From NCBI GenBank assembly GCA_000471925.1, contig CP006667.1, forward strand, positions 992,001-1,056,000: 64,000 bases of DNA, read 5' to 3'. Under the pieces are notes generated by a model. That model was given only the letters and a program-made list of their open reading frames with translations. It ran no database searches and had not been told where the DNA came from. Within the stretch, counting starts at the first letter, position 1. Each line of letters begins with the position of its first letter. Made by a program: the position numbers and the translations under genes. Below are positions 1 to 64,000 of the stretch, one piece after another. This DNA is from Ralstonia pickettii DTP0602. Its GTDB lineage: Bacteria; Pseudomonadota; Gammaproteobacteria; Burkholderiales; Burkholderiaceae.

Positions 1-30
1 GCCTTGTGCCCCGTTTTTTTTTCGGCGGCT

Positions 31-606
31 TTATCCGCCGATATTCAGCAACGCCAGCACGCCCAGCGCCAGGAAGATCGCGGCAGCAATCTTGTGCACG
101 AGCGCAATCGGCATCTTGTTGGCGAACTTATCCCCCAACAGCACAGCCGGCGCATTGGCGATCATCATGCCGAAGGTTGTGCCCGCCACCACCGCCAGCA
201 CGGTATCGCTAAAGCGGGCAGCCAGCGCCACCGTGGCAATCTGCGTCTTGTCGCCCATTTCGGCAAAGAAAAACGCGACGATGGTCGTGCCCAGGATGCC
301 GATCGCCCCTTTGACCGGCTTGGCCTGCTCGGCGTCATCGAGCTTGTCGGGAATCAGCATCCACCCCGCCATCGCGATAAAGCCCAGGCCGAGAATCCAG
401 CGCAGCAGGCTTTCGCCCAGTACGTTGGTGATCCAGCCGCCGAGCGCGCCGGCAAAGCCGTGGTTGACCAGCGTGGCGATCAGGATGCCGAGGATGATCG
501 GGACGGGCTTGCGATAGCGCGCGGCCAGCACCAGCGACAGCAATTGCGTCTTGTCGCCCATTTCAGCAAGGGCGACGATGCCTGTGGAGACGAGGAAGGC
601 TTCCAT
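31..606 (-). CDS. Gdt1/UPF0016 family Mn2+ exporter
   Basis: A 191-residue integral membrane protein, probably a cation exporter of the Gdt1/TMEM165 (UPF0016) family that lowers cytoplasmic Mn2+. Two copies of the family signature E-M-G-D-K-T-Q lie about 13 residues from the N-terminus and again in the second half, each leading a three-helix repeat, as expected for this duplicated fold. I start at the ATG beginning MEAFLV because it sits just before the first motif; an in-frame start 18 codons upstream would add an atypical extension. A yybP-ykoY manganese riboswitch precedes it, which independently supports the Mn2+ role. The family is well established; the Mn2+ specificity of this copy is inferred from the leader. 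Confidence 0.88.
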   Translation of the reverse strand: MEAFLVSTGIVALAEMGDKTQLLSLVLAARYRKPVPIILGILIATLVNHGFAGALGGWITNVLGESLLRWILGLGFIAMAGWMLIPDKLDDAEQAKPVKGAIGILGTTIVAFFFAEMGDKTQIATVALAARFSDTVLAVVAGTTFGMMIANAPAVLLGDKFANKMPIALVHKIAAAIFLALGVLALLNIGG

Positions 607-683
607 GTTGTTATGTGGGATAACCGGGCCGCAATGCATCGCGAGATGCCAATGACGCACACCTTTCCCGGCCCGGCCAGAAA

Positions 684-856
684 GGTATGGTCATCGGTCT
701 CGCCAGGCATGGACGCTGCCGGGCCAATCACAACAAGGCCGGGCGGGTCCGGAGCTGCGCACGCCATAACCGCAAGCGGTCAAGTCTGTTGACGTACGCC
801 CCTGTCTCCCGGTGTCCGCATTGCGCGGCGCGGTGCGAGCAGGGCGGCTACTCCCC
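684..856 (-). ncRNA. yybP-ykoY manganese riboswitch
   Basis: On the minus strand the 5' conserved block GGGGAGTAGCC lies at 856-846 and the 3' conserved block containing GGCGAGACC ends near 684. These are the two invariant internal-loop sequences of the yybP-ykoY (Mn2+-sensing) riboswitch. The aptamer ends about 80 nt before the start codon of a Gdt1/UPF0016 exporter, one of the classic target families. The GC-rich stretch between the aptamer and the start codon could form the expression platform, but I could not fold it. Confidence 0.85.
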
Positions 857-869
857 AATGGAAGTCGCG

Positions 870-898
870 ATTATAGCGGCAGCGGCGGTGATCGTCCA
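870..898 (-). promoter_or_regulatory. sigma70 promoter of the riboswitch-exporter transcript
   Basis: The minus strand shows a perfect -10 TATAAT (875-870) and a -35-like TGGACG (898-893) with a 17-bp spacer. Transcription would start near 863, just upstream of the riboswitch core at 856, so promoter and aptamer support each other. Confidence 0.7.
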
Positions 899-925
899 CC
901 GGCGCCGGGATCGCGGAAGTGACGT

Positions 926-2083
926 TCAGGCCGGTACCGGCGCATTGTCGCTGGTCTGGCGGCCGCGGAAATCGGTCCAGCACAGCGCCTTGAAGTCATA
1001 CAGCTTGCAGCGGCGTGCGGTGTCGAAGTACCAGCGCCACGAGAAATTCTCGATGATGATGCGGCCCGGCAGCGCGTGTTCCAGCAGCGCCTGGGCGCGC
1101 TTGAGGCGGTACAGCGGCACGCTCATGTCGACGTGGTGGGCGGTGTGTTCCATGATGTGGTGCAACGCGGCGCCGATGCCGTGGCGGAAGCGCAGGTGCA
1201 CGGTGGTCGAGACAAACGGCTGCGCCTTGGCCCACATCGCCTTGGTGTCGTACCACGCCACGCTGGTGTGGGTGTGGTGCACGTAGAGCACGAAGCCGAC
1301 GGTGATGTTCCACACCAGGAACGGCAGCACGAAACCGGCGCCGACCAGCATCCACGCCGACTGGCTGGTGGCGAACGCCAGCCCGACCAGCGCGCCGATC
1401 CACGCCAGCCCGAAGGCCGCCACCAGCGCGCAGTCGCCCAGGAAGATCGGGCGGCGCGTGGCCATCTGGCGCTTGCTCGGGAAGAACAGCTTGCACCACC
1501 AGATCTCGACCAGGTAGTACAGGCCCGGGCCGAAGCCGGTGCGGTAGATGCGCTCCATCACGCGGCGCCAGCGCGGCAGCGCGTTGAATTCTTCCAGCGA
1601 GTAGGGCGCCCAGACGAAGTCGAAGCCTTTCAGGTTGGTGTAGCCGTGGTGCACCACATTATGGCCGACTTCCCACAGGCTGTAGGGCGTCAGCGACGGC
1701 AGGAAGGTCAGCCGGCCCAGCCATTTGTTCAGGCCGCGGCGCGGCGTCAGGCTCTGGTGGCAGGCATCGTGGCCGATGATAAACAGGCGCGCGATCACCA
1801 GGCCCGCCAGCACGCCCAGCGCGAGCTTGGCGGCCCCGTGCTGGGCCAGCACCACGCCGGCCAGCACGGCGGCGAACAGCAGGTAGTCGAAGGCGAACAG
1901 CGCCAGCGCGCGCGGCGTGCTGCGCTGGCCGAGCGGAATCAGCCAGCCGCGGATGATCTTGCGCGAGGGCAGCGGTGCGTCCGGTGCGATCGGCTCCGGG
2001 AGGGGCGCGCCGCCGGGTGCGGCGCGTTTGGCATGGGCGGCATGGGGGGCATGCTCGGGATGCGCGGATTGGAATGCGGTCAT
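926..2083 (-). CDS. membrane fatty acid desaturase
   Basis: A 385-residue di-iron membrane desaturase that would insert a double bond into acyl chains using O2. The three histidine clusters are present: HDACH in the first third, HNVVHH about 40 residues later, and HTAHH in the C-terminal third, separated by hydrophobic segments as in acyl-lipid desaturases. The ATG at 2083 has AGAAGG eight bases upstream; a longer frame is open but lacks a ribosome site. The N-terminal 45 residues are His/Ala/Pro rich and probably cytoplasmic. The desaturation position cannot be told from sequence. An FNR-type palindrome lies about 100 bp upstream. Confidence 0.85.
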   Translation of the reverse strand: MTAFQSAHPEHAPHAAHAKRAAPGGAPLPEPIAPDAPLPSRKIIRGWLIPLGQRSTPRALALFAFDYLLFAAVLAGVVLAQHGAAKLALGVLAGLVIARLFIIGHDACHQSLTPRRGLNKWLGRLTFLPSLTPYSLWEVGHNVVHHGYTNLKGFDFVWAPYSLEEFNALPRWRRVMERIYRTGFGPGLYYLVEIWWCKLFFPSKRQMATRRPIFLGDCALVAAFGLAWIGALVGLAFATSQSAWMLVGAGFVLPFLVWNITVGFVLYVHHTHTSVAWYDTKAMWAKAQPFVSTTVHLRFRHGIGAALHHIMEHTAHHVDMSVPLYRLKRAQALLEHALPGRIIIENFSWRWYFDTARRCKLYDFKALCWTDFRGRQTSDNAPVPA

Positions 2084-2182
2084 TCGGAACCTTCTGGTTG
2101 CGGTCGGATTGGCGTCGGCGCGCAGCCGATGCGGATCGGGCGCGGCAGACCGCAAAGGTTAGAAGGCTTTGCCGGGAATGAT

Positions 2183-2198
2183 CTTGACGGGCGTCAAG
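2183..2198. promoter_or_regulatory. FNR/ANR-like palindrome upstream of desaturase
   Basis: CTTGAC-GGGC-GTCAAG is a perfect 6-bp inverted repeat with a 4-bp spacer, close to the TTGAT-N4-ATCAA consensus for FNR/ANR-family regulators. It is centred about 107 bp upstream of the desaturase start. An O2-dependent desaturase is a sensible target for oxygen control. It is a single site, so chance occurrence is possible. Confidence 0.4.
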
Positions 2199-2227
2199 CC
2201 GGTGGGACGCAGGAAGCGGTAAACGCA

Positions 2228-2250
2228 CGCCCGCCGCGTGGCGGCGGGCG
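2228..2250 (-). terminator. GC-rich hairpin after guaD
   Basis: CGCCCGCCGC-GTG-GCGGCGGGCG gives a perfect 10-bp stem 23 bases past the guaD stop on the minus strand. It is followed only by GCGTTTACC, so the U-tract is weak. It may act as a terminator or a 3'-end stabiliser. Confidence 0.45.
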
Positions 2251-2272
2251 CTTGCAGGCGAGATGTGACGGA

Positions 2273-3595
2273 TCAGGCGGCCGGCACGTGGGCAGCTTCG
2301 CCCATCACATAGACGTTGTCGATCACGCGGTCATCGCCCAGCATCGCGAAGGCGAAAAGTTCTTCTTCCAGCGTTTCGGAACGGTTGCTGCGGCGGGCGA
2401 TCAGCGGCGTGGCCTTGGGGTCCAGCACGATGAAGTCGGCCTCGCAGCCTTCGCTGAAGCTGCCGACGCGGTCGGTCCAGCCCAGTGCCTCGGCGGCCGC
2501 GCGCGTGGCTAGGTAGAACATGCGCAGCGCGGTCAGGTAGTAGCCGCCCATGCGCGCCACCTTGTGCGCCGCGTTCATGGTGCGGAACATCGAGAATGAG
2601 GTGCCGCCGCCCACGTCGGTGGCCAGTGTCACGTTCAGGCGGTTGGCGTCGGACTGGTGGAAGTCGTAGAAGCCGCTGCCGAGGAACAGGTTCGAGGTGG
2701 GGCAGTGCGCCACCGCGGCGCCGCTGTCGGCCAGGCGGCGGCGGTCGTCCTGGTCCAGGTAGATGGCGTGACCGTACATCGCACCCGGGCGTAGCAGGCC
2801 GTAGTGGTCGTAGACGTCGAGGTAGCTGCGCGCATCCGGGAACAGCTCGGCGACCCATTTGACCTCGTCGCGGTTCTCGGCGACGTGGGTCTGGATAAAG
2901 GCGTCGGGGTAGGCGCGTGCCAGCTCGCCGCAGGCGGCGAGTTGCGCTTCGGTCGAGGTCGGCGCGAAGCGCGGCGTGATGGCGTAGCCGAGGCGCCCCT
3001 TGTTATGCCAGCGCGACATCAGGTCGGCGGAATCCTGCGCACCGCTCTCGGCGGTGTCGCGCAGGAACTCGGGGCAGTTGCGGTCCATCATCACCTTGCC
3101 GGTGACCATGCGCAGGTTGCGCGCCTCGCTCTCGGCAAACAGCGCCTCGGCCGAGGCCTTGTGCACCGTGCTCCAGACCACCGCGCTGGTGGTGCCGTTG
3201 CGCAGCAGTTCTTCGGTGAAGAAGCCGGCCACGCCGCGCGCGTAGTCGGGATCGGCAAAGCGGCGCTCTTCGGGGAAGGTGTAGGTCTCGAGCCAGTGCA
3301 GCAGGCCCGGCGATGGCGACGCGATCATGTCGGTCTGCGGGTAGTGCACGTGGGTATCGATAAAGCCGGGCACGATCAGCTTGCCGCGGTGGTCGACGAT
3401 CTCGGCGTCGGCCGGGATGCGCGCGGCCAGCTCGGTGTAGTCGCCGGCGGCGGCGATGCGCCCGGCCGTGACGATCAGCACCCCGTCGTCCCAATACTGA
3501 TACGCGTCCTCATGGAACTGCGGGTCGCGCAGGAAATGCAGCACGCGGCCGCGGATGGCGCGGGTCAGGGAAGGGGTCTTGGGGGTGGTCGTCAT
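2273..3595 (-). CDS. guaD: guanine deaminase
   Basis: A 440-residue cytosolic amidohydrolase that would convert guanine to xanthine. The metal-binding motif PGFIDTHVHYPQ (HxH) appears about 80 residues in. It is followed by NGTTSAVVW, the substrate-loop TPRFAPT, metal-ligand HVAEN, the second histidine in GHAIYL, the HCPTSN element and catalytic aspartate in LATDVGGGTS, in the order typical of GuaD. The start at 3595 has AGAAGAG upstream; an in-frame extension of 76 residues is arginine-rich and looks like non-coding readthrough. It lies 67 bp after the deaminase gene that precedes it on the minus strand, with the Xdh genes further upstream, so its xanthine product would be used by XdhAB. Confidence 0.93.
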   Translation of the reverse strand: MTTTPKTPSLTRAIRGRVLHFLRDPQFHEDAYQYWDDGVLIVTAGRIAAAGDYTELAARIPADAEIVDHRGKLIVPGFIDTHVHYPQTDMIASPSPGLLHWLETYTFPEERRFADPDYARGVAGFFTEELLRNGTTSAVVWSTVHKASAEALFAESEARNLRMVTGKVMMDRNCPEFLRDTAESGAQDSADLMSRWHNKGRLGYAITPRFAPTSTEAQLAACGELARAYPDAFIQTHVAENRDEVKWVAELFPDARSYLDVYDHYGLLRPGAMYGHAIYLDQDDRRRLADSGAAVAHCPTSNLFLGSGFYDFHQSDANRLNVTLATDVGGGTSFSMFRTMNAAHKVARMGGYYLTALRMFYLATRAAAEALGWTDRVGSFSEGCEADFIVLDPKATPLIARRSNRSETLEEELFAFAMLGDDRVIDNVYVMGEAAHVPAA

Positions 3596-3662
3596 GGTTT
3601 GTCTCTTCTGGCCGGCCTGCGCGCAATGCGCTGCAGGCCGGGCTATTGGCATGCGCCGACGC

Positions 3663-4718
3663 TCAGGCCGCGGGGGCCGTGGCGGGCGGGGAGTTGGGCG
3701 GGCTCGACCAGAAATGGTCGACTTCCGCCAGGTACTCGGCCTTCTGCATGGCAGGCAGGAAGGCCGCTTCAAAGCTGTTGCGCGCGAGCTTGTGGGCATC
3801 GGCCGCGTCCAGCGGCAGCGCATCGAAGGTGGCTTCCCAGTTGGCGTTCATATAGCCGCCGAAATAAGCCGGGTCGTCCGAGTGCAGCGTGATCAACACG
3901 CCCGCATCGAGCATGCGCTTGAGCGGGTGGTCGCGCAGGTCTGGGTAGACCTTTAGCTTGACGTTCGACAGCGGGCACACGGTCAGCGCCACCCGCTCGC
4001 GCGCCAGGCGTTCGACCAGCGCCGGATCGTCGATGGCATGCACGCCGTGGTCGATGCGCTGTACCTTGAGGATGTCGAGCGCGTCGGTGACGTACTGCGC
4101 CGGGCCTTCCTCGCCCGCGTGGGCCACCAGGTTCAGGCCCAGCTCACGCGCTTTTGCGAACACGCGCGCGAATTTCTCGGGCGGGTTGCCCTGCTCTGAC
4201 GAATCCAGGCCGACGCCGACGAAACGGTCGCGGTAGGGCAGCGCGGCGTCCAGCGTGGCAAAGGCGTCTTCCTCCGACAGATGGCGCAGGAAGCACAGGA
4301 TCAGGCTGCTGGAGAAGTCATACTCAGTGCGCGCCTGCGCCAGGGCATCGGCGATGCCGTCGATCACCACGCCGATCGGCACGCCGCGCGCGGTATGGGT
4401 CTGCGGATCGAAGAAGATCTCGGCGTGACGGACGTTGTCGGCGACGGCGCGCTTGACGTAGTCCATGGTCATGTCGAAGAAATCTTCCTCGGTCAACAGC
4501 ACGCTGGCGCCGGCGTAGTAGATATCCAGGAACGACTGCAGGTCGGTGAAGGCGTAGGCGGCGCGCAGTGCCTCGACGCTCGGGTAGGGCAGCGCGACCT
4601 GGTTGCGCTGGGCCAGCCGGAAGATCAGTTCCGGCTCGAGCGTGCCTTCGATATGCACATGCAGTTCGGCCTTGGGAGTGCGGCGGATCTTGTCCGCGAG
4701 CGCGGCATCGATGGTCAT
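3663..4718 (-). CDS. add: adenine/adenosine deaminase
   Basis: A 351-residue member of the adenosine deaminase fold. Visible motifs are ELHVHIEGT (HxH metal ligands near residue 20), EIFFDPQTHT, HAGEEG with the catalytic Glu, RIDHGV, and SDDPAYFGGY with the catalytic Asp. FFDPQTHT and DDPAYFGGY match what I recall of the bacterial group shown to be adenine deaminases (Pseudomonas type) better than classical adenosine deaminases. The context agrees, because free adenine would become hypoxanthine, the substrate of the XdhAB encoded next door, and no nucleoside phosphorylase is present. The gene symbol follows the family; base versus nucleoside specificity is inferred. Confidence 0.88.
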   Translation of the reverse strand: MTIDAALADKIRRTPKAELHVHIEGTLEPELIFRLAQRNQVALPYPSVEALRAAYAFTDLQSFLDIYYAGASVLLTEEDFFDMTMDYVKRAVADNVRHAEIFFDPQTHTARGVPIGVVIDGIADALAQARTEYDFSSSLILCFLRHLSEEDAFATLDAALPYRDRFVGVGLDSSEQGNPPEKFARVFAKARELGLNLVAHAGEEGPAQYVTDALDILKVQRIDHGVHAIDDPALVERLARERVALTVCPLSNVKLKVYPDLRDHPLKRMLDAGVLITLHSDDPAYFGGYMNANWEATFDALPLDAADAHKLARNSFEAAFLPAMQKAEYLAEVDHFWSSPPNSPPATAPAA

Positions 4719-4772
4719 GGGGGCCTCGTTTCTGGGCTTTTCTGTACCTTCCGGCGGGCCGGCGGCACGGGT

Positions 4773-5762
4773 TCAGGGATGCACCGCCTCCGGGCGGCCG
4801 GCACGCAGCGCGGCGAGGCGCTGTTCGCGGACCTGGAGCAGCTGGGCGACGATGGCTACCGCAATCATAGCCGGAGCCTTGTCGATGATCCCGGGAACCC
4901 CCATGGGGCATGTCATTTCCGCAAACCGGGCGGGGTCGATGCCGTGCTCGGCCATGCGGTGTTCGAAGCGCGCGCGCTTGGTCTTGGAACCAATCAGCCC
5001 GAAGTAGGCGAAATCGGTGCGCTTCAGGATTTCTTCGCACAGGGTCTGGTCGAGCGCATGGCTGTGCGTCATGACCAGGAAATAGCTGCCCGCGGGTGCC
5101 TGCGCGACCACGGCCTCGGGCGTGTCGCTGGCCTCGGCCTCGACGTTGTCGGGCAGGCCGCCGGGGAACAGCGTGTCGCGCTCGTCGACCCAGTGCACGC
5201 GGCATGGCAGCGTGGCCAGCACCTTGACCAGCGCATGGCCGACATGGCCCGCGCCGAACAGCACCACGTGCATGGCGTCGGGCACCAGCGTGTCGATCCA
5301 GCTGCCGTCGGCGTGCAGCACGACGCCGGGGATGACGGCTTTGCTGTCCGCCTGCGCCACGGGCCCGCTGGCTGGCACGTGCCGCTGAAGCGACTTGCCA
5401 GCGGCGAAATTGCGCTCGATTGCGTCGAGCCAGCCCAGGTCGGCTTCGCCCAGCACCTCGAACGCCAGTTGCACCACGCCGCCGCAACATTGGCCGAGCG
5501 CCGGACCGAGGGGAATGCGCTCGATACGGCGCGCTTCACCGCGCACCAGCATCGCGCGCGCGATATCCATGCCGCGCCACTCCAGGTGGCCGCCGCCGAT
5601 GGTGCCGACCAGGTCGTCGGCGCTGACCAGCATGCGGATGCCGGGCTCGCGCGGCGCGGAGCCCTTGACCTCGACGATGGTGACCATCGCTACCGGCACG
5701 CCGGTGCGCACCATGCGGGCGGCGTCGGCGAAGCGGAAGGGTTTGAGCGGTGCGTCCTGCAT
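4773..5762 (-). CDS. xdhC: XdhC molybdenum cofactor insertion chaperone
   Basis: A 329-residue XdhC/CoxI-family chaperone that delivers and helps sulfurate the molybdenum cofactor for XdhB. The N-terminal half carries the family signature VTIVEVKGSAPREPG and GTIGGGHLEW; the C-terminal half has a Rossmann nucleotide motif, VLFGAGHVGHALV. The start is the ATG of MQDAPLKPF; the upstream in-frame extension is Arg/Pro/Gln-rich and unlike the family. It is third in the xdhA-xdhB-xdhC order, separated from xdhB by about 140 bp that contain a CCCCTCG/CGAGGGG hairpin. It is not part of the mature enzyme. Confidence 0.92.
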   Translation of the reverse strand: MQDAPLKPFRFADAARMVRTGVPVAMVTIVEVKGSAPREPGIRMLVSADDLVGTIGGGHLEWRGMDIARAMLVRGEARRIERIPLGPALGQCCGGVVQLAFEVLGEADLGWLDAIERNFAAGKSLQRHVPASGPVAQADSKAVIPGVVLHADGSWIDTLVPDAMHVVLFGAGHVGHALVKVLATLPCRVHWVDERDTLFPGGLPDNVEAEASDTPEAVVAQAPAGSYFLVMTHSHALDQTLCEEILKRTDFAYFGLIGSKTKRARFEHRMAEHGIDPARFAEMTCPMGVPGIIDKAPAMIAVAIVAQLLQVREQRLAALRAGRPEAVHP

Positions 5763-5904
5763 GTCGGGGGCCTTGTGGAGGTGCTTGGTATTGCTTGTGT
5801 CAGAGGTGGCGCGCGCCTGCTTCTTCCGCCGGCCCCTCGCCTGTCGACGCAGACGAGGGGGGAAAGTCCGGGGCGCCCGCAGGCGCGCGCTTCCTTGCCA
5901 TCGA

Positions 5905-8295
5905 TCAGGCCGTCGCTTCGGTTGCTGATTCGGCTGCTGATTCGGCTGCCTGTGCCGCGGCCTCGCGCACGGCTTCCACCGCGTCAAGGATCGCCTCGCT
6001 GGTGGCGGGTGCCTGCAGCGGCGGGTTGATGCGGTAGTCGCCCACCGCGGCAATCGCGTCGCGGATCGCGAAGAACACCGAGAACGGCAGCAGCAGCGGC
6101 GGCTCGCCCACCGCCTTGGAGCGGTGGATGCTGTCCTCGACGTTCTGGTTCTGGTACAGGCGCACGTTGAATTCCTCGGGGCAGTCGTTGACCGTGGGAA
6201 TCTTGTACGTGGACGGTGCGTGCGTCATCAGCTTGCCGTCCTTGTTCCACCACAGTTCCTCGGTGGTCAGCCAGCCCATGCCCTGGATAAACGCGCCCTC
6301 CACCTGGCCGATGTCGATCGCCGGGTTCAACGAGCGGCCGGCGTCGTGCAGCGCGTCGGCGCGCAGCAGCTTCCATTCGCCGGTCAGCGTATCCACCAGC
6401 ACCTCGGAGCAGGCGGCGCCGTAGGCGTAGTAGTAGAACGGGCGGCCGTGCAGCTTGCTCTGGTCCCAGTGCAGCTTGGGCGTGGTGTAGAAGCCGTCGG
6501 ACCACAGCTGCACGCGCGACACATAGGCCTCGCGCGCCAGGTCGCCGAACGACAGGCGCAGTTCGCCCGCGCAGACCAGGTCATCGTTGAAGCGCACTTC
6601 CGACGGTTCCACGCCGGCCTTGCGCGCCGCAAACGCCGCCAGGCGCTCGCGGATCTGGCGCGCGGCGTCCTGCGCGGCCTTTCCGTTCAGGTCCGCGCCG
6701 GTCGATGCGGCGGTGGCCGAGGTGTTGGCCACCTTGCTGGTATCGGTCGCGGTCACGCGCACGCGCTCCATGCGGATGCCGAGTTCGTGTGCCACCACCA
6801 TCGCCACCTTGGTATTCAGGCCCTGGCCCATCTCGGTGCCGCCGTGGTTCACCAGCACCGAGCCGTCGTTGTAGACGTGTACCAGCGCGCCGGCCTGGTT
6901 GAAGTGCGCCACGTTGAACGAGATGCCGAACTTCACCGGGGTGATGGCGATGCCCTTCTTCAGGATCGGGCTCTGCGCGTTGAACGCGCGCGTGGCCTCG
7001 CGGCGGGCGCGGTATTCGCTGGTCGCCACCAGTTCGTCGATCAGATCGTGGATGACGTTGTCTTCCACGGTCTGGCCATAAGGCGTGACGTTGTTCTCCG
7101 TCTTGCCGTAGAAGTTGGCGCGGCGCACGTCGAGCGAATCCTTGCCGACGTTGCGGGCCACGTTGTCCAGGATGTACTCGACCGCGAACGCGCCTTGCGG
7201 GCCGCCGAAGCCGCGGAAGGCGGTGTTGCTCTGCGTGTTGGTCTTGCCGCAGTAGCCGTCGATCTGCACGTTCGGCAGCCAGTAGGCGTTGTCGAAGTGG
7301 CAGATGGCGCGGGTCATCACCGGACCCGACAGGTCGGCGGAAAAACCGGCGCGCGACACCATCTCGACCTTGACGCCCTCGATGCGGCCTTCATCGTCGT
7401 GGCCGACTTCATAGTCGAACACGAAGTCATGGCGCTTGCCGGTGATCATCATGTCGTCGTCGCGGTCCGGGCGCAGCTTGACCGGGCACATCAGCTTCCA
7501 GGCAGCCAGCGCGGCGCAGCAGGCGAACAGCGCCGACTGCGACTCCTTGCCGCCGAAGCCGCCGCCCATGCGGCGGCACTCGACCAGCACCTGGTGCGCA
7601 TGCCAGCCCAGCATGTGCGAGACCGCGTGCTGCATTTCGGTCGGGTGCTGGGTCGAGCACCACACGTGCATGCCGTCGTTCTCGCGCGGCGCGGCGTAGG
7701 AGATCTGGCCTTCCAGGTAGAACTGCTCCTGGCCGCCCAGGCGGATCTTGCCGCTGTCCTGGTGGGCGGCGCTTGCGATATGCGCGGCGGCTTCGCCACG
7801 CTTCAGGTGCATCGGCGGCAGCACATAGCTGCCGGCCTGGTGCGCGGCCTCCGGCGACAGCACCGGCGGCAGGTCCTCATACTCGATCACGCCCAGTCGC
7901 GCCGCGCGGCGGGCCGCATCATGCGACCTCGCCACCACGATAAAGACCGGCTGGCCGATAAACTGCACCACGCCGCGCGCCAGGATCGGATCATCGTGGA
8001 TGATCGGGCCGCAGTCGTTGCTGCCGGGGATGTCGTCCACCGTCAGCACGGCGACCACGCCGGGCGCGGCGCGCACCTTGTCGAGGGAGATCGACTGGAT
8101 GCGGGCGTGCGCGCGGGTGCTCATGCCGAGCGCGGCGTGCAGCGTGCCGGCCAGCTCGGGGATATCATCCGTGTAGGTGGCGGTGCCGGCCACGTGCAGG
8201 TGGGCGGATTCATGCGGACGCGAGATGCCGACCTGCGGAACCGGTTCGGCGGCGACGCTGGCGTCGAGCAGGAAGGGTTCGGTTTGCTTGTTCAT
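5905..8295 (-). CDS. xdhB: xanthine dehydrogenase, molybdopterin subunit
   Basis: A 796-residue large subunit that binds the Mo cofactor and oxidises hypoxanthine and xanthine to urate. The cofactor loop GGGFGGKES, FRGFGGPQG, the EMGQGLNTK segment and the KAVGEPPLLL motif carrying the catalytic glutamate are all intact and in family order. Start at 8295 with AAGGAAAG upstream. The last 25 residues are Ala/Glu repeats (ESAAESATEATA), encoded by short direct repeats, and probably disordered. Only 25 bp separate it from xdhA, consistent with translation as a pair. Confidence 0.95.
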   Translation of the reverse strand: MNKQTEPFLLDASVAAEPVPQVGISRPHESAHLHVAGTATYTDDIPELAGTLHAALGMSTRAHARIQSISLDKVRAAPGVVAVLTVDDIPGSNDCGPIIHDDPILARGVVQFIGQPVFIVVARSHDAARRAARLGVIEYEDLPPVLSPEAAHQAGSYVLPPMHLKRGEAAAHIASAAHQDSGKIRLGGQEQFYLEGQISYAAPRENDGMHVWCSTQHPTEMQHAVSHMLGWHAHQVLVECRRMGGGFGGKESQSALFACCAALAAWKLMCPVKLRPDRDDDMMITGKRHDFVFDYEVGHDDEGRIEGVKVEMVSRAGFSADLSGPVMTRAICHFDNAYWLPNVQIDGYCGKTNTQSNTAFRGFGGPQGAFAVEYILDNVARNVGKDSLDVRRANFYGKTENNVTPYGQTVEDNVIHDLIDELVATSEYRARREATRAFNAQSPILKKGIAITPVKFGISFNVAHFNQAGALVHVYNDGSVLVNHGGTEMGQGLNTKVAMVVAHELGIRMERVRVTATDTSKVANTSATAASTGADLNGKAAQDAARQIRERLAAFAARKAGVEPSEVRFNDDLVCAGELRLSFGDLAREAYVSRVQLWSDGFYTTPKLHWDQSKLHGRPFYYYAYGAACSEVLVDTLTGEWKLLRADALHDAGRSLNPAIDIGQVEGAFIQGMGWLTTEELWWNKDGKLMTHAPSTYKIPTVNDCPEEFNVRLYQNQNVEDSIHRSKAVGEPPLLLPFSVFFAIRDAIAAVGDYRINPPLQAPATSEAILDAVEAVREAAAQAAESAAESATEATA

Positions 8296-8320
8296 GCCGA
8301 TGCTTTCCTTTTTCTCTGGC

Positions 8321-9823
8321 TCAGGCCGTGACGATGGCAATGGCGCCGGCGCCAGGAGCGCGGACGTTGACAGCTGCCGCAGGCAGCGCTTCATTGCTGG
8401 TTTCCAGCCAGAAGCGGTACAGCAGGTTGGCGGCGCCGCGGCTGCGGTACGACGCGGTCGCGCGCATGTCGGACAGCGGCGTGTAGTCCTGCGCCAGCGC
8501 GGCCATGCCGGCGCGGGCAGTGGCTTCGTTCCACGGCTGGCCGGTCAGGGCCGCTTCCGTGGCGGCGGCGCGCTTGGGCGTGGCGGCCATGCCGCCGAAG
8601 GCGATGCGCGCCTCGCTGACGATGCCGTCCTGCACGGTGATGCCGAATGCGGCGCACACGGCGGAAATATCCTCGTCAAAACGTTTGGACAGCTTGTAGG
8701 TGCGGAAGTGCTGCGGGCCCGCCACCGGCACGCGCAGCGCGGCGACGAATTCGCCCGGCTGCATCGCGGTCTTCTGGTAGGCCAGGTACAGGTCTTCGAG
8801 CGGCATTGTGCGGCGGGTTTCGCCGTGTTGCAGCACCACTTCCGTGCCCAGCGCGATCAGCGCCGGCATCGAGTCGCCGATGGGCGAACCGTTGGCGATA
8901 TTGCCGCCCAGCGTGCCGGCATTGCGGATCGGCAGCGAGGCAAAGCGCTTCCACATTTCTTCCAGCTCGGGGTGGGAGGCGTTCAGCGCGGCATAGGCTT
9001 TCTCTAGCGTCACGGCGGCGCCGATCTCGATCATGCCGTCGCGTTCCCCGATCTGGTTAAGGTCTTCCACCTGGCCCACGTAGAGCAGGTTGCCCAGCTC
9101 GCGGAACTGCTTGGTCACCCACAGGCCGACGTCGGTGCTGCCGGCCAGGATGCGGATATCGGGCTGCGCCGCCTTGATCGTGCCGAACTCGGCCGCGGTG
9201 CGCGGAGCAAAGAACTCTTGCCCTTGCGCGCGGTAGCGGAAGGTCTCGCCGCGCTTCAGGTTGCGCAGCGTCTCGGCGATCTGCTTCGGGTCGAGCTTGT
9301 CGGCCGCTGGGGCGGGCAGGGCCATCATGCGCTCGCCGGCGTCGATGATCGGGCGATAGCCGGTGCAGCGGCACAGGTTGCCGGTCAGCGCGTCGCAGAT
9401 GGTCTGGCGCGAAGGGGATTCGCCGCCGGGCGTGTGCTGCTGGTACAGCGCCCACAGCGACATCACGAAACCCGGGGTGCAGAATCCGCATTGCGATCCG
9501 TGGCATTCGACCATGGCTTCCTGCACCGGGTGCAGCGTGCCATCGGCCTGGCGCAGGTCTTCGACCGTGATCAGGGCCTTGCCGTCGAGCGTGGGCAGGA
9601 ACTGGATGCAGGAGTTGACCGCCTTGAATTCGATGTCGCCGCCGTCCTGCAACTCGCCGATCACGACGGTGCAGGCGCCGCAGTCGCCTTCGGCGCAGCC
9701 TTCCTTGGTGCCGGTGCAGCGCGCGTCCTCACGCAGGTACTGCAGCACGGTGCGGGTAATGGGGGCGTCGGATACTTCCTTGACCTGGCCGCGATGGAAA
9801 AAGCGGATGGTTTGCGTCTCCAT
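8321..9823 (-). CDS. xdhA: xanthine dehydrogenase, FeS/FAD subunit
   Basis: A 500-residue small subunit that passes electrons from the Mo centre through two [2Fe-2S] clusters to FAD and NAD+. The first cluster motif CTGTKEGCAEGDCGAC is near residue 40; the second, CGFCTPGFV followed by NLCRCTGY, lies near 110-150. The FAD domain shows ILAGSTDVG and TLGGNIANGSPIGD. The ATG at 9823 has AGAGAGAAGA upstream and follows a divergent promoter region shared with a LysR gene. It is first in the xdhABC order. The fused FeS-FAD architecture is typical of bacterial XdhA. Confidence 0.95.
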   Translation of the reverse strand: METQTIRFFHRGQVKEVSDAPITRTVLQYLREDARCTGTKEGCAEGDCGACTVVIGELQDGGDIEFKAVNSCIQFLPTLDGKALITVEDLRQADGTLHPVQEAMVECHGSQCGFCTPGFVMSLWALYQQHTPGGESPSRQTICDALTGNLCRCTGYRPIIDAGERMMALPAPAADKLDPKQIAETLRNLKRGETFRYRAQGQEFFAPRTAAEFGTIKAAQPDIRILAGSTDVGLWVTKQFRELGNLLYVGQVEDLNQIGERDGMIEIGAAVTLEKAYAALNASHPELEEMWKRFASLPIRNAGTLGGNIANGSPIGDSMPALIALGTEVVLQHGETRRTMPLEDLYLAYQKTAMQPGEFVAALRVPVAGPQHFRTYKLSKRFDEDISAVCAAFGITVQDGIVSEARIAFGGMAATPKRAAATEAALTGQPWNEATARAGMAALAQDYTPLSDMRATASYRSRGAANLLYRFWLETSNEALPAAAVNVRAPGAGAIAIVTA

Positions 9824-10054
9824 GGTCTTCTCTCTTTTGGTGATGGCGGAAACATAGCACCCCGGCCTTTCATGCAATATTCGGCCCAGGTGATATGCGC
9901 CATCAGCAGGCACGCCGGTCGGTGCCCCTCCGCACGGAGCCAGCGCTGCCAGCCGGGTGCAATTTGACCGATTGTGGGGTGCGTGTCATACACTATGCGC
10001 CGTTCCCATCCCCCACGCCACCCATCTGGCCCCCGCCGGAGGGCCGCCATCGCC
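9824..10054. promoter_or_regulatory. divergent promoter region xdhA / lysR
   Basis: This is a 231-bp divergent intergenic region between xdhA and the LysR gene, the usual place for a LysR-type operator. Two weak dyads are visible: GCAATAT...GATATGC at about 9874-9898 and GTGT-CAT-ACAC at 9983-9993. Neither is decisive, and no clean sigma70 promoter was found. Confidence 0.5.
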
Positions 10055-11002
10055 ATGCACGGACGCGACCATCTCGATACTTATTTGCTGCGGGTGCTGC
10101 ACACCCTGCTGACCGAGCAGAGCGTCACCCGTACCGCCGTACGCCTGGGCCAGTCGCAGCCCGCCATCAGCAACACGCTGAAGCGGCTGCGCGAGATCAC
10201 CGGCGACGCCATTTTGGTGCGGGGCAAAAACGGCATGGTGCCGACTGAGCGCGGCCGCGAACTGCTGGCGCTGGCCGAGCAGAGCCTGGCCGCGATGGAC
10301 CGCATCGCCCGCCCGCCGCAGCAGTTCGACCCCGCCACCACCACGCGCACCTTCCACCTGGGCGCGCCGGACTACCTGGACGCCTTCTTCTTGCCCAATA
10401 TCGTCGAGCGTGTGCGCCGGCTGGCGCCTGGGGCGAAGCTGTTCGTGCATCCGATGACCTCGTCGTCGGATTTCCTGGAGGACCTGGAGCAGGGGCAGTT
10501 GGATATCGTGGTCGGCAACTGGCTGTCGCCGCCCGAGCACCTGCATATCTCGCCGCTGTTCGACGACGAGGTGGTGTGCATGCTCGGCGCGCAGCACCCG
10601 CTGGCGCGCAAGGGGCTGACGCTCAAGCACTACCTGGAGATGCCGCACCTGGCGCCGGCGCCCTATGCATCGATGCAGCGCAGCATGATCGACCAGGCGC
10701 TGGCCGAGCAGGGCTACAAGCGCAATATCCAGGTGACGTTGCCGTATTTCGGGCTGGTGCCGTATGTGCTGATGAAGACCGATATGGTTTTCACCACCGG
10801 GCGCCAGTTTGCGGCGCACTATGCGCAATACCTGCCGATCCGGATGGTGCCATCGCCGGTGTCGTTCCCGCGCATGCGCTTTTACCAGCTCTGGCACGAG
10901 CGCTGCCATGCGGCGCCGGATGTGATGTGGATGCGGCGGATGATCGCGGAGGTGGCGACAGACCTGCCGCAGTTGCCGCGGCTGGAGACCGAGGCGGGCT
11001 GA
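10055..11002 (+). CDS. LysR-family transcriptional regulator
   Basis: A 315-residue LysR-type regulator. The N-terminal winged helix-turn-helix is clear (YLLRVLHTLL, TRTAVRLGQSQPAIS, LKRLREITGDAILVR), followed by a periplasmic-binding-like effector domain. I chose the ATG at 10055 because GGAGGG lies 11 bases upstream and the protein then begins directly before the HTH; the longer frame is Pro/Arg rich. Its divergence from xdhABC-add-guaD makes it the likely regulator of purine-base catabolism, with a purine or its oxidation product as effector (inference). Confidence 0.88.
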   Translation: MHGRDHLDTYLLRVLHTLLTEQSVTRTAVRLGQSQPAISNTLKRLREITGDAILVRGKNGMVPTERGRELLALAEQSLAAMDRIARPPQQFDPATTTRTFHLGAPDYLDAFFLPNIVERVRRLAPGAKLFVHPMTSSSDFLEDLEQGQLDIVVGNWLSPPEHLHISPLFDDEVVCMLGAQHPLARKGLTLKHYLEMPHLAPAPYASMQRSMIDQALAEQGYKRNIQVTLPYFGLVPYVLMKTDMVFTTGRQFAAHYAQYLPIRMVPSPVSFPRMRFYQLWHERCHAAPDVMWMRRMIAEVATDLPQLPRLETEAG

Positions 11003-11006
11003 GGCA

Positions 11007-11516
11007 GTGGAAGACGGAGCCACGGATCGACTAAGGCTCGCCTCGCCTGCTACTGCGCGGGAGGCCGCGGAGCGCATGTTCCGATCCCTGCGGCCCCGGC
11101 TTGCCGCGGTCCTGCCACCGGACGCCGCCATCGAGCACGTGGGCGCCACGGCGGTCAGCGGGTGCCTGACGAAAGGCGATCTCGACATATCTGTCCAGGT
11201 GGGCCCAGAGGCGTTCGCTGCCGCGGACCTGGCGCTGTCGGGGCTGTTCGAACGCAACACTGGCTCGGTGCGCACGGACAGCTTTTCCGCCTTCAAGTGC
11301 GATGAGGTACGGCCACCAGTCGGAATCCAGCTGGTGGTGCGCGGGGCGCCGCTGGATGTGTTCGTCCGGTTCCGGGACAGCCTGCTGGCCGACCCGGCAC
11401 TAATCGAGCGATACAACGCGCTCAAGCGTTCCCAGGAAGGCGCGGAGATGCGCGCCTACCGGGCTGCAAAATCCGCGTTCATTGCCTCGGTACTGGGGCG
11501 ATCAGCCGGAGGCTAG
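11007..11516 (+). CDS. GrpB/UPF0157 family protein
   Basis: A 169-residue protein with the GrpB (UPF0157) nucleotidyltransferase-like signature: IEHVGATAVSGC followed by KGDLDISVQV near residues 45-70, and a C-terminal helical segment YNALKRSQEGAEMRAYRAAK. The family is related to the polymerase-beta nucleotidyltransferase fold, but its biological role is unclear. The start is GTG at 11007, four bases after the LysR stop; an internal ATG at about 11075 would remove about 22 residues. It ends 11 bp from the convergent tupA gene. Confidence 0.75.
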   Translation: MEDGATDRLRLASPATAREAAERMFRSLRPRLAAVLPPDAAIEHVGATAVSGCLTKGDLDISVQVGPEAFAAADLALSGLFERNTGSVRTDSFSAFKCDEVRPPVGIQLVVRGAPLDVFVRFRDSLLADPALIERYNALKRSQEGAEMRAYRAAKSAFIASVLGRSAGG

Positions 11517-11527
11517 CCCCTTGCCCC

Positions 11528-12361
11528 TCACTTGGCCTTGTAGTCCGGGAAGAACAACTGCTCCCCCTCGACCTTGTAGCTGGCGATGGCCTCTTGCCCT
11601 TCCTTCGACGTCATCCACTCCACCAGCTTCATCGCGTCCGTGTAGTTGGTCCCCGGATGCTTGGCCGGGTTGACCGCGATGATCCCGTACGGATTGAACA
11701 TCTTCGGATCGCCTTCCAACGCGATCGCCAGGCCGGTCTTGGCGCGATAGGCGCCATAGGTGGCCCGGTCTGACAGGGTATAGGCCGGCATCTGCGCCGC
11801 CATGGTGAGCACCTCGCCCATGCCCAGGCCGGCGCTGACGTACCAGGGCTGGCCCTTGGGCTCGATGCCCAGTTGCTTCCAGTACTCCTTCTCCATCACG
11901 TCGGTGCCGGAGTTGTCGCCGCGCGAGATGAACTTGCTGCCGCTGCCGGCCACCTTGCGCAGGCCCGCGAGCACGTCCTTGCCACCCTTGATCCCGGCCG
12001 GGTCATTGGCCGGGCCGACCACGATGAAGTCGTTGTACATGACGTCGCGCCGGTTCACGCCGTAGCCGGCGGTGACGAAGGCGTCTTCCATCTTGCGGGC
12101 ATGGACCAGCAGCACGTCGACGTCGCCCATCTCGCCCATCTTCATGGCCTTGCCCGAGCCGACCGCGATCACCTTCACATTGACGCCGGACTTCTGCTCG
12201 AAGCGCGGCAGCAGGTACTTCAGCAGGCCGGAATTCTCGGTGCTGGTGGTGGTGGCCAGCTTCAGTTCGCCGGCATGGGCCGCGGACAGCAGCGCCAGGC
12301 AGGCGATGGCCGTGGCGCGGCGCAGGTGACGAGGCAGGCGTTGGGCGAGGCGTGGCGACAT
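11528..12361 (-). CDS. tupA: tungstate-type oxyanion ABC transporter binding protein
   Basis: A 277-residue periplasmic protein of the TupA (tungstate/molybdate) group. After an Arg-rich start and a signal peptide ending in SAAHA, the mature protein begins ELKLATTTSTENSG; TTTS is the anion-binding motif of TupA. Further family segments are VIAVGSGKAMKMGEMGDVDVLLVH and SRGDNSGT. The ATG has AAAGGAG upstream. Unusually, no tupB permease or tupC ATPase is adjacent, so the rest of the transporter must be elsewhere or the protein serves another purpose. The molybdoenzyme genes nearby and the ModE-like regulator facing it fit an oxyanion role. Confidence 0.88.
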   Translation of the reverse strand: MSPRLAQRLPRHLRRATAIACLALLSAAHAGELKLATTTSTENSGLLKYLLPRFEQKSGVNVKVIAVGSGKAMKMGEMGDVDVLLVHARKMEDAFVTAGYGVNRRDVMYNDFIVVGPANDPAGIKGGKDVLAGLRKVAGSGSKFISRGDNSGTDVMEKEYWKQLGIEPKGQPWYVSAGLGMGEVLTMAAQMPAYTLSDRATYGAYRAKTGLAIALEGDPKMFNPYGIIAVNPAKHPGTNYTDAMKLVEWMTSKEGQEAIASYKVEGEQLFFPDYKAK

Positions 12362-12377
12362 ATTCTGGCTCCTTTGT

Positions 12378-12399
12378 ATTATGTTTTTGCCGACATAAT
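12378..12399. promoter_or_regulatory. operator palindrome next to tupA
   Basis: ATTATGT-N8-ACATAAT is a perfect 7-bp inverted repeat lying immediately upstream of the tupA ribosome site on the minus strand. It shares the core TATGT-N8-ACATA with the palindrome at 12488-12507, so both are probably sites for the divergent ModE-like regulator. A further inverted repeat ATTCTCT-N11-AGAGAAT (12404-12428) lies between the two. Confidence 0.65.
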
Positions 12400-12487
12400 T
12401 GCTATTCTCTCCGAGGATCGTAGAGAATGAGACAAACTACATAACAGCCGGGATTTTCATTGTCATGCAGTCAAAATCGAAAAGTAA

Positions 12488-12507
12488 ATATGTAAGGCAG
12501 AACATAT
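12488..12507. promoter_or_regulatory. operator palindrome at regulator start
   Basis: ATATGT-N8-ACATAT is a perfect 6-bp inverted repeat that overlaps the ATG of the ModE-like gene (12506). It has the same arms and the same 8-bp spacer as the site beside tupA, which suggests autorepression by binding over the start codon. Confidence 0.65.
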
Positions 12508-13603
12508 GACGTTCCGCTTTGACCTGTTCCCCGTGATCGCGCCGGACGACAATCCGCGCGCCAACGGCAAGGTGTTCCAGCTCCTGAAGGCCGTGCGCGA
12601 AACCGGCTCGCTGCACCGCGCCGCGCGCGAGATCGGCCTGTCCTATCGGCACGCCTGGGGCGTGATGCGTACCTGGGAGGAAATGTTCGGGCGCAGCATG
12701 CTGGACATGGAGCGCGGACGCGGTGCCTCGCTGACGCGCTTTGGCGAGCGCCTGCTGCGCGCCGAGCTGCGCCTGCGCGAGTCGATCGAGCCGGCTGTGC
12801 AGAAGGCGATGGCGGAATTCATCGCCGAGCTGGATGACGCCCAGCAGCCGCAGACGTGCGTGCATTTCACCGGCAGCCATGACCCGGCGGTGGAGGTGCT
12901 GGCCGGCGCGCTTGGCCAGGCCGGCACGCCGCTGCAGCTCGATGCCGTGTTCTGCGGCAGCGTGGAGGGGCTGATCTGCCTGCAGGAGCGGCAGTCGGAG
13001 CTGGCCGGCTTCTACGTTTCGCCGGTGCAGACCGCGGGCTCGGTGGCGCACGTGACGCTGCGCAAGTGGCTGCGGCCGACCTCGGTGCGGCTGCTGCGGC
13101 TGGCGTGGCGCGAGCAGGGGCTGATCGTCGCCCCCGAGGTGGCGCGCGAGGTCCGCGACCTGCGCGACCTGGCGCGCACCCAGGCACGCTTCGTCAACCG
13201 CCAGCGCAGTTCGGGCACGCGCATGCTGTTCGACCAGTTGCTGGCCGCGCAGGGCCTGTACCCGGACCAGATCGCGGGTTATGAAGAGACCGAATTCAGC
13301 AACGAGAAGGTGGCCGAGGCGGTGCACAGCGGGCGCGCGCAGGTCGGCTTCGGGCTGCGCATGAATGCCGAGGCGCACGGGCTGGGCTTCGTGCCGCTGA
13401 CGCGCGAGGCCTATTACCTGGCGCTGCGCAAGAACGACCAGACCGCCGGCTGGATGGCCCCGGTGCTGGGGCTGCTTGCCGATCCCGCCTTTGCCCGGCG
13501 CATCGAGGCGCTGCCGGGCTACACCATGGCCGAGCCGCTGGGCATCCTGACGCCGCAGGAGGCGTTGCCGTGGTTCGGGCCCGACGGCAAGGAAGAGGGC
13601 TGA
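12506..13603 (+). CDS. ModE-like regulator with substrate-binding domain
   Basis: A 365-residue one-component regulator. Residues 1-110 form a ModE/LysR-like winged helix (GKVFQLLKAVRETGSLHRAAREIGLSYRHAWGVMRTWEE). The rest is a periplasmic-binding-protein-like domain of the COG1910 type (GSHDPAVEVLAG, SSGTRMLFDQLL, EFSNEKVAEAVHSGRAQVGFGLR), replacing the usual MOP/TOBE molybdate domains. Such proteins regulate molybdate or tungstate uptake. It diverges from tupA over 144 bp containing two matching palindromes. The ligand is inferred to be tungstate or molybdate from the neighbour. Confidence 0.82.
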   Translation: MTFRFDLFPVIAPDDNPRANGKVFQLLKAVRETGSLHRAAREIGLSYRHAWGVMRTWEEMFGRSMLDMERGRGASLTRFGERLLRAELRLRESIEPAVQKAMAEFIAELDDAQQPQTCVHFTGSHDPAVEVLAGALGQAGTPLQLDAVFCGSVEGLICLQERQSELAGFYVSPVQTAGSVAHVTLRKWLRPTSVRLLRLAWREQGLIVAPEVAREVRDLRDLARTQARFVNRQRSSGTRMLFDQLLAAQGLYPDQIAGYEETEFSNEKVAEAVHSGRAQVGFGLRMNAEAHGLGFVPLTREAYYLALRKNDQTAGWMAPVLGLLADPAFARRIEALPGYTMAEPLGILTPQEALPWFGPDGKEEG

Positions 13604-13643
13604 AGGCGCGCCGCCGCGCCGTCTGCCCGGTCCGTATTACACT

Positions 13644-13684
13644 CCTTGCGAGGGCGCTCTACGTTTGCGCCCGCCCTTGCAAGG
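13644..13684 (+). promoter_or_regulatory. long hairpin occluding the DUF4126 ribosome site
   Basis: CCTTGCGAGGGCG (13644-13656) pairs with CGCCCTTGCAAGG (13672-13684) over 13 bp with one G-U, around a 15-nt loop. The 3' arm contains the AAGG of the ribosome site AAGGA that serves the ATG at 13691. If transcribed, the stem would hide the site. The nearest -10-like hexamer, TATTAC (13635-13640), would start RNA inside the 5' arm, so the full stem needs an upstream start. Confidence 0.45.
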
Positions 13685-13690
13685 AACACC

Positions 13691-14302
13691 ATGCTGGAAA
13701 CCGCCGCGCTGGCCGCGGGCATGTCCTGGGCCAGCGGTTTTCGCCTCTACCTCGCCGTGTTCGCCGCCGGCGTGCTGGCGCGCCTGGGCTTGCTGGAGTT
13801 GCCGCCCGGGCTGCAGCCGCTGGAATCGTGGTGGGTCATCGGCGTGGCCGCGGTGCTGGCCTTGGCCGAATTCGTCGCCGACAAGGTGCCGGGTTTCGAT
13901 TCGGTCTGGGACGGCATCCATACCTTCGTGCGCATTCCCGCCGGCGCCATCCTGGCGGCTGCGGCCTTCGGCCAGCTCGACCCGCAGTGGGTGGTCGCCG
14001 CGGGCCTGATCGGGGGCACGCTGGCCGGCACCGCGCATGCGGCCAAGGCCGGCACGCGCGCGCTGATCAACGTGTCGCCGGAACCGTTCTCCAATTGGGC
14101 GGCCTCATTCACTGAAGACCTGACCGCGACCGGCAGCCTGCTGCTGGCGTTCTTCCTGCCGGTGGTGTTCCTGGTCCTGTTGGTGGTGTTCCTGGTGGTC
14201 GCGATCTGGCTGATTCCCAAGCTGTGGCGCAGCGTGCGCCGGCTGCATGCGAGCCTGCGCGGCAGGACCGAACGACCCGATAGCTTGCCCGGCGGACGCT
14301 GA
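13691..14302 (+). CDS. DUF4126 membrane protein
   Basis: A 203-residue integral membrane protein matching what I recall of the DUF4126 family; its function is not known. It has an N-terminal segment ETAALAAGMSWASGFRLYL characteristic of the family, several glycine/alanine-rich helices, a conserved-looking AGTAHAAKAGTRALINVSPEPFSNW loop, and one very hydrophobic C-terminal helix (SLLLAFFLPVVFLVLLVVF) before a basic tail. The ATG at 13691 follows AAGGA. A longer frame from 13646 is open but starts inside a hairpin. It is followed 67 bp later by the YbbP-like permease. Confidence 0.7.
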   Translation: MLETAALAAGMSWASGFRLYLAVFAAGVLARLGLLELPPGLQPLESWWVIGVAAVLALAEFVADKVPGFDSVWDGIHTFVRIPAGAILAAAAFGQLDPQWVVAAGLIGGTLAGTAHAAKAGTRALINVSPEPFSNWAASFTEDLTATGSLLLAFFLPVVFLVLLVVFLVVAIWLIPKLWRSVRRLHASLRGRTERPDSLPGGR

Positions 14303-14369
14303 GTGCCGCCGGCTTTCCCTGACTGACCCGAGGCGAACCGCCGCCGGGACCCAAGAACCGAACAATCCG

Positions 14370-16988
14370 ATGCCCTCCGAGTCCGCCATCGCCCCGACCA
14401 CCCCCGCCAGTCCCGTTGCCGCCGGCGCGAGCACTGCACACGGCAGCCGTTTCTCCGCCTGGCGCCAGGCGCTGCGCATGGCGCGGCGCGACTGGCTGGC
14501 GGGGGAGCTTTACCTGCTGCTGTTCGCACTGGTGCTGGCGGTGGCGGCATTGACCAGCGTCGGCTTTATGGCCGATCGCATGCGCCTGGGGCTGGAGCGC
14601 GATGCGCGCCAGATGATCGCCTCCGACGTGCTGCTGGTGTCGGACCAGCCTTTCGATGCGGCCTTTGCGCAGCGGGCGCAAGCGGCAGGGCTGGCGGTGG
14701 CCCAGACCGTGACCTTCCCGAGCATGGCCACCGCCAACGGCAAGGCGCCGGCCGGCGGCGATGCGCCCAGCCAGCTTGCCGCGCTCAAGGCCGTGACCGA
14801 CGGTTATCCGCTGCGCGGCAAGCTCAAGGTGGCCAGCGCACCGGGCGCGGCGGAGGGGCCGGCCGAGGGCATTCCGGCGCCCGGCACGGTGTGGGTCGAC
14901 GAAGCGCTGCTGGGCGCGCTGGGCGTTGCCGTGGGCGATAAGCTGCAGCTCGGCAGCCGCACCTTCCGCATCGACCGCATCATCACGCAGGAACTGGATC
15001 GCGGCACCGGCTTCATGAACTTCGCGCCGCGAGTGCTGATGCCGTTGTCGGACCTGGAGGGCACCGGACTGATCGGCTGGGGCAGCCGCGTGACCTACCG
15101 CCTGCTGGTGGCCGGCCCCGACGCTGTGGGCGCCAGCTACCAGAAGTGGGCGCGGGGCGAGATCGAGCGCCGCAAGCTGCGCAACACGCGGATCGAGTCG
15201 CTGGAATCGGGCCAGCCGCAGATGCGCGCCACGCTGGACCGGGCCGAGCGTTTCCTGTCGCTGGTGGCGGTGCTGTCGTCGATGATCGCGGCGGTGGCGA
15301 TCGCCATGTCGGCGCGCCGCTATATGCAGCGCCACACCGACGCCTGCGCGGTCTACAAGTGCCTGGGGCTGACGCGCGGACAGATCCTGCGCGCGTTCGG
15401 GCTGGAGTTCCTGCTGCTGGGCGCGGCCGGCGCGCTGGCCGGCGTGCTGATCGGCTATGTGGCGCATTACGGGCTGCTGCTGTCGCTGGGCGGCCTGCTC
15501 AAGGTGTCCTTGCCGCAGCCGTCGCTGCTGCCGGCGGTGGTGGGCGTGCTGGCGGGGCTGGTGCTGCTGACGGGCTTTGCGCTGCCGCCGCTGCTGGCGC
15601 TGACGCGCGTGCCGCCGCTGCGCGTGCTGCGGCGCGATATCGGGCTGCCGCCGGTGTCGGCATGGGTGGCCTATGCGCTGGGCCTGGGCGCCTTTGTTTC
15701 GCTGTTGCTGGTGGCCGCGCGCGACCTGCGGCTGGGACTGACCACGGCAGGCGGGTTTGTGGCCGCGGGAGTGGTGTTCGGGGTGCTGGCGCTGGCGTTG
15801 CTGACGCTGTTGTCGCGCCTGATGCGCGGGCGCCTGCGCGGCCGCGCGGCGATGGGCTGGCGCTTCGCGCTGGCCGTGCTGGAGCGCCGCCGCGGGGTGA
15901 CGGTGCTGCAGACCGTGGCGCTGGCGGTGGGGCTGATGGCGCTGCTGCTGCTCGGCATGACCCGCAACGACCTGGTCGACTCGTGGCGCAGCGCCACGCC
16001 GGCCGATGCACCCAACCGCTTCATCATCAATATCCAGCCCGACCAGCGCGAACCGCTGCGCAAGCTGCTGGCGGGTGCGGGAATCAACGACCTGCTGTAC
16101 CCGATGGTGCGCGGGCGCCTGACCCATATCGGCGAGCGCGCGATCCGTGGCGACAGCTTCGAGGACGGGCGCGCGCGCAACCTGGTGGAGCGCGAGTTCA
16201 ACCTGTCCTATGCCGATGCGCTGCCCGAGGGTAACCGCGTGATTGCGGGGCGATGGTCCAACGGCGCGGATGGCGCGGAAGCGGGTGCGTCGGTGGAGGA
16301 GGGCATCGCCAAGACGCTGGGCATCCGGCTCGGCGACACGCTGCGCTTCGACGTCGCGGGCCAGGCCGTGCAGGCGCGCGTGACCTCGCTGCGCAAACTC
16401 GACTGGGGCTCGATGCGGGTCAACTTCTTCGTGATCCTGCCGCCGCAGGCGATGCAGGGGCTGCCCGAGACCTATATCACGTCGTTCCACCTGCCTGCGG
16501 CCAGTGCCGCGATGGGCAACCGGCTGATCGCGGCCTTCCCCAACATCACCGTGGTCAATACCGACATGATCCTGCGTCAGATCCAGGACATCCTGGACCA
16601 GGTGATCGCGGCGGTGGAGTTCCTGTTTATCTTCACGCTGGCCGCGGGCGTGACCGTGCTGTACGCGGCGCTGTCCGGCGCGCGCGACGAGCGCATGCGC
16701 GACGCCGGCCTGCTCAAGGCGCTGGGCGCATCGGCCGCACTGGTGCGGCAGACGCAGTACGCCGAGTTCCTGGTGGTGGGCGGGCTGGCCGGATTCCTGG
16801 CGAGCCTGGGCGCGATCGCGGTGGGCTGGGGGCTGTCGCAGTTCGTCTTTGACTTCCCGTACCGCTTTAATGCCTGGATTGTGCCGGTCGGCGTGGTTTC
16901 TGGCATGCTGTGCGCTTTTGCCGGCGGCTGGCTGGGCCTGCGCGAAGTGCTGCGCCAGCCCGCGCTGGCGACCTTGCGTGATGCCTGA
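14370..16988 (+). CDS. YbbP-like FtsX-family ABC permease
   Basis: An 872-residue permease with ten or so membrane spans: an N-terminal helix, a large periplasmic domain, a block of FtsX-type helices (about 290-500), a second periplasmic domain, and a C-terminal FtsX triple helix. The mid-segment MQRHTDACAVYKCLGLTRGQILRAF and the C-terminal ARDERMRDAGLLKALGAS are the paired cytoplasmic coupling elements of the type VII (MacB-like) exporters. E. coli YbbP is of similar size (about 800). The partner ATPase (YbbA) and esterase (TesA) are not adjacent here. The start is uncertain; the ribosome site before 14370 is poor. Confidence 0.75.
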   Translation: MPSESAIAPTTPASPVAAGASTAHGSRFSAWRQALRMARRDWLAGELYLLLFALVLAVAALTSVGFMADRMRLGLERDARQMIASDVLLVSDQPFDAAFAQRAQAAGLAVAQTVTFPSMATANGKAPAGGDAPSQLAALKAVTDGYPLRGKLKVASAPGAAEGPAEGIPAPGTVWVDEALLGALGVAVGDKLQLGSRTFRIDRIITQELDRGTGFMNFAPRVLMPLSDLEGTGLIGWGSRVTYRLLVAGPDAVGASYQKWARGEIERRKLRNTRIESLESGQPQMRATLDRAERFLSLVAVLSSMIAAVAIAMSARRYMQRHTDACAVYKCLGLTRGQILRAFGLEFLLLGAAGALAGVLIGYVAHYGLLLSLGGLLKVSLPQPSLLPAVVGVLAGLVLLTGFALPPLLALTRVPPLRVLRRDIGLPPVSAWVAYALGLGAFVSLLLVAARDLRLGLTTAGGFVAAGVVFGVLALALLTLLSRLMRGRLRGRAAMGWRFALAVLERRRGVTVLQTVALAVGLMALLLLGMTRNDLVDSWRSATPADAPNRFIINIQPDQREPLRKLLAGAGINDLLYPMVRGRLTHIGERAIRGDSFEDGRARNLVEREFNLSYADALPEGNRVIAGRWSNGADGAEAGASVEEGIAKTLGIRLGDTLRFDVAGQAVQARVTSLRKLDWGSMRVNFFVILPPQAMQGLPETYITSFHLPAASAAMGNRLIAAFPNITVVNTDMILRQIQDILDQVIAAVEFLFIFTLAAGVTVLYAALSGARDERMRDAGLLKALGASAALVRQTQYAEFLVVGGLAGFLASLGAIAVGWGLSQFVFDFPYRFNAWIVPVGVVSGMLCAFAGGWLGLREVLRQPALATLRDA

Positions 16989-17032
16989 AGCAACTTCACC
17001 GAGCAACTTCGGCCGCGCAGATCGAGTATGTG

Positions 17033-17440
17033 ATGAGTACTGAATCCAACGACAAGCCCGATGTGACCGCCTTTGAACTGGTCGGCGGCGAAGCGCGCGT
17101 GCGCGAGCTGGTCGACCGCTTCTACGACCTGATGGACCTGGAGCCCGAGTTCGCCGGGCTGCGCGCGCTGCATCCGCCCTCGCTCGAGGGCTCGCGCGAC
17201 AAGCTTTTCTGGTTCCTGTGCGGCTGGCTGGGCGGCCCCAACCATTTCATCGACCGCTTCGGCCATCCGCGCCTGCGCGCGCGCCATATGCCGTTCGAGA
17301 TCGGCGTCAGCGAGCGCGACCAGTGGATGCGCTGCATGGCCCTGGCGATGCAGGACGTCGGCCTGCCCGAGGAACTGCAGCTGCGCCTGATGCAGGCGTT
17401 CTTCCAGACCGCCGACTGGATGCGCAACGTGGCGCGCTGA
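17033..17440 (+). CDS. truncated hemoglobin, group II-like
   Basis: A 135-residue heme protein of the 2-over-2 globin family. FELVGGEARVRELVDRFYDLM is the A/B-helix start; KLFWFLCGWLGGPNHFIDRFGHPRLRARHMPF spans CD to F with the proximal His in RARHMPF, and Trp in DQWMRCM is the conserved group II G8 tryptophan. Probable roles are O2/NO handling. Translation may begin at the ATG (17033) or the GTG one codon earlier. It is 44 bp after the permease stop, likely cotranscribed, and followed by DUF924. Confidence 0.87.
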   Translation: MSTESNDKPDVTAFELVGGEARVRELVDRFYDLMDLEPEFAGLRALHPPSLEGSRDKLFWFLCGWLGGPNHFIDRFGHPRLRARHMPFEIGVSERDQWMRCMALAMQDVGLPEELQLRLMQAFFQTADWMRNVAR

Positions 17441-17478
17441 GGCGCCCGCCGTTCCATACCGAAAGGACTTCCCGCCCC

Positions 17479-18075
17479 ATGACAGCCCCGTTGCCTGAGG
17501 CCGCCCGACGCGTGCTCGATTTCTGGTTCGATACGCCTGGTTCGGCCGGCTGGAACACCGCGCGCCGCCCTTGGTTCACCAAGTCGGACGAATACGATGC
17601 TGAGATCCGCCGTCAATTCCTCGCCGACTGGCAGGCCGCCCATGAGGGCGCCACGGACGACTGGTCGGTCACCCCCGAGGGCGCGTGCGCGCGCGTGGTG
17701 CTGCTCGACCAGTTCCCGCGCAACATGTTCCGCAACGACCCGCGCAGCTTTGCCACCGACGCGCAGGCGCTGGCGCTGGCCAAGCGCATCGTCGCCACCG
17801 GCAGGGACCGCGCGCTGCCGACCGACCACCACCGCATGTTCTGCTACATGCCGTTCGAGCATTCGGAAGCACTGGAAGACCAGGACGAGGCGGTCCGGCT
17901 GATGACGCAGCTGCGCGACGCCAGCGGCGGGAAGGTGGATGTGGTGGAGTGGGCCGAGAAGCACCGCGTGATCATCGCGCGCTATGGCCGCTTCCCGCAC
18001 CGCAACGCGGTGCTGGGCAGGCAGAGTACGCCGCAGGAACTGGCGTTGCTGCGGCAGCCGGGCTCGTCGTTCTGA
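17479..18075 (+). CDS. DUF924 family protein
   Basis: A 198-residue soluble protein of the DUF924 family, which is widespread in bacteria and eukaryotes with a TPR-like helical fold and no established function. Family landmarks are visible: VLDFWF near the N-terminus, WFTKSDEYDAEIR, LLDQFPRNMFR, FCYMPFEHSE and the C-terminal RYGRFPHRNAVLGR. The start at 17479 sits 16 bp after GAAAGGA. It lies 38 bp after the globin gene, in the same direction, and is convergent with the LOG gene. Confidence 0.85.
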   Translation: MTAPLPEAARRVLDFWFDTPGSAGWNTARRPWFTKSDEYDAEIRRQFLADWQAAHEGATDDWSVTPEGACARVVLLDQFPRNMFRNDPRSFATDAQALALAKRIVATGRDRALPTDHHRMFCYMPFEHSEALEDQDEAVRLMTQLRDASGGKVDVVEWAEKHRVIIARYGRFPHRNAVLGRQSTPQELALLRQPGSSF

Positions 18076-18099
18076 ACGAAGCCCGGCGGCGGGGCGCGT

Positions 18100-18684
18100 T
18101 CAGGTCTTGTCGCGCGCCTGCTGCCACTTGTCCACGCGCACGCGCGGCGCGTCGGCCAGTTTCTGCAGCAGCGCAGCCGGCGTGTCAGCCACGTGCAGCA
18201 GATCGGCATGCACCTGCTTCATGAAACCTTCCTGCACGGCATGGGAGAGGAAGCCCAGCAAGCCGTCATAGAATCCGCCGACATTGAGCAGGCCCACCGG
18301 CTTGTCGTGGTAGCCCAGTTGCAGCCAGGTAAAGGTCTCAAACAGTTCCTCGAAGGTGCCCACGCCGCCCGGCATGGCGATAAAGGCGTCGGCTCGGTCG
18401 GCCATCATCTGCTTGCGCTCGTGCATATTGCGCACCACGTGCAGCTCGGTCAGGCCGCGGTGGCCGACTTCCTTCTGCATCAGCGCGTCGGGAATGATGC
18501 CGATGGCGCTGCCGCCGTGCTCGAGCACGGCATCGGCGACGATGCCCATCAGGCCCACCTTGCCGCCGCCATAGACCAGCGCCAGTCCGCTTGCGGCCAG
18601 CGTGCGGCCGAGCAGGCGCGCGCCCTCGGCGTATTCGGGGCGGTTGCCGGGGTTGGAGCCGCAATAGACGCAGACGGATTTCAC
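18100..18684 (-). CDS. LOG-family nucleotide phosphoribohydrolase
   Basis: A 194-residue cytosolic protein of the LOG (lysine decarboxylase-like) family, which releases free base from cytokinin-type or AMP-like nucleoside 5'-monophosphates. The motif PGGVGTFEELFE carrying the active-site Glu and the N-terminal VYCGSNPG and YGGGKVGLMG segments are intact. The start is GTG at 18684, with AAGGAG eight bases upstream; it overlaps the TetR stop codon by 4 bp, so translation is coupled. The physiological substrate cannot be named. Confidence 0.88.
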   Translation of the reverse strand: MKSVCVYCGSNPGNRPEYAEGARLLGRTLAASGLALVYGGGKVGLMGIVADAVLEHGGSAIGIIPDALMQKEVGHRGLTELHVVRNMHERKQMMADRADAFIAMPGGVGTFEELFETFTWLQLGYHDKPVGLLNVGGFYDGLLGFLSHAVQEGFMKQVHADLLHVADTPAALLQKLADAPRVRVDKWQQARDKT

Positions 18685-19382
18685 TTCTTCTCCTTTGCCG
18701 CTTCGGCGGCTGTCTTGGCTGCCGCGTAGTCGCGCGCAAGCTGGTCGAAGGCTTCCCGGGGCCGGCCGCGCAGGTAGGGTGCAAGGATCGAGAAGATGTG
18801 ATAGCTCGAGCCGTGCAGGTAACCGCGGATCTGCTCGGGATCGTTGTACTGGCGCGGATGCTGCACGAACTGGAACGACAGCCAGTAGGTGGCGATTACC
18901 ACCATGTTGGTGCAGATGGCCTCGACCTGCTCGGGCGTGGCTTCCATCTCGCCGTCTTCGATGAACTGGCGGCAGATCTCGTGCGCGAACCGCTTCTTCT
19001 GCTCGACGATGCGCTTGAAGTTGGTCTCCAGCATCCGGTTGCGCGCCAGCAGGTCGTTGATGTCGCGATACAGGAAGCGGTAGTTCCACATGAACTCGGA
19101 CATGTACTGCAGGTAGCCCCAGCTTTCGTCGAGGGTGGCCTTGCGGTCATCCGGCATCTTCAGGCGGCGCTCCATCTCCTGCTCGAAGCGCACGAAGATG
19201 GAGTTGATGATGTCGTCCTTGTTGCGGAAGTGGTAGTAGAGATTGCCGGGGCTGATCTCCATCGCTTCCGCGATCGTGGTGGTGGTGACGTTCGGTTCGC
19301 CGACTTCATTGAACAGGCGCAGCGAGACGTCGAGGATGCGGTCCCTGGTGCGGCGGGGGCCGGTTTGCGGTTTCGGTTCCAT
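18681..19382 (-). CDS. TetR-family transcriptional regulator
   Basis: A 233-residue repressor-type protein. The N-terminal HTH is typical of TetR (RDRILDVSLRLFNEVGEPNVTTTTIAEAMEISPGNLYYHFRNKDDI), followed by a helical ligand domain with several aromatic residues (MWNYRFLYRDIN) that suggests a hydrophobic ligand. The C-terminus ends in an Ala/Lys helix. It is translationally coupled to the LOG gene. Just upstream (19421-19426) is a perfect minus-strand -10 overlapped by a small dyad, suggesting autoregulation. Confidence 0.9.
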   Translation of the reverse strand: MEPKPQTGPRRTRDRILDVSLRLFNEVGEPNVTTTTIAEAMEISPGNLYYHFRNKDDIINSIFVRFEQEMERRLKMPDDRKATLDESWGYLQYMSEFMWNYRFLYRDINDLLARNRMLETNFKRIVEQKKRFAHEICRQFIEDGEMEATPEQVEAICTNMVVIATYWLSFQFVQHPRQYNDPEQIRGYLHGSSYHIFSILAPYLRGRPREAFDQLARDYAAAKTAAEAAKEKK

Positions 19383-19418
19383 GGGCGTCCGGGCGATCGG
19401 TGAATCGTGGCAGGGTAG

Positions 19419-19434
19419 CGATTATAAGCAATCG
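19419..19434 (-). promoter_or_regulatory. tetR promoter -10 with overlapping dyad
   Basis: The minus strand reads TATAAT at 19426-19421. The dyad CGATT-N6-AATCG (19419-19434) covers it, so the downstream TetR protein could repress its own promoter. No good -35 was seen. Confidence 0.45.
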
Positions 19435-19474
19435 GCCCCGGCCACTGCTCCAGGCACACCGGGCGAGCGACGGA

Positions 19475-19960
19475 TCAGCCCGCCAGCGCCCGCACCCAGC
19501 GCACCACGTGCGGCCCGGCGATGGCCACCCAGGTGCCGCCGCACAGCACCAGCGCCAGCATCACCGCGGCGCTGCCGAAATCCTTGGCGCGCTTGGACAG
19601 GCTGTGCCGCTCCAGCGAAATGCGGTCGATCGCCGCCTCGACGCTGGAGTTGAGCAGCTCCACGATCAGCACCACCAGCAGCGTGCCCAGCAGCAGGATG
19701 CGCTCGACCACGTCCACCGGCAGCAGGAAGGCCCACGGCGCCAGGATCACCACCAGTGTCAGCTCCTGGCGGAACGCGCTCTCCTCGAGCACCGCAAAGC
19801 GCAGCCCCGAAAGCGAATTGATGGCCGCATGCCAGGCGCGCGTCAGGCCGCGGTTGCCCTTATGGGGGTTCTGCTCGATCGAATAGTCAGCGCTCTGGAC
19901 TGCCTGCGGCGGCCTCTGCAGAGGCGGGTCGGATGGCAGTTCCGGATGGGGTTTCGGCAT
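19475..19960 (-). CDS. dgkA: diacylglycerol kinase, integral membrane
   Basis: A 161-residue DgkA-type kinase that phosphorylates diacylglycerol to phosphatidic acid. From about residue 40 it matches the family: NRGLTRAWHAAINSLSGLRFAVLEESAFRQE with the catalytic Glu, three membrane helices, and VELLNSSVEAAIDRIS with the conserved metal-binding Glu. The usual length is about 120, so the N-terminal 40 residues are extra. The ATG used here overlaps the glycosyltransferase end by 74 bp, and a later non-ATG start is possible. It is last in the phosphoesterase-glycosyltransferase-kinase operon, where it would recycle released diacylglycerol. Confidence 0.9.
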   Translation of the reverse strand: MPKPHPELPSDPPLQRPPQAVQSADYSIEQNPHKGNRGLTRAWHAAINSLSGLRFAVLEESAFRQELTLVVILAPWAFLLPVDVVERILLLGTLLVVLIVELLNSSVEAAIDRISLERHSLSKRAKDFGSAAVMLALVLCGGTWVAIAGPHVVRWVRALAG

Positions 19961-21002
19961 GGGTGTGGGATGCGGGTTGGGGCGCCGCGCCGCCCGCCTT
20001 GCCAGCGGCGACCGGGCGCAGATGGGCCAGGAACTGCTCGGAGGCGGCGCGCCACGAGAACCGCTCGGCATGGGCTCGGGCCGTGGCGCGGTCGATGCGC
20101 AGCGCTTCCAGGCAGGCTTCGCGCAGGTCTTCGTGCATCACGCCCGCGGGGCTGTCGCCCAGCACATCGATCGGACCGGTGACCGGGTACGCCGCCACGG
20201 GCAGCCCGCTGGCCAGCGCTTCCAGCAGCACCAGCCCGAAGGTGTCGGTGCGGCTCGGGAACACGAACACGTCAGCCGAAGCATACACCCGGGCCAGTTC
20301 CGGTTGGCTCAACACGCCGAGGTAGTTGGCGCCCGGATAGCGCGCCCGCAGCGCCGCCAGCGCGGGGCCGTCGCCGACCACCCATTTCGAGCCGGGCAGG
20401 TCCAGGGACAGGAAGGCCTCGACGTTCTTCTCGACCGCCACCCGGCCCACGTACAGGAAGATCGGGTGGGCGGTGTTGAGCACGTTGGGGCGCTGCAGCG
20501 TGAACACGTCCAGGTCGACGCCGCGCGTCCACAGCACGCCGTGGGTGATGCCGTGGCTTTGCAGGTCGTCCAGCACCACCGGCGTGGGCGCCATCACGGC
20601 GCGCGCCGGGCCGTGGAACCAGCGCAGGAAGCGGTAGGTCCAGGTCAGCGGGATGCCGAAGCGGGCCTGCACGTATTCCGGAAAGCGCGTGTGGTAGGCC
20701 GTGGTGAACGGCAGCTTGCGGCGGATCGCATGGCGCCGCGCGGCCAGGCCGAGCGGGCCTTCAGTGGCGATGTGCAGGGCGTCGGGGCCGAAGGCTTCGA
20801 TACGACGCTGCACGCGTGCCGACGGCAGCAGCGACAGGCGGATCTCGGGATACGTCGGACACGGCACGGTGCGGAATTCCAGCGGCGTGATCATGTCGAC
20901 CGTGTGGCCCATGGCCTCCAGTTCGCGGCGCGTGGACTTGAGCGTGCGCACTACGCCGTTGACCTGCGGTTCCCAGGCATCGGTGACGATCATTATCTTC
21001 AT
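19887..21002 (-). CDS. Agt-like diacylglycerol glycosyltransferase (GT4)
   Basis: A 371-residue GT-B glycosyltransferase. Recognisable segments are IVTDAWEPQVNGVVRTL, DALHIATEGPLGLAAR, TTAYHTRFPEYV, the WTRGVDLDVF linker, VGRVAVEKNVEAFLSLDLPGSKWVVGDGP, and the donor-binding PSRTDTFGLVLLEALASG with its E-x7-E-like end. These closely follow the enzymes I recall as Agt, which make glycolipids from diacylglycerol in phosphate-starved bacteria. The ATG has GAGGAGG five bases upstream. The gene lies between a PlcP-like phosphoesterase and dgkA, which supports diacylglycerol as acceptor. The sugar donor is not predictable. Confidence 0.85.
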   Translation of the reverse strand: MKIMIVTDAWEPQVNGVVRTLKSTRRELEAMGHTVDMITPLEFRTVPCPTYPEIRLSLLPSARVQRRIEAFGPDALHIATEGPLGLAARRHAIRRKLPFTTAYHTRFPEYVQARFGIPLTWTYRFLRWFHGPARAVMAPTPVVLDDLQSHGITHGVLWTRGVDLDVFTLQRPNVLNTAHPIFLYVGRVAVEKNVEAFLSLDLPGSKWVVGDGPALAALRARYPGANYLGVLSQPELARVYASADVFVFPSRTDTFGLVLLEALASGLPVAAYPVTGPIDVLGDSPAGVMHEDLREACLEALRIDRATARAHAERFSWRAASEQFLAHLRPVAAGKAGGAAPQPASHTHAETPSGTAIRPASAEAAAGSPER

Positions 21003-21073
21003 GCAGCCTCCTCGGGGGGCGGTGGAAGGGCAATGCGGATGGGCGTGGCCGGCGCGCAGCGCGCCGGCCGGGA

Positions 21074-21940
21074 TCAGCTGGCCACGGCGGCGCGGCGACC
21101 GCGGCGCGTGGCGGGGGCGGGCGGGTCCAGCAGCGTGGTCCAGTAGACGATCTTCAGCTCGCCTTCCATGGTCTCGACCAGCGCCGACAGGCTTTCTACC
21201 CAGTCGCCGTCGTTGCAGTAGAGCTGGCCGTTGAGCTCGCGGATCTCGGCCTTGTGGATATGGCCGCAGACCACGCCGTCGCAGCCGCGCCGGCGCGCCT
21301 CGTCGACCATCGCGGTCTCGAACGCACTGATGTAGTTGACCGCGTTCTTGACCTGGTGCTTCAGGTACTGCGACAGCGACCAGTACGGAAAGCCAAGCCG
21401 CGCACGCAGGCGGTTGAAATGGCGGTTCATCGCCAGGATCATCGTGTACAGCGAATCGCCCAGGTAGGCCAGCCAGCGCGCGTGCTGGACCACGCCGTCG
21501 AACAGGTCGCCATGCACCACCCACAGCCGGCGGCCGGTGGCGGTGACGTGGATGGCTTCTTCGCGCACGGTGATGTCGCCGAAGGCCATGCCGTCGAACT
21601 GGCGCGCGCCCTCGTCATGGTTGCCGGGCACGTAGACCACCTCGGTGCCCTTGCGCGCCTTGCGCAGCAGCTTCTGCACCACGTCGTTGTGGCTCTGCGG
21701 CCAGTACCAGCCGCGGCGCAGCTGCCAGCCGTCGATGATGTCGCCGACCAGGTAGAGCTGCTCGGACTCGTTGTGCTTGAGGAAGTCCAGCAGGTAGTTG
21801 GCCTGGCAGCCGGGCGTGCCCAGGTGGATGTCGGACAGCCAGATGGCGCGGTAGCGGTGGATCGGGTGCGGCTCGGGCGGGTAGGCGTCCTGTTGCTCTC
21901 GCGGCGGGGCCAGTGTTGCGCCATCCATGCCCGGCGGCAT
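21074..21940 (-). CDS. PlcP-like metallophosphoesterase (phospholipase C type)
   Basis: A 288-residue calcineurin-fold phosphoesterase of the COG2908 group. Metal-binding motifs are complete: WLSDIHLG, YLVGDIIDGW, VPGNHDE, VVHGDLFD and VCGHIHKAE. The run WYWPQSHNDVVQKLLRKARKG is what I recall as characteristic of PlcP, which cleaves phospholipids to diacylglycerol, rather than of LpxH. It is followed by an Agt-like transferase and DgkA, making LpxH function less likely. Start choice: ATG at 21940 or 21928; an upstream frame to 22147 would overlap the Pho-box-like repeats and has poorer third-position GC. Generic annotation would be UDP-2,3-diacylglucosamine diphosphatase family. Confidence 0.82.
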   Translation of the reverse strand: MPPGMDGATLAPPREQQDAYPPEPHPIHRYRAIWLSDIHLGTPGCQANYLLDFLKHNESEQLYLVGDIIDGWQLRRGWYWPQSHNDVVQKLLRKARKGTEVVYVPGNHDEGARQFDGMAFGDITVREEAIHVTATGRRLWVVHGDLFDGVVQHARWLAYLGDSLYTMILAMNRHFNRLRARLGFPYWSLSQYLKHQVKNAVNYISAFETAMVDEARRRGCDGVVCGHIHKAEIRELNGQLYCNDGDWVESLSALVETMEGELKIVYWTTLLDPPAPATRRGRRAAVAS

Positions 21941-22112
21941 GAAGGCGGTCAGTGCGGCGACGCTGTTGGGATCACTCCCCCAGCCGCTTTCTGGGCTGCG
22001 GCCCAGCCGTTGCGTCAGTTGCACGGCCCTCGACAGATATCCGCGGGCAGATCGGATTGCTTGCACCATGGCAGTCCCGGTTGCGGCGATGGCTGCATTC
22101 AGCCAGCGTGCG

Positions 22113-22150
22113 ATGACGGTGCCGTGACGGAAACATGACTGCCACATGAA
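22113..22150 (-). promoter_or_regulatory. Pho-box-like array upstream of plcP-agt-dgkA
   Basis: On the minus strand the blocks TTCAT, GTCAT, GTCAC and GTCAT recur exactly every 11 bp. Three of the four are near-perfect matches to the 3' half of the PhoB repeat (CTGTCAT), and 11-bp spacing is the hallmark of PhoB binding. The array lies about 170 bp upstream of the PlcP-like start. PhoB control is inferred from spacing and sequence. Confidence 0.68.
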
Positions 22151-22189
22151 GCGTGGCGGAAGTGGAACAGCTTGTGCCGGTGGCGGACC

Positions 22190-23170
22190 TCAGCGCCCGC
22201 GCGCGGAGAGTTCGGCCAGCGCGTCCAGCACCGCACGCACCGCGGCGGGATGGCGCAGCAGCGACACATGCCCGATCCCCGACAGCGGGATATGCCCGGC
22301 CCCGTCGAGCCAGCCGGTGCAGGGCGGCCCGGCGATCGAATCGTGCCAGCTGAAGACCGAGATCATGCGCGCGCGCAGGCGCGGGGTTTCCGTGGCGGCC
22401 AGCGCGCGCAGCCACGGGCTGCCGCAGCGCATCTGGCGCGCATTGTCACCACCGCCGAAGCGCGCGAGCGCGCTGCCGTGGTGAGGGCTGCCCAGCGTCA
22501 CCACGCCGGCGCAGGCGTCTTCGTCGCCGGCCAGTTGCAGCGCGGCGCGCGCGGCCAGGCCGCCCATGCTGTGGCATACCAGCAGCGGGGCGCGGCCGGC
22601 CTCGGCGGCGAGGCGCCGGATGGCGGCCAGCAGCGCGTGCGCGTAGTCGTCGATATCGCCGAACACCGGTTCCAGGTCGATCGCTGCGCAGCGGTAGCCC
22701 GCGGCGGCCAGGCTCGGCTGCATGTCGAGCCAGATGGCGTGTCCGCAGGCATAGCCGTGCACCAGCAGCACCGGCGGCGCGTCGCGGCCGGGCAGGGCGT
22801 CGGCCGGCGCGGCAAAGGGCGCGTGCGCGCGGAACGGCTGCAGCCAGTCGAACATGCGCAGCACGGCCACGTACTCGTTCAGGTAGCAGCGCAGCGCGTC
22901 AGCGAGGCGCAATGGGCGGCGCGTGGCGGCAAGTTCGGCGGGCGGAGGGGGCGGGTGGTTGCCGCGCCCGACCCACAGGCCGCGGTCGGTCATGGCAAAG
23001 GCCAGTGCAATGCCGCTGGCAAGTCCGCCAAAGATGACGGCCACGCCGGCGATCACGGCGCCGGCCCATGGCCAGCCGCCCCATCGCACCAGTGCGGCGG
23101 CGATGCCCAGCGCCGCGGCCGTCTGCAAAGCCACCGCGATACGGCGGATGCCGGCCGCCGACAGGCTCAT
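22190..23170 (-). CDS. alpha/beta hydrolase, lipase-like, membrane-anchored
   Basis: A 326-residue alpha/beta hydrolase. Two N-terminal hydrophobic helices (residues about 8-60) anchor it to the membrane. The hydrolase core then shows the oxyanion segment VLLVHGYACG, the nucleophile elbow CHSMGG (GxSxG-like, Ser nucleophile), TLGSPHHGS, and a C-terminal GIGHVSLL with the likely catalytic His. TLGSPHHG resembles triacylglycerol lipases and esterases. Its ATG overlaps the RDD-family stop by 4 bp (ATGA). The substrate is unknown; a lipid is plausible. Confidence 0.78.
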   Translation of the reverse strand: MSLSAAGIRRIAVALQTAAALGIAAALVRWGGWPWAGAVIAGVAVIFGGLASGIALAFAMTDRGLWVGRGNHPPPPPAELAATRRPLRLADALRCYLNEYVAVLRMFDWLQPFRAHAPFAAPADALPGRDAPPVLLVHGYACGHAIWLDMQPSLAAAGYRCAAIDLEPVFGDIDDYAHALLAAIRRLAAEAGRAPLLVCHSMGGLAARAALQLAGDEDACAGVVTLGSPHHGSALARFGGGDNARQMRCGSPWLRALAATETPRLRARMISVFSWHDSIAGPPCTGWLDGAGHIPLSGIGHVSLLRHPAAVRAVLDALAELSARGR

Positions 23171-23715
23171 GGCTTTGGCGGCGGGCGCAGGTCAGTGAGC
23201 CGCGTGCGGGCCAGGCGGTCGTGCAGGAACTGGCGGCGCGGATCGAGCCAGGCCAGCAGGATCCAGATCAGCAGGCCGGCACACAGCACGCCGACGAACG
23301 GGCCTTTCACCAACCCCAGCAGGTGGCCGACCGCGGCCGACGGCGGGAGCCACAGCCACGCCAGCACATAGCGCAGCGCCGCCTGCGGCCAGCGCGGCGG
23401 CACGCCGGCGGCGTTCTCCACGCGCATGCGCCAGGTCTGCATCGCCAGGGTCTGGCCGGTGCGCTGCCAGAACCAGGTGAAATACAGTCCCATCACCAGG
23501 AAGCTCCACAACTGGATGGTCAACGGACCGTCCGCGCCGATGCGCTGCAACAGCGGACGCACCAGCAGGTAGGCCGCGGTGGACGCGCTCAGCACGCCGA
23601 ACAGCAGCACGCCCTCGTACAGCATGCAGGCGAAGCGGCGGCGCAGGGGCGGCGCGGCAGGGGCTGCGGCGGGCTTGGGGTCGACGGGTTTGGGACGGAG
23701 AGTGGCGGCGGGCAT
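23167..23715 (-). CDS. RDD-family membrane protein
   Basis: A 182-residue protein of the RDD family (membrane proteins of mostly unknown role). After a Pro/Ala-rich N-terminal tail come RRRFACMLYEGVLLFGVL with the first conserved Arg, a helix, then FTWFWQRTGQTLAMQTWRMRV, the typical RDD mid-loop, and a C-terminal amphipathic segment RRQFLHDRLARTRL carrying the conserved HDR. It starts 115 bp after the DUF3106 gene and overlaps the hydrolase start by 4 bp, so it is cotranscribed at least with the latter. Confidence 0.85.
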   Translation of the reverse strand: MPAATLRPKPVDPKPAAAPAAPPLRRRFACMLYEGVLLFGVLSASTAAYLLVRPLLQRIGADGPLTIQLWSFLVMGLYFTWFWQRTGQTLAMQTWRMRVENAAGVPPRWPQAALRYVLAWLWLPPSAAVGHLLGLVKGPFVGVLCAGLLIWILLAWLDPRRQFLHDRLARTRLTDLRPPPKP

Positions 23716-23830
23716 GGAAGGCGACGGAAGCAGGGCGGGCGCGAGGCATGTCGCGCCCGGCAAGACGGCCATTATGCCAAAGGGCTTGCCGCAAATGGCT
23801 TGCGGGTTACCCGGCGGGGACACCCGCCAG

Positions 23831-24604
23831 CTACTGGCGTGCGGTGTCTTCCGACGCGGCGGCGGCTTCCGGGGTGCCTTCGGCAGCGGTGGCGGCGGAA
23901 GCGGCGGGCGCTACCGGGACAGCGGGCGCCGCGGCCGATGCTGCCGCGACGGACGGGGCCGAAGCCGCCTGGGCTTCGCTGGCCGGCTTGCCCGCGGCAT
24001 GGTTGCCCGCATGGGCGCCAGCGCTAGCCGATTTAGAGCCGTGGCGGATCTGCTTGCTGGTGTCGCTGGGCAGGCGCTTGCCGCTGGGCAACGCGCTGAC
24101 AGCGCCAGGGCGGTGCGGCACGCGTTCGGCGGCGGCCAGCTTCTTTTTCTGCTCTTCGGGCAGCTGCTGGTACTTGTCCCAGGCTTCGGCCTTCTTCTCG
24201 GCCGGCAGCGAGCGGGTGATCTGGTAGTTCTCGCGCGCCAGGCGGCGCTGCTGCGGCGTCATCTTGACCCACTCGGCCATGCGCGCCTGCAGCCGGGCCT
24301 GTTCCGCTGGCGAGAACTTCGGGTAGCGTTCGGCGATGCGCAGCCACTTGTGCCGGTTCAGTTCCGGCAGCGTGTCCCACAGCGGCTGCAGCGGCGCCAG
24401 GATGCGCTGGTTCACCGGGCTCAGCTCGGTCCAGGCGGGGCGGGCGCTGGCGGCGGCCTGCGATGCCGGCGTGGCGCCGGAAGCGCCCTGGGCGTGCGCC
24501 GCGGGCGGGAGCAGTCCCCAGCAGGCGGCGGTAGTGGCCGCAGCCAGCAGCAGCGCTGCCAGCCGGCGGCGCGGGGCGTCGGAGCGGGACGTTGCGGGTG
24601 CCAT
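23831..24604 (-). CDS. DUF3106 secreted protein, possible stress sensor
   Basis: A 257-residue exported protein. A signal peptide (residues 1-38, ending AAHA-Q) precedes a compact helical domain matching DUF3106: WTELSPVNQRILAPLQPLWDTLPELNRHKWLRIAERYPKFSPAEQARLQARMAEWVKMTPQQRRLAREN. The repeated L/FSP-x-x-Q-x-R and MTPQQR pattern recalls LTxxQ/CnrX-type periplasmic helical sensors. The C-terminal 100 residues are Ala/Pro/Ser low-complexity. It starts one base before the DUF3619 stop ends, downstream of an ECF sigma gene. A periplasmic sensing role is inference only. Confidence 0.75.
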   Translation of the reverse strand: MAPATSRSDAPRRRLAALLLAAATTAACWGLLPPAAHAQGASGATPASQAAASARPAWTELSPVNQRILAPLQPLWDTLPELNRHKWLRIAERYPKFSPAEQARLQARMAEWVKMTPQQRRLARENYQITRSLPAEKKAEAWDKYQQLPEEQKKKLAAAERVPHRPGAVSALPSGKRLPSDTSKQIRHGSKSASAGAHAGNHAAGKPASEAQAASAPSVAAASAAAPAVPVAPAASAATAAEGTPEAAAASEDTARQ

Positions 24605-24605
24605 G

Positions 24606-25040
24606 CTATTGCCCGCGCTTGAGGAAGACGTGGAAGCCCTCGTCGGCGTAGGCCGTGGGCGGCAGGTCGTCGAGCAGCATGGCGGCATCGACATCGGCCA
24701 GCTCTTCGATGCGCTTCTGCTCCTGCCAGTGGTAGATGCCCATCAGGCCGGCGGCCAGCGCCACCAGCGTCCAGATCAGGCCAAGGCGGCGCAGCCAGGC
24801 ACCGGCACGGTGCAGCGGCGAGGCGTCGTCATCGTCGAACAGGGTGACCTGCGGTCCCGGCATGGCCAGTTGCGGTACCGGCACGGTGACCGCGGCCTTC
24901 TTGCGGGCGAGCGCCATCCGGCGCGCGGCGGCGAGCCGTTGAGTAATGTCGGCCGGCAGGTCGTCCGCGGCGGCGTCTAGTGCCGCCCGAACCTCATGGA
25001 CAAACCGGCGTTCGCGGATTTCTCTCTCGTTTATGCTCAT
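24606..25040 (-). CDS. DUF3619 membrane protein, candidate anti-sigma factor
   Basis: A 144-residue protein of the DUF3619 family with no proven function. The N-terminal 95 residues are charged and helical (REIRERRFVHEVRAALDAAADDLPADITQRLAAARRMALARKK), then comes one membrane helix (about 98-117, LGLIWTLVALAAGLMGIYHW) and a short periplasmic tail. Cytoplasmic helical domain, one helix and short tail is the shape of small anti-sigma factors. Its ATG overlaps the sigma-factor stop (ATGA), the usual coupling for sigma/anti-sigma pairs. It lacks an obvious zinc HxxxCxxC motif. Confidence 0.75.
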   Translation of the reverse strand: MSINEREIRERRFVHEVRAALDAAADDLPADITQRLAAARRMALARKKAAVTVPVPQLAMPGPQVTLFDDDDASPLHRAGAWLRRLGLIWTLVALAAGLMGIYHWQEQKRIEELADVDAAMLLDDLPPTAYADEGFHVFLKRGQ

Positions 25041-25606
25041 AGTCGGACCCCCCGTGCACGCAGGGCTTGCGCCAGCGTATGCGTGGCACGGGAACAGTGC
25101 GTCTTGACGCTGCCTTCGGAGCACCCCATTACGGCGGCGGTCTCGGCGACGTCCATATCTTCCCAGTAACGCATCAGGAACGCCTCGCGTTGACGCGTGG
25201 GCAGGCGCTGGATCTCCTGCTCGATGATGTGCATGACCTGCGCGCGCTCGACCTTGTCGGCGCTGCTTTCGGCCGATTCCGAGCCGGCCTGCGCCTCCAG
25301 CGTCTCCAGCAGGTCAGTGTCGTCGCCGCCGTCGCGGTCATCGCGCAGGCTGGAGAACAAGGACACCCAGGTGTTGCGCACCTTCTGGCGGCGGAACCAG
25401 TCGTGGATGGTGTTCTGCAGGATGCGCTGGAACAGCGGCGGCAGTTCGGCGGCACCCTTGTCGCCGTATTTCTCGGCCAGCTTGATCATGGCGTCCTGGA
25501 CGATGTCCAGTGCCGCCTCGTCGTCGCGGACCGCGAACACGGCCTGCTTGAAGGCGCGCCGCTCGACGCTGGCAAGAAAATCGGACAGTTCCTGGTCGGT
25601 GGCCAT
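25037..25606 (-). CDS. ECF-type RNA polymerase sigma factor
   Basis: A 189-residue sigma factor. Region 2 is seen in DDEAALDIVQDAMIKLAEKYGDKG and FQRILQNTIHDWFRRQKVRNTW; region 4 in RLPTRQREAFLMRYWEDMDVAETAAVMGCSEGSVKTHCSRATHTLAQAL. An acidic linker (about 85-115) separates them. The ribosome site before 25606 is weak. It is first in a minus-strand operon with DUF3619 and DUF3106 and is divergent from ilvB. The promoters it recognises are unknown. Confidence 0.9.
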   Translation of the reverse strand: MATDQELSDFLASVERRAFKQAVFAVRDDEAALDIVQDAMIKLAEKYGDKGAAELPPLFQRILQNTIHDWFRRQKVRNTWVSLFSSLRDDRDGGDDTDLLETLEAQAGSESAESSADKVERAQVMHIIEQEIQRLPTRQREAFLMRYWEDMDVAETAAVMGCSEGSVKTHCSRATHTLAQALRARGVRL

Positions 25607-25823
25607 TCAGGCGGAGTTGCGGCTTTGTTGCTGCGGGTCAATGGCCCGGTTTTGGTGAATGTGCTGCGTACGGCCCGTGGCACACGCAAGTGCTGCGATG
25701 CTAGCAAAAAAACGCCTTCATGTACCACTTTGTATTTCAGTAAAGACATTGAGGGGCGGGAAAAAAGCTGTCGCCTCGGGGAAATCCCTCACCAGCCGGG
25801 CCTGACAACCGTGAGCCATGGTG

Positions 25824-25852
25824 TAGACCGCGCTGGTGCATTGCAGTATCAT
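25824..25852 (+). promoter_or_regulatory. candidate ilv operon promoter
   Basis: TAGACC-N17-TATCAT (4/6 and 5/6 matches to sigma70) would start transcription near 25859, giving a leader of about 140 nt before ilvB. In that leader lie a hairpin with GGCCGC/GCGGTC arms (25888-25906, followed by TTT) and a second at 25966-25985. The rest of the 391-bp region between the sigma gene and ilvB shows no gene. Confidence 0.5.
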
Positions 25853-25965
25853 CGTTGGTTCACACGACATCAGTGGTTGTCTCATCCGGCCGCTTATGAG
25901 GCGGTCTTTCATGCAGACGCGCACCGCTTGAACCCGAGCCACAAGCCCGGCAGAGAGCATCCAAA

Positions 25966-25985
25966 CAATTTTTTGCCGAAAATTG
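25966..25985 (+). promoter_or_regulatory. hairpin just upstream of the ilvB ribosome site
   Basis: CAATTTT-TTGCCG-AAAATTG is a perfect 7-bp AT-rich stem ending one base before the AAAGGA that serves the ilvB start. It could modulate initiation; an AT-rich palindrome is notable in this GC-rich DNA and may equally be a protein site. Confidence 0.4.
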
Positions 25986-25997
25986 CAAAGGACTGAA

Positions 25998-27761
25998 ATG
26001 AACATGCCCAGCGCGGAATTCTCCCACGCAGACAGCAATTCATCTGCCGCACCCGAAATGATCGGGGCGGAAATTCTCGTTCATGCACTTGCCGAAGAAG
26101 GCGTCGAGTACGTCTGGGGTTATCCCGGCGGCGCAGTGCTGTACATCTACGACGAGCTCCACAAGCAAAAGAAGTTCGAGCACATCCTGGTGCGCCACGA
26201 GCAGGCCGCGGTCCATGCCGCAGACGGCTATGCGCGGGCAACCGGCAAGGTGGGCGTAGCGCTGGTGACCTCCGGTCCCGGCGTGACCAATGCCGTTACC
26301 GGCATTGCCACTGCGTACCTCGACTCGATCCCGATGGTGGTGATCACCGGCAACGTGCCGACCCACGCCATTGGCCAGGACGCCTTCCAGGAGTGCGACA
26401 CGGTCGGCATCACCCGCCCGATCGTCAAGCACAACTTCCTGGTGAAGGACGTGCGCGATCTCGCCTCGACCATCAAGAAGGCGTTCTTCATTGCCTCGAC
26501 CGGCCGTCCCGGCCCGGTGGTGGTGGACATCCCCAAGGATGTCTCGCGCAATGCCTGCAAGTACGAGTACCCCAAGTCGATCGACATGCGCTCGTACAAC
26601 CCGGTGAACAAGGGGCACTCGGGCCAGATCCGCAAGGCCGTGGCGCTGCTGCAGGGTGCCGAGCGTCCGTATATCTATACCGGCGGCGGCGTGGTGCTGG
26701 CCAATGCCAGCGACGAACTGCGCCAGCTCGCGGCGATGACCGGCCACCCGGTGACCAACACGCTGATGGGCCTGGGCGCGTTCCCCGGCACCCATAAGCA
26801 GTTCCTCGGCATGCTCGGCATGCACGGGACGTATGAAGCCAACATGGCCATGCAGAACTGCGACGTGCTGATCGCCATCGGTGCCCGCTTCGACGACCGC
26901 GTGATCGGCAACCCGTCGCACTTCACCTCGCAGGCGCGCAAGATCATCCATATCGATATCGACCCGTCGTCGATCTCGAAGCGCGTCAAGGTCGACATCC
27001 CCATCGTCGGCAACGTCAAGGACGTGCTGCAGGAACTGATCGCCCAGCTCAAGGCCAGCGACATCAAGCCCAAGCGCGAGGCGCTCGCCAAATGGTGGGA
27101 GCAGATCGAGCAGTGGCGTTCGGTGGACTGCCTGAAGTACGACCGCACCTCCGAGATCATCAAGCCGCAGTACGTGGTGGAAAAGATCTGGGAACTGACC
27201 CACGGCGATGCGTTCATCTGCTCCGACGTTGGCCAGCACCAGATGTGGGCCGCGCAGTTCTACAAGTTCGACGAGCCGCGCCGCTGGATCAACTCCGGCG
27301 GCCTGGGCACGATGGGCGTGGGCCTGCCGTACGCGATGGGCATCAAGAAGGCGTTCCCGGAGAAGGAAGTCGTCACCATCACCGGTGAAGGCTCGATCCA
27401 GATGTGCATCCAGGAACTGTCGACCTGCCTCCAGTACGACACCCCGGTGAAGATCTGCTCGCTGAACAACGGCTACCTGGGCATGGTGCGCCAGTGGCAG
27501 GAGATCGAGTATGACAACCGCTACTCGCACTCCTACATGGACGCGCTGCCCGATTTCGTGAAGCTGGCCGAGGCCTACGGGCACGTCGGCATGCGCGTCG
27601 AGAAGACGGCCGACGTCGAGCCGGCGCTGCGCGAGGCGTTCCGCCTGAAGGACCGTACCGTGTTCCTGGACTTCCAGACCGATCCCACCGAAAACGTCTG
27701 GCCGATGGTCCAGGCGGGCAAGGGCATTTCTGAAATGCTGCTCGGCGCGGAGGACCTGTAA
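25998..27761 (+). CDS. ilvB: acetolactate synthase, large (catalytic) subunit
   Basis: A 587-residue thiamine-diphosphate enzyme, the first step of valine/leucine/isoleucine synthesis. Motifs: GYPGGAVLYIYDEL, RHEQAAVHAADGYARATGKVG with the catalytic Glu, GPGVTNAVTGIATAYLDSIPMV, and the cofactor-binding segment near ITGEGSIQMCIQELSTC...SLNNGYLGMVRQWQ. The ATG at 25998 follows AAAGGA; a TTG five codons upstream is in frame but less likely. Its stop overlaps the ilvH start by one base (TAATG), ensuring balanced subunits. It could equally be named ilvI. Confidence 0.97.
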   Translation: MNMPSAEFSHADSNSSAAPEMIGAEILVHALAEEGVEYVWGYPGGAVLYIYDELHKQKKFEHILVRHEQAAVHAADGYARATGKVGVALVTSGPGVTNAVTGIATAYLDSIPMVVITGNVPTHAIGQDAFQECDTVGITRPIVKHNFLVKDVRDLASTIKKAFFIASTGRPGPVVVDIPKDVSRNACKYEYPKSIDMRSYNPVNKGHSGQIRKAVALLQGAERPYIYTGGGVVLANASDELRQLAAMTGHPVTNTLMGLGAFPGTHKQFLGMLGMHGTYEANMAMQNCDVLIAIGARFDDRVIGNPSHFTSQARKIIHIDIDPSSISKRVKVDIPIVGNVKDVLQELIAQLKASDIKPKREALAKWWEQIEQWRSVDCLKYDRTSEIIKPQYVVEKIWELTHGDAFICSDVGQHQMWAAQFYKFDEPRRWINSGGLGTMGVGLPYAMGIKKAFPEKEVVTITGEGSIQMCIQELSTCLQYDTPVKICSLNNGYLGMVRQWQEIEYDNRYSHSYMDALPDFVKLAEAYGHVGMRVEKTADVEPALREAFRLKDRTVFLDFQTDPTENVWPMVQAGKGISEMLLGAEDL

Positions 27762-28252
27762 TGCGACACATCATTTCGGTCCTGCTGGAAAACGAACCGG
27801 GGGCGCTGTCGCGCGTGGTGGGCCTGTTCTCGGCGCGCGGCTACAACATTGAGACGCTGACCGTGGCGCCGACCGAGGACTCCTCGCTGTCGCGCATGAC
27901 CATCGTCACCACCGGCTCGGATGACGTGATCGAACAGATCACCAAGCACCTGAACCGCCTGGTGGAAGTGGTCAAGGTGGTCGACCTGACCGAAGGCGCG
28001 CACATCGAGCGCGAGCTGATGCTCGTCAAGGTGCGCGCGGTCGGCAAGGAGCGCGAGGAAATGAAGCGCACCGCCGACATCTTCCGCGGCCGCATCATCG
28101 ATGTTACCGAGAAGACCTACACCATCGAGCTGACCGGCAACGGCGTCAAGCTCGATGCGTTCCTGGACGCGATCGACCGCACCGCCATCCTGGAGACCGT
28201 CCGTACCGGCGGCTCGGGCATCGGCCGCGGCGAGCGCATCCTGAAGGTCTGA
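27761..28252 (+). CDS. ilvH: acetolactate synthase, small (regulatory) subunit
   Basis: A 163-residue regulatory subunit giving valine feedback control. The N-terminal ACT domain (RHIISVLLENEPGALSRVVGLFSARGYNIETLTVAPTED) is followed by a second ACT-like C-terminal domain (ELMLVKVRAVGKEREEMKRTADIFRGRIIDV). Length and order match IlvH/IlvN. The start overlaps the ilvB stop. ilvC follows 129 bp later, in the conserved ilvB-ilvH-ilvC order. Confidence 0.97.
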   Translation: MRHIISVLLENEPGALSRVVGLFSARGYNIETLTVAPTEDSSLSRMTIVTTGSDDVIEQITKHLNRLVEVVKVVDLTEGAHIERELMLVKVRAVGKEREEMKRTADIFRGRIIDVTEKTYTIELTGNGVKLDAFLDAIDRTAILETVRTGGSGIGRGERILKV

Positions 28253-29398
<1,146 letters not shown>

Positions 29399-29468
29399 GC
29401 TGACCTGACTGCCTGATGGTCCGCGCCGCACGGCGACGGGCCGAAGCCGTTCAGCGTTCCGTGCCATG

Positions 29469-29488
29469 CCCTTCTATCATCAGAAGGG
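29469..29488 (+). other. hairpin in ilvC-psd spacer
   Basis: The 249-bp spacer between ilvC and psd has no gene. It contains CCCTTCT-ATCATC-AGAAGGG, a perfect 7-bp stem without a U-tract, and a weak hairpin ending in GGCTTTTTG (about 29499-29516). Either may terminate or process the ilv transcript. Confidence 0.4.
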
Positions 29489-29647
29489 GAGGGTGCGGGG
29501 CCTGGACGGCTTTTTGTTATGCTTGTCAGACTTCGGGCAAGGCGTGCATCATGCTGCTCCGCGACAATGGGGCACCGATCCGGCGGCCGCTATCGCCGCC
29601 GCCGCGCCGTCTTGCCATAGCTTTGTATCCACCGAAACTCGTACTGC

Positions 29648-30298
29648 ATGAACTATCCTCATCCGCTGATCGCCCGTGAAGGCTGGCCGTTCCTGGCCGG
29701 CGCCTTTGTCATCTCGCTGCTGGTGCACGCCAGCGCGGGCTTCTGGTGGGCGCTGCCGCTGTGGATCATCACGGTGTTCGTGCTGCAATTTTTCCGCGAT
29801 CCGCCGCGCCCGATCCCTTCGCAGCCCAACGCGGTGCTGGCCCCGGCCGACGGCCGCATCGTCGTGGTCGAAAAGGCGCAGGATCCTTACGGCGGCCGTG
29901 AGGCGCTGAAGATCAGCGTCTTCATGAACGTCTTCAACGTGCACTCGAACCGCGTGTCGGTCGACGGCGCGGTGGAGAAGGTCGAATATTTCCCGGGCAA
30001 GTTCGTCAACGCGGACCTGGACAAGGCCTCGACCGAGAACGAGCGCAATGCCGTGCTGATCCGGCGCGCGGCCGACGGCCAGCTGGTGACGCTGGTGCAG
30101 GTGGCCGGCCTGGTGGCGCGCCGTATCCTGTGCTACACCAAGGTCGGCGACAACCTGTCGCGCGGCCAGCGCTATGGCTTTATCCGTTTTGGTTCGCGTG
30201 TGGACGTCTACCTGCCGCTCGATGCGCGTCCGCGCGTGACCATCGGCGAAAAGGTGTCTGCCTCGTCGACCATCCTCGCCGAACTCGACGTCAAGTGA
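29648..30298 (+). CDS. psd: phosphatidylserine decarboxylase proenzyme
   Basis: A 216-residue short-type (archaeal-like) Psd that makes phosphatidylethanolamine from phosphatidylserine. Two N-terminal hydrophobic helices anchor it to the membrane. The proenzyme self-cleaves between Gly182 and Ser183 in the motif RFGSRVD, leaving a pyruvoyl group on the small chain of about 34 residues. [16 protein letters not shown] is the conserved active-site segment. It lies 25 bp before pssA, which supplies its substrate. Confidence 0.93.
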
Positions 30299-30323
30299 GC
30301 GACGGCCATACAGGAGGACTGTG

Positions 30324-31232
30324 ATGGTTGCCTTCCATCGACGTAACAAGCGGGTCAACAATGGCAACGTGACGCATCTGCGGCCGTTCCGCCATAACCA
30401 GCTGCGCGGCGCCGAAGACTATGACGACGATGCCGATGCCGCCGATGACCACGACGACGTCGTCTACGAGCGCCAGCGTCCGCGCCGGCGCGGCATCTAC
30501 CTGCTGCCCAACGCGTTCACCACCGCAGCGCTGTTCGCGGGGTTCTTTGCCATCGTGCAGGCGATGAACATGCGCTTCGACGTGGCGGCCATCGCCATCT
30601 TCGCGGCCATGGTGCTCGATGGCATGGACGGGCGCGTGGCGCGCATCACCAATACGCAGAGTGCGTTTGGCGAGCAGTATGACTCGCTGTCGGATATGAC
30701 CTCGTTCGGCGTGGCGCCGGCGTTGGTGATGTATGAATGGATCCTGCATGATCTGGGCAAGTGGGGCTGGATAGCAGCCTTTGTCTACTGCACCTGCGCA
30801 GCGCTGCGACTGGCGCGCTTCAACGCCAATATTGGCGTTGTCGACAAACGTTTCTTCCAGGGGCTGCCGAGTCCTGCGGCTGCAGCGCTTGTCGCCGGCT
30901 TCGTCTGGCTGGTAATCGACAACAAGCTGCCGGTCAAGGAGCTGTGGATGCCGTGGGTGGCGTTCGGCATCACGCTGTACGCCGGGCTGTCGATGGTGTC
31001 CAACGCGCCGTTCTACAGTGGCAAGGCACTCGACGTACGCTACCGCGTGCCGTTCGGCATGATGGTGCTGGTCCTGGTGCTGTTCGTGGTGGTATCGACC
31101 GATCCGCCGGTCGCGTTGTTCGGACTCTTTGTGGCCTACGCGATCTCGGGCTACCTGCTGTGGGGCTGGCGTGCCCTGCACGGACAGCAGGGCGGCGTGA
31201 AGAAGATGCGCGACAACGGAAGCGATTCCTGA
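30324..31232 (+). CDS. pssA: CDP-diacylglycerol-serine O-phosphatidyltransferase
   Basis: A 302-residue membrane enzyme that makes phosphatidylserine. It carries the CDP-alcohol phosphatidyltransferase motif DGMDGRVARITNTQSAFGEQYDSLSD (D-x2-DG-x2-AR-x8-G-x3-D-x3-D) near residue 95, with a series of membrane helices after it. The first 45 residues are basic then acidic (DYDDDADAADDHDDVV) and cytoplasmic, an unusual charged lead-in. AGGAGG lies seven bases before the ATG; a GTG one codon earlier is also in frame. It is paired with psd for phosphatidylethanolamine synthesis. Confidence 0.93.
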   Translation: MVAFHRRNKRVNNGNVTHLRPFRHNQLRGAEDYDDDADAADDHDDVVYERQRPRRRGIYLLPNAFTTAALFAGFFAIVQAMNMRFDVAAIAIFAAMVLDGMDGRVARITNTQSAFGEQYDSLSDMTSFGVAPALVMYEWILHDLGKWGWIAAFVYCTCAALRLARFNANIGVVDKRFFQGLPSPAAAALVAGFVWLVIDNKLPVKELWMPWVAFGITLYAGLSMVSNAPFYSGKALDVRYRVPFGMMVLVLVLFVVVSTDPPVALFGLFVAYAISGYLLWGWRALHGQQGGVKKMRDNGSDS

Positions 31233-31247
31233 TTGTTGCAGGCAGGG

Positions 31248-31269
31248 AAGGGCGCTACGGCGCCCTTCG
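31248..31269 (+). terminator. hairpin terminator after pssA
   Basis: GAAGGGCGC-TACG-GCGCCCTTC is a perfect 9-bp stem closed by a UACG tetraloop, 15 bases after the pssA stop. The following sequence (GTGCTTTCC) has a poor U-tract, so termination efficiency is uncertain. Confidence 0.6.
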
Positions 31270-31387
31270 TGCTTTCCGGGTCTTTGGGGGTTTTGGGGGA
31301 TCACGGGGGATTCACAATTGTTTTCATGCCGCGGCCTGGACGGCGTGGCACTCTGCAGTGTTTTCCACTTACCGTCAGGAGGATGTC

Positions 31388-31891
31388 ATGGGCATGTTCG
31401 ACTTCATCAAGGAAGCAGGGGAAAAGCTGTTCGGCATCGGCGAGGCCAAGGCTGCGCAGGACGCCGCCAAGGCGGATGCGTCGGCCGAGAAGGTTGATGC
31501 CGCCAATCGTGCCGCGGGCGACGCGATCGAGGCGTACATCAAGAAGATGGGGCTCGATGCCACCGGGCTGATGGTGCAGGTCGACGGCTCGCAGGGGCTG
31601 GTCACCGTATTTGGCGTGGCGCCGGACCAGGCCACACGCGAGAAGATCATCCTGTGCGCGGGCAACGTCGAGGGCGTGGACAAGGTCGAGGACAAGATGT
31701 CGGTCAATGTCGAAGCGGCGGAGTCGCAGTGGCACACCGTGGTCAAGGGCGACACGCTGTGGGCGGTCGCGCAGGCGGCTTATGGCAACGGCGCCGACTA
31801 CAACAAGATCTTCGAGGCCAACAAGCCGATGCTGAGCCACCCGGACAAGATCTACCCGGGCCAGAAGCTGCGCATCCCGCCCAAGGGCTAA
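31388..31891 (+). CDS. Kbp/YgaU-like BON-LysM protein
   Basis: A 167-residue soluble protein matching the K+-binding protein Kbp (YgaU, 149 residues in E. coli). The N-terminal helix with GMFDFIKEAGEKLFG is the family signature. A BON domain (GLMVQVDGSQGLVTVFGVAPDQATREKIILCAGNVEGVDKVED) and a C-terminal LysM domain (WHTVVKGDTLWAVAQAAYGNGADYNKIFEANKPM) follow. There is no signal peptide, so it acts in the cytoplasm. AGGAGG lies five bases before the ATG. It stands alone between pssA and the leu leader. Confidence 0.88.
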   Translation: MGMFDFIKEAGEKLFGIGEAKAAQDAAKADASAEKVDAANRAAGDAIEAYIKKMGLDATGLMVQVDGSQGLVTVFGVAPDQATREKIILCAGNVEGVDKVEDKMSVNVEAAESQWHTVVKGDTLWAVAQAAYGNGADYNKIFEANKPMLSHPDKIYPGQKLRIPPKG

Positions 31892-31933
31892 CCCCTGCAG
31901 ACGCTGGCGGGGCGCGTGCGGCAAAACCCTGTG

Positions 31934-31962
31934 TTGCACGCGCTCGCCAAGTCAGCTATAGT
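31934..31962 (+). promoter_or_regulatory. leu operon promoter
   Basis: TTGCAC-N17-TATAGT is a near-consensus sigma70 promoter (5/6 in each box). The -10 ends only seven bases before the ATG of the leader peptide, so transcription should begin at or within a base or two of that ATG. Confidence 0.8.
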
Positions 31963-31969
31963 CGCAACC

Positions 31970-32050
31970 ATGATTTCGCGCCAAGTCCTAATCGCCCGCA
32001 CCACCCTAGGTGGCCTACTAGGCCATCAGGTCGGGACGCGCGCACGCTAA
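31970..32050 (+). CDS. leuL: leu operon leader (attenuation) peptide
   Basis: A 26-residue peptide, MISRQVLIARTTLGGLLGHQ followed by VGTRAR. It contains four leucines, all encoded by CTA, a codon rarely used in this GC-rich genome, plus Val and Ile. This is the pattern of a ribosome-stalling leader that senses charged tRNA-Leu. A near-consensus promoter ends seven bases upstream, so the mRNA appears leaderless. Two hairpins follow: 32045-32071, which covers its stop codon, and the terminator at 32094-32130. leuA begins beyond them. The function is inferred from architecture, but the fit is close. Confidence 0.85.
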   Translation: MISRQVLIARTTLGGLLGHQVGTRAR

Positions 32051-32071
32051 GGACGGACTCACCCCTTAGCG
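32045..32071 (+). promoter_or_regulatory. leu leader pause/antiterminator hairpin
   Basis: CGCTAAGG-N11-CCTTAGCG, a perfect 8-bp stem, begins inside the leader peptide's last codons and includes its stop. Ribosome position on leuL would decide whether it forms, as expected for the proximal structure of an attenuator. Confidence 0.6.
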
Positions 32072-32093
32072 CGAAATCCGCAAGGAATTTTCC

Positions 32094-32130
32094 AACGCCC
32101 CGGCCTGCTTCATGCACGCCGGGGCGTTTT
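32094..32130 (+). terminator. leu attenuator terminator
   Basis: AACGCCCCGGC and GCCGGGGCGTT pair over 11 bp around a 13-nt loop and run into TTTT. It lies between leuL and leuA, so it is a regulated terminator rather than an operon end. Confidence 0.85.
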
Positions 32131-32223
32131 GCATTCCACAGCCGTGGAGCGCGGAACAGGCGGTAAAGCTCCGGTGGCGGCATGCCGGGGACAGCACACT
32201 ATAAGCAATCAGGAGCTCCACAA

Positions 32224-33765
32224 ATGTCTGACAAACTCATCATTTTCGACACCACGTTGCGTGACGGCGAGCAGTCGCCGGGCGCCTCCATGACCCGCGA
32301 GGAAAAGATCCGCATCGCGCGCCAGCTGGAACGCCTGAAGGTCGATGTGATCGAGGCCGGTTTCGCGGCGAGCTCCAACGGCGACTTTGAAGCGATCCGC
32401 TCGATCGCCCAGGTCGTCAAGGACTCCACCATCTGCTCGCTGGCGCGCGCCAACGACAAGGACATCGCCCGCGCCGCCGAGGCGCTCAAGCCCGCCAATT
32501 CGTTCCGCATCCACACCTTCATCGCCACATCCGCGTTGCACATGGAGAAGAAGCTGCGCATGACGCCGGACCAGGTGTACGAGCAGGCCCGCCTGGCGGT
32601 GCGCTTTGCGCGCCAGTTCACCGATGACATCGAGTTCTCGCCGGAAGACGGCAGCCGCTCGGACATGGACTTCCTGTGCCGCGTGCTGGAAGGCGTGATC
32701 GCCGAAGGCGCGACCACGATCAACCTGCCGGATACCGTGGGCTATGCCGTGCCCGAGGGCTATGCGGACCTGATCCGCTCGGTGCGGGAGCGCATCCCCA
32801 ACTCGGACAAGGCGATCTGGTCGGTGCACTGCCATAACGACCTGGGCATGGCCGTCGCCAACTCGCTGGCCGCCGTGAAGCTGGCCGGCGCGCGCCAGAT
32901 CGAATGCACCATCAACGGCCTGGGCGAACGCGCCGGCAACACCAGCCTGGAAGAGGTGGTGATGGCGGTGAAGACGCGCCGCGACTATTTCGACCTGGAC
33001 GTCGGCGTGGACACCACGCAGATCGTGCCGGCTTCGAAGCTGGTGTCGCAGATCACGGGTTTCGTGGTGCAGCCGAACAAGGCCGTGGTGGGCGCCAACG
33101 CGTTCGCGCATGCCTCGGGCATCCACCAGGATGGCGTGCTCAAGGCGCGCGATACCTACGAGATCATGCGTGCGGAGGATGTGGGCTGGAGCGCCAACAA
33201 GATCGTGCTGGGCAAGCTGTCGGGCCGCAACGCCTTCAAGCAGCGCCTGCAGGAACTGGGCGTCGAGCTCGAGAGCGAGAGCGAAGTCAACGCCGCATTC
33301 ACCCGCTTCAAGGAACTGGCCGACCAGAAGGCCGAGATCTTCGACGAAGACATCATGGCCATTGTCTCGAACGAGGCCCAGCACGATGCCAACGAGCACT
33401 TCCGCTTCATCTCGCTGGCTCAGCACTCCGAGACCGGTGAGCGCCCGCATGCGCGCGTGGTGTTCAGCATGGACGGCCAGGAGCAGAGCGGCGAAGGCGA
33501 GGGCAATGGCCCGGTCGACGCTACGCTGCATGCGATCGAGTCGCGCGTGGCCAGCGGTGCCGAGATGGTGCTCTATTCGGTGAACGCCATCACCGGCGGC
33601 ACCGAGGCACAGGGCGAAGTGACCGTGCGCCTGTCCAAGGCCGGCCGCATCGTCAATGGCGTGGGCACCGACCCGGATATCGTCGCCGCCTCGGCCAAGG
33701 CTTATCTGGCCGCGCTGAACAAGCTGCACGACAAGGCCGTGCAGAAGATCAACCCGCAGATCTGA
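32224..33765 (+). CDS. leuA: 2-isopropylmalate synthase
   Basis: A 513-residue enzyme that condenses acetyl-CoA with 2-oxoisovalerate, committing carbon to leucine. The [15 protein letters not shown] motif is at the N-terminus of the TIM barrel; [16 protein letters not shown] carries the metal-binding histidines, with [16 protein letters not shown] after it. The C-terminal 130 residues are the LeuA dimer domain for leucine feedback. AGGAG lies nine bases before the ATG. It is controlled by the leuL attenuator immediately upstream, and downstream it ends at a strong terminator, so leuA is monocistronic here. Confidence 0.97.
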
Positions 33766-33818
33766 CCCGACACCTGCGTTAGACGGCGGAAGGCTGACCC
33801 GGCCTGAGCGTCCGGACC

Positions 33819-33856
33819 AAGCCCGTCATTTCCGATCCGGGGATGGCGGGCTTTTT
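33819..33856 (+). terminator. leuA terminator
   Basis: AAGCCCGTCAT pairs with ATGGCGGGCTT (11 bp, one G-U) followed by TTTTT. It lies between leuA and the convergent lipoprotein gene and probably serves leuA; the minus strand has an A/T-poor exit, so bidirectional use is doubtful. Confidence 0.85.
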
Positions 33857-33865
33857 CATGTGCGC

Positions 33866-34399
33866 CTACCAGCGGCGGAACCTTTCATCCGGTTCGTAGA
33901 GCGGGTCGGGCGTGATCTGCGTCCGGCGCAGCACGCCGGCATCGTCGAAATAGAAATGGAACAGCGACGGCCACACGTCTTCATGGCGGAAGCGGTAGGA
34001 CCAGACCTCGTTGCGCATCCGCGGGTAGTAATCAATCGGCAGGCGCGTCATGCCGAAATGCTCGACCACGTCCCGCTTGGTCCAGGTGTTGACCTGCGCC
34101 TTGTATAGCTCGGGGGTCGACAGCATGTTGCGGAAGCTGGTCAGGTTGCCATTACGGTCGAAGTCGGCGCCGTAGGCCTGCTGGCCCATCGGCTGATGTG
34201 AATAAATCCAGCGCGACGTGCCGTCGCGCAGCGGGAATGCGTCGGTGGGAGGTCCGAACATCGCCTGGACCGCGGCCTGGGGTTGCCCGATCAGCTTCTG
34301 GCCTTCCTGCACCGGCATCAGGGTGGCGCAGGCGGACAGCAGCACGGCGCCCAGCCACAGCGCGAGCCGGCGCGCGCCGCCGGCGATATCAGAACTCAT
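33866..34399 (-). CDS. outer-membrane-type lipoprotein, BamE-like domain possible
   Basis: A 177-residue lipoprotein. The signal peptide ends in the lipobox LLSAC, giving a lipidated Cys at about residue 24; the residue after it is Ala, with no Asp retention signal, so outer-membrane location is likely. The segment EGQKLIGQPQAAVQAMFGPPTDAFPLRDGTSRWIYSH resembles the SmpA/OmlA (BamE-like) fold, which binds proteins at the outer membrane. The C-terminus is rich in Phe, Tyr and Trp. Function is not established. It is convergent with leuA. Confidence 0.72.
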   Translation of the reverse strand: MSSDIAGGARRLALWLGAVLLSACATLMPVQEGQKLIGQPQAAVQAMFGPPTDAFPLRDGTSRWIYSHQPMGQQAYGADFDRNGNLTSFRNMLSTPELYKAQVNTWTKRDVVEHFGMTRLPIDYYPRMRNEVWSYRFRHEDVWPSLFHFYFDDAGVLRRTQITPDPLYEPDERFRRW

Positions 34400-34600
34400 G
34401 GCAAACCTCGGTTGATGCAGGGTGTGATACCGGAAGTGTAGTGCCGGGCCCCGGCTTGTGTGCATGAAGCGCTGCTTTCTGGCAGTTCTTCGTGCAATGT
34501 CGCGGCTTCGTCGGGGAAATTGTGCCCGCCCGAACGTCCATGGGACATTTGCCTGGAGCATGGCTGCTGCCGTACCATCCAGCGCTTTCCGGGAGAGAAC

Positions 34601-35857
34601 ATGAAGGTTGCGGCGTGGTGGCGGGGATGGCTGGGCGGATTGTTGCTGGCGGCGGCGGCGGGCGCGTCGGCGCAGGAGCCGATCCGGCTGGGCATGATCG
34701 ACGGGCTTTCCGGTCCGTTCGCCAACGCCGGCGAGGCGGTGGCGCGCAACCTGCGCCTGGCCATCGAGCGCATCAATGCGCGCGGCGGCGTCAAGACCGC
34801 CGAGGGCGCGCGGCAACTGGAACTCGTTACCTTCGACAGCAAGGGCAATGTGGACGAAAGCCTGATCCAGTTGCGAGCGCTCACTGACAAACGCGTTCCC
34901 TTCGTCTTGCAAGGCAACAGCTCGGCGGTGGCCGGCGCGCTCGTGTCGGCGATCAACCGCCACAACGCCCGCCAGCCTGATGCGCGCGTGCTGTTCCTGA
35001 ACTACTCGGCGGTCGATCCCAGCCTGACCAACGAGAACTGCAGCTTCTGGCACTTCCGCTTCGACGCCAGCGCCGACATGCGCATGCAGGCCCTGACCGA
35101 GGTGATCCGGCAGGACCAGTCGGTGCGAAAGGTGTACCTGATCGCCCAGGACTACAGCTTCGGCCACCAGGTGTCGCGCTCGGCGCGCGAGATGCTGGCG
35201 GCACGCCGGCCGGATATCCAGGTAGTCGGCGACGAATTCCACCCGATCGGCAAGATCAAGGACTTTGCGCCCTATATCGCCAAGATCAAGGCGAGCGGGG
35301 CGGATGCGGTCATCACCGGCAACTGGGGCAATGACCTGACGCTGATGGTAAAAGCTGCGCGCGAGGGCGGGTTGCGGGCCAAGTTCTATACGTTCTATGG
35401 CAATGGCCTGGGCGCGCCGGCAGCGATGGGCGATGCCGGCGTCGGCCGCGTGCTGGCGGTGGCGGAGTGGCACCCGAACGTGGGCGGGGCGGCATCCGAC
35501 GCCTTCTACCAGCAGTTCCGTGCGCGTTATCCGGAGCCCAAGGACGATTACGTCCACCTGCGCATGCAGATGATGGTGGAAATGCTGGCGCGCGCGATCG
35601 AGCAAGCCGGCTCCACCGACGCGGTCAAGGTGGCGCGCGCGCTCGAGAACATGCGCTTCGTCAACGACTTCCACGAGGCCACCGTGCGCGCCGACGACCA
35701 CCAGGTGCTGCAACCGCTGTACGTCTCGGTGATGGAGCGGCAGGGTGGGACCGTGCGCTTCGACAACGAGGGCTCGGGCTACGGCTTCCGCACGGTGCGC
35801 AAGCTCAAGGCGGCGCAAACCACGCTGCCAACCACGTGCCGGATGGAGCGTCCCTGA
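34601..35857 (+). CDS. branched-chain amino acid type ABC substrate-binding protein
   Basis: A 418-residue periplasmic protein of the type I (LivJ-like, Peripla_BP_6) fold. A signal peptide (1-24, ending AGASA-Q) precedes IRLGMIDGLSGPFANAGEAVARNLRLAIERINARGGV, the conserved first lobe. VLQGNSSAVAGALVSAI and the second-lobe RKVYLIAQDYSFGHQVS and KIKASGADAVITGNWGND are typical. No permease or ATPase gene is adjacent, so it either uses a transporter encoded elsewhere or acts as a receptor. GGGAGAG precedes the ATG. The ligand is unknown. Confidence 0.85.
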   Translation: MKVAAWWRGWLGGLLLAAAAGASAQEPIRLGMIDGLSGPFANAGEAVARNLRLAIERINARGGVKTAEGARQLELVTFDSKGNVDESLIQLRALTDKRVPFVLQGNSSAVAGALVSAINRHNARQPDARVLFLNYSAVDPSLTNENCSFWHFRFDASADMRMQALTEVIRQDQSVRKVYLIAQDYSFGHQVSRSAREMLAARRPDIQVVGDEFHPIGKIKDFAPYIAKIKASGADAVITGNWGNDLTLMVKAAREGGLRAKFYTFYGNGLGAPAAMGDAGVGRVLAVAEWHPNVGGAASDAFYQQFRARYPEPKDDYVHLRMQMMVEMLARAIEQAGSTDAVKVARALENMRFVNDFHEATVRADDHQVLQPLYVSVMERQGGTVRFDNEGSGYGFRTVRKLKAAQTTLPTTCRMERP

Positions 35858-35880
35858 GCGATGTATTTGGAAGGGCCGGC

Positions 35881-35915
35881 GGCAGGTTCTCCTGCCATGG
35901 CTTTTCCGTTATAAT
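35881..35915 (+). promoter_or_regulatory. rpsO promoter region
   Basis: A perfect -10 TATAAT (35910-35915) lies about 115 bp before rpsO; the -35 region is weak. Just upstream, GGCAGG-TTCT-CCTGCC (35881-35896) is a perfect hairpin 23 bases after the binding-protein stop and may terminate that gene. Confidence 0.6.
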
Positions 35916-36031
35916 GCACGGCTGTCGTCGCCGGGCCATCGGCTGGTTGGCGGCAGAGAATCCAAAAGCAAGTGACACGACGCATGCGGCGCATCCCGCG
36001 CTGTAGCGTTCGCAAGTGAAAGGAAATCATT

Positions 36032-36301
36032 ATGGCAGTCGCCGATATCAACAAGTCCGAAGTCATCAAGCAGTTCGCCCGTGGCGCCAACGACACTGGC
36101 AGCCCCGAAGTGCAAGTGGCCCTGCTGACCACCCGCATCAACGAACTGACCCCGCACTTCAAGGCCAACATGAAGGATCACCACAGCCGCCGCGGTCTGC
36201 TGCGCATGGTGAGCCGCCGCCGCCGTCTGCTGGACTACCTCAAGTCCAACGACGCCGACCGCTACCGTGCCCTGATCGAAAAGCTGGGCCTGCGCAAGTA
36301 A
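36032..36301 (+). CDS. rpsO: 30S ribosomal protein S15
   Basis: An 89-residue ribosomal protein that binds the central domain of 16S rRNA. The length and helices match the family exactly, including [32 protein letters not shown] and the [22 protein letters not shown] motif. AAAGGAAA lies before the ATG. It is followed by a terminator-like hairpin and then pnp, the classic rpsO-pnp order. Confidence 0.98.
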
Positions 36302-36370
36302 GGTTGCGCCAGAGGTTGCGTCCGATGGCAGCGCGATTCCTGGGTTTGCACGGTTTCGCGTGAGGCCTCG

Positions 36371-36404
36371 ATGCCTGCTTCAGCATTGCTGGGGCAGGCA
36401 TTTT
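36371..36404 (+). terminator. rpsO terminator
   Basis: ATGCCTGC and GCAGGCAT form a perfect 8-bp stem, with an extra inner CAGC/GCTG pairing, followed by TTTT. It lies 69 bases after the rpsO stop. As in other bacteria it may be partial, allowing read-through to pnp. Confidence 0.7.
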
Positions 36405-36593
36405 GCATTTCTGGCCGGGCGCTTCTGCACCGGCCGGGCATGCGGCAAGTTGAGGAAGTGATTTTCGCTTCACGCTTCCCGGCGAGAATTCCGATTCCCC
36501 GGGGCCCCGTTGCAGCAAGCCGCGCAACGGAGTAAGTTGTTCTTTTTGTGTTTTTCGGTATCCCGGACCGGACAAGGAAACAGGGCTTTGTGT

Positions 36594-36633
36594 CATTCCA
36601 GCACGGCATCGGCAACAGTGCCGCGCTGGAATG
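36594..36633 (+). promoter_or_regulatory. pnp leader stem-loop (possible RNase III site)
   Basis: CATTCCAGC-a-CGGCA pairs with TGCCG-c-GCTGGAATG: 14 base pairs broken by a single A-C mismatch, with a 10-nt loop, 130 bases before pnp. A second imperfect stem, GGAAGTGA/TCACGCTTCC, is at 36454-36479. In E. coli pnp a comparable leader stem is cut by RNase III for autoregulation; here that role is inferred. The rest of the 462-bp rpsO-pnp spacer shows no gene. Confidence 0.6.
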
Positions 36634-36763
36634 GCATAGCACTTCCCTGAGACTGCGACCGGCAACCGGCAGTTTGCCTGCGGCTGGGAACGCAGGCGTC
36701 GCATGCCCAGCCCGGGTCTCATGTATGGACCCGCGCGGCGTGCACGCAAGTCAAGGAATGCAA

Positions 36764-38938
<2,175 letters not shown>

Positions 38939-38984
38939 GCGGGACGGATTGTCCCAATGGCGCCGCCGCAAGGCGGTGCCGCAG

Positions 38985-39017
38985 AAAAACGGCTGGGCGA
39001 TGCCCAGCCGTTTTTTT
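38985..39017 (+). terminator. pnp terminator
   Basis: AACGGCTGGGC-GAT-GCCCAGCCGTT, an 11-bp perfect stem flanked by A's and T's, runs into a seven-base T-tract. A strong intrinsic terminator 46 bases after the pnp stop. Confidence 0.95.
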
Positions 39018-39121
39018 GTTTACACTGCCGGCAACCCAAACGAGCAACGGCTCACACCGATCCTGGCGCGGTGAGCGTTCAGCCCGGCCCGCGCCAGGAC
39101 AAAGACAAGGAGCAGAGAAGC

Positions 39122-40126
39122 ATGCAAGCCATCGAGATCCGCGAATACGGCGCCCCGGAAGTCCTCCAGCTGACCGAGCGTCCTGACCCGGTGCCCGCCG
39201 CGGGCGAGATCCTGATCCGCGTGGCCGCCGCCGGCGTGAACCGTCCGGACGTATTCCAGCGCACCGGCAACTACCCGGTGCCGCCGGGCGCATCGGACCT
39301 GCCCGGCCTGGAAGTGGCGGGCGTGGTGGTGGGCGGCGACCTGTCGCATGCGGACAACCGCTTCGGCCTGAAGGTCGGCGACCGCGTCTGCGCGCTGGTG
39401 CAGGGTGGCGGCTACGCGCAGCTGTGCACCGCGCCGGTGGCGCAGTGCCTGCCGGTGCCGCAAGGCCTGAGCGATATCGAGGCGGCGGCGCTGCCCGAGA
39501 CCTTCTTCACCGTGTGGAGCAATGTGTTCGATCGCGGCTACCTGGGGCAGGGCCCGCGCGGCAAAGGTGAGACGCTGCTGATCCAGGGCGGGTCGAGCGG
39601 CATCGGCACGACCGCGATCCAGATCGCCAAGGCGCTGGGCTTCAAGGTGTTCGTCACCGCCGGCACCGATGAAAAGTGCAAGGCGTGCGAGGACCTCGGC
39701 GCCGACCGCGCGATCAATTACAAGACCCAGGACTTCGTCGCCGAAGTGGCGGCGCTGACCGAAGGCAAGGGCGTCGACGTGATCCTCGACATGGTCGCCG
39801 GCCCCTACCTGGCACGCGAACTGAAGTGCATCGCCGACGATGGCCGCATCGTCATCATCGCGCTGCTGGGCGGTGCCAAGGCCGAGATCCCGCTGGGCGA
39901 CATCCTGCGCCGGCGCATCACCGTGACCGGCTCGACGCTGCGCCCGCGCCCGGCCTCGTTCAAGGGCAAGATCGCCGCGGCGCTGCACGAGCAGGTGTGG
40001 CCGCTGCTGGCCGCCGGCAAGATCAAGCCGGTGATCCACGAGGTGTTCCCGGCAGCGCAGGCCGCTGACGCGCACCGGCTGATGGAGTCGAGCGAGCACA
40101 TTGGCAAGATCGTGCTGAACTGGTGA
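39122..40126 (+). CDS. NAD(P)H:quinone oxidoreductase, zeta-crystallin type
   Basis: A 334-residue zinc-free medium-chain dehydrogenase/reductase of the quinone oxidoreductase (PIG3/QorA-like) group. Recognised segments: GVNRPDVFQRTGNYPVPPGAS, LPETFFTVWSNVFDRG, nucleotide-binding LLIQGGSSGIGTTAIQIAKALG, and GSTLRPRP near the end. The catalytic-zinc cysteines of alcohol dehydrogenases are absent. It would reduce quinones or enones with NADPH. AAGGAG precedes the ATG. It follows the pnp terminator and sits before tpiA. Confidence 0.9.
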   Translation: MQAIEIREYGAPEVLQLTERPDPVPAAGEILIRVAAAGVNRPDVFQRTGNYPVPPGASDLPGLEVAGVVVGGDLSHADNRFGLKVGDRVCALVQGGGYAQLCTAPVAQCLPVPQGLSDIEAAALPETFFTVWSNVFDRGYLGQGPRGKGETLLIQGGSSGIGTTAIQIAKALGFKVFVTAGTDEKCKACEDLGADRAINYKTQDFVAEVAALTEGKGVDVILDMVAGPYLARELKCIADDGRIVIIALLGGAKAEIPLGDILRRRITVTGSTLRPRPASFKGKIAAALHEQVWPLLAAGKIKPVIHEVFPAAQAADAHRLMESSEHIGKIVLNW

Positions 40127-40160
40127 GGCCCGGCCGGCTTCCGTTGTGATGTGACGAATG

Positions 40161-40187
40161 CCGCCGCCCGCGGCCATCGGGCGGCGG
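40161..40187 (+). other. GC-rich hairpin between oxidoreductase gene and tpiA
   Basis: CCGCCGCCCG-N7-CGGGCGGCGG is a perfect 10-bp stem 34 bases past the oxidoreductase stop, without a U-tract. A -10-like TACAAT follows at 40212-40217, upstream of tpiA, so the hairpin may end one transcript before the next begins. Confidence 0.4.
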
Positions 40188-40244
40188 TAGCGCCGCGCCC
40201 CTGCGACACGCTACAATAGCGGGTTTGATTTCGGAGGGGCACAA

Positions 40245-40991
40245 GTGAGACAGAAGCTCGTCATCGGCAATTGGAAGATGCATGGCAGCCTGGCTGCGAA
40301 CGCGGCGCTGCTGGAGGGAATCAAGGCTGGTGCCGGGCGTTCGACCGGCGCAAAGCTGGCGGTGTGCGCACCGTTCCCCTATCTTGCACAATGCCAGGCG
40401 CTGCTGAATGGCTCGCAAGTGGCTTGGGGTGCACAGGATGTATCGGCGGAGGCGCGTGGCGCCTTCACCGGCGAAGTGGCTGCGTCGATGATCGGCGAGT
40501 TCGGCTGCACTTACGTGCTGGCCGGCCACTCCGAGCGCCGCGCCTATCATGGCGAGACCGACCAGGTGGTGGCGGCCAAGGCGCTGCGCGCACTTGAGTT
40601 CGGCATCGTCCCGGTGATCTGCGTCGGTGAAACGCTGGCCGAGCGTGAAGCGGGCGAGACCGAGGCGGTGGTCGGACGCCAGCTGCAGGCGGTGCTGGAA
40701 GCGTTGTCGGTGGAGCAACTGAGCCGCGTGGTGCTGGCCTATGAGCCGGTCTGGGCGATCGGCACGGGCAAGACCGCGACCAGCGCGCAGGCGCAGGCGG
40801 TGCACGCCTTCCTGCGCGGCCGGGTGGCGGCGCGCGACGCCGGCGTGGCCGAACGCATGGCTATCTTGTATGGCGGCAGCGTCAAGCCGGACAATGCGGC
40901 CGAACTGTTTTCGATGGCCGACATCGACGGGGGCCTGATTGGTGGCGCCTCGCTGAAGTCGGAAGATTTTCTCGCGATCGGCAACGCCTGA
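40245..40991 (+). CDS. tpiA: triosephosphate isomerase
   Basis: A 248-residue TIM-barrel enzyme interconverting dihydroxyacetone phosphate and glyceraldehyde 3-phosphate. All catalytic elements are present: IGNWKMHG (Lys), [13 protein letters not shown] (His), [14 protein letters not shown] (Glu) and the phosphate-binding YGGSVKPDN and GALIGGASL-type GGLIGGASL. The start is GTG at 40245 with GGAGGGG six bases upstream; no ATG is nearby. It is followed 52 bp later by secG. Confidence 0.97.
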
Positions 40992-41043
40992 ATGCCGGCC
41001 GTACCGATCGTCCGATCAGGCAAGTAACGCTTATTTAAATCAA

Positions 41044-41418
41044 ATGGCAATCTTCAAGACTTTGTTGGTGGTGTTGCAGGTGTTGTCTGCGCTGGGCGTG
41101 ATTGGCCTGGTGCTGATCCAGCATGGCAAGGGCGCCGATGTCGGTGCGGCGTTCGGCTCGGGCGCCTCGGGCAGCCTATTCGGTGCCACCGGCTCGGCAA
41201 ACTTCCTGTCGCGCACCACCGCCGTGCTGGCCACGCTGTTCTTCGTCTGCACGCTGGCACTGACGCTGCTGGGCAACTACAAGCCGGCCGCTTCGCTGGG
41301 CGTGATGGGCGCGGCGCCGGCTTCGGCGCCCGCCACGGCAGGCGCTTCGGCACCGGCCGCGGCCCCGGCTGCGGCAGCTGCCGCATCGGCGCCCGCAGCC
41401 CCCGCTGTACCGAAATAA
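41044..41418 (+). CDS. secG: protein translocase subunit SecG
   Basis: A 124-residue inner-membrane subunit of the SecYEG channel. Two helices (LLVVLQVLSALGVIGLVLIQ and TTAVLATLFFVCTLALTLL) surround the conserved QHGKGADVGAAFGSGASGSLFGATGSANFLSR loop. The C-terminal 40 residues are Ala/Pro low-complexity, longer than in E. coli. The start follows tpiA by 52 bp, with only a weak ribosome site. tpiA-secG-tRNA-Leu-nuo is a conserved order in this group. Confidence 0.95.
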   Translation: MAIFKTLLVVLQVLSALGVIGLVLIQHGKGADVGAAFGSGASGSLFGATGSANFLSRTTAVLATLFFVCTLALTLLGNYKPAASLGVMGAAPASAPATAGASAPAAAPAAAAAASAPAAPAVPK

Positions 41419-41464
41419 TCCGTTAGCCTTGCGGCGGATTCCTGAGTTTTTTTGCAGTTGTGCG

Positions 41465-41494
41465 TTGAACAAAGCAAGAAATTTGGGTTAGAAT
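41465..41494 (+). promoter_or_regulatory. promoter for tRNA-Leu and nuo
   Basis: TTGAAC-N18-TAGAAT (4/6 and 5/6) lies 112 bp before tRNA-Leu and about 360 bp before nuoA. No other good promoter was found between secG and nuoA, so tRNA and complex I mRNA may share it. Confidence 0.6.
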
Positions 41495-41605
41495 GCAAGG
41501 CTTGAAACGATTCCCCAGCGATGGGTCTTAAGCGAAGGCGAAAGCCTCTGCAAAAGGCCTGAAGGGCCTGAAAACCCGGCGCCAGGCAATATTGTTTCTC
41601 CCCCA

Positions 41606-41690
41606 GCCGACGTGGTGAAATTGGTAGACACGCTATCTTGAGGGGGTAGTGGCGAAAGCTGTGCGAGTTCGAGTCTCGCCGTCGGCACCA
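41606..41690 (+). tRNA. tRNA-Leu (anticodon GAG)
   Basis: The 7-bp acceptor stem GCCGACG/CGTCGGC is perfect, with discriminator A and an encoded CCA. The anticodon stem CTATC/GGTAG holds the loop TTGAGGG, giving GAG at 41640-41642, which reads CUC and CUU. A long variable arm (GGCGAAAGCTG) makes it class II, as all tRNA-Leu are. The T arm has GTTCGAGTC. Confidence 0.97.
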
Positions 41691-41856
41691 AACAACTTGA
41701 TCGGAGTCCCTGGCCGGGCAATGCACCCGAGCGTGGGGCTCCGGCAGTCCGCAAGGCGGCGCGCCATGAGGCTCATGGCTTAGCGCCTGGGGTGGGCAAC
41801 AGGACGCCGCTTCAGCTGGTGCTGTTGACAACATTCCAGATAAGGCTGGCCGTACC

Positions 41857-42216
41857 TTGAATCTCGAAGCCTACTTCCCCGTTCTCATCTTCATCATCTT
41901 CAGTGTCGTGCTCGGCGTGGCACTGATGTCGATCGGTCGGATCCTCGGTCCGAACAAGCCCGATCCCGCGAAGCTGTCGCCGTACGAGTGCGGCTTCGAA
42001 GCGTTCGAGGATGCGCGCATGAAGTTCGACGTGCGCTACTACCTCATCGCCATCCTGTTTATCCTGTTCGATCTCGAAACCGCCTTCCTGTTTCCGTGGG
42101 GTGTTGCCCTGAGGGATATCGGCTGGCCGGGATTCATCGCCATGGGCGTGTTTCTGCTGGAATTCATCGTGGGCTTCGTCTACATCTGGAAAAAGGGCGC
42201 GCTCGATTGGGAGTGA
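41857..42216 (+). CDS. nuoA: NADH-quinone oxidoreductase subunit A
   Basis: A 119-residue membrane subunit with three helices. [40 protein letters not shown] is the family signature, including the flexible loop cysteine and the acidic residues in helix 2. The start is TTG (41857); no ATG exists in a sensible position and AAGG lies upstream. First gene of the complex I operon, 166 bp after tRNA-Leu. Confidence 0.95.
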
Positions 42217-42222
42217 TGTGAA

Positions 42223-42705
42223 ATGGCAATCGAAGGCGTTCTCAACGAAGGCTTCGTCACGACTACCGCTGACAAGCTGATCAATTGGACCCGCACCGGG
42301 TCGCTGTGGCCGATGACCTTTGGCCTGGCCTGCTGTGCCGTGGAAATGATGCATGCCGGCGCCGCGCGCTATGACCTGGACCGCTTTGGCGTGGTGTTTC
42401 GCCCGTCGCCGCGCCAGTCGGACGTGATGATCGTGGCCGGCACGCTGTGCAACAAGATGGCCCCCGCGCTGCGCAAGGTCTACGACCAGATGGCCGAACC
42501 GCGCTGGGTGATCTCGATGGGCTCGTGCGCCAACGGCGGCGGCTACTACCACTATTCGTACTCGGTGGTGCGCGGCTGCGACCGGATCGTGCCGGTGGAT
42601 ATCTACGTGCCGGGCTGCCCGCCGACGGCCGAAGCGCTGATCTACGGCGTGATCCAGCTGCAGAACAAGATCAAGCGTACCAACACCATCGCGCGCAAGG
42701 GCTGA
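42223..42705 (+). CDS. nuoB: NADH-quinone oxidoreductase subunit B
   Basis: A 160-residue subunit holding the last FeS cluster, N2, beside the quinone site. The four ligands are seen in ACCAVEM (adjacent cysteines), GSCANGGG and GCPPTAEAL. The ATG follows the nuoA stop by six bases. Confidence 0.98.
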
Positions 42706-42706
42706 A

Positions 42707-43306
42707 ATGGCGAAGCTCGACACCCTGAAGGCCGCGCTCGAGAAGGCTCTCGGCAAGCGCGTGCAGAATCTGATCGAGGCGACCGGCGAACTGACGCTGA
42801 TCGTCAAGGCCGACGACTACCTGGAAGTCGCCCGCATCCTGCGCGACGATCCGTCGCTGCGTTTCGAGCAGCTGATCGACCTGTGCGGCGTGGACTATTC
42901 CGAATACGGCGACGGCGCCTGGGATGGCCAGCGCTTTGCCGCCGTCTCGCACCTGCTGTCGGTGACCCACAACTGGCGCCTGCGCGTGCGCGTGTTCGCC
43001 CCGGATGACGGTTTCCCGGTGCTGGCCAGCGTGATCGACGTGTGGAACTCGGCGAACTGGTTCGAGCGCGAAGCCTTCGATTTCTACGGCATCGTGTTTG
43101 ACGGCCACCCGGACCTGCGCCGCATCCTGACCGACTACGGTTTCGTCGGCCATCCGTTCCGCAAGGATTTCCCGGTCTCCGGCTACGTCGAGATGCGCTA
43201 CGACCCGGAGCAGAAGCGGGTTATCTACCAGCCGGTCACGATTGAGCCGCGCGAGATTACGCCACGCGTGATCCGCGAGGACAAGTACGGCGGTTTGGAG
43301 CACTGA
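42707..43306 (+). CDS. nuoC: NADH-quinone oxidoreductase subunit C
   Basis: A 199-residue peripheral-arm subunit (30-kDa homologue). [26 protein letters not shown] and the signature [47 protein letters not shown] are present. It is separate from nuoD, unlike the NuoCD fusion of E. coli. One base separates it from nuoB, suggesting coupled translation. Confidence 0.98.
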
Positions 43307-43315
43307 GATCGCGCC

Positions 43316-44569
43316 ATGGCAGACATCAAGAATTACACCCTGAACTTCGGCCCTCAGCACCCGGCCGCGCACGGCGTGCTGCGCCTGGTGCTGGAACTGG
43401 ACGGCGAAGTCATCCAGCGCGCCGACCCGCATATCGGCCTGCTGCACCGTGCCACCGAAAAGCTGGCTGAGCAGAAGACCTGGATCCAGAGCGTGCCCTA
43501 CATGGACCGCCTCGACTACGTGTCGATGATGGTCAACGAGCACGCCTACGTGATGGCGATCGAGCGCCTGCTGGACATCGAAGTGCCGATCCGCGCGCAG
43601 TACATCCGCGTGATGTTCGACGAGATCACCCGCCTGCTGAACCACCTGATGTGGATCGGCGCACACGCGCTGGACGTGGGCGCGATGGCGGTGTTCCTGT
43701 ACGCCTTCCGCGAGCGTGAGGACATGTTCGACATGTACGAGGCGGTCTCGGGTGCGCGCATGCACGCGGCCTACTATCGTCCGGGCGGCGTCTACCGCGA
43801 CCTGCCTGACACGATGCCGCAATATCGTGCCTCCAAAGTCCACAACGAGCGTGCCATCAAGGCCATGAACGAAGCGCGTTCGGGCTCGCTGCTGGACTTC
43901 ATAGAGGACTTCACCAACCGGTTCCCGAAGCACGTCGACGAATACGAGACGCTGCTGACCGACAACCGGATCTGGAAGCAGCGCCTGGTGGACATCGGCG
44001 TGGTCAGTCCGGAACGTGCACTGCAGATGGGCTTTACCGGCCCGATGCTGCGCGGCTCGGGCATCGAGTGGGACCTGCGCAGGAAGCAACCGTACGAGGT
44101 GTACGACAAGCTGGACTTCGACATCCCGGTGGGCGTGGGTGGTGACTGCTACGCGCGCTACCTGGTGCGCGTGGAAGAGATGCGCCAGTCCAACCACATC
44201 ATCAAGCAGTGCGTGGAATGGCTGCGCCGCAACCCGGGCCCGGTGATTACCGATAACCACAAGGTAGCACCGCCCTCGCGCGTGGACATGAAGTCCAACA
44301 TGGAAGAGCTGATCCACCACTTCAAGCTGTTCACCGAAGGCCTCCACGTGCCCGAAGGCGAAGCGTACGCGGCGGTGGAGCACCCGAAGGGCGAGTTCGG
44401 CATCTACGCGATCTCGGATGGCGCGAACAAGCCGTACCGCCTGAAGATCCGTGCACCTGGCTTCCCCCACCTGGCCGCGCTGGACGAAATGGCCAAGGGA
44501 CACATGATTGCTGACGCGGTAACGATCATCGGCACGCAAGACATCGTCTTCGGCGAGATCGACCGTTAA
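43316..44569 (+). CDS. nuoD: NADH-quinone oxidoreductase subunit D
   Basis: A 417-residue subunit (49-kDa homologue) forming most of the quinone-binding pocket. [22 protein letters not shown] carries the conserved His involved in quinone binding; [22 protein letters not shown] and [19 protein letters not shown] follow the family. The C-terminal DIVFGEIDR is typical. A 178-bp spacer with hairpins separates it from nuoE. Confidence 0.98.
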
Positions 44570-44582
44570 TCACGGACCGCCG

Positions 44583-44632
44583 GCCCGGACGACGATCCGG
44601 GCGCTTTCCGCGGCGCTCCCCTGAGTGGAGCG
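44583..44632 (+). other. hairpins in the nuoD-nuoE spacer
   Basis: The spacer between nuoD and nuoE contains GCCCGGA-CGACGA-TCCGGGC (44583-44602) and CGCTCC-N7-GGAGCG (44614-44632), plus a GGCC-TAA-GGCC dyad near 44660. None has a U-tract. They may protect or process the mRNA. Confidence 0.5.
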
Positions 44633-44747
44633 GCCCGGAAGACCCGCGGCGGACCGGCAAGGCCTAAGGCCCGCCGGCGGAACGGCAGCGACGGCTGCAA
44701 ACCTGCGGAAGGACGCCCAGTTGCGCTGCCTCCGCCGTTTTACTGCA

Positions 44748-45254
44748 ATGACCATGCTATCAGCAGAAGCTCTCAAGGAAATCGATCGCGCGATCGCGAA
44801 GTATCCGGCCGACCAGAAGCAGTCGGCCGTGATGGCGGCGCTTGCCGTGGCGCAGGGCGAGGTGGGCTGGGTTTCCCCCGAAGTCATGCAGTTCGTCGCC
44901 AACTACCTCGAGATGCCACCCGTGTGGGTGGAAGAGGTGGCGACCTTCTACAACATGTATGACACCAGGCCGGTGGGCAAATTCAAGCTCGCCGTCTGCA
45001 CCAACCTGCCGTGCGCCCTGTCGGGCGGCGAGCGGGCCGGCGAGTACCTGAAGCGCAAGCTCGGGATCGACTACAACGAGACCACCGCTGACGGCTGCTT
45101 CACCCTGAAAGAGGGCGAGTGCATGGGCGCTTGCGGCGACGCGCCGGTGATGATCGTCAACAACACCCGCATGTGCAGCTTCATGAGCGACGACAAGCTC
45201 GACGCGCTCGTGGACGAGCTCAAGGCCGAGGCTGCAGCCAAGGGGGGCAAGTAA
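44748..45254 (+). CDS. nuoE: NADH-quinone oxidoreductase subunit E
   Basis: A 168-residue thioredoxin-fold subunit with a [2Fe-2S] cluster (N1a) next to the NADH site. The ligands are CTNLPC (C-x4-C) and [11 protein letters not shown]. The N-terminal helices include [43 protein letters not shown]. The ATG at 44748 or the one at 44754 could start it; neither has a strong ribosome site. It is two bases from nuoF. Confidence 0.96.
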
Positions 45255-45255
45255 C

Positions 45256-46551
45256 ATGACCAGTCTGCACGACCGCCATATCCAGCCGCTGATCCTGGCC
45301 GGCCTGGACGGCAAGAATTGGCACCTGGAAGACTACGTCAAGCGTGGCGGCTACCAGCAACTGAAGCGCATCCTGACCGAGAAGATCCCGCCGGAACAGG
45401 TGATCGCCGACGTCAAGGTCTCCGGCCTGCGCGGCCGTGGCGGTGCGGGCTTCCCGACCGGCCTGAAGTGGAGCTTCATGCCGCGCACGTTCCCGGGTCA
45501 GAAATACCTGGTCTGCAACACCGATGAAGGCGAGCCCGGCACATTCAAGGACCGCGACATCATCCGCTACAACCCGCACTCGCTGATCGAAGGCATGGCC
45601 ATCGGCGCGTATGCGATGGGCATCACCGTGGGCTACAACTACATCCACGGCGAGATCTGGAACGAGTACAAGATCTTCGAGGAGGCCCTCGAAGAGGCGC
45701 GTGCTGCCGGCTTCCTGGGTGACAACATCCTGGGCTCGGGCTTTGATTTCCAGCTGCACGCCCACCACGGCTATGGCGCCTACATCTGCGGTGAGGAAAC
45801 CGCGCTGCTCGAATCGCTGGAAGGCAAGAAAGGCCAGCCGCGCTTCAAGCCGCCGTTCCCGGCCAGCTTTGGCCTGTACGGCAAGCCGACCACCATCAAC
45901 AACACCGAGACCTTCGCCGCGGTGCCGTTCCTGCTCGCCGTCGGCCCCGAGAACTACCTGAAGATGGGCAAGCCGAACAACGGCGGCACCAAGATCTTCT
46001 CGATCTCGGGTGACGTCGAGCGTCCCGGCAACTACGAGATCCCTCTGGGCACGCCGTTCGCCAAGCTGCTGGAACTCGCCGGCGGCATGCGCGGTGGCAA
46101 GCGCATCAAGGCGGTGATCCCGGGCGGTTCGTCGGCGCCGGTGGTGCCGGGCGACCTGATGATGGCGTCCGACATGGACTACGACTCGATCGCCAAGGCC
46201 GGCTCGATGCTGGGCTCGGGCGCGGTGATCGTGATGGACGAGACGCGCTGCATGGTCCGCTCGCTGCTGCGCCTGTCGTACTTCTATTTTGAGGAATCGT
46301 GCGGCCAGTGCACGCCGTGCCGCGAAGGCACCGGCTGGCTCTACCGCATGGTCAATCGCATTGAACACGGAGAGGGGCGCCAGGAAGACCTGGACCTGCT
46401 CAACAACGTCGCGGAAAACATCATGGGCCGCACCATCTGCGCGCTCGGCGATGCCGCGGCGATGCCGGTCCGCGGCATGCTCAAGCACTACTGGAAAGAG
46501 TTCGAGTATCACGTCGAACACAAGCAGTGCATGGTTCCGGCCTACATCTAA
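45256..46551 (+). CDS. nuoF: NADH-quinone oxidoreductase subunit F
   Basis: A 431-residue subunit binding NADH, FMN and [4Fe-4S] cluster N3. The glycine-rich NADH motif [16 protein letters not shown] and FMN-binding [16 protein letters not shown] are near the N-terminus; the cluster motif [15 protein letters not shown] is near residue 350, with a final Cys in [14 protein letters not shown]. Complete and typical. Confidence 0.98.
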
Positions 46552-46563
46552 GCGTGGCAGAAC

Positions 46564-48930
46564 ATGGTTGAACTAGAGATCGACGGCAAGAAGGTTGAGG
46601 TTGCTGAAGGCAGCCTGGTGATGGAAGCCGCCCGCAAGCTGGGCACCTACATCCCGCACTTCTGCTACCACCGCAAACTGTCCATCGCGGCCAACTGCCG
46701 CATGTGCCTGGTCGAGGTCGAGAAGGCGCCCAAGGCGCTGCCCGCCTGCGCCACGCCGGTGACCCCTGGCATGAAGGTCTTCACCAATTCGGAGAAGGCA
46801 GTCAAGGCGCAGAAGTCCGTGATGGAATTCCTGCTGATCAACCACCCGCTCGACTGCCCGATCTGCGATCAGGGCGGCGAATGCCAGCTGCAGGATCTGG
46901 CCGTGGGCTACGGTGCCTCGGAGTCGCGCTACAAGGAAGAGAAGCGCGTGGTGTTCCACAAGAACGTGGGCCCGCTGATCTCCATGGAGGAGATGACGCG
47001 TTGCATCCACTGCACCCGCTGCGTGCGTTTCGGCCAGGAAGTGGCCGGCGTGATGGAGCTGGGCATGCTGGGCCGCGGCGAGCATTCGGAAATCACCACC
47101 TTCGTCGGCAAGACCGTCGATTCGGAACTGTCGGGCAACATGATCGACCTGTGCCCGGTCGGCGCGTTGACCAGCAAGCCGTTCCGCTACTCGGCCCGTA
47201 CCTGGGAACTGGCACGCCGCAAGTCGGTGTCGCCGCACGATGGCTTGGGCGCGAACCTGGTGGTGCAGACCAAGAACCAGCGCGTGATGCGCGTGCTGCC
47301 GCTGGAAAACGAAGACATTAATGAGTGCTGGATCTCCGACAAGGACCGCTTCTCGTATGAAGGCCTGAACAGTGCCGACCGCCTGACCCGCCCGCTGCTG
47401 AAGCAGGGCGGCGAATGGATGGAAACCGACTGGCAGACCGCACTGGAATACGTCGCCAACGGGCTGGCCGGCATCAAGCGCGAGCATGGCGCCGACCAGA
47501 TCGCCGCGCTGGCCAGCCCGCACAGCACGCTGGAAGAACTGTTCCTGCTGGGCAAGCTGGTGCGCGGCCTGGGCAGCGACAACGTCGACTTCCGCCTGCG
47601 CCAGTCCGACTTCTCGGCGGCGCTCAAGGGCGCGCCGTGGCTCGGCATGCCGGTAGCCGACGTGACCGCGCTGCAACGCGTGCTGGTGATTGGCTCGTCG
47701 CTGCGCAAGGATCATCCGCTGCTGGCCTCGCGCCTGCGCCAGGCCACCAAGAAGGGTGCCCGTGTCGCGGTGCTGGGCGCGGGTGGTGAAGACCTGCTGA
47801 TGCCCGTGGCCGCCCGCATCGACGTGGCGCCGTCGGGCTGGACCGCGGCTCTCGCCGGCGTGGCCCGTGCCGTGGCTGCCGCCAAGGGCGTGGCCGCTCC
47901 GGCCGGTACCGAAGGTTTCGATGGCGGCGATGCCGCCGGCAAGACCGCAGAAGCCCTGCTGTCGGGCGAGCGCCGCGCCGTGTTCCTTGGCAATGAGGCC
48001 GTGCGCCATCCGCAGTTCTCTGCGCTGCACGCGCTGGCACAGTGGATCGCCACGGAAACGGGTGCAAAGCTGGGCTTCCTGACCGAGGCGGCGAACACCG
48101 TCGGCGGTTATGTCGCCGGCGCGCTGCCCAAGCAGGGCGGCGCCAATGCGCAGGCGATGCTGGACACGCCGCGCAAGGCCTACATCCTGCTGAACACCGA
48201 ACCCGAGTTCGATACCGCCGACCCGCGCAAGGCACTGGCCGCGCTGGCCCAGGCCAACACGGTGGTGGTGCTGTCGCCGTTCCGTTCGGAAGCGGCCATG
48301 CAGTACGCCGACGTGATCCTGCCGGTGACGCCGTTCACGGAAACCGCCGGTACCTTCGTCAATTGCGAAGGCCTGCCGCAGAGCTTCAACGGCGTGGTCC
48401 GCGCACTGGGCGAGTCGCGTCCGGGCTGGAAGGTGCTGCGCGTGCTGGGCAACCTGCTCGACGTGGCCGGCTTCGACTACGACACCGCCGAAGCGGTCCG
48501 TGCCGAAGTACTGTCGGCCCCGGTTGCCGAGCAACTGGACAACGGCACCGATGCGGCGATCCGCGTCAGCGCCGCTGCCGCCAACGGCATCGAACGCATC
48601 GCCGACGTGCCCATCTACCACGCCGACCCGATCGTGCGCCGCGCCGATTCGCTGCAGCTGACCGCCGCCGCGCGCCGCGCCATGCAGATCGCGTTGCCGG
48701 CCGACCTGTTCAACCGCCTGGGCATCCAGTCGGGCGACCCGGTCCGCGTCACGCAAGGGCAGGGCAGCGTGGTGCTGCCGGCCGTGCTCGAAGCCACGCT
48801 GCCGGCCAACACCGTGCGCGTGCCGGCGGCAACGCCGGCGGCCATCGGGCTGGGCGGGATGTTCGGCACCGTGACGATCGAGAAGGCCGTCGAACTGCCG
48901 GTCGGCCAGCAGGCCGAAGTCACCGCCTAA
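46564..48930 (+). CDS. nuoG: NADH-quinone oxidoreductase subunit G
   Basis: A 788-residue FeS subunit (75-kDa homologue). The N-terminal ferredoxin domain holds [2Fe-2S] N1b (HFCYHRKLSIAANCRMCLVEV...ACATPV). Then come the His-containing N5 segment (PICDQGGECQLQDLA), N4 (RCIHCTRCVRFGQEVAG and DLCPVGAL), and a long molybdopterin-oxidoreductase-like domain without molybdenum. The extra C-terminal part after residue 690 resembles a molybdopterin dinucleotide domain and is variable among NuoG proteins. Twelve bases follow nuoF. Confidence 0.97.
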   Translation: MVELEIDGKKVEVAEGSLVMEAARKLGTYIPHFCYHRKLSIAANCRMCLVEVEKAPKALPACATPVTPGMKVFTNSEKAVKAQKSVMEFLLINHPLDCPICDQGGECQLQDLAVGYGASESRYKEEKRVVFHKNVGPLISMEEMTRCIHCTRCVRFGQEVAGVMELGMLGRGEHSEITTFVGKTVDSELSGNMIDLCPVGALTSKPFRYSARTWELARRKSVSPHDGLGANLVVQTKNQRVMRVLPLENEDINECWISDKDRFSYEGLNSADRLTRPLLKQGGEWMETDWQTALEYVANGLAGIKREHGADQIAALASPHSTLEELFLLGKLVRGLGSDNVDFRLRQSDFSAALKGAPWLGMPVADVTALQRVLVIGSSLRKDHPLLASRLRQATKKGARVAVLGAGGEDLLMPVAARIDVAPSGWTAALAGVARAVAAAKGVAAPAGTEGFDGGDAAGKTAEALLSGERRAVFLGNEAVRHPQFSALHALAQWIATETGAKLGFLTEAANTVGGYVAGALPKQGGANAQAMLDTPRKAYILLNTEPEFDTADPRKALAALAQANTVVVLSPFRSEAAMQYADVILPVTPFTETAGTFVNCEGLPQSFNGVVRALGESRPGWKVLRVLGNLLDVAGFDYDTAEAVRAEVLSAPVAEQLDNGTDAAIRVSAAAANGIERIADVPIYHADPIVRRADSLQLTAAARRAMQIALPADLFNRLGIQSGDPVRVTQGQGSVVLPAVLEATLPANTVRVPAATPAAIGLGGMFGTVTIEKAVELPVGQQAEVTA

Positions 48931-48956
48931 GCGCAGAAGAATAGCGAGAACGCAAC

Positions 48957-50021
48957 ATGATCGACTGGATTACCTCGCAAGGCCACGCCATCTTCGGCGG
49001 CGCATGGACGCCGCTGTGGATCCTGATTCGCGCCGTGGTCATTGTGGTGCCGCTGCTGCTGTGCGTGGCTTACCTGATTCTGTGGGAGCGCAAGCTGATC
49101 GGCTGGATGCACGTCCGTCTCGGCCCGAACCGCGTGGGCCCGCTCGGCTTGCTGCAGCCGATTGCCGACGTGCTGAAGCTGCTGCTCAAGGAAGTCATGA
49201 TGCCCACGCAGGTCAGCCGGGGCATGTACCTGATTGCCCCGCTGATGGTGCTGATGCCGGCCGTGGCGATCTGGGCCGTGATTCCGTTCCAGGCCGAAGT
49301 GGTGCTGGCCGATGTGAACGCCGGCCTGCTCTACGTGATGGCAATCAGCTCGGTGGGCGTGTACGGCGTGATCCTGGCCGGCTGGGCCTCGAACTCCAAG
49401 TACGCCTTCATCGGCGCCATGCGTGCCGCGGCCCAGATGGTGTCGTATGAAATCGCCATGGGCTTCGCGCTGGTGACGGTGCTGATGGTTGCCGGCAGCC
49501 TGAACCTGTCGGCGATCGTCAACGGCCAGAACACCGGCTACTTCGCCGACATGGGCATCAACATCCTGTCGTGGAACTGGCTGCCGCTGCTGCCGATGTT
49601 CGGCGTCTACTTCATCTCGGGCGTGGCCGAAACCAACCGCCACCCGTTCGACGTGGTGGAAGGCGAATCGGAAATCGTCGCCGGCCACATGATCGAATAC
49701 TCGGGCATGGGCTTCGCGCTGTTCTTCCTGGCCGAGTACATCAACATGATCGTCATCTCGACGATGACCGCGCTGATGTTCCTGGGCGGCTGGGCGCCGC
49801 CGATCAGTAGCGTGCTGACCAACGCGATCCCGGGCTTCTTCTGGCTGGTGATCAAGGTATTCCTGCTGCTGTCCGTCTTCATCTGGATCCGCGCCTCGTT
49901 CCCGCGCTACCGCTACGACCAGATCATGCGCCTGGGCTGGAAGGTGTTCATCCCCCTGACGGTGGCGTGGCTGATCATCGTGGCGATCTGGATCAAGTCG
50001 CCCTGGAACATCTGGCCCTGA
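48957..50021 (+). CDS. nuoH: NADH-quinone oxidoreductase subunit H
   Basis: A 354-residue membrane subunit (ND1 homologue) linking the quinone cavity to the proton pumps, with about eight helices. The conserved [36 protein letters not shown] and [37 protein letters not shown] segments (charged loop near the quinone site) are intact. Confidence 0.98.
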
Positions 50022-50091
50022 ACGGCCAAACGGCGGTGCGCCTTCTGCAACACGGCAGGGCGCGCACCGTGTGGAAATACTAGGAAGCATC

Positions 50092-50583
50092 ATGCTGCTC
50101 GCCATCAAGGACTTCTTCAACAGCCTGCTCCTGAAGGAACTCTTCAAGGGTATGGCGCTGACCGGCCGCTATCTCTTCGCGCGCAAGGTCACCGTCCAGT
50201 TTCCGGAAGAGAAGACGCCGATCTCGCCGCGTTTCCGCGGCCTGCACGCGCTGCGCCGCTACCCCAACGGGGAAGAGCGCTGCATCGCCTGCAAGCTGTG
50301 CGAGGCAGTGTGCCCGGCGCTGGCCATCACGATCGAGTCGGACGTGCGCAACGACGGCACCCGCCGCACGACCCGCTACGACATCGACCTGACCAAGTGC
50401 ATCTTCTGCGGTTTCTGCGAGGAGGCCTGCCCGGTCGACGCCATCGTGGAAACGCAGATCCTGGAGTACCACGGCGAGAAGCGTGGCGACCTGTACTTCA
50501 CCAAGGACATGCTGCTGGCAGTGGGCGACCGCTACGAGCCGCAGATCGCCGCGGCCAAGGCTGCCGACGCCAAGTACCGCTGA
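50092..50583 (+). CDS. nuoI: NADH-quinone oxidoreductase subunit I
   Basis: A 163-residue ferredoxin-like subunit with two [4Fe-4S] clusters, N6a and N6b: [16 protein letters not shown] and [16 protein letters not shown]. An N-terminal amphipathic helix ([26 protein letters not shown]) docks on the membrane. AGGAAG lies before the ATG at 50092; a GTG seven codons upstream is in frame. 70 bp follow nuoH. Confidence 0.97.
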
Positions 50584-50590
50584 CCGGTTT

Positions 50591-50706
50591 GCGGCTGCCG
50601 CCAGTAGCAGACCTGGCAGCCGCTGCCACCGAATTTGAATTCGGCCCCTTGAGTGTGAGGGGCCAAAGCAAGGATGCCGCAGGAGCGGGCCACCCGAAGG
50701 GGTGGC
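50591..50706 (+). other. three hairpins in the nuoI-nuoJ spacer
   Basis: Three perfect stems lie in tandem: GCGGCTGCC/GGCAGCCGC (50591-50623, 9 bp), GGCCCCT/AGGGGCC (50643-50664, 7 bp) and GCCACCC-GAAG-GGGTGGC (50689-50706, 7 bp). No U-tract follows. The spacer is 160 bp and has no ORF of note. Possible RNA-stability or processing elements between the FeS-protein and membrane-subunit halves of the mRNA. Confidence 0.6.
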
Positions 50707-50743
50707 TTGTGCCGGACGGCCCTGAGAGGATCCGATAGGGACC

Positions 50744-51388
50744 ATGGAACTCACGACCACCATCTTCTACGTTTTTGCGCTGGTGCTGGTGCTCTCCGCA
50801 CTGAAAGTCATCACTGCGAAGAACCCGGTGCACTCCGCACTGTTCCTCGTGCTGTCGTTCTTCACGGCCGCCGCGATCTGGATGCTGCTCAAGGCGGAAT
50901 TCCTCGCCATCCTGCTGGTGCTGGTCTATGTCGGCGCGGTGATGGTGCTGTTCCTGTTCGTGGTGATGATGATCGATATCGACATCGAGCACCTGCGCCG
51001 GGACTTCTGGACCTACGTGCCGATGGCATCGGTGGTCGGCGCGCTGATCATCGCCGAGATGGCGATCGTGCTGGTGCGCAACTTCATCGGCACCACCACG
51101 CCGGTGGTCGCCAACGGTTCGCAGGATCCGGGCTACTCCAACTCCGCCGCGCTGGGCAAGGTGATCTACACCGACTACATCTACGCCTTTGAAGTGGCCG
51201 GCATCATCCTGCTGGTGGCCATCATCGCCGCCGTCGCGCTGACCCTGCGCCGCCGCAAGGACGTCAAGGCCCAGGACGTGTCGGCGCAGCTGCGTACCCG
51301 CCGCGACGACCGCGTGCGCCTGGTGCCGATGCAGTCCGAAAGCCAGACCTCGCAGACGGAAGCCGCGGCTGCCGCCAATAAGAACTAA
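50744..51388 (+). CDS. nuoJ: NADH-quinone oxidoreductase subunit J
   Basis: A 214-residue membrane subunit (ND6 homologue) with five helices. [61 protein letters not shown] covers helices 1-3, including the pi-bulge helix that gates proton coupling. The cytoplasmic or periplasmic C-terminal tail is hydrophilic and Ala/Gln rich. Overlap-free, 16 bases before nuoK. Confidence 0.97.
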
Positions 51389-51404
51389 AGCTCGGAGAAA
51401 CGCT

Positions 51405-51710
51405 GTGCTCTCTCTCGCTCACTACCTCGTCCTCGGTGCGATCCTGTTCGCGATCAGCATCGTCGGCATCTTCCTGAACCGCAAGAACGTGATCGTGCTG
51501 CTGATGGCGATCGAACTGATGCTGCTTGCGGTGAACATCAACTTCGTCGCCTTCTCGCATTACCTGGGCGACCTGGCTGGTCAGGTTTTCGTTTTCTTCA
51601 TCCTCACGGTGGCCGCCGCCGAGTCGGCAATCGGTCTGGCAATCCTGGTGGTGCTGTTCCGCAACCTGGATACGATCAACGTGGACGACCTGGACACCCT
51701 CAAGGGCTGA
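51405..51710 (+). CDS. nuoK: NADH-quinone oxidoreductase subunit K
   Basis: A 101-residue three-helix subunit (ND4L homologue). Conserved membrane glutamates are seen in [16 protein letters not shown] and [15 protein letters not shown]. The start is GTG at 51405 with GGAGAAA upstream; length and N-terminus match the family. Confidence 0.97.
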
Positions 51711-51768
51711 TCCGTGGCGCACTACGCAGATACCCAAGACTCACCGACCGCACACCACTAAGCGTCCT

Positions 51769-53856
51769 ATGGCAACCACGCTCAACCCCAACCTGCTGCT
51801 TGCGATTGCGCTGGCGCCGCTAGTCGGCTCCGCGATCGCCGGCCTGTTCGGTACCAAGTTCTTCGACCTGTTTTCCTCGGAGTCGCGCGGCGGCCGGATC
51901 GTGGCGCATACCGCCACGATCCTGGGCGTTGCCATTTCCTTCGTGCTGTCGGTGATGGTGCTGATCGACGTGATGAACGGCGCCAGCTTCAACGCCACCG
52001 TGTACGAGTGGATGGCCATCGGCAGCCTGAAGATGGAAGTCGGCTTCCTGGTCGATTCGCTGACGGCAATGATGATGGTGGTCGTCACCTTCGTCTCGCT
52101 GATGGTGCATATCTACACCGTCGGCTACATGGAAGGCGATCCCGGCTACAACCGGTTCTTCGGCTACATCTCGCTCTTCACCTTCTCGATGCTGATGCTG
52201 GTGATGAGCAACAACTTCCTGCAGCTGTTCTTCGGCTGGGAAGCGGTGGGCCTGGTGTCGTACCTGCTGATCGGCTTCTGGTACACCCGCCCGACGGCGA
52301 TCTTCGCCAACCTGAAGGCTTTCCTGGTCAACCGCGTCGGTGACTTCGGCTTCATCCTGGGCATTGGCCTGCTGCTGGCCTACAGCGGCAGCATGAACTA
52401 CACCGAAGTGTTCGCCGCGCGCGACCAGCTGGCGACCGTGATCTTCCCGGGCACCGACTGGCTGATGATCACCGTGGCCTGCATCTGCCTGTTCATCGGC
52501 GCGATGGGCAAGTCGGCGCAGTTCCCGCTGCATGTCTGGCTGCCTGACTCGATGGAAGGCCCGACCCCGATCTCCGCACTAATCCACGCGGCCACCATGG
52601 TGACCGCCGGCATCTTCATGGTCGCGCGCATGTCGCCGCTGTTTGAACTGTCGGATACCGCGCTGTCGTTCGTGCTGGTGATCGGTGCCATCACGGCGCT
52701 GTTCATGGGCTTCCTGGGTATCATCCAGAACGACATCAAGCGCGTGGTGGCTTACTCGACCCTGTCGCAGCTCGGCTACATGACCGTGGCGCTGGGCGCC
52801 TCGGCTTACTCGGTGGCCGTGTTCCACCTGATGACGCACGCGTTCTTCAAGGCACTGCTGTTCCTGGGCGCCGGTTCGGTCATCATCGGCATGCACCACG
52901 ACCAGGACATCCGCAACATGGGCGGCCTGCGCAAGTACATGCCGATCACCTGGATCACTTCGCTGGTGGGTTCGCTGGCGCTGATCGGCACGCCGTTCTT
53001 CGCGGGCTTCTACTCCAAGGATTCGATCATCGAGGCCGTCGCCGAATCGCATATCGCCGGTTCGAGCTTTGCCTATTACTCCGTACTGGCCGGCGTGTTC
53101 GTGACCGCGTTCTACTCGTTCCGCATGTACTTCCTGGTCTTCCACGGCAAGGAGCGCTGGGGACAGAACCATGTCCACCAGCACCATGAGGGCGACCACG
53201 AGGACGAAGAGGTTTCGCTCGACCACCACCATGGCCTGGCCGCCGGCGAGAAGCCGCACGAGTCGCCGTGGGTGGTGACGCTGCCGCTGGTGCTGCTGGC
53301 GATCCCGTCGGTGATCGTTGGCGCGATCGCGATCGACCCGATGCTGTTCGGCAACTTCTTCAAGAATGGCGTGGCCTTCAAGGACGTGATCTTCGTCGGC
53401 GAGAACCACCACGCCATGGCTGAGCTCAAGGAAGCGTTCCACGGCTGGGTGCCGATGGCGATTCACTCGCTGACCACCCCCGTGCTGTGGCTGGCCATCG
53501 CCGGTGTGGTGCTGTCGTGGTTCTTCTACATGAAGCGCCCGGACATCCCTGAAGCCATCGCGAACCGCTTTTCGGGTCTCTACAAGCTGCTCGACAACAA
53601 GTACTACATGGATGCCATCAACCAGGTGGTGTTCGCTCGTGGCGCACGCCTGCTCGGTACCGGCCTGTGGAAGGGCGGCGACCAGGGCCTGATCGACGGC
53701 CTGCTCGTCAACGGCTCGGCGCGGGTGGTGGCTTCGTTCGCCTCGGCCAGCCGTTACCTGCAGTCGGGCTATATCTACCACTACGCATTCGCGATGATCG
53801 TCGGCATGCTGGTGCTGCTGACGCTGACGGTCACGGGCGTGATCGGCACCAAGTGA
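51769..53856 (+). CDS. nuoL: NADH-quinone oxidoreductase subunit L
   Basis: A 695-residue antiporter-like proton pump subunit (ND5 homologue) with a long C-terminal lateral helix. The conserved Glu/Lys pair regions are GWEAVGLVSYLLIGFW and MGKSAQFPLHVWLPDSMEGPTPISALIHAATMVTAG; HAFFKALLFLGAGSVI follows. Odd feature: residues about 465-492 form a His/Asp/Glu-rich loop (VHQHHEGDHEDEEVSLDHHH) between membrane segments, which could bind metal. Confidence 0.97.
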   Translation: MATTLNPNLLLAIALAPLVGSAIAGLFGTKFFDLFSSESRGGRIVAHTATILGVAISFVLSVMVLIDVMNGASFNATVYEWMAIGSLKMEVGFLVDSLTAMMMVVVTFVSLMVHIYTVGYMEGDPGYNRFFGYISLFTFSMLMLVMSNNFLQLFFGWEAVGLVSYLLIGFWYTRPTAIFANLKAFLVNRVGDFGFILGIGLLLAYSGSMNYTEVFAARDQLATVIFPGTDWLMITVACICLFIGAMGKSAQFPLHVWLPDSMEGPTPISALIHAATMVTAGIFMVARMSPLFELSDTALSFVLVIGAITALFMGFLGIIQNDIKRVVAYSTLSQLGYMTVALGASAYSVAVFHLMTHAFFKALLFLGAGSVIIGMHHDQDIRNMGGLRKYMPITWITSLVGSLALIGTPFFAGFYSKDSIIEAVAESHIAGSSFAYYSVLAGVFVTAFYSFRMYFLVFHGKERWGQNHVHQHHEGDHEDEEVSLDHHHGLAAGEKPHESPWVVTLPLVLLAIPSVIVGAIAIDPMLFGNFFKNGVAFKDVIFVGENHHAMAELKEAFHGWVPMAIHSLTTPVLWLAIAGVVLSWFFYMKRPDIPEAIANRFSGLYKLLDNKYYMDAINQVVFARGARLLGTGLWKGGDQGLIDGLLVNGSARVVASFASASRYLQSGYIYHYAFAMIVGMLVLLTLTVTGVIGTK

Positions 53857-53883
53857 TAGGCACCAAGTAAGGAAAATATAGAA

Positions 53884-55350
53884 ATGGTTCTGTCTTTCTC
53901 AATCTGGCTGCCTGTCTTTTTCGGCCTGCTGATCCTCGCCTTCGGCTCGGACCGAAGCCCGGGCTTCGTGCGGTGGATGTCGCTCTTCGGCTCGATCGCG
54001 AGCTTCGTCGTCACGCTGCCGCTGGTGTTCCACTTCGACCGCACCACCGCGTCGATGCAGTTCGTCGAGAAGGCGAACTGGATCGAGCGCTTCAATATCA
54101 ACTACCTGCTGGGGGTTGACGGCATCTCGATGTGGTTCGTCGTGCTGACCGCCTTCATCACGGTGATCGTGGTGATCTCGGCCTGGGAAGTGATCACCGA
54201 TCGTGTGGCCGAATACATGGCCTCGTTCCTGATCCTGTCGGGCCTGATGGTCGGCGTGTTCTGCACGCTGGACGGCATGCTGTTCTACGTGTTCTTCGAG
54301 GCCACGCTGATCCCGATGTACATCATCATCGGCGTGTGGGGCGGCCCGAACCGCGTCTATGCCGCGTTCAAGTTCTTCCTGTACACGCTGGCCGGCTCGC
54401 TGCTGACGCTGGTCGCGCTGCTGTACCTGTACAACAAGACCGGCACCTTCGACATCCTGCAATGGCACCAGGCCAAGCTGTCGATGAACGAGCAGATCGC
54501 ACTGTTCATTGCCTTCTTCGTCGCCTTCGCGGTCAAGGTGCCGATGTGGCCGGTGCACACCTGGCTGCCGGACGCTCACGTGGAAGCGCCGACCGGCGGT
54601 TCGGTGGTGCTGGCCGCCATCATGCTGAAGCTGGGCGCCTACGGTTTCCTGCGGTTCTCGCTGCCGATCGCCCCTGACGCGAGCCACTACCTGGCCCCGT
54701 TCATCATCACGATCTCGCTGATCGCCGTGATCTACATCGGCCTGGTCGCGCTGGTGCAGGCGGACATGAAGAAGCTGGTGGCGTACTCGTCGATCGCCCA
54801 CATGGGCTTCGTCACGCTGGGCTTCTTTATCTTCAGCGACATTGGCGTGGAAGGCGGCATCGTGCAGATGATCTCGCACGGCTTTATCTCCGGCGCGATG
54901 TTCCTTTGCATCGGCGTGCTGTACGACCGCGTCCACTCGCGCCAGATCGCCGACTACGGCGGCGTGGTCAACACCATGCCCAAGTTCGCCGCGCTGGCAG
55001 TGTTCTTCGCGATGGCCAACTGCGGCCTGCCGGCCACCTCGGGCTTTGTCGGCGAATTCATGGTGATCCTGGGCGCGGTCAAGTTCGACTTCTGGATCGG
55101 CCTGCTGGCCGCCACCGCCCTGATCTTCGGCGCTGCCTACTCGCTGTGGATGGTCAAGCGCGTGATCTTCGGCGACATCGTGCACCAGCACGTGCGCGAG
55201 CTGGCCGACCTGAACAAGCGTGAGTTCGTCATGCTCGGCCTGCTGGCCATCATGACGCTGTACATGGGCCTGCATCCGAAGCCCTTTACCGACGTGATGC
55301 ACCCGTCCGTGGTGAACCTGCTGCAGCATGCTGCACAGTCCAAGCTGTAA
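53884..55350 (+). CDS. nuoM: NADH-quinone oxidoreductase subunit M
   Basis: A 488-residue antiporter-like subunit (ND4 homologue). Typical segments: FFEATLIPMYIIIGVWGG with the membrane Glu, VKVPMWPVHTWLPDAHVEAPTGGSVVLAAIMLKLGAYGFLRF with the key Lys, and VAYSSIAHMGFVTLG. It starts 27 bases after nuoL, whose stop codon is followed by a short repeat of its last codons (GGCACCAAGT occurs twice). Confidence 0.98.
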   Translation: MVLSFSIWLPVFFGLLILAFGSDRSPGFVRWMSLFGSIASFVVTLPLVFHFDRTTASMQFVEKANWIERFNINYLLGVDGISMWFVVLTAFITVIVVISAWEVITDRVAEYMASFLILSGLMVGVFCTLDGMLFYVFFEATLIPMYIIIGVWGGPNRVYAAFKFFLYTLAGSLLTLVALLYLYNKTGTFDILQWHQAKLSMNEQIALFIAFFVAFAVKVPMWPVHTWLPDAHVEAPTGGSVVLAAIMLKLGAYGFLRFSLPIAPDASHYLAPFIITISLIAVIYIGLVALVQADMKKLVAYSSIAHMGFVTLGFFIFSDIGVEGGIVQMISHGFISGAMFLCIGVLYDRVHSRQIADYGGVVNTMPKFAALAVFFAMANCGLPATSGFVGEFMVILGAVKFDFWIGLLAATALIFGAAYSLWMVKRVIFGDIVHQHVRELADLNKREFVMLGLLAIMTLYMGLHPKPFTDVMHPSVVNLLQHAAQSKL

Positions 55351-55368
55351 TCGGGGAGAGATATCAAC

Positions 55369-56844
55369 ATGCAACCGTCCTCGACACTCGGCCCCGTGGC
55401 GCCGATCATCTTCCTGGCGATCGCCATCGGCGCGGTCAACTGGATCGACCTTGCCCGCGGCAAGGGCAAGCAGAGCGTGGCCTATCCGCTGTCGCTGCTC
55501 ACCACGCTGGTCCTGACCGTATGGTTCGGCCTGAACGCCGCCGCCGGCGAGACGCATTACGCGTTCTCCAACCTGGTGGTGATCGACCCGATGGCCAACG
55601 TGCTGTCCGCGTTCTGCTCGGCCGGCCTGTTCGTGACGCTGGTCTATACGCGCCGCTACCTGGCTGAGCGCGACATGTTCGCCGGCGAGTTCTACCAGCT
55701 CGCGCTGTTTACGCTCGGCGGCCAGATCGTGATGATCACCGGCAACAACTTCCTGACCCTGTACCTGGGCCTGGAACTGCTGTCGCTGTCGTCGTACGCG
55801 CTGGTGGCGCTGCGCCGCGATTCGCGCGTGACCTCTGAATCGGCGATGAAGTACTTCGTGCTGGGCGCGCTGGCTTCGGGCTTCCTGCTGTACGGCATCT
55901 CGATGATGTACGGCGCCACCGGTTCGCTGAACCTGGGCGAGGTGTTCCGCGTGGTCGAGTCGGGTCGCGTCAACACCACCATGCTGGCCTTCGGCGTGGT
56001 CTTTATCGTCGCCGGCCTGTCGTTCAAGCTGGGCGCCGCACCGTTCCACATGTGGATCCCGGACATCTACCAGGGCTCGCCGACCGCAGTGACGTTGCTT
56101 ATCGCCGGCGGCCCGAAGGTTGCTGCGTTCGCGCTGTTTATCCGCGTGCTGGTGGAAGGCCTGCTGCCGCTGGCCAACGACTGGCAGATGATGCTGGTGG
56201 TGCTGTCGATCATCTCGCTGGCCATCGGCAACCTGACTGCCATCGTGCAGAGCAACCTGAAGCGGATGCTGGCGTACTCGACCATCTCGCACATGGGCTT
56301 CGTGCTGCTGGGCCTGCTGTCGGGCGTGGTGGCCAACAAGGCCGACGGCGCCGCGGATGCCTACAGCTCGGCGATGTTCTACTCGGTGACCTACCTGCTG
56401 ACCACGCTGGGCACCTTCGGCATCATTCTGCTGCGCACGAACAAGGGTTTCGAGGCCGAGACGCTGGAAGACCTGAGGGGCATGTCGCGCCGCAACCCGT
56501 GGTTCGCGTTCCTGATGCTGGTGATGATGTTCTCGCTGGCCGGCATTCCGCCGACCGTGGGCTTCTATGCCAAGCTGGCCGTGCTGGATGCAGTGGTCAA
56601 GGCCGGCATGACCTGGCTGGCCGTGGTGGCCGTGCTGTTCTCGCTGATCGGCGCGTTCTACTACCTGCGTATCGTCAAGCTGATGTACTTCGATGCGCCC
56701 GCTGCTGAAGAAGAACTGGAAGCCACCTTTGGCCTGCGCTCGATGCTGAGCGTGAACGGCGCCGCGGTGATCCTGCTGGGCATTTTCCCGGCCGCGCTGA
56801 TGAACCTGTGCTACCAGGCCATCCGCGCGACGCTGGGTTCCTGA
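55369..56844 (+). CDS. nuoN: NADH-quinone oxidoreductase subunit N
   Basis: A 491-residue antiporter-like subunit (ND2 homologue). Landmarks: YLGLELLSLSSYALVALRRDS, SFKLGAAPFHMWIPDIYQGSPTAVTLLIAGGPKVAAFALF and RMLAYSTISHMGFVLLGL. GGGGAGAG precedes the ATG. It completes the 14-gene nuoA-N set, in canonical order with none missing. Confidence 0.98.
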   Translation: MQPSSTLGPVAPIIFLAIAIGAVNWIDLARGKGKQSVAYPLSLLTTLVLTVWFGLNAAAGETHYAFSNLVVIDPMANVLSAFCSAGLFVTLVYTRRYLAERDMFAGEFYQLALFTLGGQIVMITGNNFLTLYLGLELLSLSSYALVALRRDSRVTSESAMKYFVLGALASGFLLYGISMMYGATGSLNLGEVFRVVESGRVNTTMLAFGVVFIVAGLSFKLGAAPFHMWIPDIYQGSPTAVTLLIAGGPKVAAFALFIRVLVEGLLPLANDWQMMLVVLSIISLAIGNLTAIVQSNLKRMLAYSTISHMGFVLLGLLSGVVANKADGAADAYSSAMFYSVTYLLTTLGTFGIILLRTNKGFEAETLEDLRGMSRRNPWFAFLMLVMMFSLAGIPPTVGFYAKLAVLDAVVKAGMTWLAVVAVLFSLIGAFYYLRIVKLMYFDAPAAEEELEATFGLRSMLSVNGAAVILLGIFPAALMNLCYQAIRATLGS

Positions 56845-56857
56845 TCCGCCACACGCC

Positions 56858-57166
56858 ATGAGCGCATCCGCAAGCGGCTGGTTTGTCATCCTGCTGGCAC
56901 TGGTCAGTGCGAACCTGCCGTTTGTGAACCAGCGCCTGTTCGCGGTGATCCCGTTGCGGCAGGCGCGCAAGCCCCTGTGGCTGCGCCTGCTGGAACTGAT
57001 CTTGTGGTACGCGGTGGCCGGCGCCGCCGGCTTTGCGGTGGAAGCCAGCCTCGGCAACGCCTTCCCGCAGGGCTGGCAGTTCTACGCCATCACCGCCTGC
57101 ATGATGCTGGTGTTTGCCTTCCCGGGCTTCACCTGGCAATACCTCGTCAAACACCGCACGGCCTGA
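56858..57166 (+). CDS. DUF2818 small membrane protein
   Basis: A 102-residue protein of the DUF2818 family, found almost always behind nuoN in beta-proteobacteria; function unknown. It has three hydrophobic stretches (WFVILLALVSANLPFV, LLELILWYAVAGAAGFAVEA, FYAITACMMLVFAFPGFTW) and the conserved SANLPFVNQRLF motif. It starts 13 bases after nuoN, so it is cotranscribed and may assist complex I assembly or stability (inference from position). Confidence 0.88.
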   Translation: MSASASGWFVILLALVSANLPFVNQRLFAVIPLRQARKPLWLRLLELILWYAVAGAAGFAVEASLGNAFPQGWQFYAITACMMLVFAFPGFTWQYLVKHRTA

Positions 57167-57210
57167 AGCCGGTCTTGTCGGCCCCGGGCCCTGCCTGATC
57201 CGGAGCGTCC

Positions 57211-57837
57211 ATGACCGACAAGACTCAAGGCGGTACCTCGCTGCCCGCCGACCAGACTGAAAACGACGACGCACTGAAGGAAGTGTGCGTCGCCTCGGCC
57301 ACGGTCCATCGCGGCAAGTTCCTCACCCTCAAGCAAGACATCGTCAGGCTGCCCGACGGCAAGCAGACCGGGCGGGAGTACATCGTCCACCCCGGCGCGG
57401 TGATGATGATCCCGCTGTTCGACGACGGCACCGTGCTGATGGAGCGCCAGTTCCGCTACCCGATCGGTGAAGTGATGCTGGAATTCCCGGCCGGCAAGCT
57501 CGATCCGCAAGAGGGCGCGCAGCGCTGCGGCGAGCGCGAGCTGCTGGAGGAGACCGGCTACAGCGCGGCGCGCTGGGACTACCTGACGCGCATCCATCCG
57601 GTGATCTCGTATTCGACCGAATTCATCGACATCTTCCTGGCGCGCGACCTGACGCACGGCGAGGCGCAACTCGACGACGGCGAGTTCATCGAGACCTTCA
57701 TCACCCCGGTGGAGCAGGTGCTCGACTGGGTCCGCAGCGGGCGCATTACCGACGTGAAGACCATCATCGGCGCATTCTGGCTGGAAAAAGTGATCTCCGG
57801 TACGTGGCAGCCAGGCGAGCAGTCCCTGCCAGGCTGA
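57211..57837 (+). CDS. Nudix hydrolase, ADP-ribose pyrophosphatase type
   Basis: A 208-residue Nudix enzyme that probably hydrolyses ADP-ribose or a similar nucleotide sugar. The Nudix box GKLDPQEGAQRCGERELLEETGY (G-x5-E-x7-REUxEExGU) is complete, and the preceding LMERQFRYPIGEVMLEFPAGKLD and following SYSTEFIDIFLARDL fit the NudF/ADPRase group. It lies 44 bp after DUF2818 in the same direction and may be the last gene of the nuo transcript. Confidence 0.88.
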   Translation: MTDKTQGGTSLPADQTENDDALKEVCVASATVHRGKFLTLKQDIVRLPDGKQTGREYIVHPGAVMMIPLFDDGTVLMERQFRYPIGEVMLEFPAGKLDPQEGAQRCGERELLEETGYSAARWDYLTRIHPVISYSTEFIDIFLARDLTHGEAQLDDGEFIETFITPVEQVLDWVRSGRITDVKTIIGAFWLEKVISGTWQPGEQSLPG

Positions 57838-57933
57838 GATACGCATTCGTCACGTCGGCGCGTTGGACTGGCCTGCGCTAAGCTGGTGACAGGGCACGGC
57901 GCGCGGCGTGAATTGTGCGGCAGGCAGCTGTTC

Positions 57934-57995
57934 CGAACGGTCGTTCGAAAAAATTTAGCACGACCGTTCACAAAATTTCGATTCACGGATAATAT
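57934..57995 (+). promoter_or_regulatory. promoter with TetR-like operator, DUF1178-acd operon
   Basis: TTCACA-N17-TAATAT (57967-57995) is a good sigma70 promoter starting RNA near 58002, just before DUF1178. The palindrome CGAACG-GT-CGTTCG (57934-57947) and the inverted repeat GAACGGTCGT/ACGACCGTTC (57935-57969, 15-bp spacer) lie across its upstream side and overlap the -35. The short, near-perfect palindrome resembles TetR-family operators. Confidence 0.65.
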
Positions 57996-58019
57996 AGCTT
58001 TTGACGGGCTGGATAGATC

Positions 58020-58478
58020 ATGAAGGTGCTCGACCTGCGCTGTGCGCAAGACCATCGTTTCGAGGGCTGGTTTGCCTCGGAGGAAGAAGCGCAGTCGCAA
58101 ATCTCGCGTGACCTCGTCCAATGCCCGGTCTGTGGCGACCACGCCGTTACGCGGCTGCCCAGCGCGCCGCGCCTGAACCTGTCGGGCGCGACCGCGCCCA
58201 AGGGCGCCGCCAAACCGGCGCAGCAGGCGGCGCAGCAAGCCGCGCCACCGGCAACACTGCAAGCGCTCTATTTGAAGGCAGTGAAGCAGGTGCTGGCCCA
58301 GACCGAGGACGTTGGCGACCGCTTTGCCGAAGAGGCAAGGCGCATGCACTATGACGAAGCGCCGGAACGCGGCATCCGCGGTTCGGCCTCGCCGGAGGAA
58401 GTGCAGGCGCTGGCCGAGGAGGGCATCGAGACTTTTCCGCTCGTAGTGCCGGATGCGCTGAAGCAGACGGCTCACTGA
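58020..58478 (+). CDS. DUF1178 family protein
   Basis: A 152-residue protein of the DUF1178 family; function unknown. The N-terminal MKVLDLRCAQDHRFEGWFASEEEAQSQ and CPVCGDHAVTRLPSAPRL look like a small zinc-ribbon (Cys8 and the CPVC pair), followed by an Ala/Gln-rich linker and a helical C-terminal part with YDEAPERGIRGSASPEEV, the conserved end of the family. It is first after the promoter and precedes the acyl-CoA dehydrogenase genes by 94 bp containing a GCCGGCA/TGCCGGC hairpin. Confidence 0.85.
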   Translation: MKVLDLRCAQDHRFEGWFASEEEAQSQISRDLVQCPVCGDHAVTRLPSAPRLNLSGATAPKGAAKPAQQAAQQAAPPATLQALYLKAVKQVLAQTEDVGDRFAEEARRMHYDEAPERGIRGSASPEEVQALAEEGIETFPLVVPDALKQTAH

Positions 58479-58572
58479 ATTGCGTCCTGTGCCCGTTGCT
58501 GTCGGCGCATGACGCGCAGGCAGAACAAACCGCCGGCAGCTTCAGAAAATGCCGGCACCACTGGAGACGGGC

Positions 58573-59775
<1,203 letters not shown>

Positions 59776-59788
59776 GGAGACACGCATC

Positions 59789-60907
59789 ATGAACTTCAAT
59801 CTCAGCGACGAACAGAAGCAACTGGCTGACGCCGTCCGCCGTTTTATCGACAAGGACTACGGCTTCGAGTCCCGCAAGAAGAACTACGAAAGCGCCGCCG
59901 GCTACGGCGAGGCCGCTTGGGGCTCGCTGGTCGAGCTCGGCCTGACCGCGCTGCCGGTGCCGGAAGAGCAGGGCGGCTTCGCGGGCAAGGCCCTGGACAT
60001 GATGGTGGTGCAGCAGGAGCTGGGCCGCGGACTGATCGTTGAACCGTACCTGGCCACGGTGGTGGGTGCCTATGCGCTCGGCCTGGCCGGGGGCCAGGAC
60101 GCGCTGCTGGAGCAGGTCGCCGGCGGCGAACTGAAGCTGGCGGTGGCCTTCAACGAGCCGCAGGCGCGTTATGAGCTGAACAACGTGCGCGTGACCGCGC
60201 GCGACGGCAAGCTCAGCGGCCGCAAGGTCGTGGTGGTGCATGGCGGCCAGGCCGACAAGCTGGTCGTGTCGGCCCGCAGCAGCGGCGCCGATGCCGACCA
60301 GGACGGCATCTCGCTGTTCCTGGTCGATGCCAAGGGTGCCGGCGTCAGCATCAAGGACTACCGCACCATCGACAACCTGCGCGCGGCCGACATCACCTTC
60401 CAGGACGCGCCGGCGCAACTGCTGGGCGAGGCTGGCAAGGCTTTCCCGATCATCGAGCAGGTCGCCGACTACGCCGCCGTGCTGCTGTGCGCCGAGGCCG
60501 TGGGCGTGATGGATACGCTCAATGCCGCCACGCTGGATTATGCCAAGACGCGCCAGCAGTTCGGCCAGCCGATCGCGCGCTTCCAGGCGCTGCAGCACCG
60601 CATGGTCGAGATGTTTATCCATGCCGAGCAGTCTCGCTCGATCACGCTGCTGGCCGCGGCCCGCTTTGAGGAGGCGTCGCCGGAAGAGCGCCGCCGCTAT
60701 GTCTCCGCCGCCAAGGCGCGTGTGGGGCAGGCAGCCCGCACGGTCGGCCAGGAAGCGGTGCAGATCCACGGCGGCATGGGCGTGACCAACGAACTGCCGG
60801 CCGCGCACATGTTCAAGCGGCTGACGCTGATCAACACCAGCTTCGGCGACGTGGATCACCACCTGGGCAGGTTTGCCGCCCAGCCGGGGTTCCAGGAAGC
60901 CGCCTGA
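59789..60907 (+). CDS. acyl-CoA dehydrogenase, small subunit (PimD-like)
   Basis: A 372-residue partner of the preceding dehydrogenase. It has the acyl-CoA dehydrogenase helical N-terminal domain (NFNLSDEQKQLADAVRRFI), beta domain and C-terminal helices with YAKTRQQFGQPIARFQALQHRMVEMF and VQIHGGMGVTNELPAAHMFKRL. The C-terminal GG-x-x-EI FAD loop is replaced by TSFGDVDHHLGRF, which indicates a degenerate subunit that works only in a heteromer. Ends at a strong terminator. Confidence 0.88.
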   Translation: MNFNLSDEQKQLADAVRRFIDKDYGFESRKKNYESAAGYGEAAWGSLVELGLTALPVPEEQGGFAGKALDMMVVQQELGRGLIVEPYLATVVGAYALGLAGGQDALLEQVAGGELKLAVAFNEPQARYELNNVRVTARDGKLSGRKVVVVHGGQADKLVVSARSSGADADQDGISLFLVDAKGAGVSIKDYRTIDNLRAADITFQDAPAQLLGEAGKAFPIIEQVADYAAVLLCAEAVGVMDTLNAATLDYAKTRQQFGQPIARFQALQHRMVEMFIHAEQSRSITLLAAARFEEASPEERRRYVSAAKARVGQAARTVGQEAVQIHGGMGVTNELPAAHMFKRLTLINTSFGDVDHHLGRFAAQPGFQEAA

Positions 60908-60926
60908 GCCAAGCAGGGCCAGACAG

Positions 60927-60958
60927 AAACCGCGCCGTAGTCCAGGCGCGGTTTTTTT
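60927..60958 (+). terminator. terminator after the acd genes
   Basis: AAACCGCGCC-N8-GGCGCGGTTT is a perfect 10-bp stem running into seven T's, 20 bases after the PimD-like stop. It separates the dehydrogenase transcript from the two MaoC genes. Confidence 0.95.
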
Positions 60959-61067
60959 CTTTGCGCGCTGTTAGGGGCGGGTTCCGCAAATACGGACGCT
61001 CGCCTGCCCCTGTCATGCGATCATCGTGCAGACAAGTCAACAGCCAGACACCACGGAGAGACAACCG

Positions 61068-61511
61068 ATGCTGTATTTCGAGGATTTTGCAGTCGGCAGC
61101 CGCCGCGAACTGGGCTCCTACCTCGTCACGGAGGAAGAGATCCTCAGCTTCGCGCGGCAGTACGATCCCCAGCCGTTCCATGTCGACAAGGAAGCCGCCG
61201 CCAAGAGCATCTACGGCGGTCTGATCTCGAGCGGCTGGATGACGTGCTCGATCATGATGCGCCTGCTGGTGCTGAGCACCACCGGCAAGTCGGCCAGCAT
61301 GGGTTCGCCCGGTGTCGACGAGATCCGCTGGCTCAAGCCCGTCTACGCAGGCGACACGCTCACCGTCGTGCTGAACGTACTGGATACCCGGCCGTCGCAG
61401 TCCAAGCCGGACCGCGGCGTGGTCCACACCCAGTGGGAAGCCACCAACCAGCGCGGCGAGCTGGTCTGCACGGTCAAGGGCATGGGCATGTACGGACGTC
61501 GGCCGGCCTGA
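61068..61511 (+). CDS. MaoC-like enoyl-CoA hydratase, first
   Basis: A 147-residue single-hotdog hydratase. The active-site dyad is in [18 protein letters not shown] (Asp-x4-His), followed by [18 protein letters not shown]; this is the R-specific hydratase 2 motif. GGAGAG precedes the ATG. It lies 161 bp after the acd operon terminator and 40 bp before a second MaoC gene, with which it may form a heterodimer. Confidence 0.9.
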
Positions 61512-61551
61512 GCGCAAGAACACCAACCCACCCATCGAGGAGACAACCGCC

Positions 61552-62028
61552 ATGCGTACCATCGCATCGTTGGAAGAGCTGGAAGGCCTGCAGGGCCAGG
61601 AAGTCGCGGTCAGCGACTGGATCGAGGTGACCCAGCAGCAGGTCAACCAGTTTGCCGAGGCCACCGGCGACCACCAGTGGATCCACGTCGACGTGGAGCG
61701 CGCAAAGAAGGAGTCGCCCTATGGTGGCCCGATCGCCCACGGCTTCCTGACGTTGTCGCTGCTGCCCAAGTTCATGCACAACGCACTGCATATGCCGTCC
61801 AAGATCGGCGTCAACTACGGCCTGAATCGCGTGCGCTTCACCGCACCCGTGCCGGTCGGCAGCAAGCTGCGGGCACGCATCAAGCTGCTCAAGGTCGAAC
61901 GGCTCGACCCGCTGCCGAAGTCGCCCGAACTGGTGGGCGCGCAATCCACATGGGAAGTGACGATCGAACGCGAGGGCAGCGAGCGTCCCGTGTGCGTGGC
62001 AGAGTCGATCACACGCCGGTACGGTTGA
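61552..62028 (+). CDS. MaoC-like enoyl-CoA hydratase, second
   Basis: A 158-residue hotdog hydratase. The catalytic signature FAEATGDHQWIHVDVERA (Asp-x4-His) and GGPIAHGFLTLSLLP are complete; the C-terminal half has VRFTAPVPVGSKLRARIKL. GAGGAG lies nine bases upstream of the ATG. Both MaoC copies retain dyad residues, unlike some hydratase heterodimers in which one is inactive. Likely adds water to the enoyl-CoA made by the dehydrogenase pair. Confidence 0.92.
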   Translation: MRTIASLEELEGLQGQEVAVSDWIEVTQQQVNQFAEATGDHQWIHVDVERAKKESPYGGPIAHGFLTLSLLPKFMHNALHMPSKIGVNYGLNRVRFTAPVPVGSKLRARIKLLKVERLDPLPKSPELVGAQSTWEVTIEREGSERPVCVAESITRRYG

Positions 62029-62089
62029 CCCTGCGAGGTCGGTTCTGACGCACTGCGACAATATGCCACACGGTGTTGTCGCACCCGGC

Positions 62090-62112
62090 AAAGCCGCGCA
62101 ATGCGCGGCTTT
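62090..62112 (+). terminator. terminator after maoC pair
   Basis: AAAGCCGCGC-AAT-GCGCGGCTTT, a perfect 10-bp stem with a short TTT end, lies 61 bases after the second maoC stop. Confidence 0.8.
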
Positions 62113-62637
62113 CTGCATATTTACATACGGATTTTGTGACGTTGACGCCGATCAAGACTCGCGCTGCGGTCAGCGTTGTCGATTGTCCGTTCAGCCGAAC
62201 AGTGTGTTCTGTGGCGTTGGGTTTACCCGTAATGTTGCGTTGCGGTACAGTCGCGCCCACGATGTTTTACGTGTTGCACTCCCCGGCCGAAAACCGCGCC
62301 TGCCATGAAGGCAGGTCCGTCGGGAAGTGCAAAAACCTCGTATTCCAACGCTACCCGGCCGCTGTACTGAGCCGGGACCGTTCGCGGTTTCGGCCACCAG
62401 GTGCCGCAGCGCCGGCAAGGTCCCACAGGGCCTGCAGCGCGCGCAGTCAGTTGTCCTTCCGTGTTCATGGCGTTGCAAGGCCGCATGGTCCTCCGGCGTT
62501 AGATCCGCCGCCCGACCGCAACGCCAGCTAAGGACACGTCCTTCCGGTTTTCCCATAGCCCCACGCCTCTTGCGCGAGCATCAGGCGGTTTAGCCACGCT
62601 TTTGCCCAAAGCGCGGTGTAACCAAACCAGTCGTGAC
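62113..62637 (+). other. long leader region upstream of cyoA
   Basis: About 525 bp between the maoC terminator and cyoA hold no convincing ORF. I see only a short hairpin, CCTGCC-ATGAA-GGCAGG (62299-62315), and no clear promoter; a -10-like TACAGT lies near 62248. The region is long for a spacer in this dense window, so a regulated promoter or long 5' leader for the cyo operon is likely. Confidence 0.5.
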
Positions 62638-63606
62638 ATGAAGAAACCCATACTGCCGCGTTGGACGCGGTTCCTGCCCTGCCTCGGCCTGCTCCTGCTC
62701 GCTGGCTGCAACATGACGCTGCTCGACCCGAAGGGGCAGGTCGGCGTCGACATCAAAGGCATCATCCTGATCGCCACCTGGCTCATGCTGCTGGTGGTGG
62801 TCCCGGTGATCGTGCTGACGCTGTGGTTTGCGTGGAAGTACCGCGCCAGCAATACCTCGGCACGCTATGAACCCGACTGGTCGCACTCCACCGCGATCGA
62901 AGTGGTGGTATGGCTGATCCCCTGCCTGATCATCATTGCGCTGGGCATCATCACCTGGAAGTCCTCGCACGACCTGGACCCCTATAAGCCGCTCGAATCC
63001 AACAAGAAGCCGGTCACCATCGAGGTGGTGGCGCTGAACTGGAAGTGGCTGTTCATCTATCCGGAACTGAAGATCGCCACGGTCAACCAGATCGCCTTCC
63101 CGGTCGACACCCCGGTGAACTTCAAGATCACCTCGGATTCGATCATGAATTCGTTCTTCATCCCGCAACTGGGCAGCCAGGTGTACGCCATGGCAGGGAT
63201 GCAGACCAAGCTGCACCTGATCGCCAACGAAGCCGGCTCGTATGACGGCGTTTCCGCCAACTACAGCGGCGGCGGCTTCTCGGGCATGAAGTTCAAGGCC
63301 CTCGCCATGTCGAACTACGAGTTCGACCAGTGGGTCGCCAAGGTTCGCGCCTCGTCCACCGAACTGGGCGTTGAAGGCTACCAGACGCTGGCACAACCCA
63401 GCGAGAAGGAGCCGGTCACGTACTACGGCAAGGTGGAAGACCAGCTCTTCCACAGCATCCTGCACAAGTACATGGGCCAAAGCGGCGCCGCGCTGGCCGC
63501 CGACGGGTTCAAGGGCGGCCCGATCTGCACGTCGCGCAACACCCTCGGTGAAAAGCAGCTGTCGATGACCACGCCGGTGAAGCCGACGCTGGGCGCGCAA
63601 TCCTAG
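62638..63606 (+). CDS. cyoA: cytochrome bo3 ubiquinol oxidase subunit II
   Basis: A 322-residue lipoprotein subunit. The signal peptide ends in the lipobox LLLAGC (Cys about 24), then two membrane helices ([23 protein letters not shown] and [19 protein letters not shown]). The cupredoxin domain contains [18 protein letters not shown], and the CuA ligand cysteines of cytochrome c oxidase subunit II are absent, so it is a quinol oxidase. The ribosome site is poor; a longer frame from 62602 is open but would delay the signal peptide. Its stop is 8 bp before cyoB. Confidence 0.95.
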
Positions 63607-63614
63607 GAGCAATG

Positions 63615-64000
63615 ATGTTTGGCAAGTTGAGTTTGTCGGCGATTCCGTTTCATGAGCCGATCATCATGGTCGTTCTGGCTGGCATCGCCCTGGGCGGTGC
63701 CGCGCTGCTAGGCGCGATCACCTATTTCAAGAAGTGGGGCTATCTCTGGAACGAGTGGTTCACCTCGGTCGACCACAAGAAGATCGGCGTGATGTACTGC
63801 CTGGTCGCCCTGGTCATGCTGCTGCGCGGCTTCGCCGACGCGGTCATGATGCGTACCCAGCTGGCGCTCGCCACGAATGGCGCGACCGGCGTTCTGCCGC
63901 CTGAGCACTACGACCAGATCTTCACCGCCCACGGCGTGATCATGATCTTCTTCGTGGCCATGCCGCTGATGACCGGCCTGATGAACCTGGTCGTGCCGCT
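63615..64000 (+). CDS. cyoB: cytochrome bo3 ubiquinol oxidase subunit I (partial)
   Basis: The first 128 codons of the heme-copper catalytic subunit, cut by the end of the window. [19 protein letters not shown] and [42 protein letters not shown] are characteristic of CyoB, including the DHKKIG loop near the quinone site; ...[15 protein letters not shown] carries the first heme-ligand His. AGGAG lies five bases before the ATG used here; an ATG one codon earlier is also in frame. Confidence 0.95.

Follow-up and report, generated by a model that had tools for sequence, protein, structure and literature searches.

The replacement of phospholipids by glycolipids through PlcP and Agt under phosphate scarcity is known from alpha-proteobacteria and marine bacteria, as the initial annotation of the present locus stated, and PlcP of Sinorhizobium meliloti and Agt of Agrobacterium were reportedly treated by Zavaleta-Pastor in 2010 and Semeniuk in 2014. 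However, the pathway is not confined to those groups. For example, Pseudomonas aeruginosa has a plcP-agt pair with a Pho box, its glycolipids under low phosphate have been demonstrated, and its Agt1 was shown to make MGDG, according to passages of PMC8528852. Because the pathway has already been demonstrated in P. aeruginosa, the step to Cupriavidus is smaller than the initial annotation implied. In marine bacteria, six types of plcP cluster are distinguished in the section of PMC4796936 on cluster types, of which Type 2 is plcP with agt, and Pho boxes were predicted. In Pseudomonas putida BIRD-1, DagK, PlcP and OlsAB were induced on phosphate depletion and are termed PHO-dependent in the discussion of PMC5082522; where that paper names proteins absent from the phoBR mutant, PlcP and OlsAB are given and DagK is not.

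The Cupriavidus locus among known systems

In this study, we analysed a 64-kb window (the whole stretch of DNA under analysis) from the 8.13-Mb genome of a Cupriavidus soil bacterium, in which a three-gene minus-strand operon, plcP-agt-dgkA, follows an array of PhoB-type half-sites.

Table 1. Features of the operon and its promoter, in window positions
Feature	Position	Strand	Basis or remark
PhoB-type half-site array TTCAT, GTCAT, GTCAC, GTCAT, 11-bp period	22113..22150	-	sequence; kept in relatives
-10-like hexamer CTGAAT, TGG before	22097..22102	-	first base 15 nt from first base of last half-site
plcP: COG2908-type phosphoesterase, predicted intracellular phospholipase C releasing diacylglycerol	21074..22069	-	domain, phylogeny
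agt: GT4 glycosyltransferase, predicted UDP-sugar:diacylglycerol glycosyltransferase	19887..21002	-	domains, similarity
dgkA: prokaryotic diacylglycerol kinase	19475..19960	-	PF01219

We believe, with a probability of roughly 85%, that this is a PhoB-activated operon that would replace phospholipids under phosphate starvation, with recycling of diacylglycerol (DAG) by DgkA; the basis is sequence, promoter layout, conservation, phylogeny and gene order, and at this sequence level the main interpretation of the initial annotation is supported. The three genes are presumably co-transcribed. When phosphate is scarce, PhoB would bind the 11-bp array and stand in for a -35 element before the -10-like hexamer. 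PlcP would then remove the head groups of phospholipids and leave DAG, while the freed phosphate-bearing head groups would feed the cell. Agt would add a sugar to DAG, most likely glucose as with P. aeruginosa Agt1, giving a phosphorus-free glycolipid, and DgkA would convert surplus DAG to phosphatidic acid, preventing DAG build-up and leading the pool back to phospholipid when phosphate returns. If this is true, limiting phosphate, a common practice when polymer is produced in Cupriavidus, should give a membrane rebuilt with glycolipids and ornithine lipids.

The P. aeruginosa PlcP-Agt1 operon (PA3219-PA3218) likewise has plcP, then agt, and a Pho box. The identities to it are 55% for PlcP and, over 327 residues, 54% for Agt, measured on a plasmid-borne copy that we take to be the PA3219-PA3218 region and whose plcP neighbour is taken as Agt1 by context. 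In contrast to Cupriavidus, where dgkA is the third gene, no dgkA lies in the 8.7-kb P. aeruginosa stretch examined; and whereas PAO1 has Agt1 and Agt2, no second Agt of comparable score was found in the Cupriavidus genome. The S. meliloti PlcP shares 50% identity over 263 residues with the window protein and has the same WPQSxNDVVQKLLRKARKG motif, but its gene has neither agt nor dgkA beside it in the 8.9-kb stretch seen. Marine Type 2 resembles the Cupriavidus locus in having plcP with agt, and marine plcP clusters also have predicted Pho boxes; however, the section describing cluster types contains no type with dgkA, and the main text of PMC4796936 makes no mention of diacylglycerol kinase, Betaproteobacteria, Burkholderia, Cupriavidus or Ralstonia. 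The same functions (PlcP, DagK, OlsA and OlsB) are induced on phosphate depletion in P. putida BIRD-1, but the evidence there is a proteome list, and the relevant parts of PMC5082522 state neither a plcP-agt-dgkA operon nor a PF01219 type for DagK.

Among the open-access matches listed for the PlcP-Agt pathway in Cupriavidus or Burkholderia, most subscription journals lying outside that literature, the titles were largely reviews, one of them on Agrobacterium, or concerned other organisms, and one was a Burkholderia gladioli genome paper. For plcP together with diacylglycerol kinase, PMC5082522 was the sole relevant open-access match, and where dgkA was named as well there was none. The pathway is already known elsewhere, and the Cupriavidus operon is a widespread, mislabelled further instance of it with a kinase built in. 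Novelty is greatest in this operon-encoded kinase, whose part would be DAG recycling and which offers a direct route to asking how cells control DAG while dismantling their own phospholipids.

Predicted enzymes and promoter

The three operon proteins carry Metallophos, GT4 and DAGK_prokar domains, all above the Pfam cut-offs, and the PlcP motif WPQSHNDVVQKLLRKARKG is present in the window protein, with WPQSCNDVVQKLLRKARKG in the S. meliloti protein; the PlcP-type residues, GT4 and DgkA assignments of the initial annotation stand. The metal ligands D80, H82, D110, N150, H186, H270 and H272 were kept in 98/98 PlcP rows, the window protein included. The initial annotation had staked its reading on a phylogeny in which grouping with LpxH would count against it. 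In a tree of 71 of the 98 PlcP rows (27 family rows were left out) and 19 LpxH rows, PlcP and LpxH separated with 100/100 support; the window protein fell on the PlcP side, and the genome has an LpxH of its own elsewhere. On the PlcP side there are also L229 of S. meliloti and L230 of P. aeruginosa, which, from their neighbours, we take to be SMc00171 and PA3219. The phosphoesterase is very probably PlcP, an enzyme that would dismantle phospholipids in phosphate starvation, with a predicted cleavage to DAG. Among solved structures, there was no close PlcP relative (best match Vps29, E 0.0011; an LpxH-named entry, E 0.19), and Agt gave partial GT4 matches.

Agt matched PF13439 with 84.5 bits and PF13692 with 63.7 bits, and these GT4 domains, together with the similarity to the P. 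aeruginosa reference, suggest a transferase acting on DAG, the sugar being a prediction. D253-X7-E261 occupies the place of the GT4 motif EX7E; of 70 rows, 65 have D as the first residue and 5 have E. Among the 21 NCBIfam families listed in the comparison none is named Agt, and the protein stayed below the curated cut-offs for lipid glycosyltransferases (best NF053787, 78.4 bits vs 480; MGlcDAG synthase model, 61.3 bits vs 400). DgkA scored 101.8 bits on PF01219, against a cut-off of 22.3.

The minus strand reads 5'-TTCATGTGGCA GTCATGTTTCC GTCACGGCACC GTCATCGCACGCTGG CTGAAT, with half-sites starting at 22150, 22139, 22128 and 22117, so that direct reading confirmed the exact 11-bp steps previously described. 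The -10-like hexamer, which extends the promoter, was absent from that description. The triple GTCAY array had one match in the window compared with 0 in each of 100 dinucleotide-preserving shuffles, and 4 matches at 3 places in the whole genome, where the reversed control gave 0 and 0. These places are the plcP operon, the region upstream of an OlsB-like ornithine-lipid gene, which sits in the phoB region, and the region upstream of an EAL-CBS-GGDEF gene. The OlsB-like gene shares this strong array, so the two phosphorus-free lipids would be induced at the same time. Across 60 same-genus genomes the array also occurred elsewhere (153 matches vs 44 for the reversed control). A looser two-unit Pho pattern with 3 mismatches gave 569 and 575 matches vs 364 and 379 in the control, and it was dropped as uninformative.

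The direct GTCA repeats at 11 bp are followed by the -10 hexamer in a fixed register, and the same 15 nt from half-site to hexamer was found in the E. coli phoA promoter and in the genome's own olsB and pstS promoters, the gene read as pstS having a two-unit box. By regex, this layout was present in 38 of the 41 plcP promoters examined; L078 lacked the register, and the array score was not significant in L071 (p 0.109) and L072 (p 0.090). The genome encodes PhoB (347.1 bits vs a cut-off of 296.2 in a profile search). Where the array lies, how it is spaced, how well it is conserved and which other genes have it all give it the look of a PhoB promoter, and we would expect PhoB to bind it and the operon to respond to phosphate.

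Gene order in relatives

The gene plcP was found in 171 of the 200 family genomes surveyed, our own included. Besides our own, 40 family loci were opened, hand-picked from 13 of the 16 genera with a match (g21, g22 and g23 were left out); plcP-agt was present in 40/40 and plcP-agt-dgkA in 39/40, counts that share descent and are not independent. The survey of the three-gene order proposed by the initial annotation was thus strongly positive in the loci opened. The exception, L072, keeps plcP-agt and has dgkA elsewhere in the genome, and at least two more genomes among the matches listed (G048 and G055) have dgkA and plcP on different contigs.

The class sample outside the family took in 54 of the 80 genomes with a match (besides our own); the other 26 were omitted by hand with no fixed rule: about ten were second genomes of families that had been sampled, several were broken or fragmentary matches, and the remaining omissions were arbitrary. 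In this sample, dgkA adjoins plcP in 9/54 loci, at about six places in the tree and in differing orders. In the other 45 loci no dgkA was seen in the part viewed, which some contig ends cut short, so the pathway in general can do without the kinase. Over all 54 loci, L183, L192, L199, L205, L217 and L224 are cut in this way. On balance, we lean towards the view that PlcP remodelling has a dedicated third arm, DgkA, which has recurred with it. On this view, a plcP-agt-dgkA module would direct DAG either to glycolipid or to phosphatidic acid; it would be nearly fixed in those Burkholderiaceae loci that were opened and would have come together more than once in other lineages. Within the Cupriavidus genome, the module would belong, with olsB and a c-di-GMP enzyme, to the small core of strongest PhoB arrays, tying the exchange of membrane lipids, the making of ornithine lipid and a change of lifestyle to phosphate.

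Alternative readings

If the prevailing database names were followed, the phosphoesterase would be the LpxH-type UDP-2,3-diacylglucosamine hydrolase of lipid A synthesis. Among the matches listed, the names are mainly UDP-2,3-diacylglucosamine diphosphatase/hydrolase or LpxH, with a minority of Ser/Thr phosphatase, calcineurin-like, metallophosphoesterase and hypothetical, and PlcP is not among them; the two enzymes also share a superfamily. However, the match to the LpxH model TIGR01854 is weak (29.5 bits, far under the cut-off of 190.35), and a separate gene of the same genome, 25% identical over 146 residues, reaches 243.6 bits. LpxH Arg80 and Arg157 (E. coli numbering), both Arg in 19/19 LpxH rows, are His151 and Lys237 here, and an LpxH above the cut-off was found besides in 18/18 plcP genomes tested. 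On model score, residues and the tree split, we rejected the LpxH reading, which we find hardly credible. As the initial annotation had warned, a generic LpxH-like name hides the function: most of the family genomes surveyed carry a very probable phospholipid-dismantling enzyme mostly named as a lipid A enzyme. It is also highly improbable that an OmpR-type regulator other than PhoB uses the array as its direct-repeat site. Direct repeats are shared widely within the OmpR/PhoB family, and 78 genomic matches to the PhoB model reached E<=0.001, only one of them above the cut-off; but the repeats and register are identical in the E. coli phoA and own pstS promoters, and of the other strong array sites, one lies at a phosphorus-free lipid gene within the phoB region and one at a c-di-GMP gene.

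A rather unlikely reading, yet one with more in its favour, accepts a Pho-regulated PlcP-Agt pathway and makes dgkA a passenger, which would serve the general recycling of DAG released when periplasmic glucan is made or lipid A modified, and would owe its place in the operon to history. As dgkA is the sole PF01219 match in the genome and is single-copy in 22/22 same-genus genomes of the survey, any housekeeping job falls to it, and it may have such a role too; L072 and the 45 outside loci without a dgkA neighbour also fit a passenger. In contrast, adjacency to plcP would be expected in a fraction of a percent of loci by rough arithmetic, far below the 9/54 observed at about six places in the tree, and DagK was induced by phosphate depletion alongside PlcP in P. 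putida, as reported in part of PMC5082522. These points favour a dedicated kinase, as does the arrangement in the Cupriavidus operon, where dgkA overlaps the 3' end of agt by 74 nt if its start is at 19960.

Identity of the phosphoesterase and the glycosyltransferase

The initial annotation had proposed that a Pho-box-like array drives a PlcP–Agt–DgkA lipid-remodelling operon that an LpxH-like label would hide, and this is supported by the layout of the array, the split between PlcP and LpxH, the identity of Agt and the gene order. In this study, the sequence comparisons support the reading of the operon as a very widespread, mislabelled case of the Pho-regulated PlcP–Agt kind, with the kinase as operon partner; its novelty beyond the known PlcP–Agt pathway is modest. 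The host genome has 8.13 Mb in three contigs, and the window covers C1:992001-1056000.

Features of the operon, of the Pho-like arrays and of the plasmid loci
Feature	Position	Strand	Remark
alpha/beta-hydrolase (lipase-like) gene	window 23170-22190	minus	ends ~40 bp ahead of the array
four-half-site array	window 22150-22113	minus	half-sites every 11 bp
-10-like hexamer CTGAAT	window 22102-22097	minus	
plcP (predicted intracellular phospholipase C)	window 22069-21074	minus	
agt (GT4 glycosyltransferase, predicted to act on diacylglycerol)	window 21002-19887	minus	
dgkA (diacylglycerol kinase)	window 19960-19475	minus	74-nt overlap with agt if the 19960 start is used
TetR repressor gene, PF13972	window 19382-18681	minus	directly downstream of dgkA
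second place: four-unit array	C1:3004536-3004573 (L108 1537-1574)		~50 bp before the OlsB-like gene
OlsB-like ornithine N-acyltransferase gene	L108 1627-2466	plus	
third place: near-perfect triple array	C2:1372983-1373009 (L109 2984-3010)		ahead of the EAL-CBS-GGDEF gene
EAL-CBS-GGDEF gene	L109 3057-4898	plus	
P. aeruginosa plasmid segment (L230)	NZ_CP137508.1 23379-32086		
Mitsuaria plasmid plcP locus	L231 4025-8808		

Among database proteins, the phosphoesterase was matched best, at 98% identity, by one named Cupriavidus necator. From this and from the resemblance of part of the third contig to Cupriavidus plasmids (13 of 15 records with a match), the host is taken to be a Cupriavidus, of the family Burkholderiaceae. 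An identity as LpxH was rejected, with 29.5 bits against the LpxH model cut-off of 190.35, while another host gene scored 243.6; LpxH above the cut-off was found in all 18 plcP genomes tested. In a tree of 90 sequences, 71 PlcP-like rows were split from 19 LpxH rows at 100/100 support. The PlcP side holds a protein of S. meliloti, which we take to be SMc00171 from nearby acyl-homoserine-lactone synthase and LuxR genes, and one of P. aeruginosa, presumably PA3219 in view of a nearby adenylate/guanylate cyclase gene. The identity of the phosphoesterase to the P. aeruginosa protein, the S. meliloti protein and the host's own LpxH was 55% over 236 residues, 50% over 263 residues and 25% over 146 residues, respectively. 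PlcP rows had His at the position of LpxH Arg80 (98/98) and Lys at that of Arg157 (97/98).

Agt is a GT4 protein with 54% identity over 327 residues to the neighbour of plcP in P. aeruginosa, and its next match in the host genome reached only 29.9 bits. The available text of one study reports that purified PA3218 (Agt1) of P. aeruginosa formed monoglucosyl-diacylglycerol (DAG) with UDP-glucose, and that this lipid was lost in plcP and agt1 deletions (PMC8528852). Because Agt1 uses UDP-glucose, glucose would be the likeliest sugar for the host Agt, and its addition is our best guess by analogy.

PhoB-type arrays and the promoter register

Direct reading of the sequence confirmed both the coordinates and the letters first given for the array (TTCAT, GTCAT, GTCAC, GTCAT). 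The triple GTCAY pattern occurred once in the window but in none of its 100 shuffled versions; in the whole host genome there were four matches at three places, and the reversed pattern had none. The second place lies ~6 kb from phoB; the ORF list, read without family search, shows ppx, ppk, phoR, phoU and pst genes in the intervening stretch or outside it. The OlsB-like product matched PF13444 at 127 bits, and its top NCBIfam matches, both to OlsB models, reached 167 and 164 bits, under the respective cut-offs of 320 and 350. Shared control of ornithine lipid and glycolipid genes, that is, of olsB and the plcP operon, is probable from these arrays. The third array scored 35/36 in the Pho-box score used here, and its position suggests that c-di-GMP turnover may be under phosphate control.

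At least one triple array was present in 49 of 60 same-genus genomes. The total of 153 matches, against 44 (in 21 of the 60 genomes) for the reversed-pattern control, indicates that the array is enriched across the genus yet with some chance matches, compared with a control of zero in the host genome. From other genomes, 29 array loci were opened, namely the first listed match per genome. An EAL gene or relative was found in 11 of them (three matching the EAL part alone), plcP in five and OlsB in two, and the letters of the arrays before the EAL gene or relative vary among other Cupriavidus. The other 11 (L117, L119-L123, L129, L130, L134, L139 and L141) had none of the EAL, plcP or OlsB query genes, and some of these resemble simple tandem repeats or chance.

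The upstream alignments, from which locus L078 is absent, showed a conserved TGGCnnAAT just 3' of the array, with AGGC instead in L074 and L099. Measured between their first bases, the last half-site and the hexamer that follows TGG were 15 nt apart in 38 of 38 matches to a regex that also permitted other distances. Three of 41 promoters gave no match: L074 and L099 have, by eye, the same 15 nt behind AGG, and L078 is a misfit. The same 15 nt separate the last GTCA from TATAGT in E. coli phoA, and GTCA from TAGAGT and TACATT in the host pstS and olsB promoters, respectively; the EAL gene is preceded by three half-sites, of which the second stands in this register. In an upstream scan, whose best-scoring place is not always the same site, 200 mononucleotide shuffles served as the control: 39 of 41 sequences had p <= 0.025, and L071 (p 0.109) and L072 (p 0.090) failed this threshold. 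Because the family promoters share descent, these counts represent conservation, not independent events.

Gene order and the role of the kinase

The gene-order survey proposed in the initial annotation bore out the arrangement: plcP was followed by agt at 40/40 family loci opened, and plcP-agt-dgkA ran in one direction at 39/40. The exception was L072, whose sole dgkA lies ~0.86 Mb off on the same contig. Across 200 family genomes, plcP was found at E <= 1e-10 in 171 and a dgkA match in 176. Among the rows listed, at least 31 genomes had two dgkA matches, and at least two (G048 and G055) had dgkA and plcP on separate contigs; dgkA was single-copy in all 22 same-genus genomes of the 200. Among the loci opened, the alpha/beta-hydrolase gene adjoins plcP in 16/16 of the same genus and in three other genera. 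The TetR gene was present at 37 of 40 family loci opened, inverted or displaced in seven of those.

In the class, plcP was found at E <= 1e-15 in 81 of 274 genomes, host included. Outside the family, dgkA adjoins plcP in 9 of 54 loci opened: in four it lies upstream and is co-oriented (L175, L176, L217, L218), in three it is divergent (L180, L188, L210) and in two it comes behind a glycosyltransferase gene (L211, L222). These nine loci fall at about six places on the tree, and common ancestry may account for some of the adjacencies; a rough estimate, for 7 kb of sequence in a genome of 2-5 Mb, puts the probability of chance adjacency at a fraction of one percent for each genome. In the class-level loci L175, L176 and L211, plcP and dgkA have two agt-like genes around them, which might serve a two-step synthesis of glycolipid.

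PlcP would break down phospholipids to DAG, which Agt would consume, and DgkA could turn DAG back into phosphatidic acid; we infer a DAG-recycling role for the kinase. In the literature searched, as far as its available text goes, no description was found of dgkA in an operon with plcP and agt or of recurrent dgkA-plcP adjacency. In the accessible text of a P. putida study, DagK is among the phosphate-induced lipid-remodelling proteins together with PlcP, OlsA and OlsB, and the discussion terms this set PHO-dependent, although the passage on proteins missing from the phoBR mutant names PlcP and OlsAB but not DagK (PMC5082522). A kinase in the phosphate response is, in view of that study, not a new idea.

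Three Pseudomonas plasmid records in all matched the plcP-agt segment, including the P. aeruginosa record in the table, which carries it with its neighbours. On the Mitsuaria plasmid, ppk1 and a gene of the Ppx/GppA type lie next to plcP, and a two-unit Pho-like box at this locus reached a score of 20/24.
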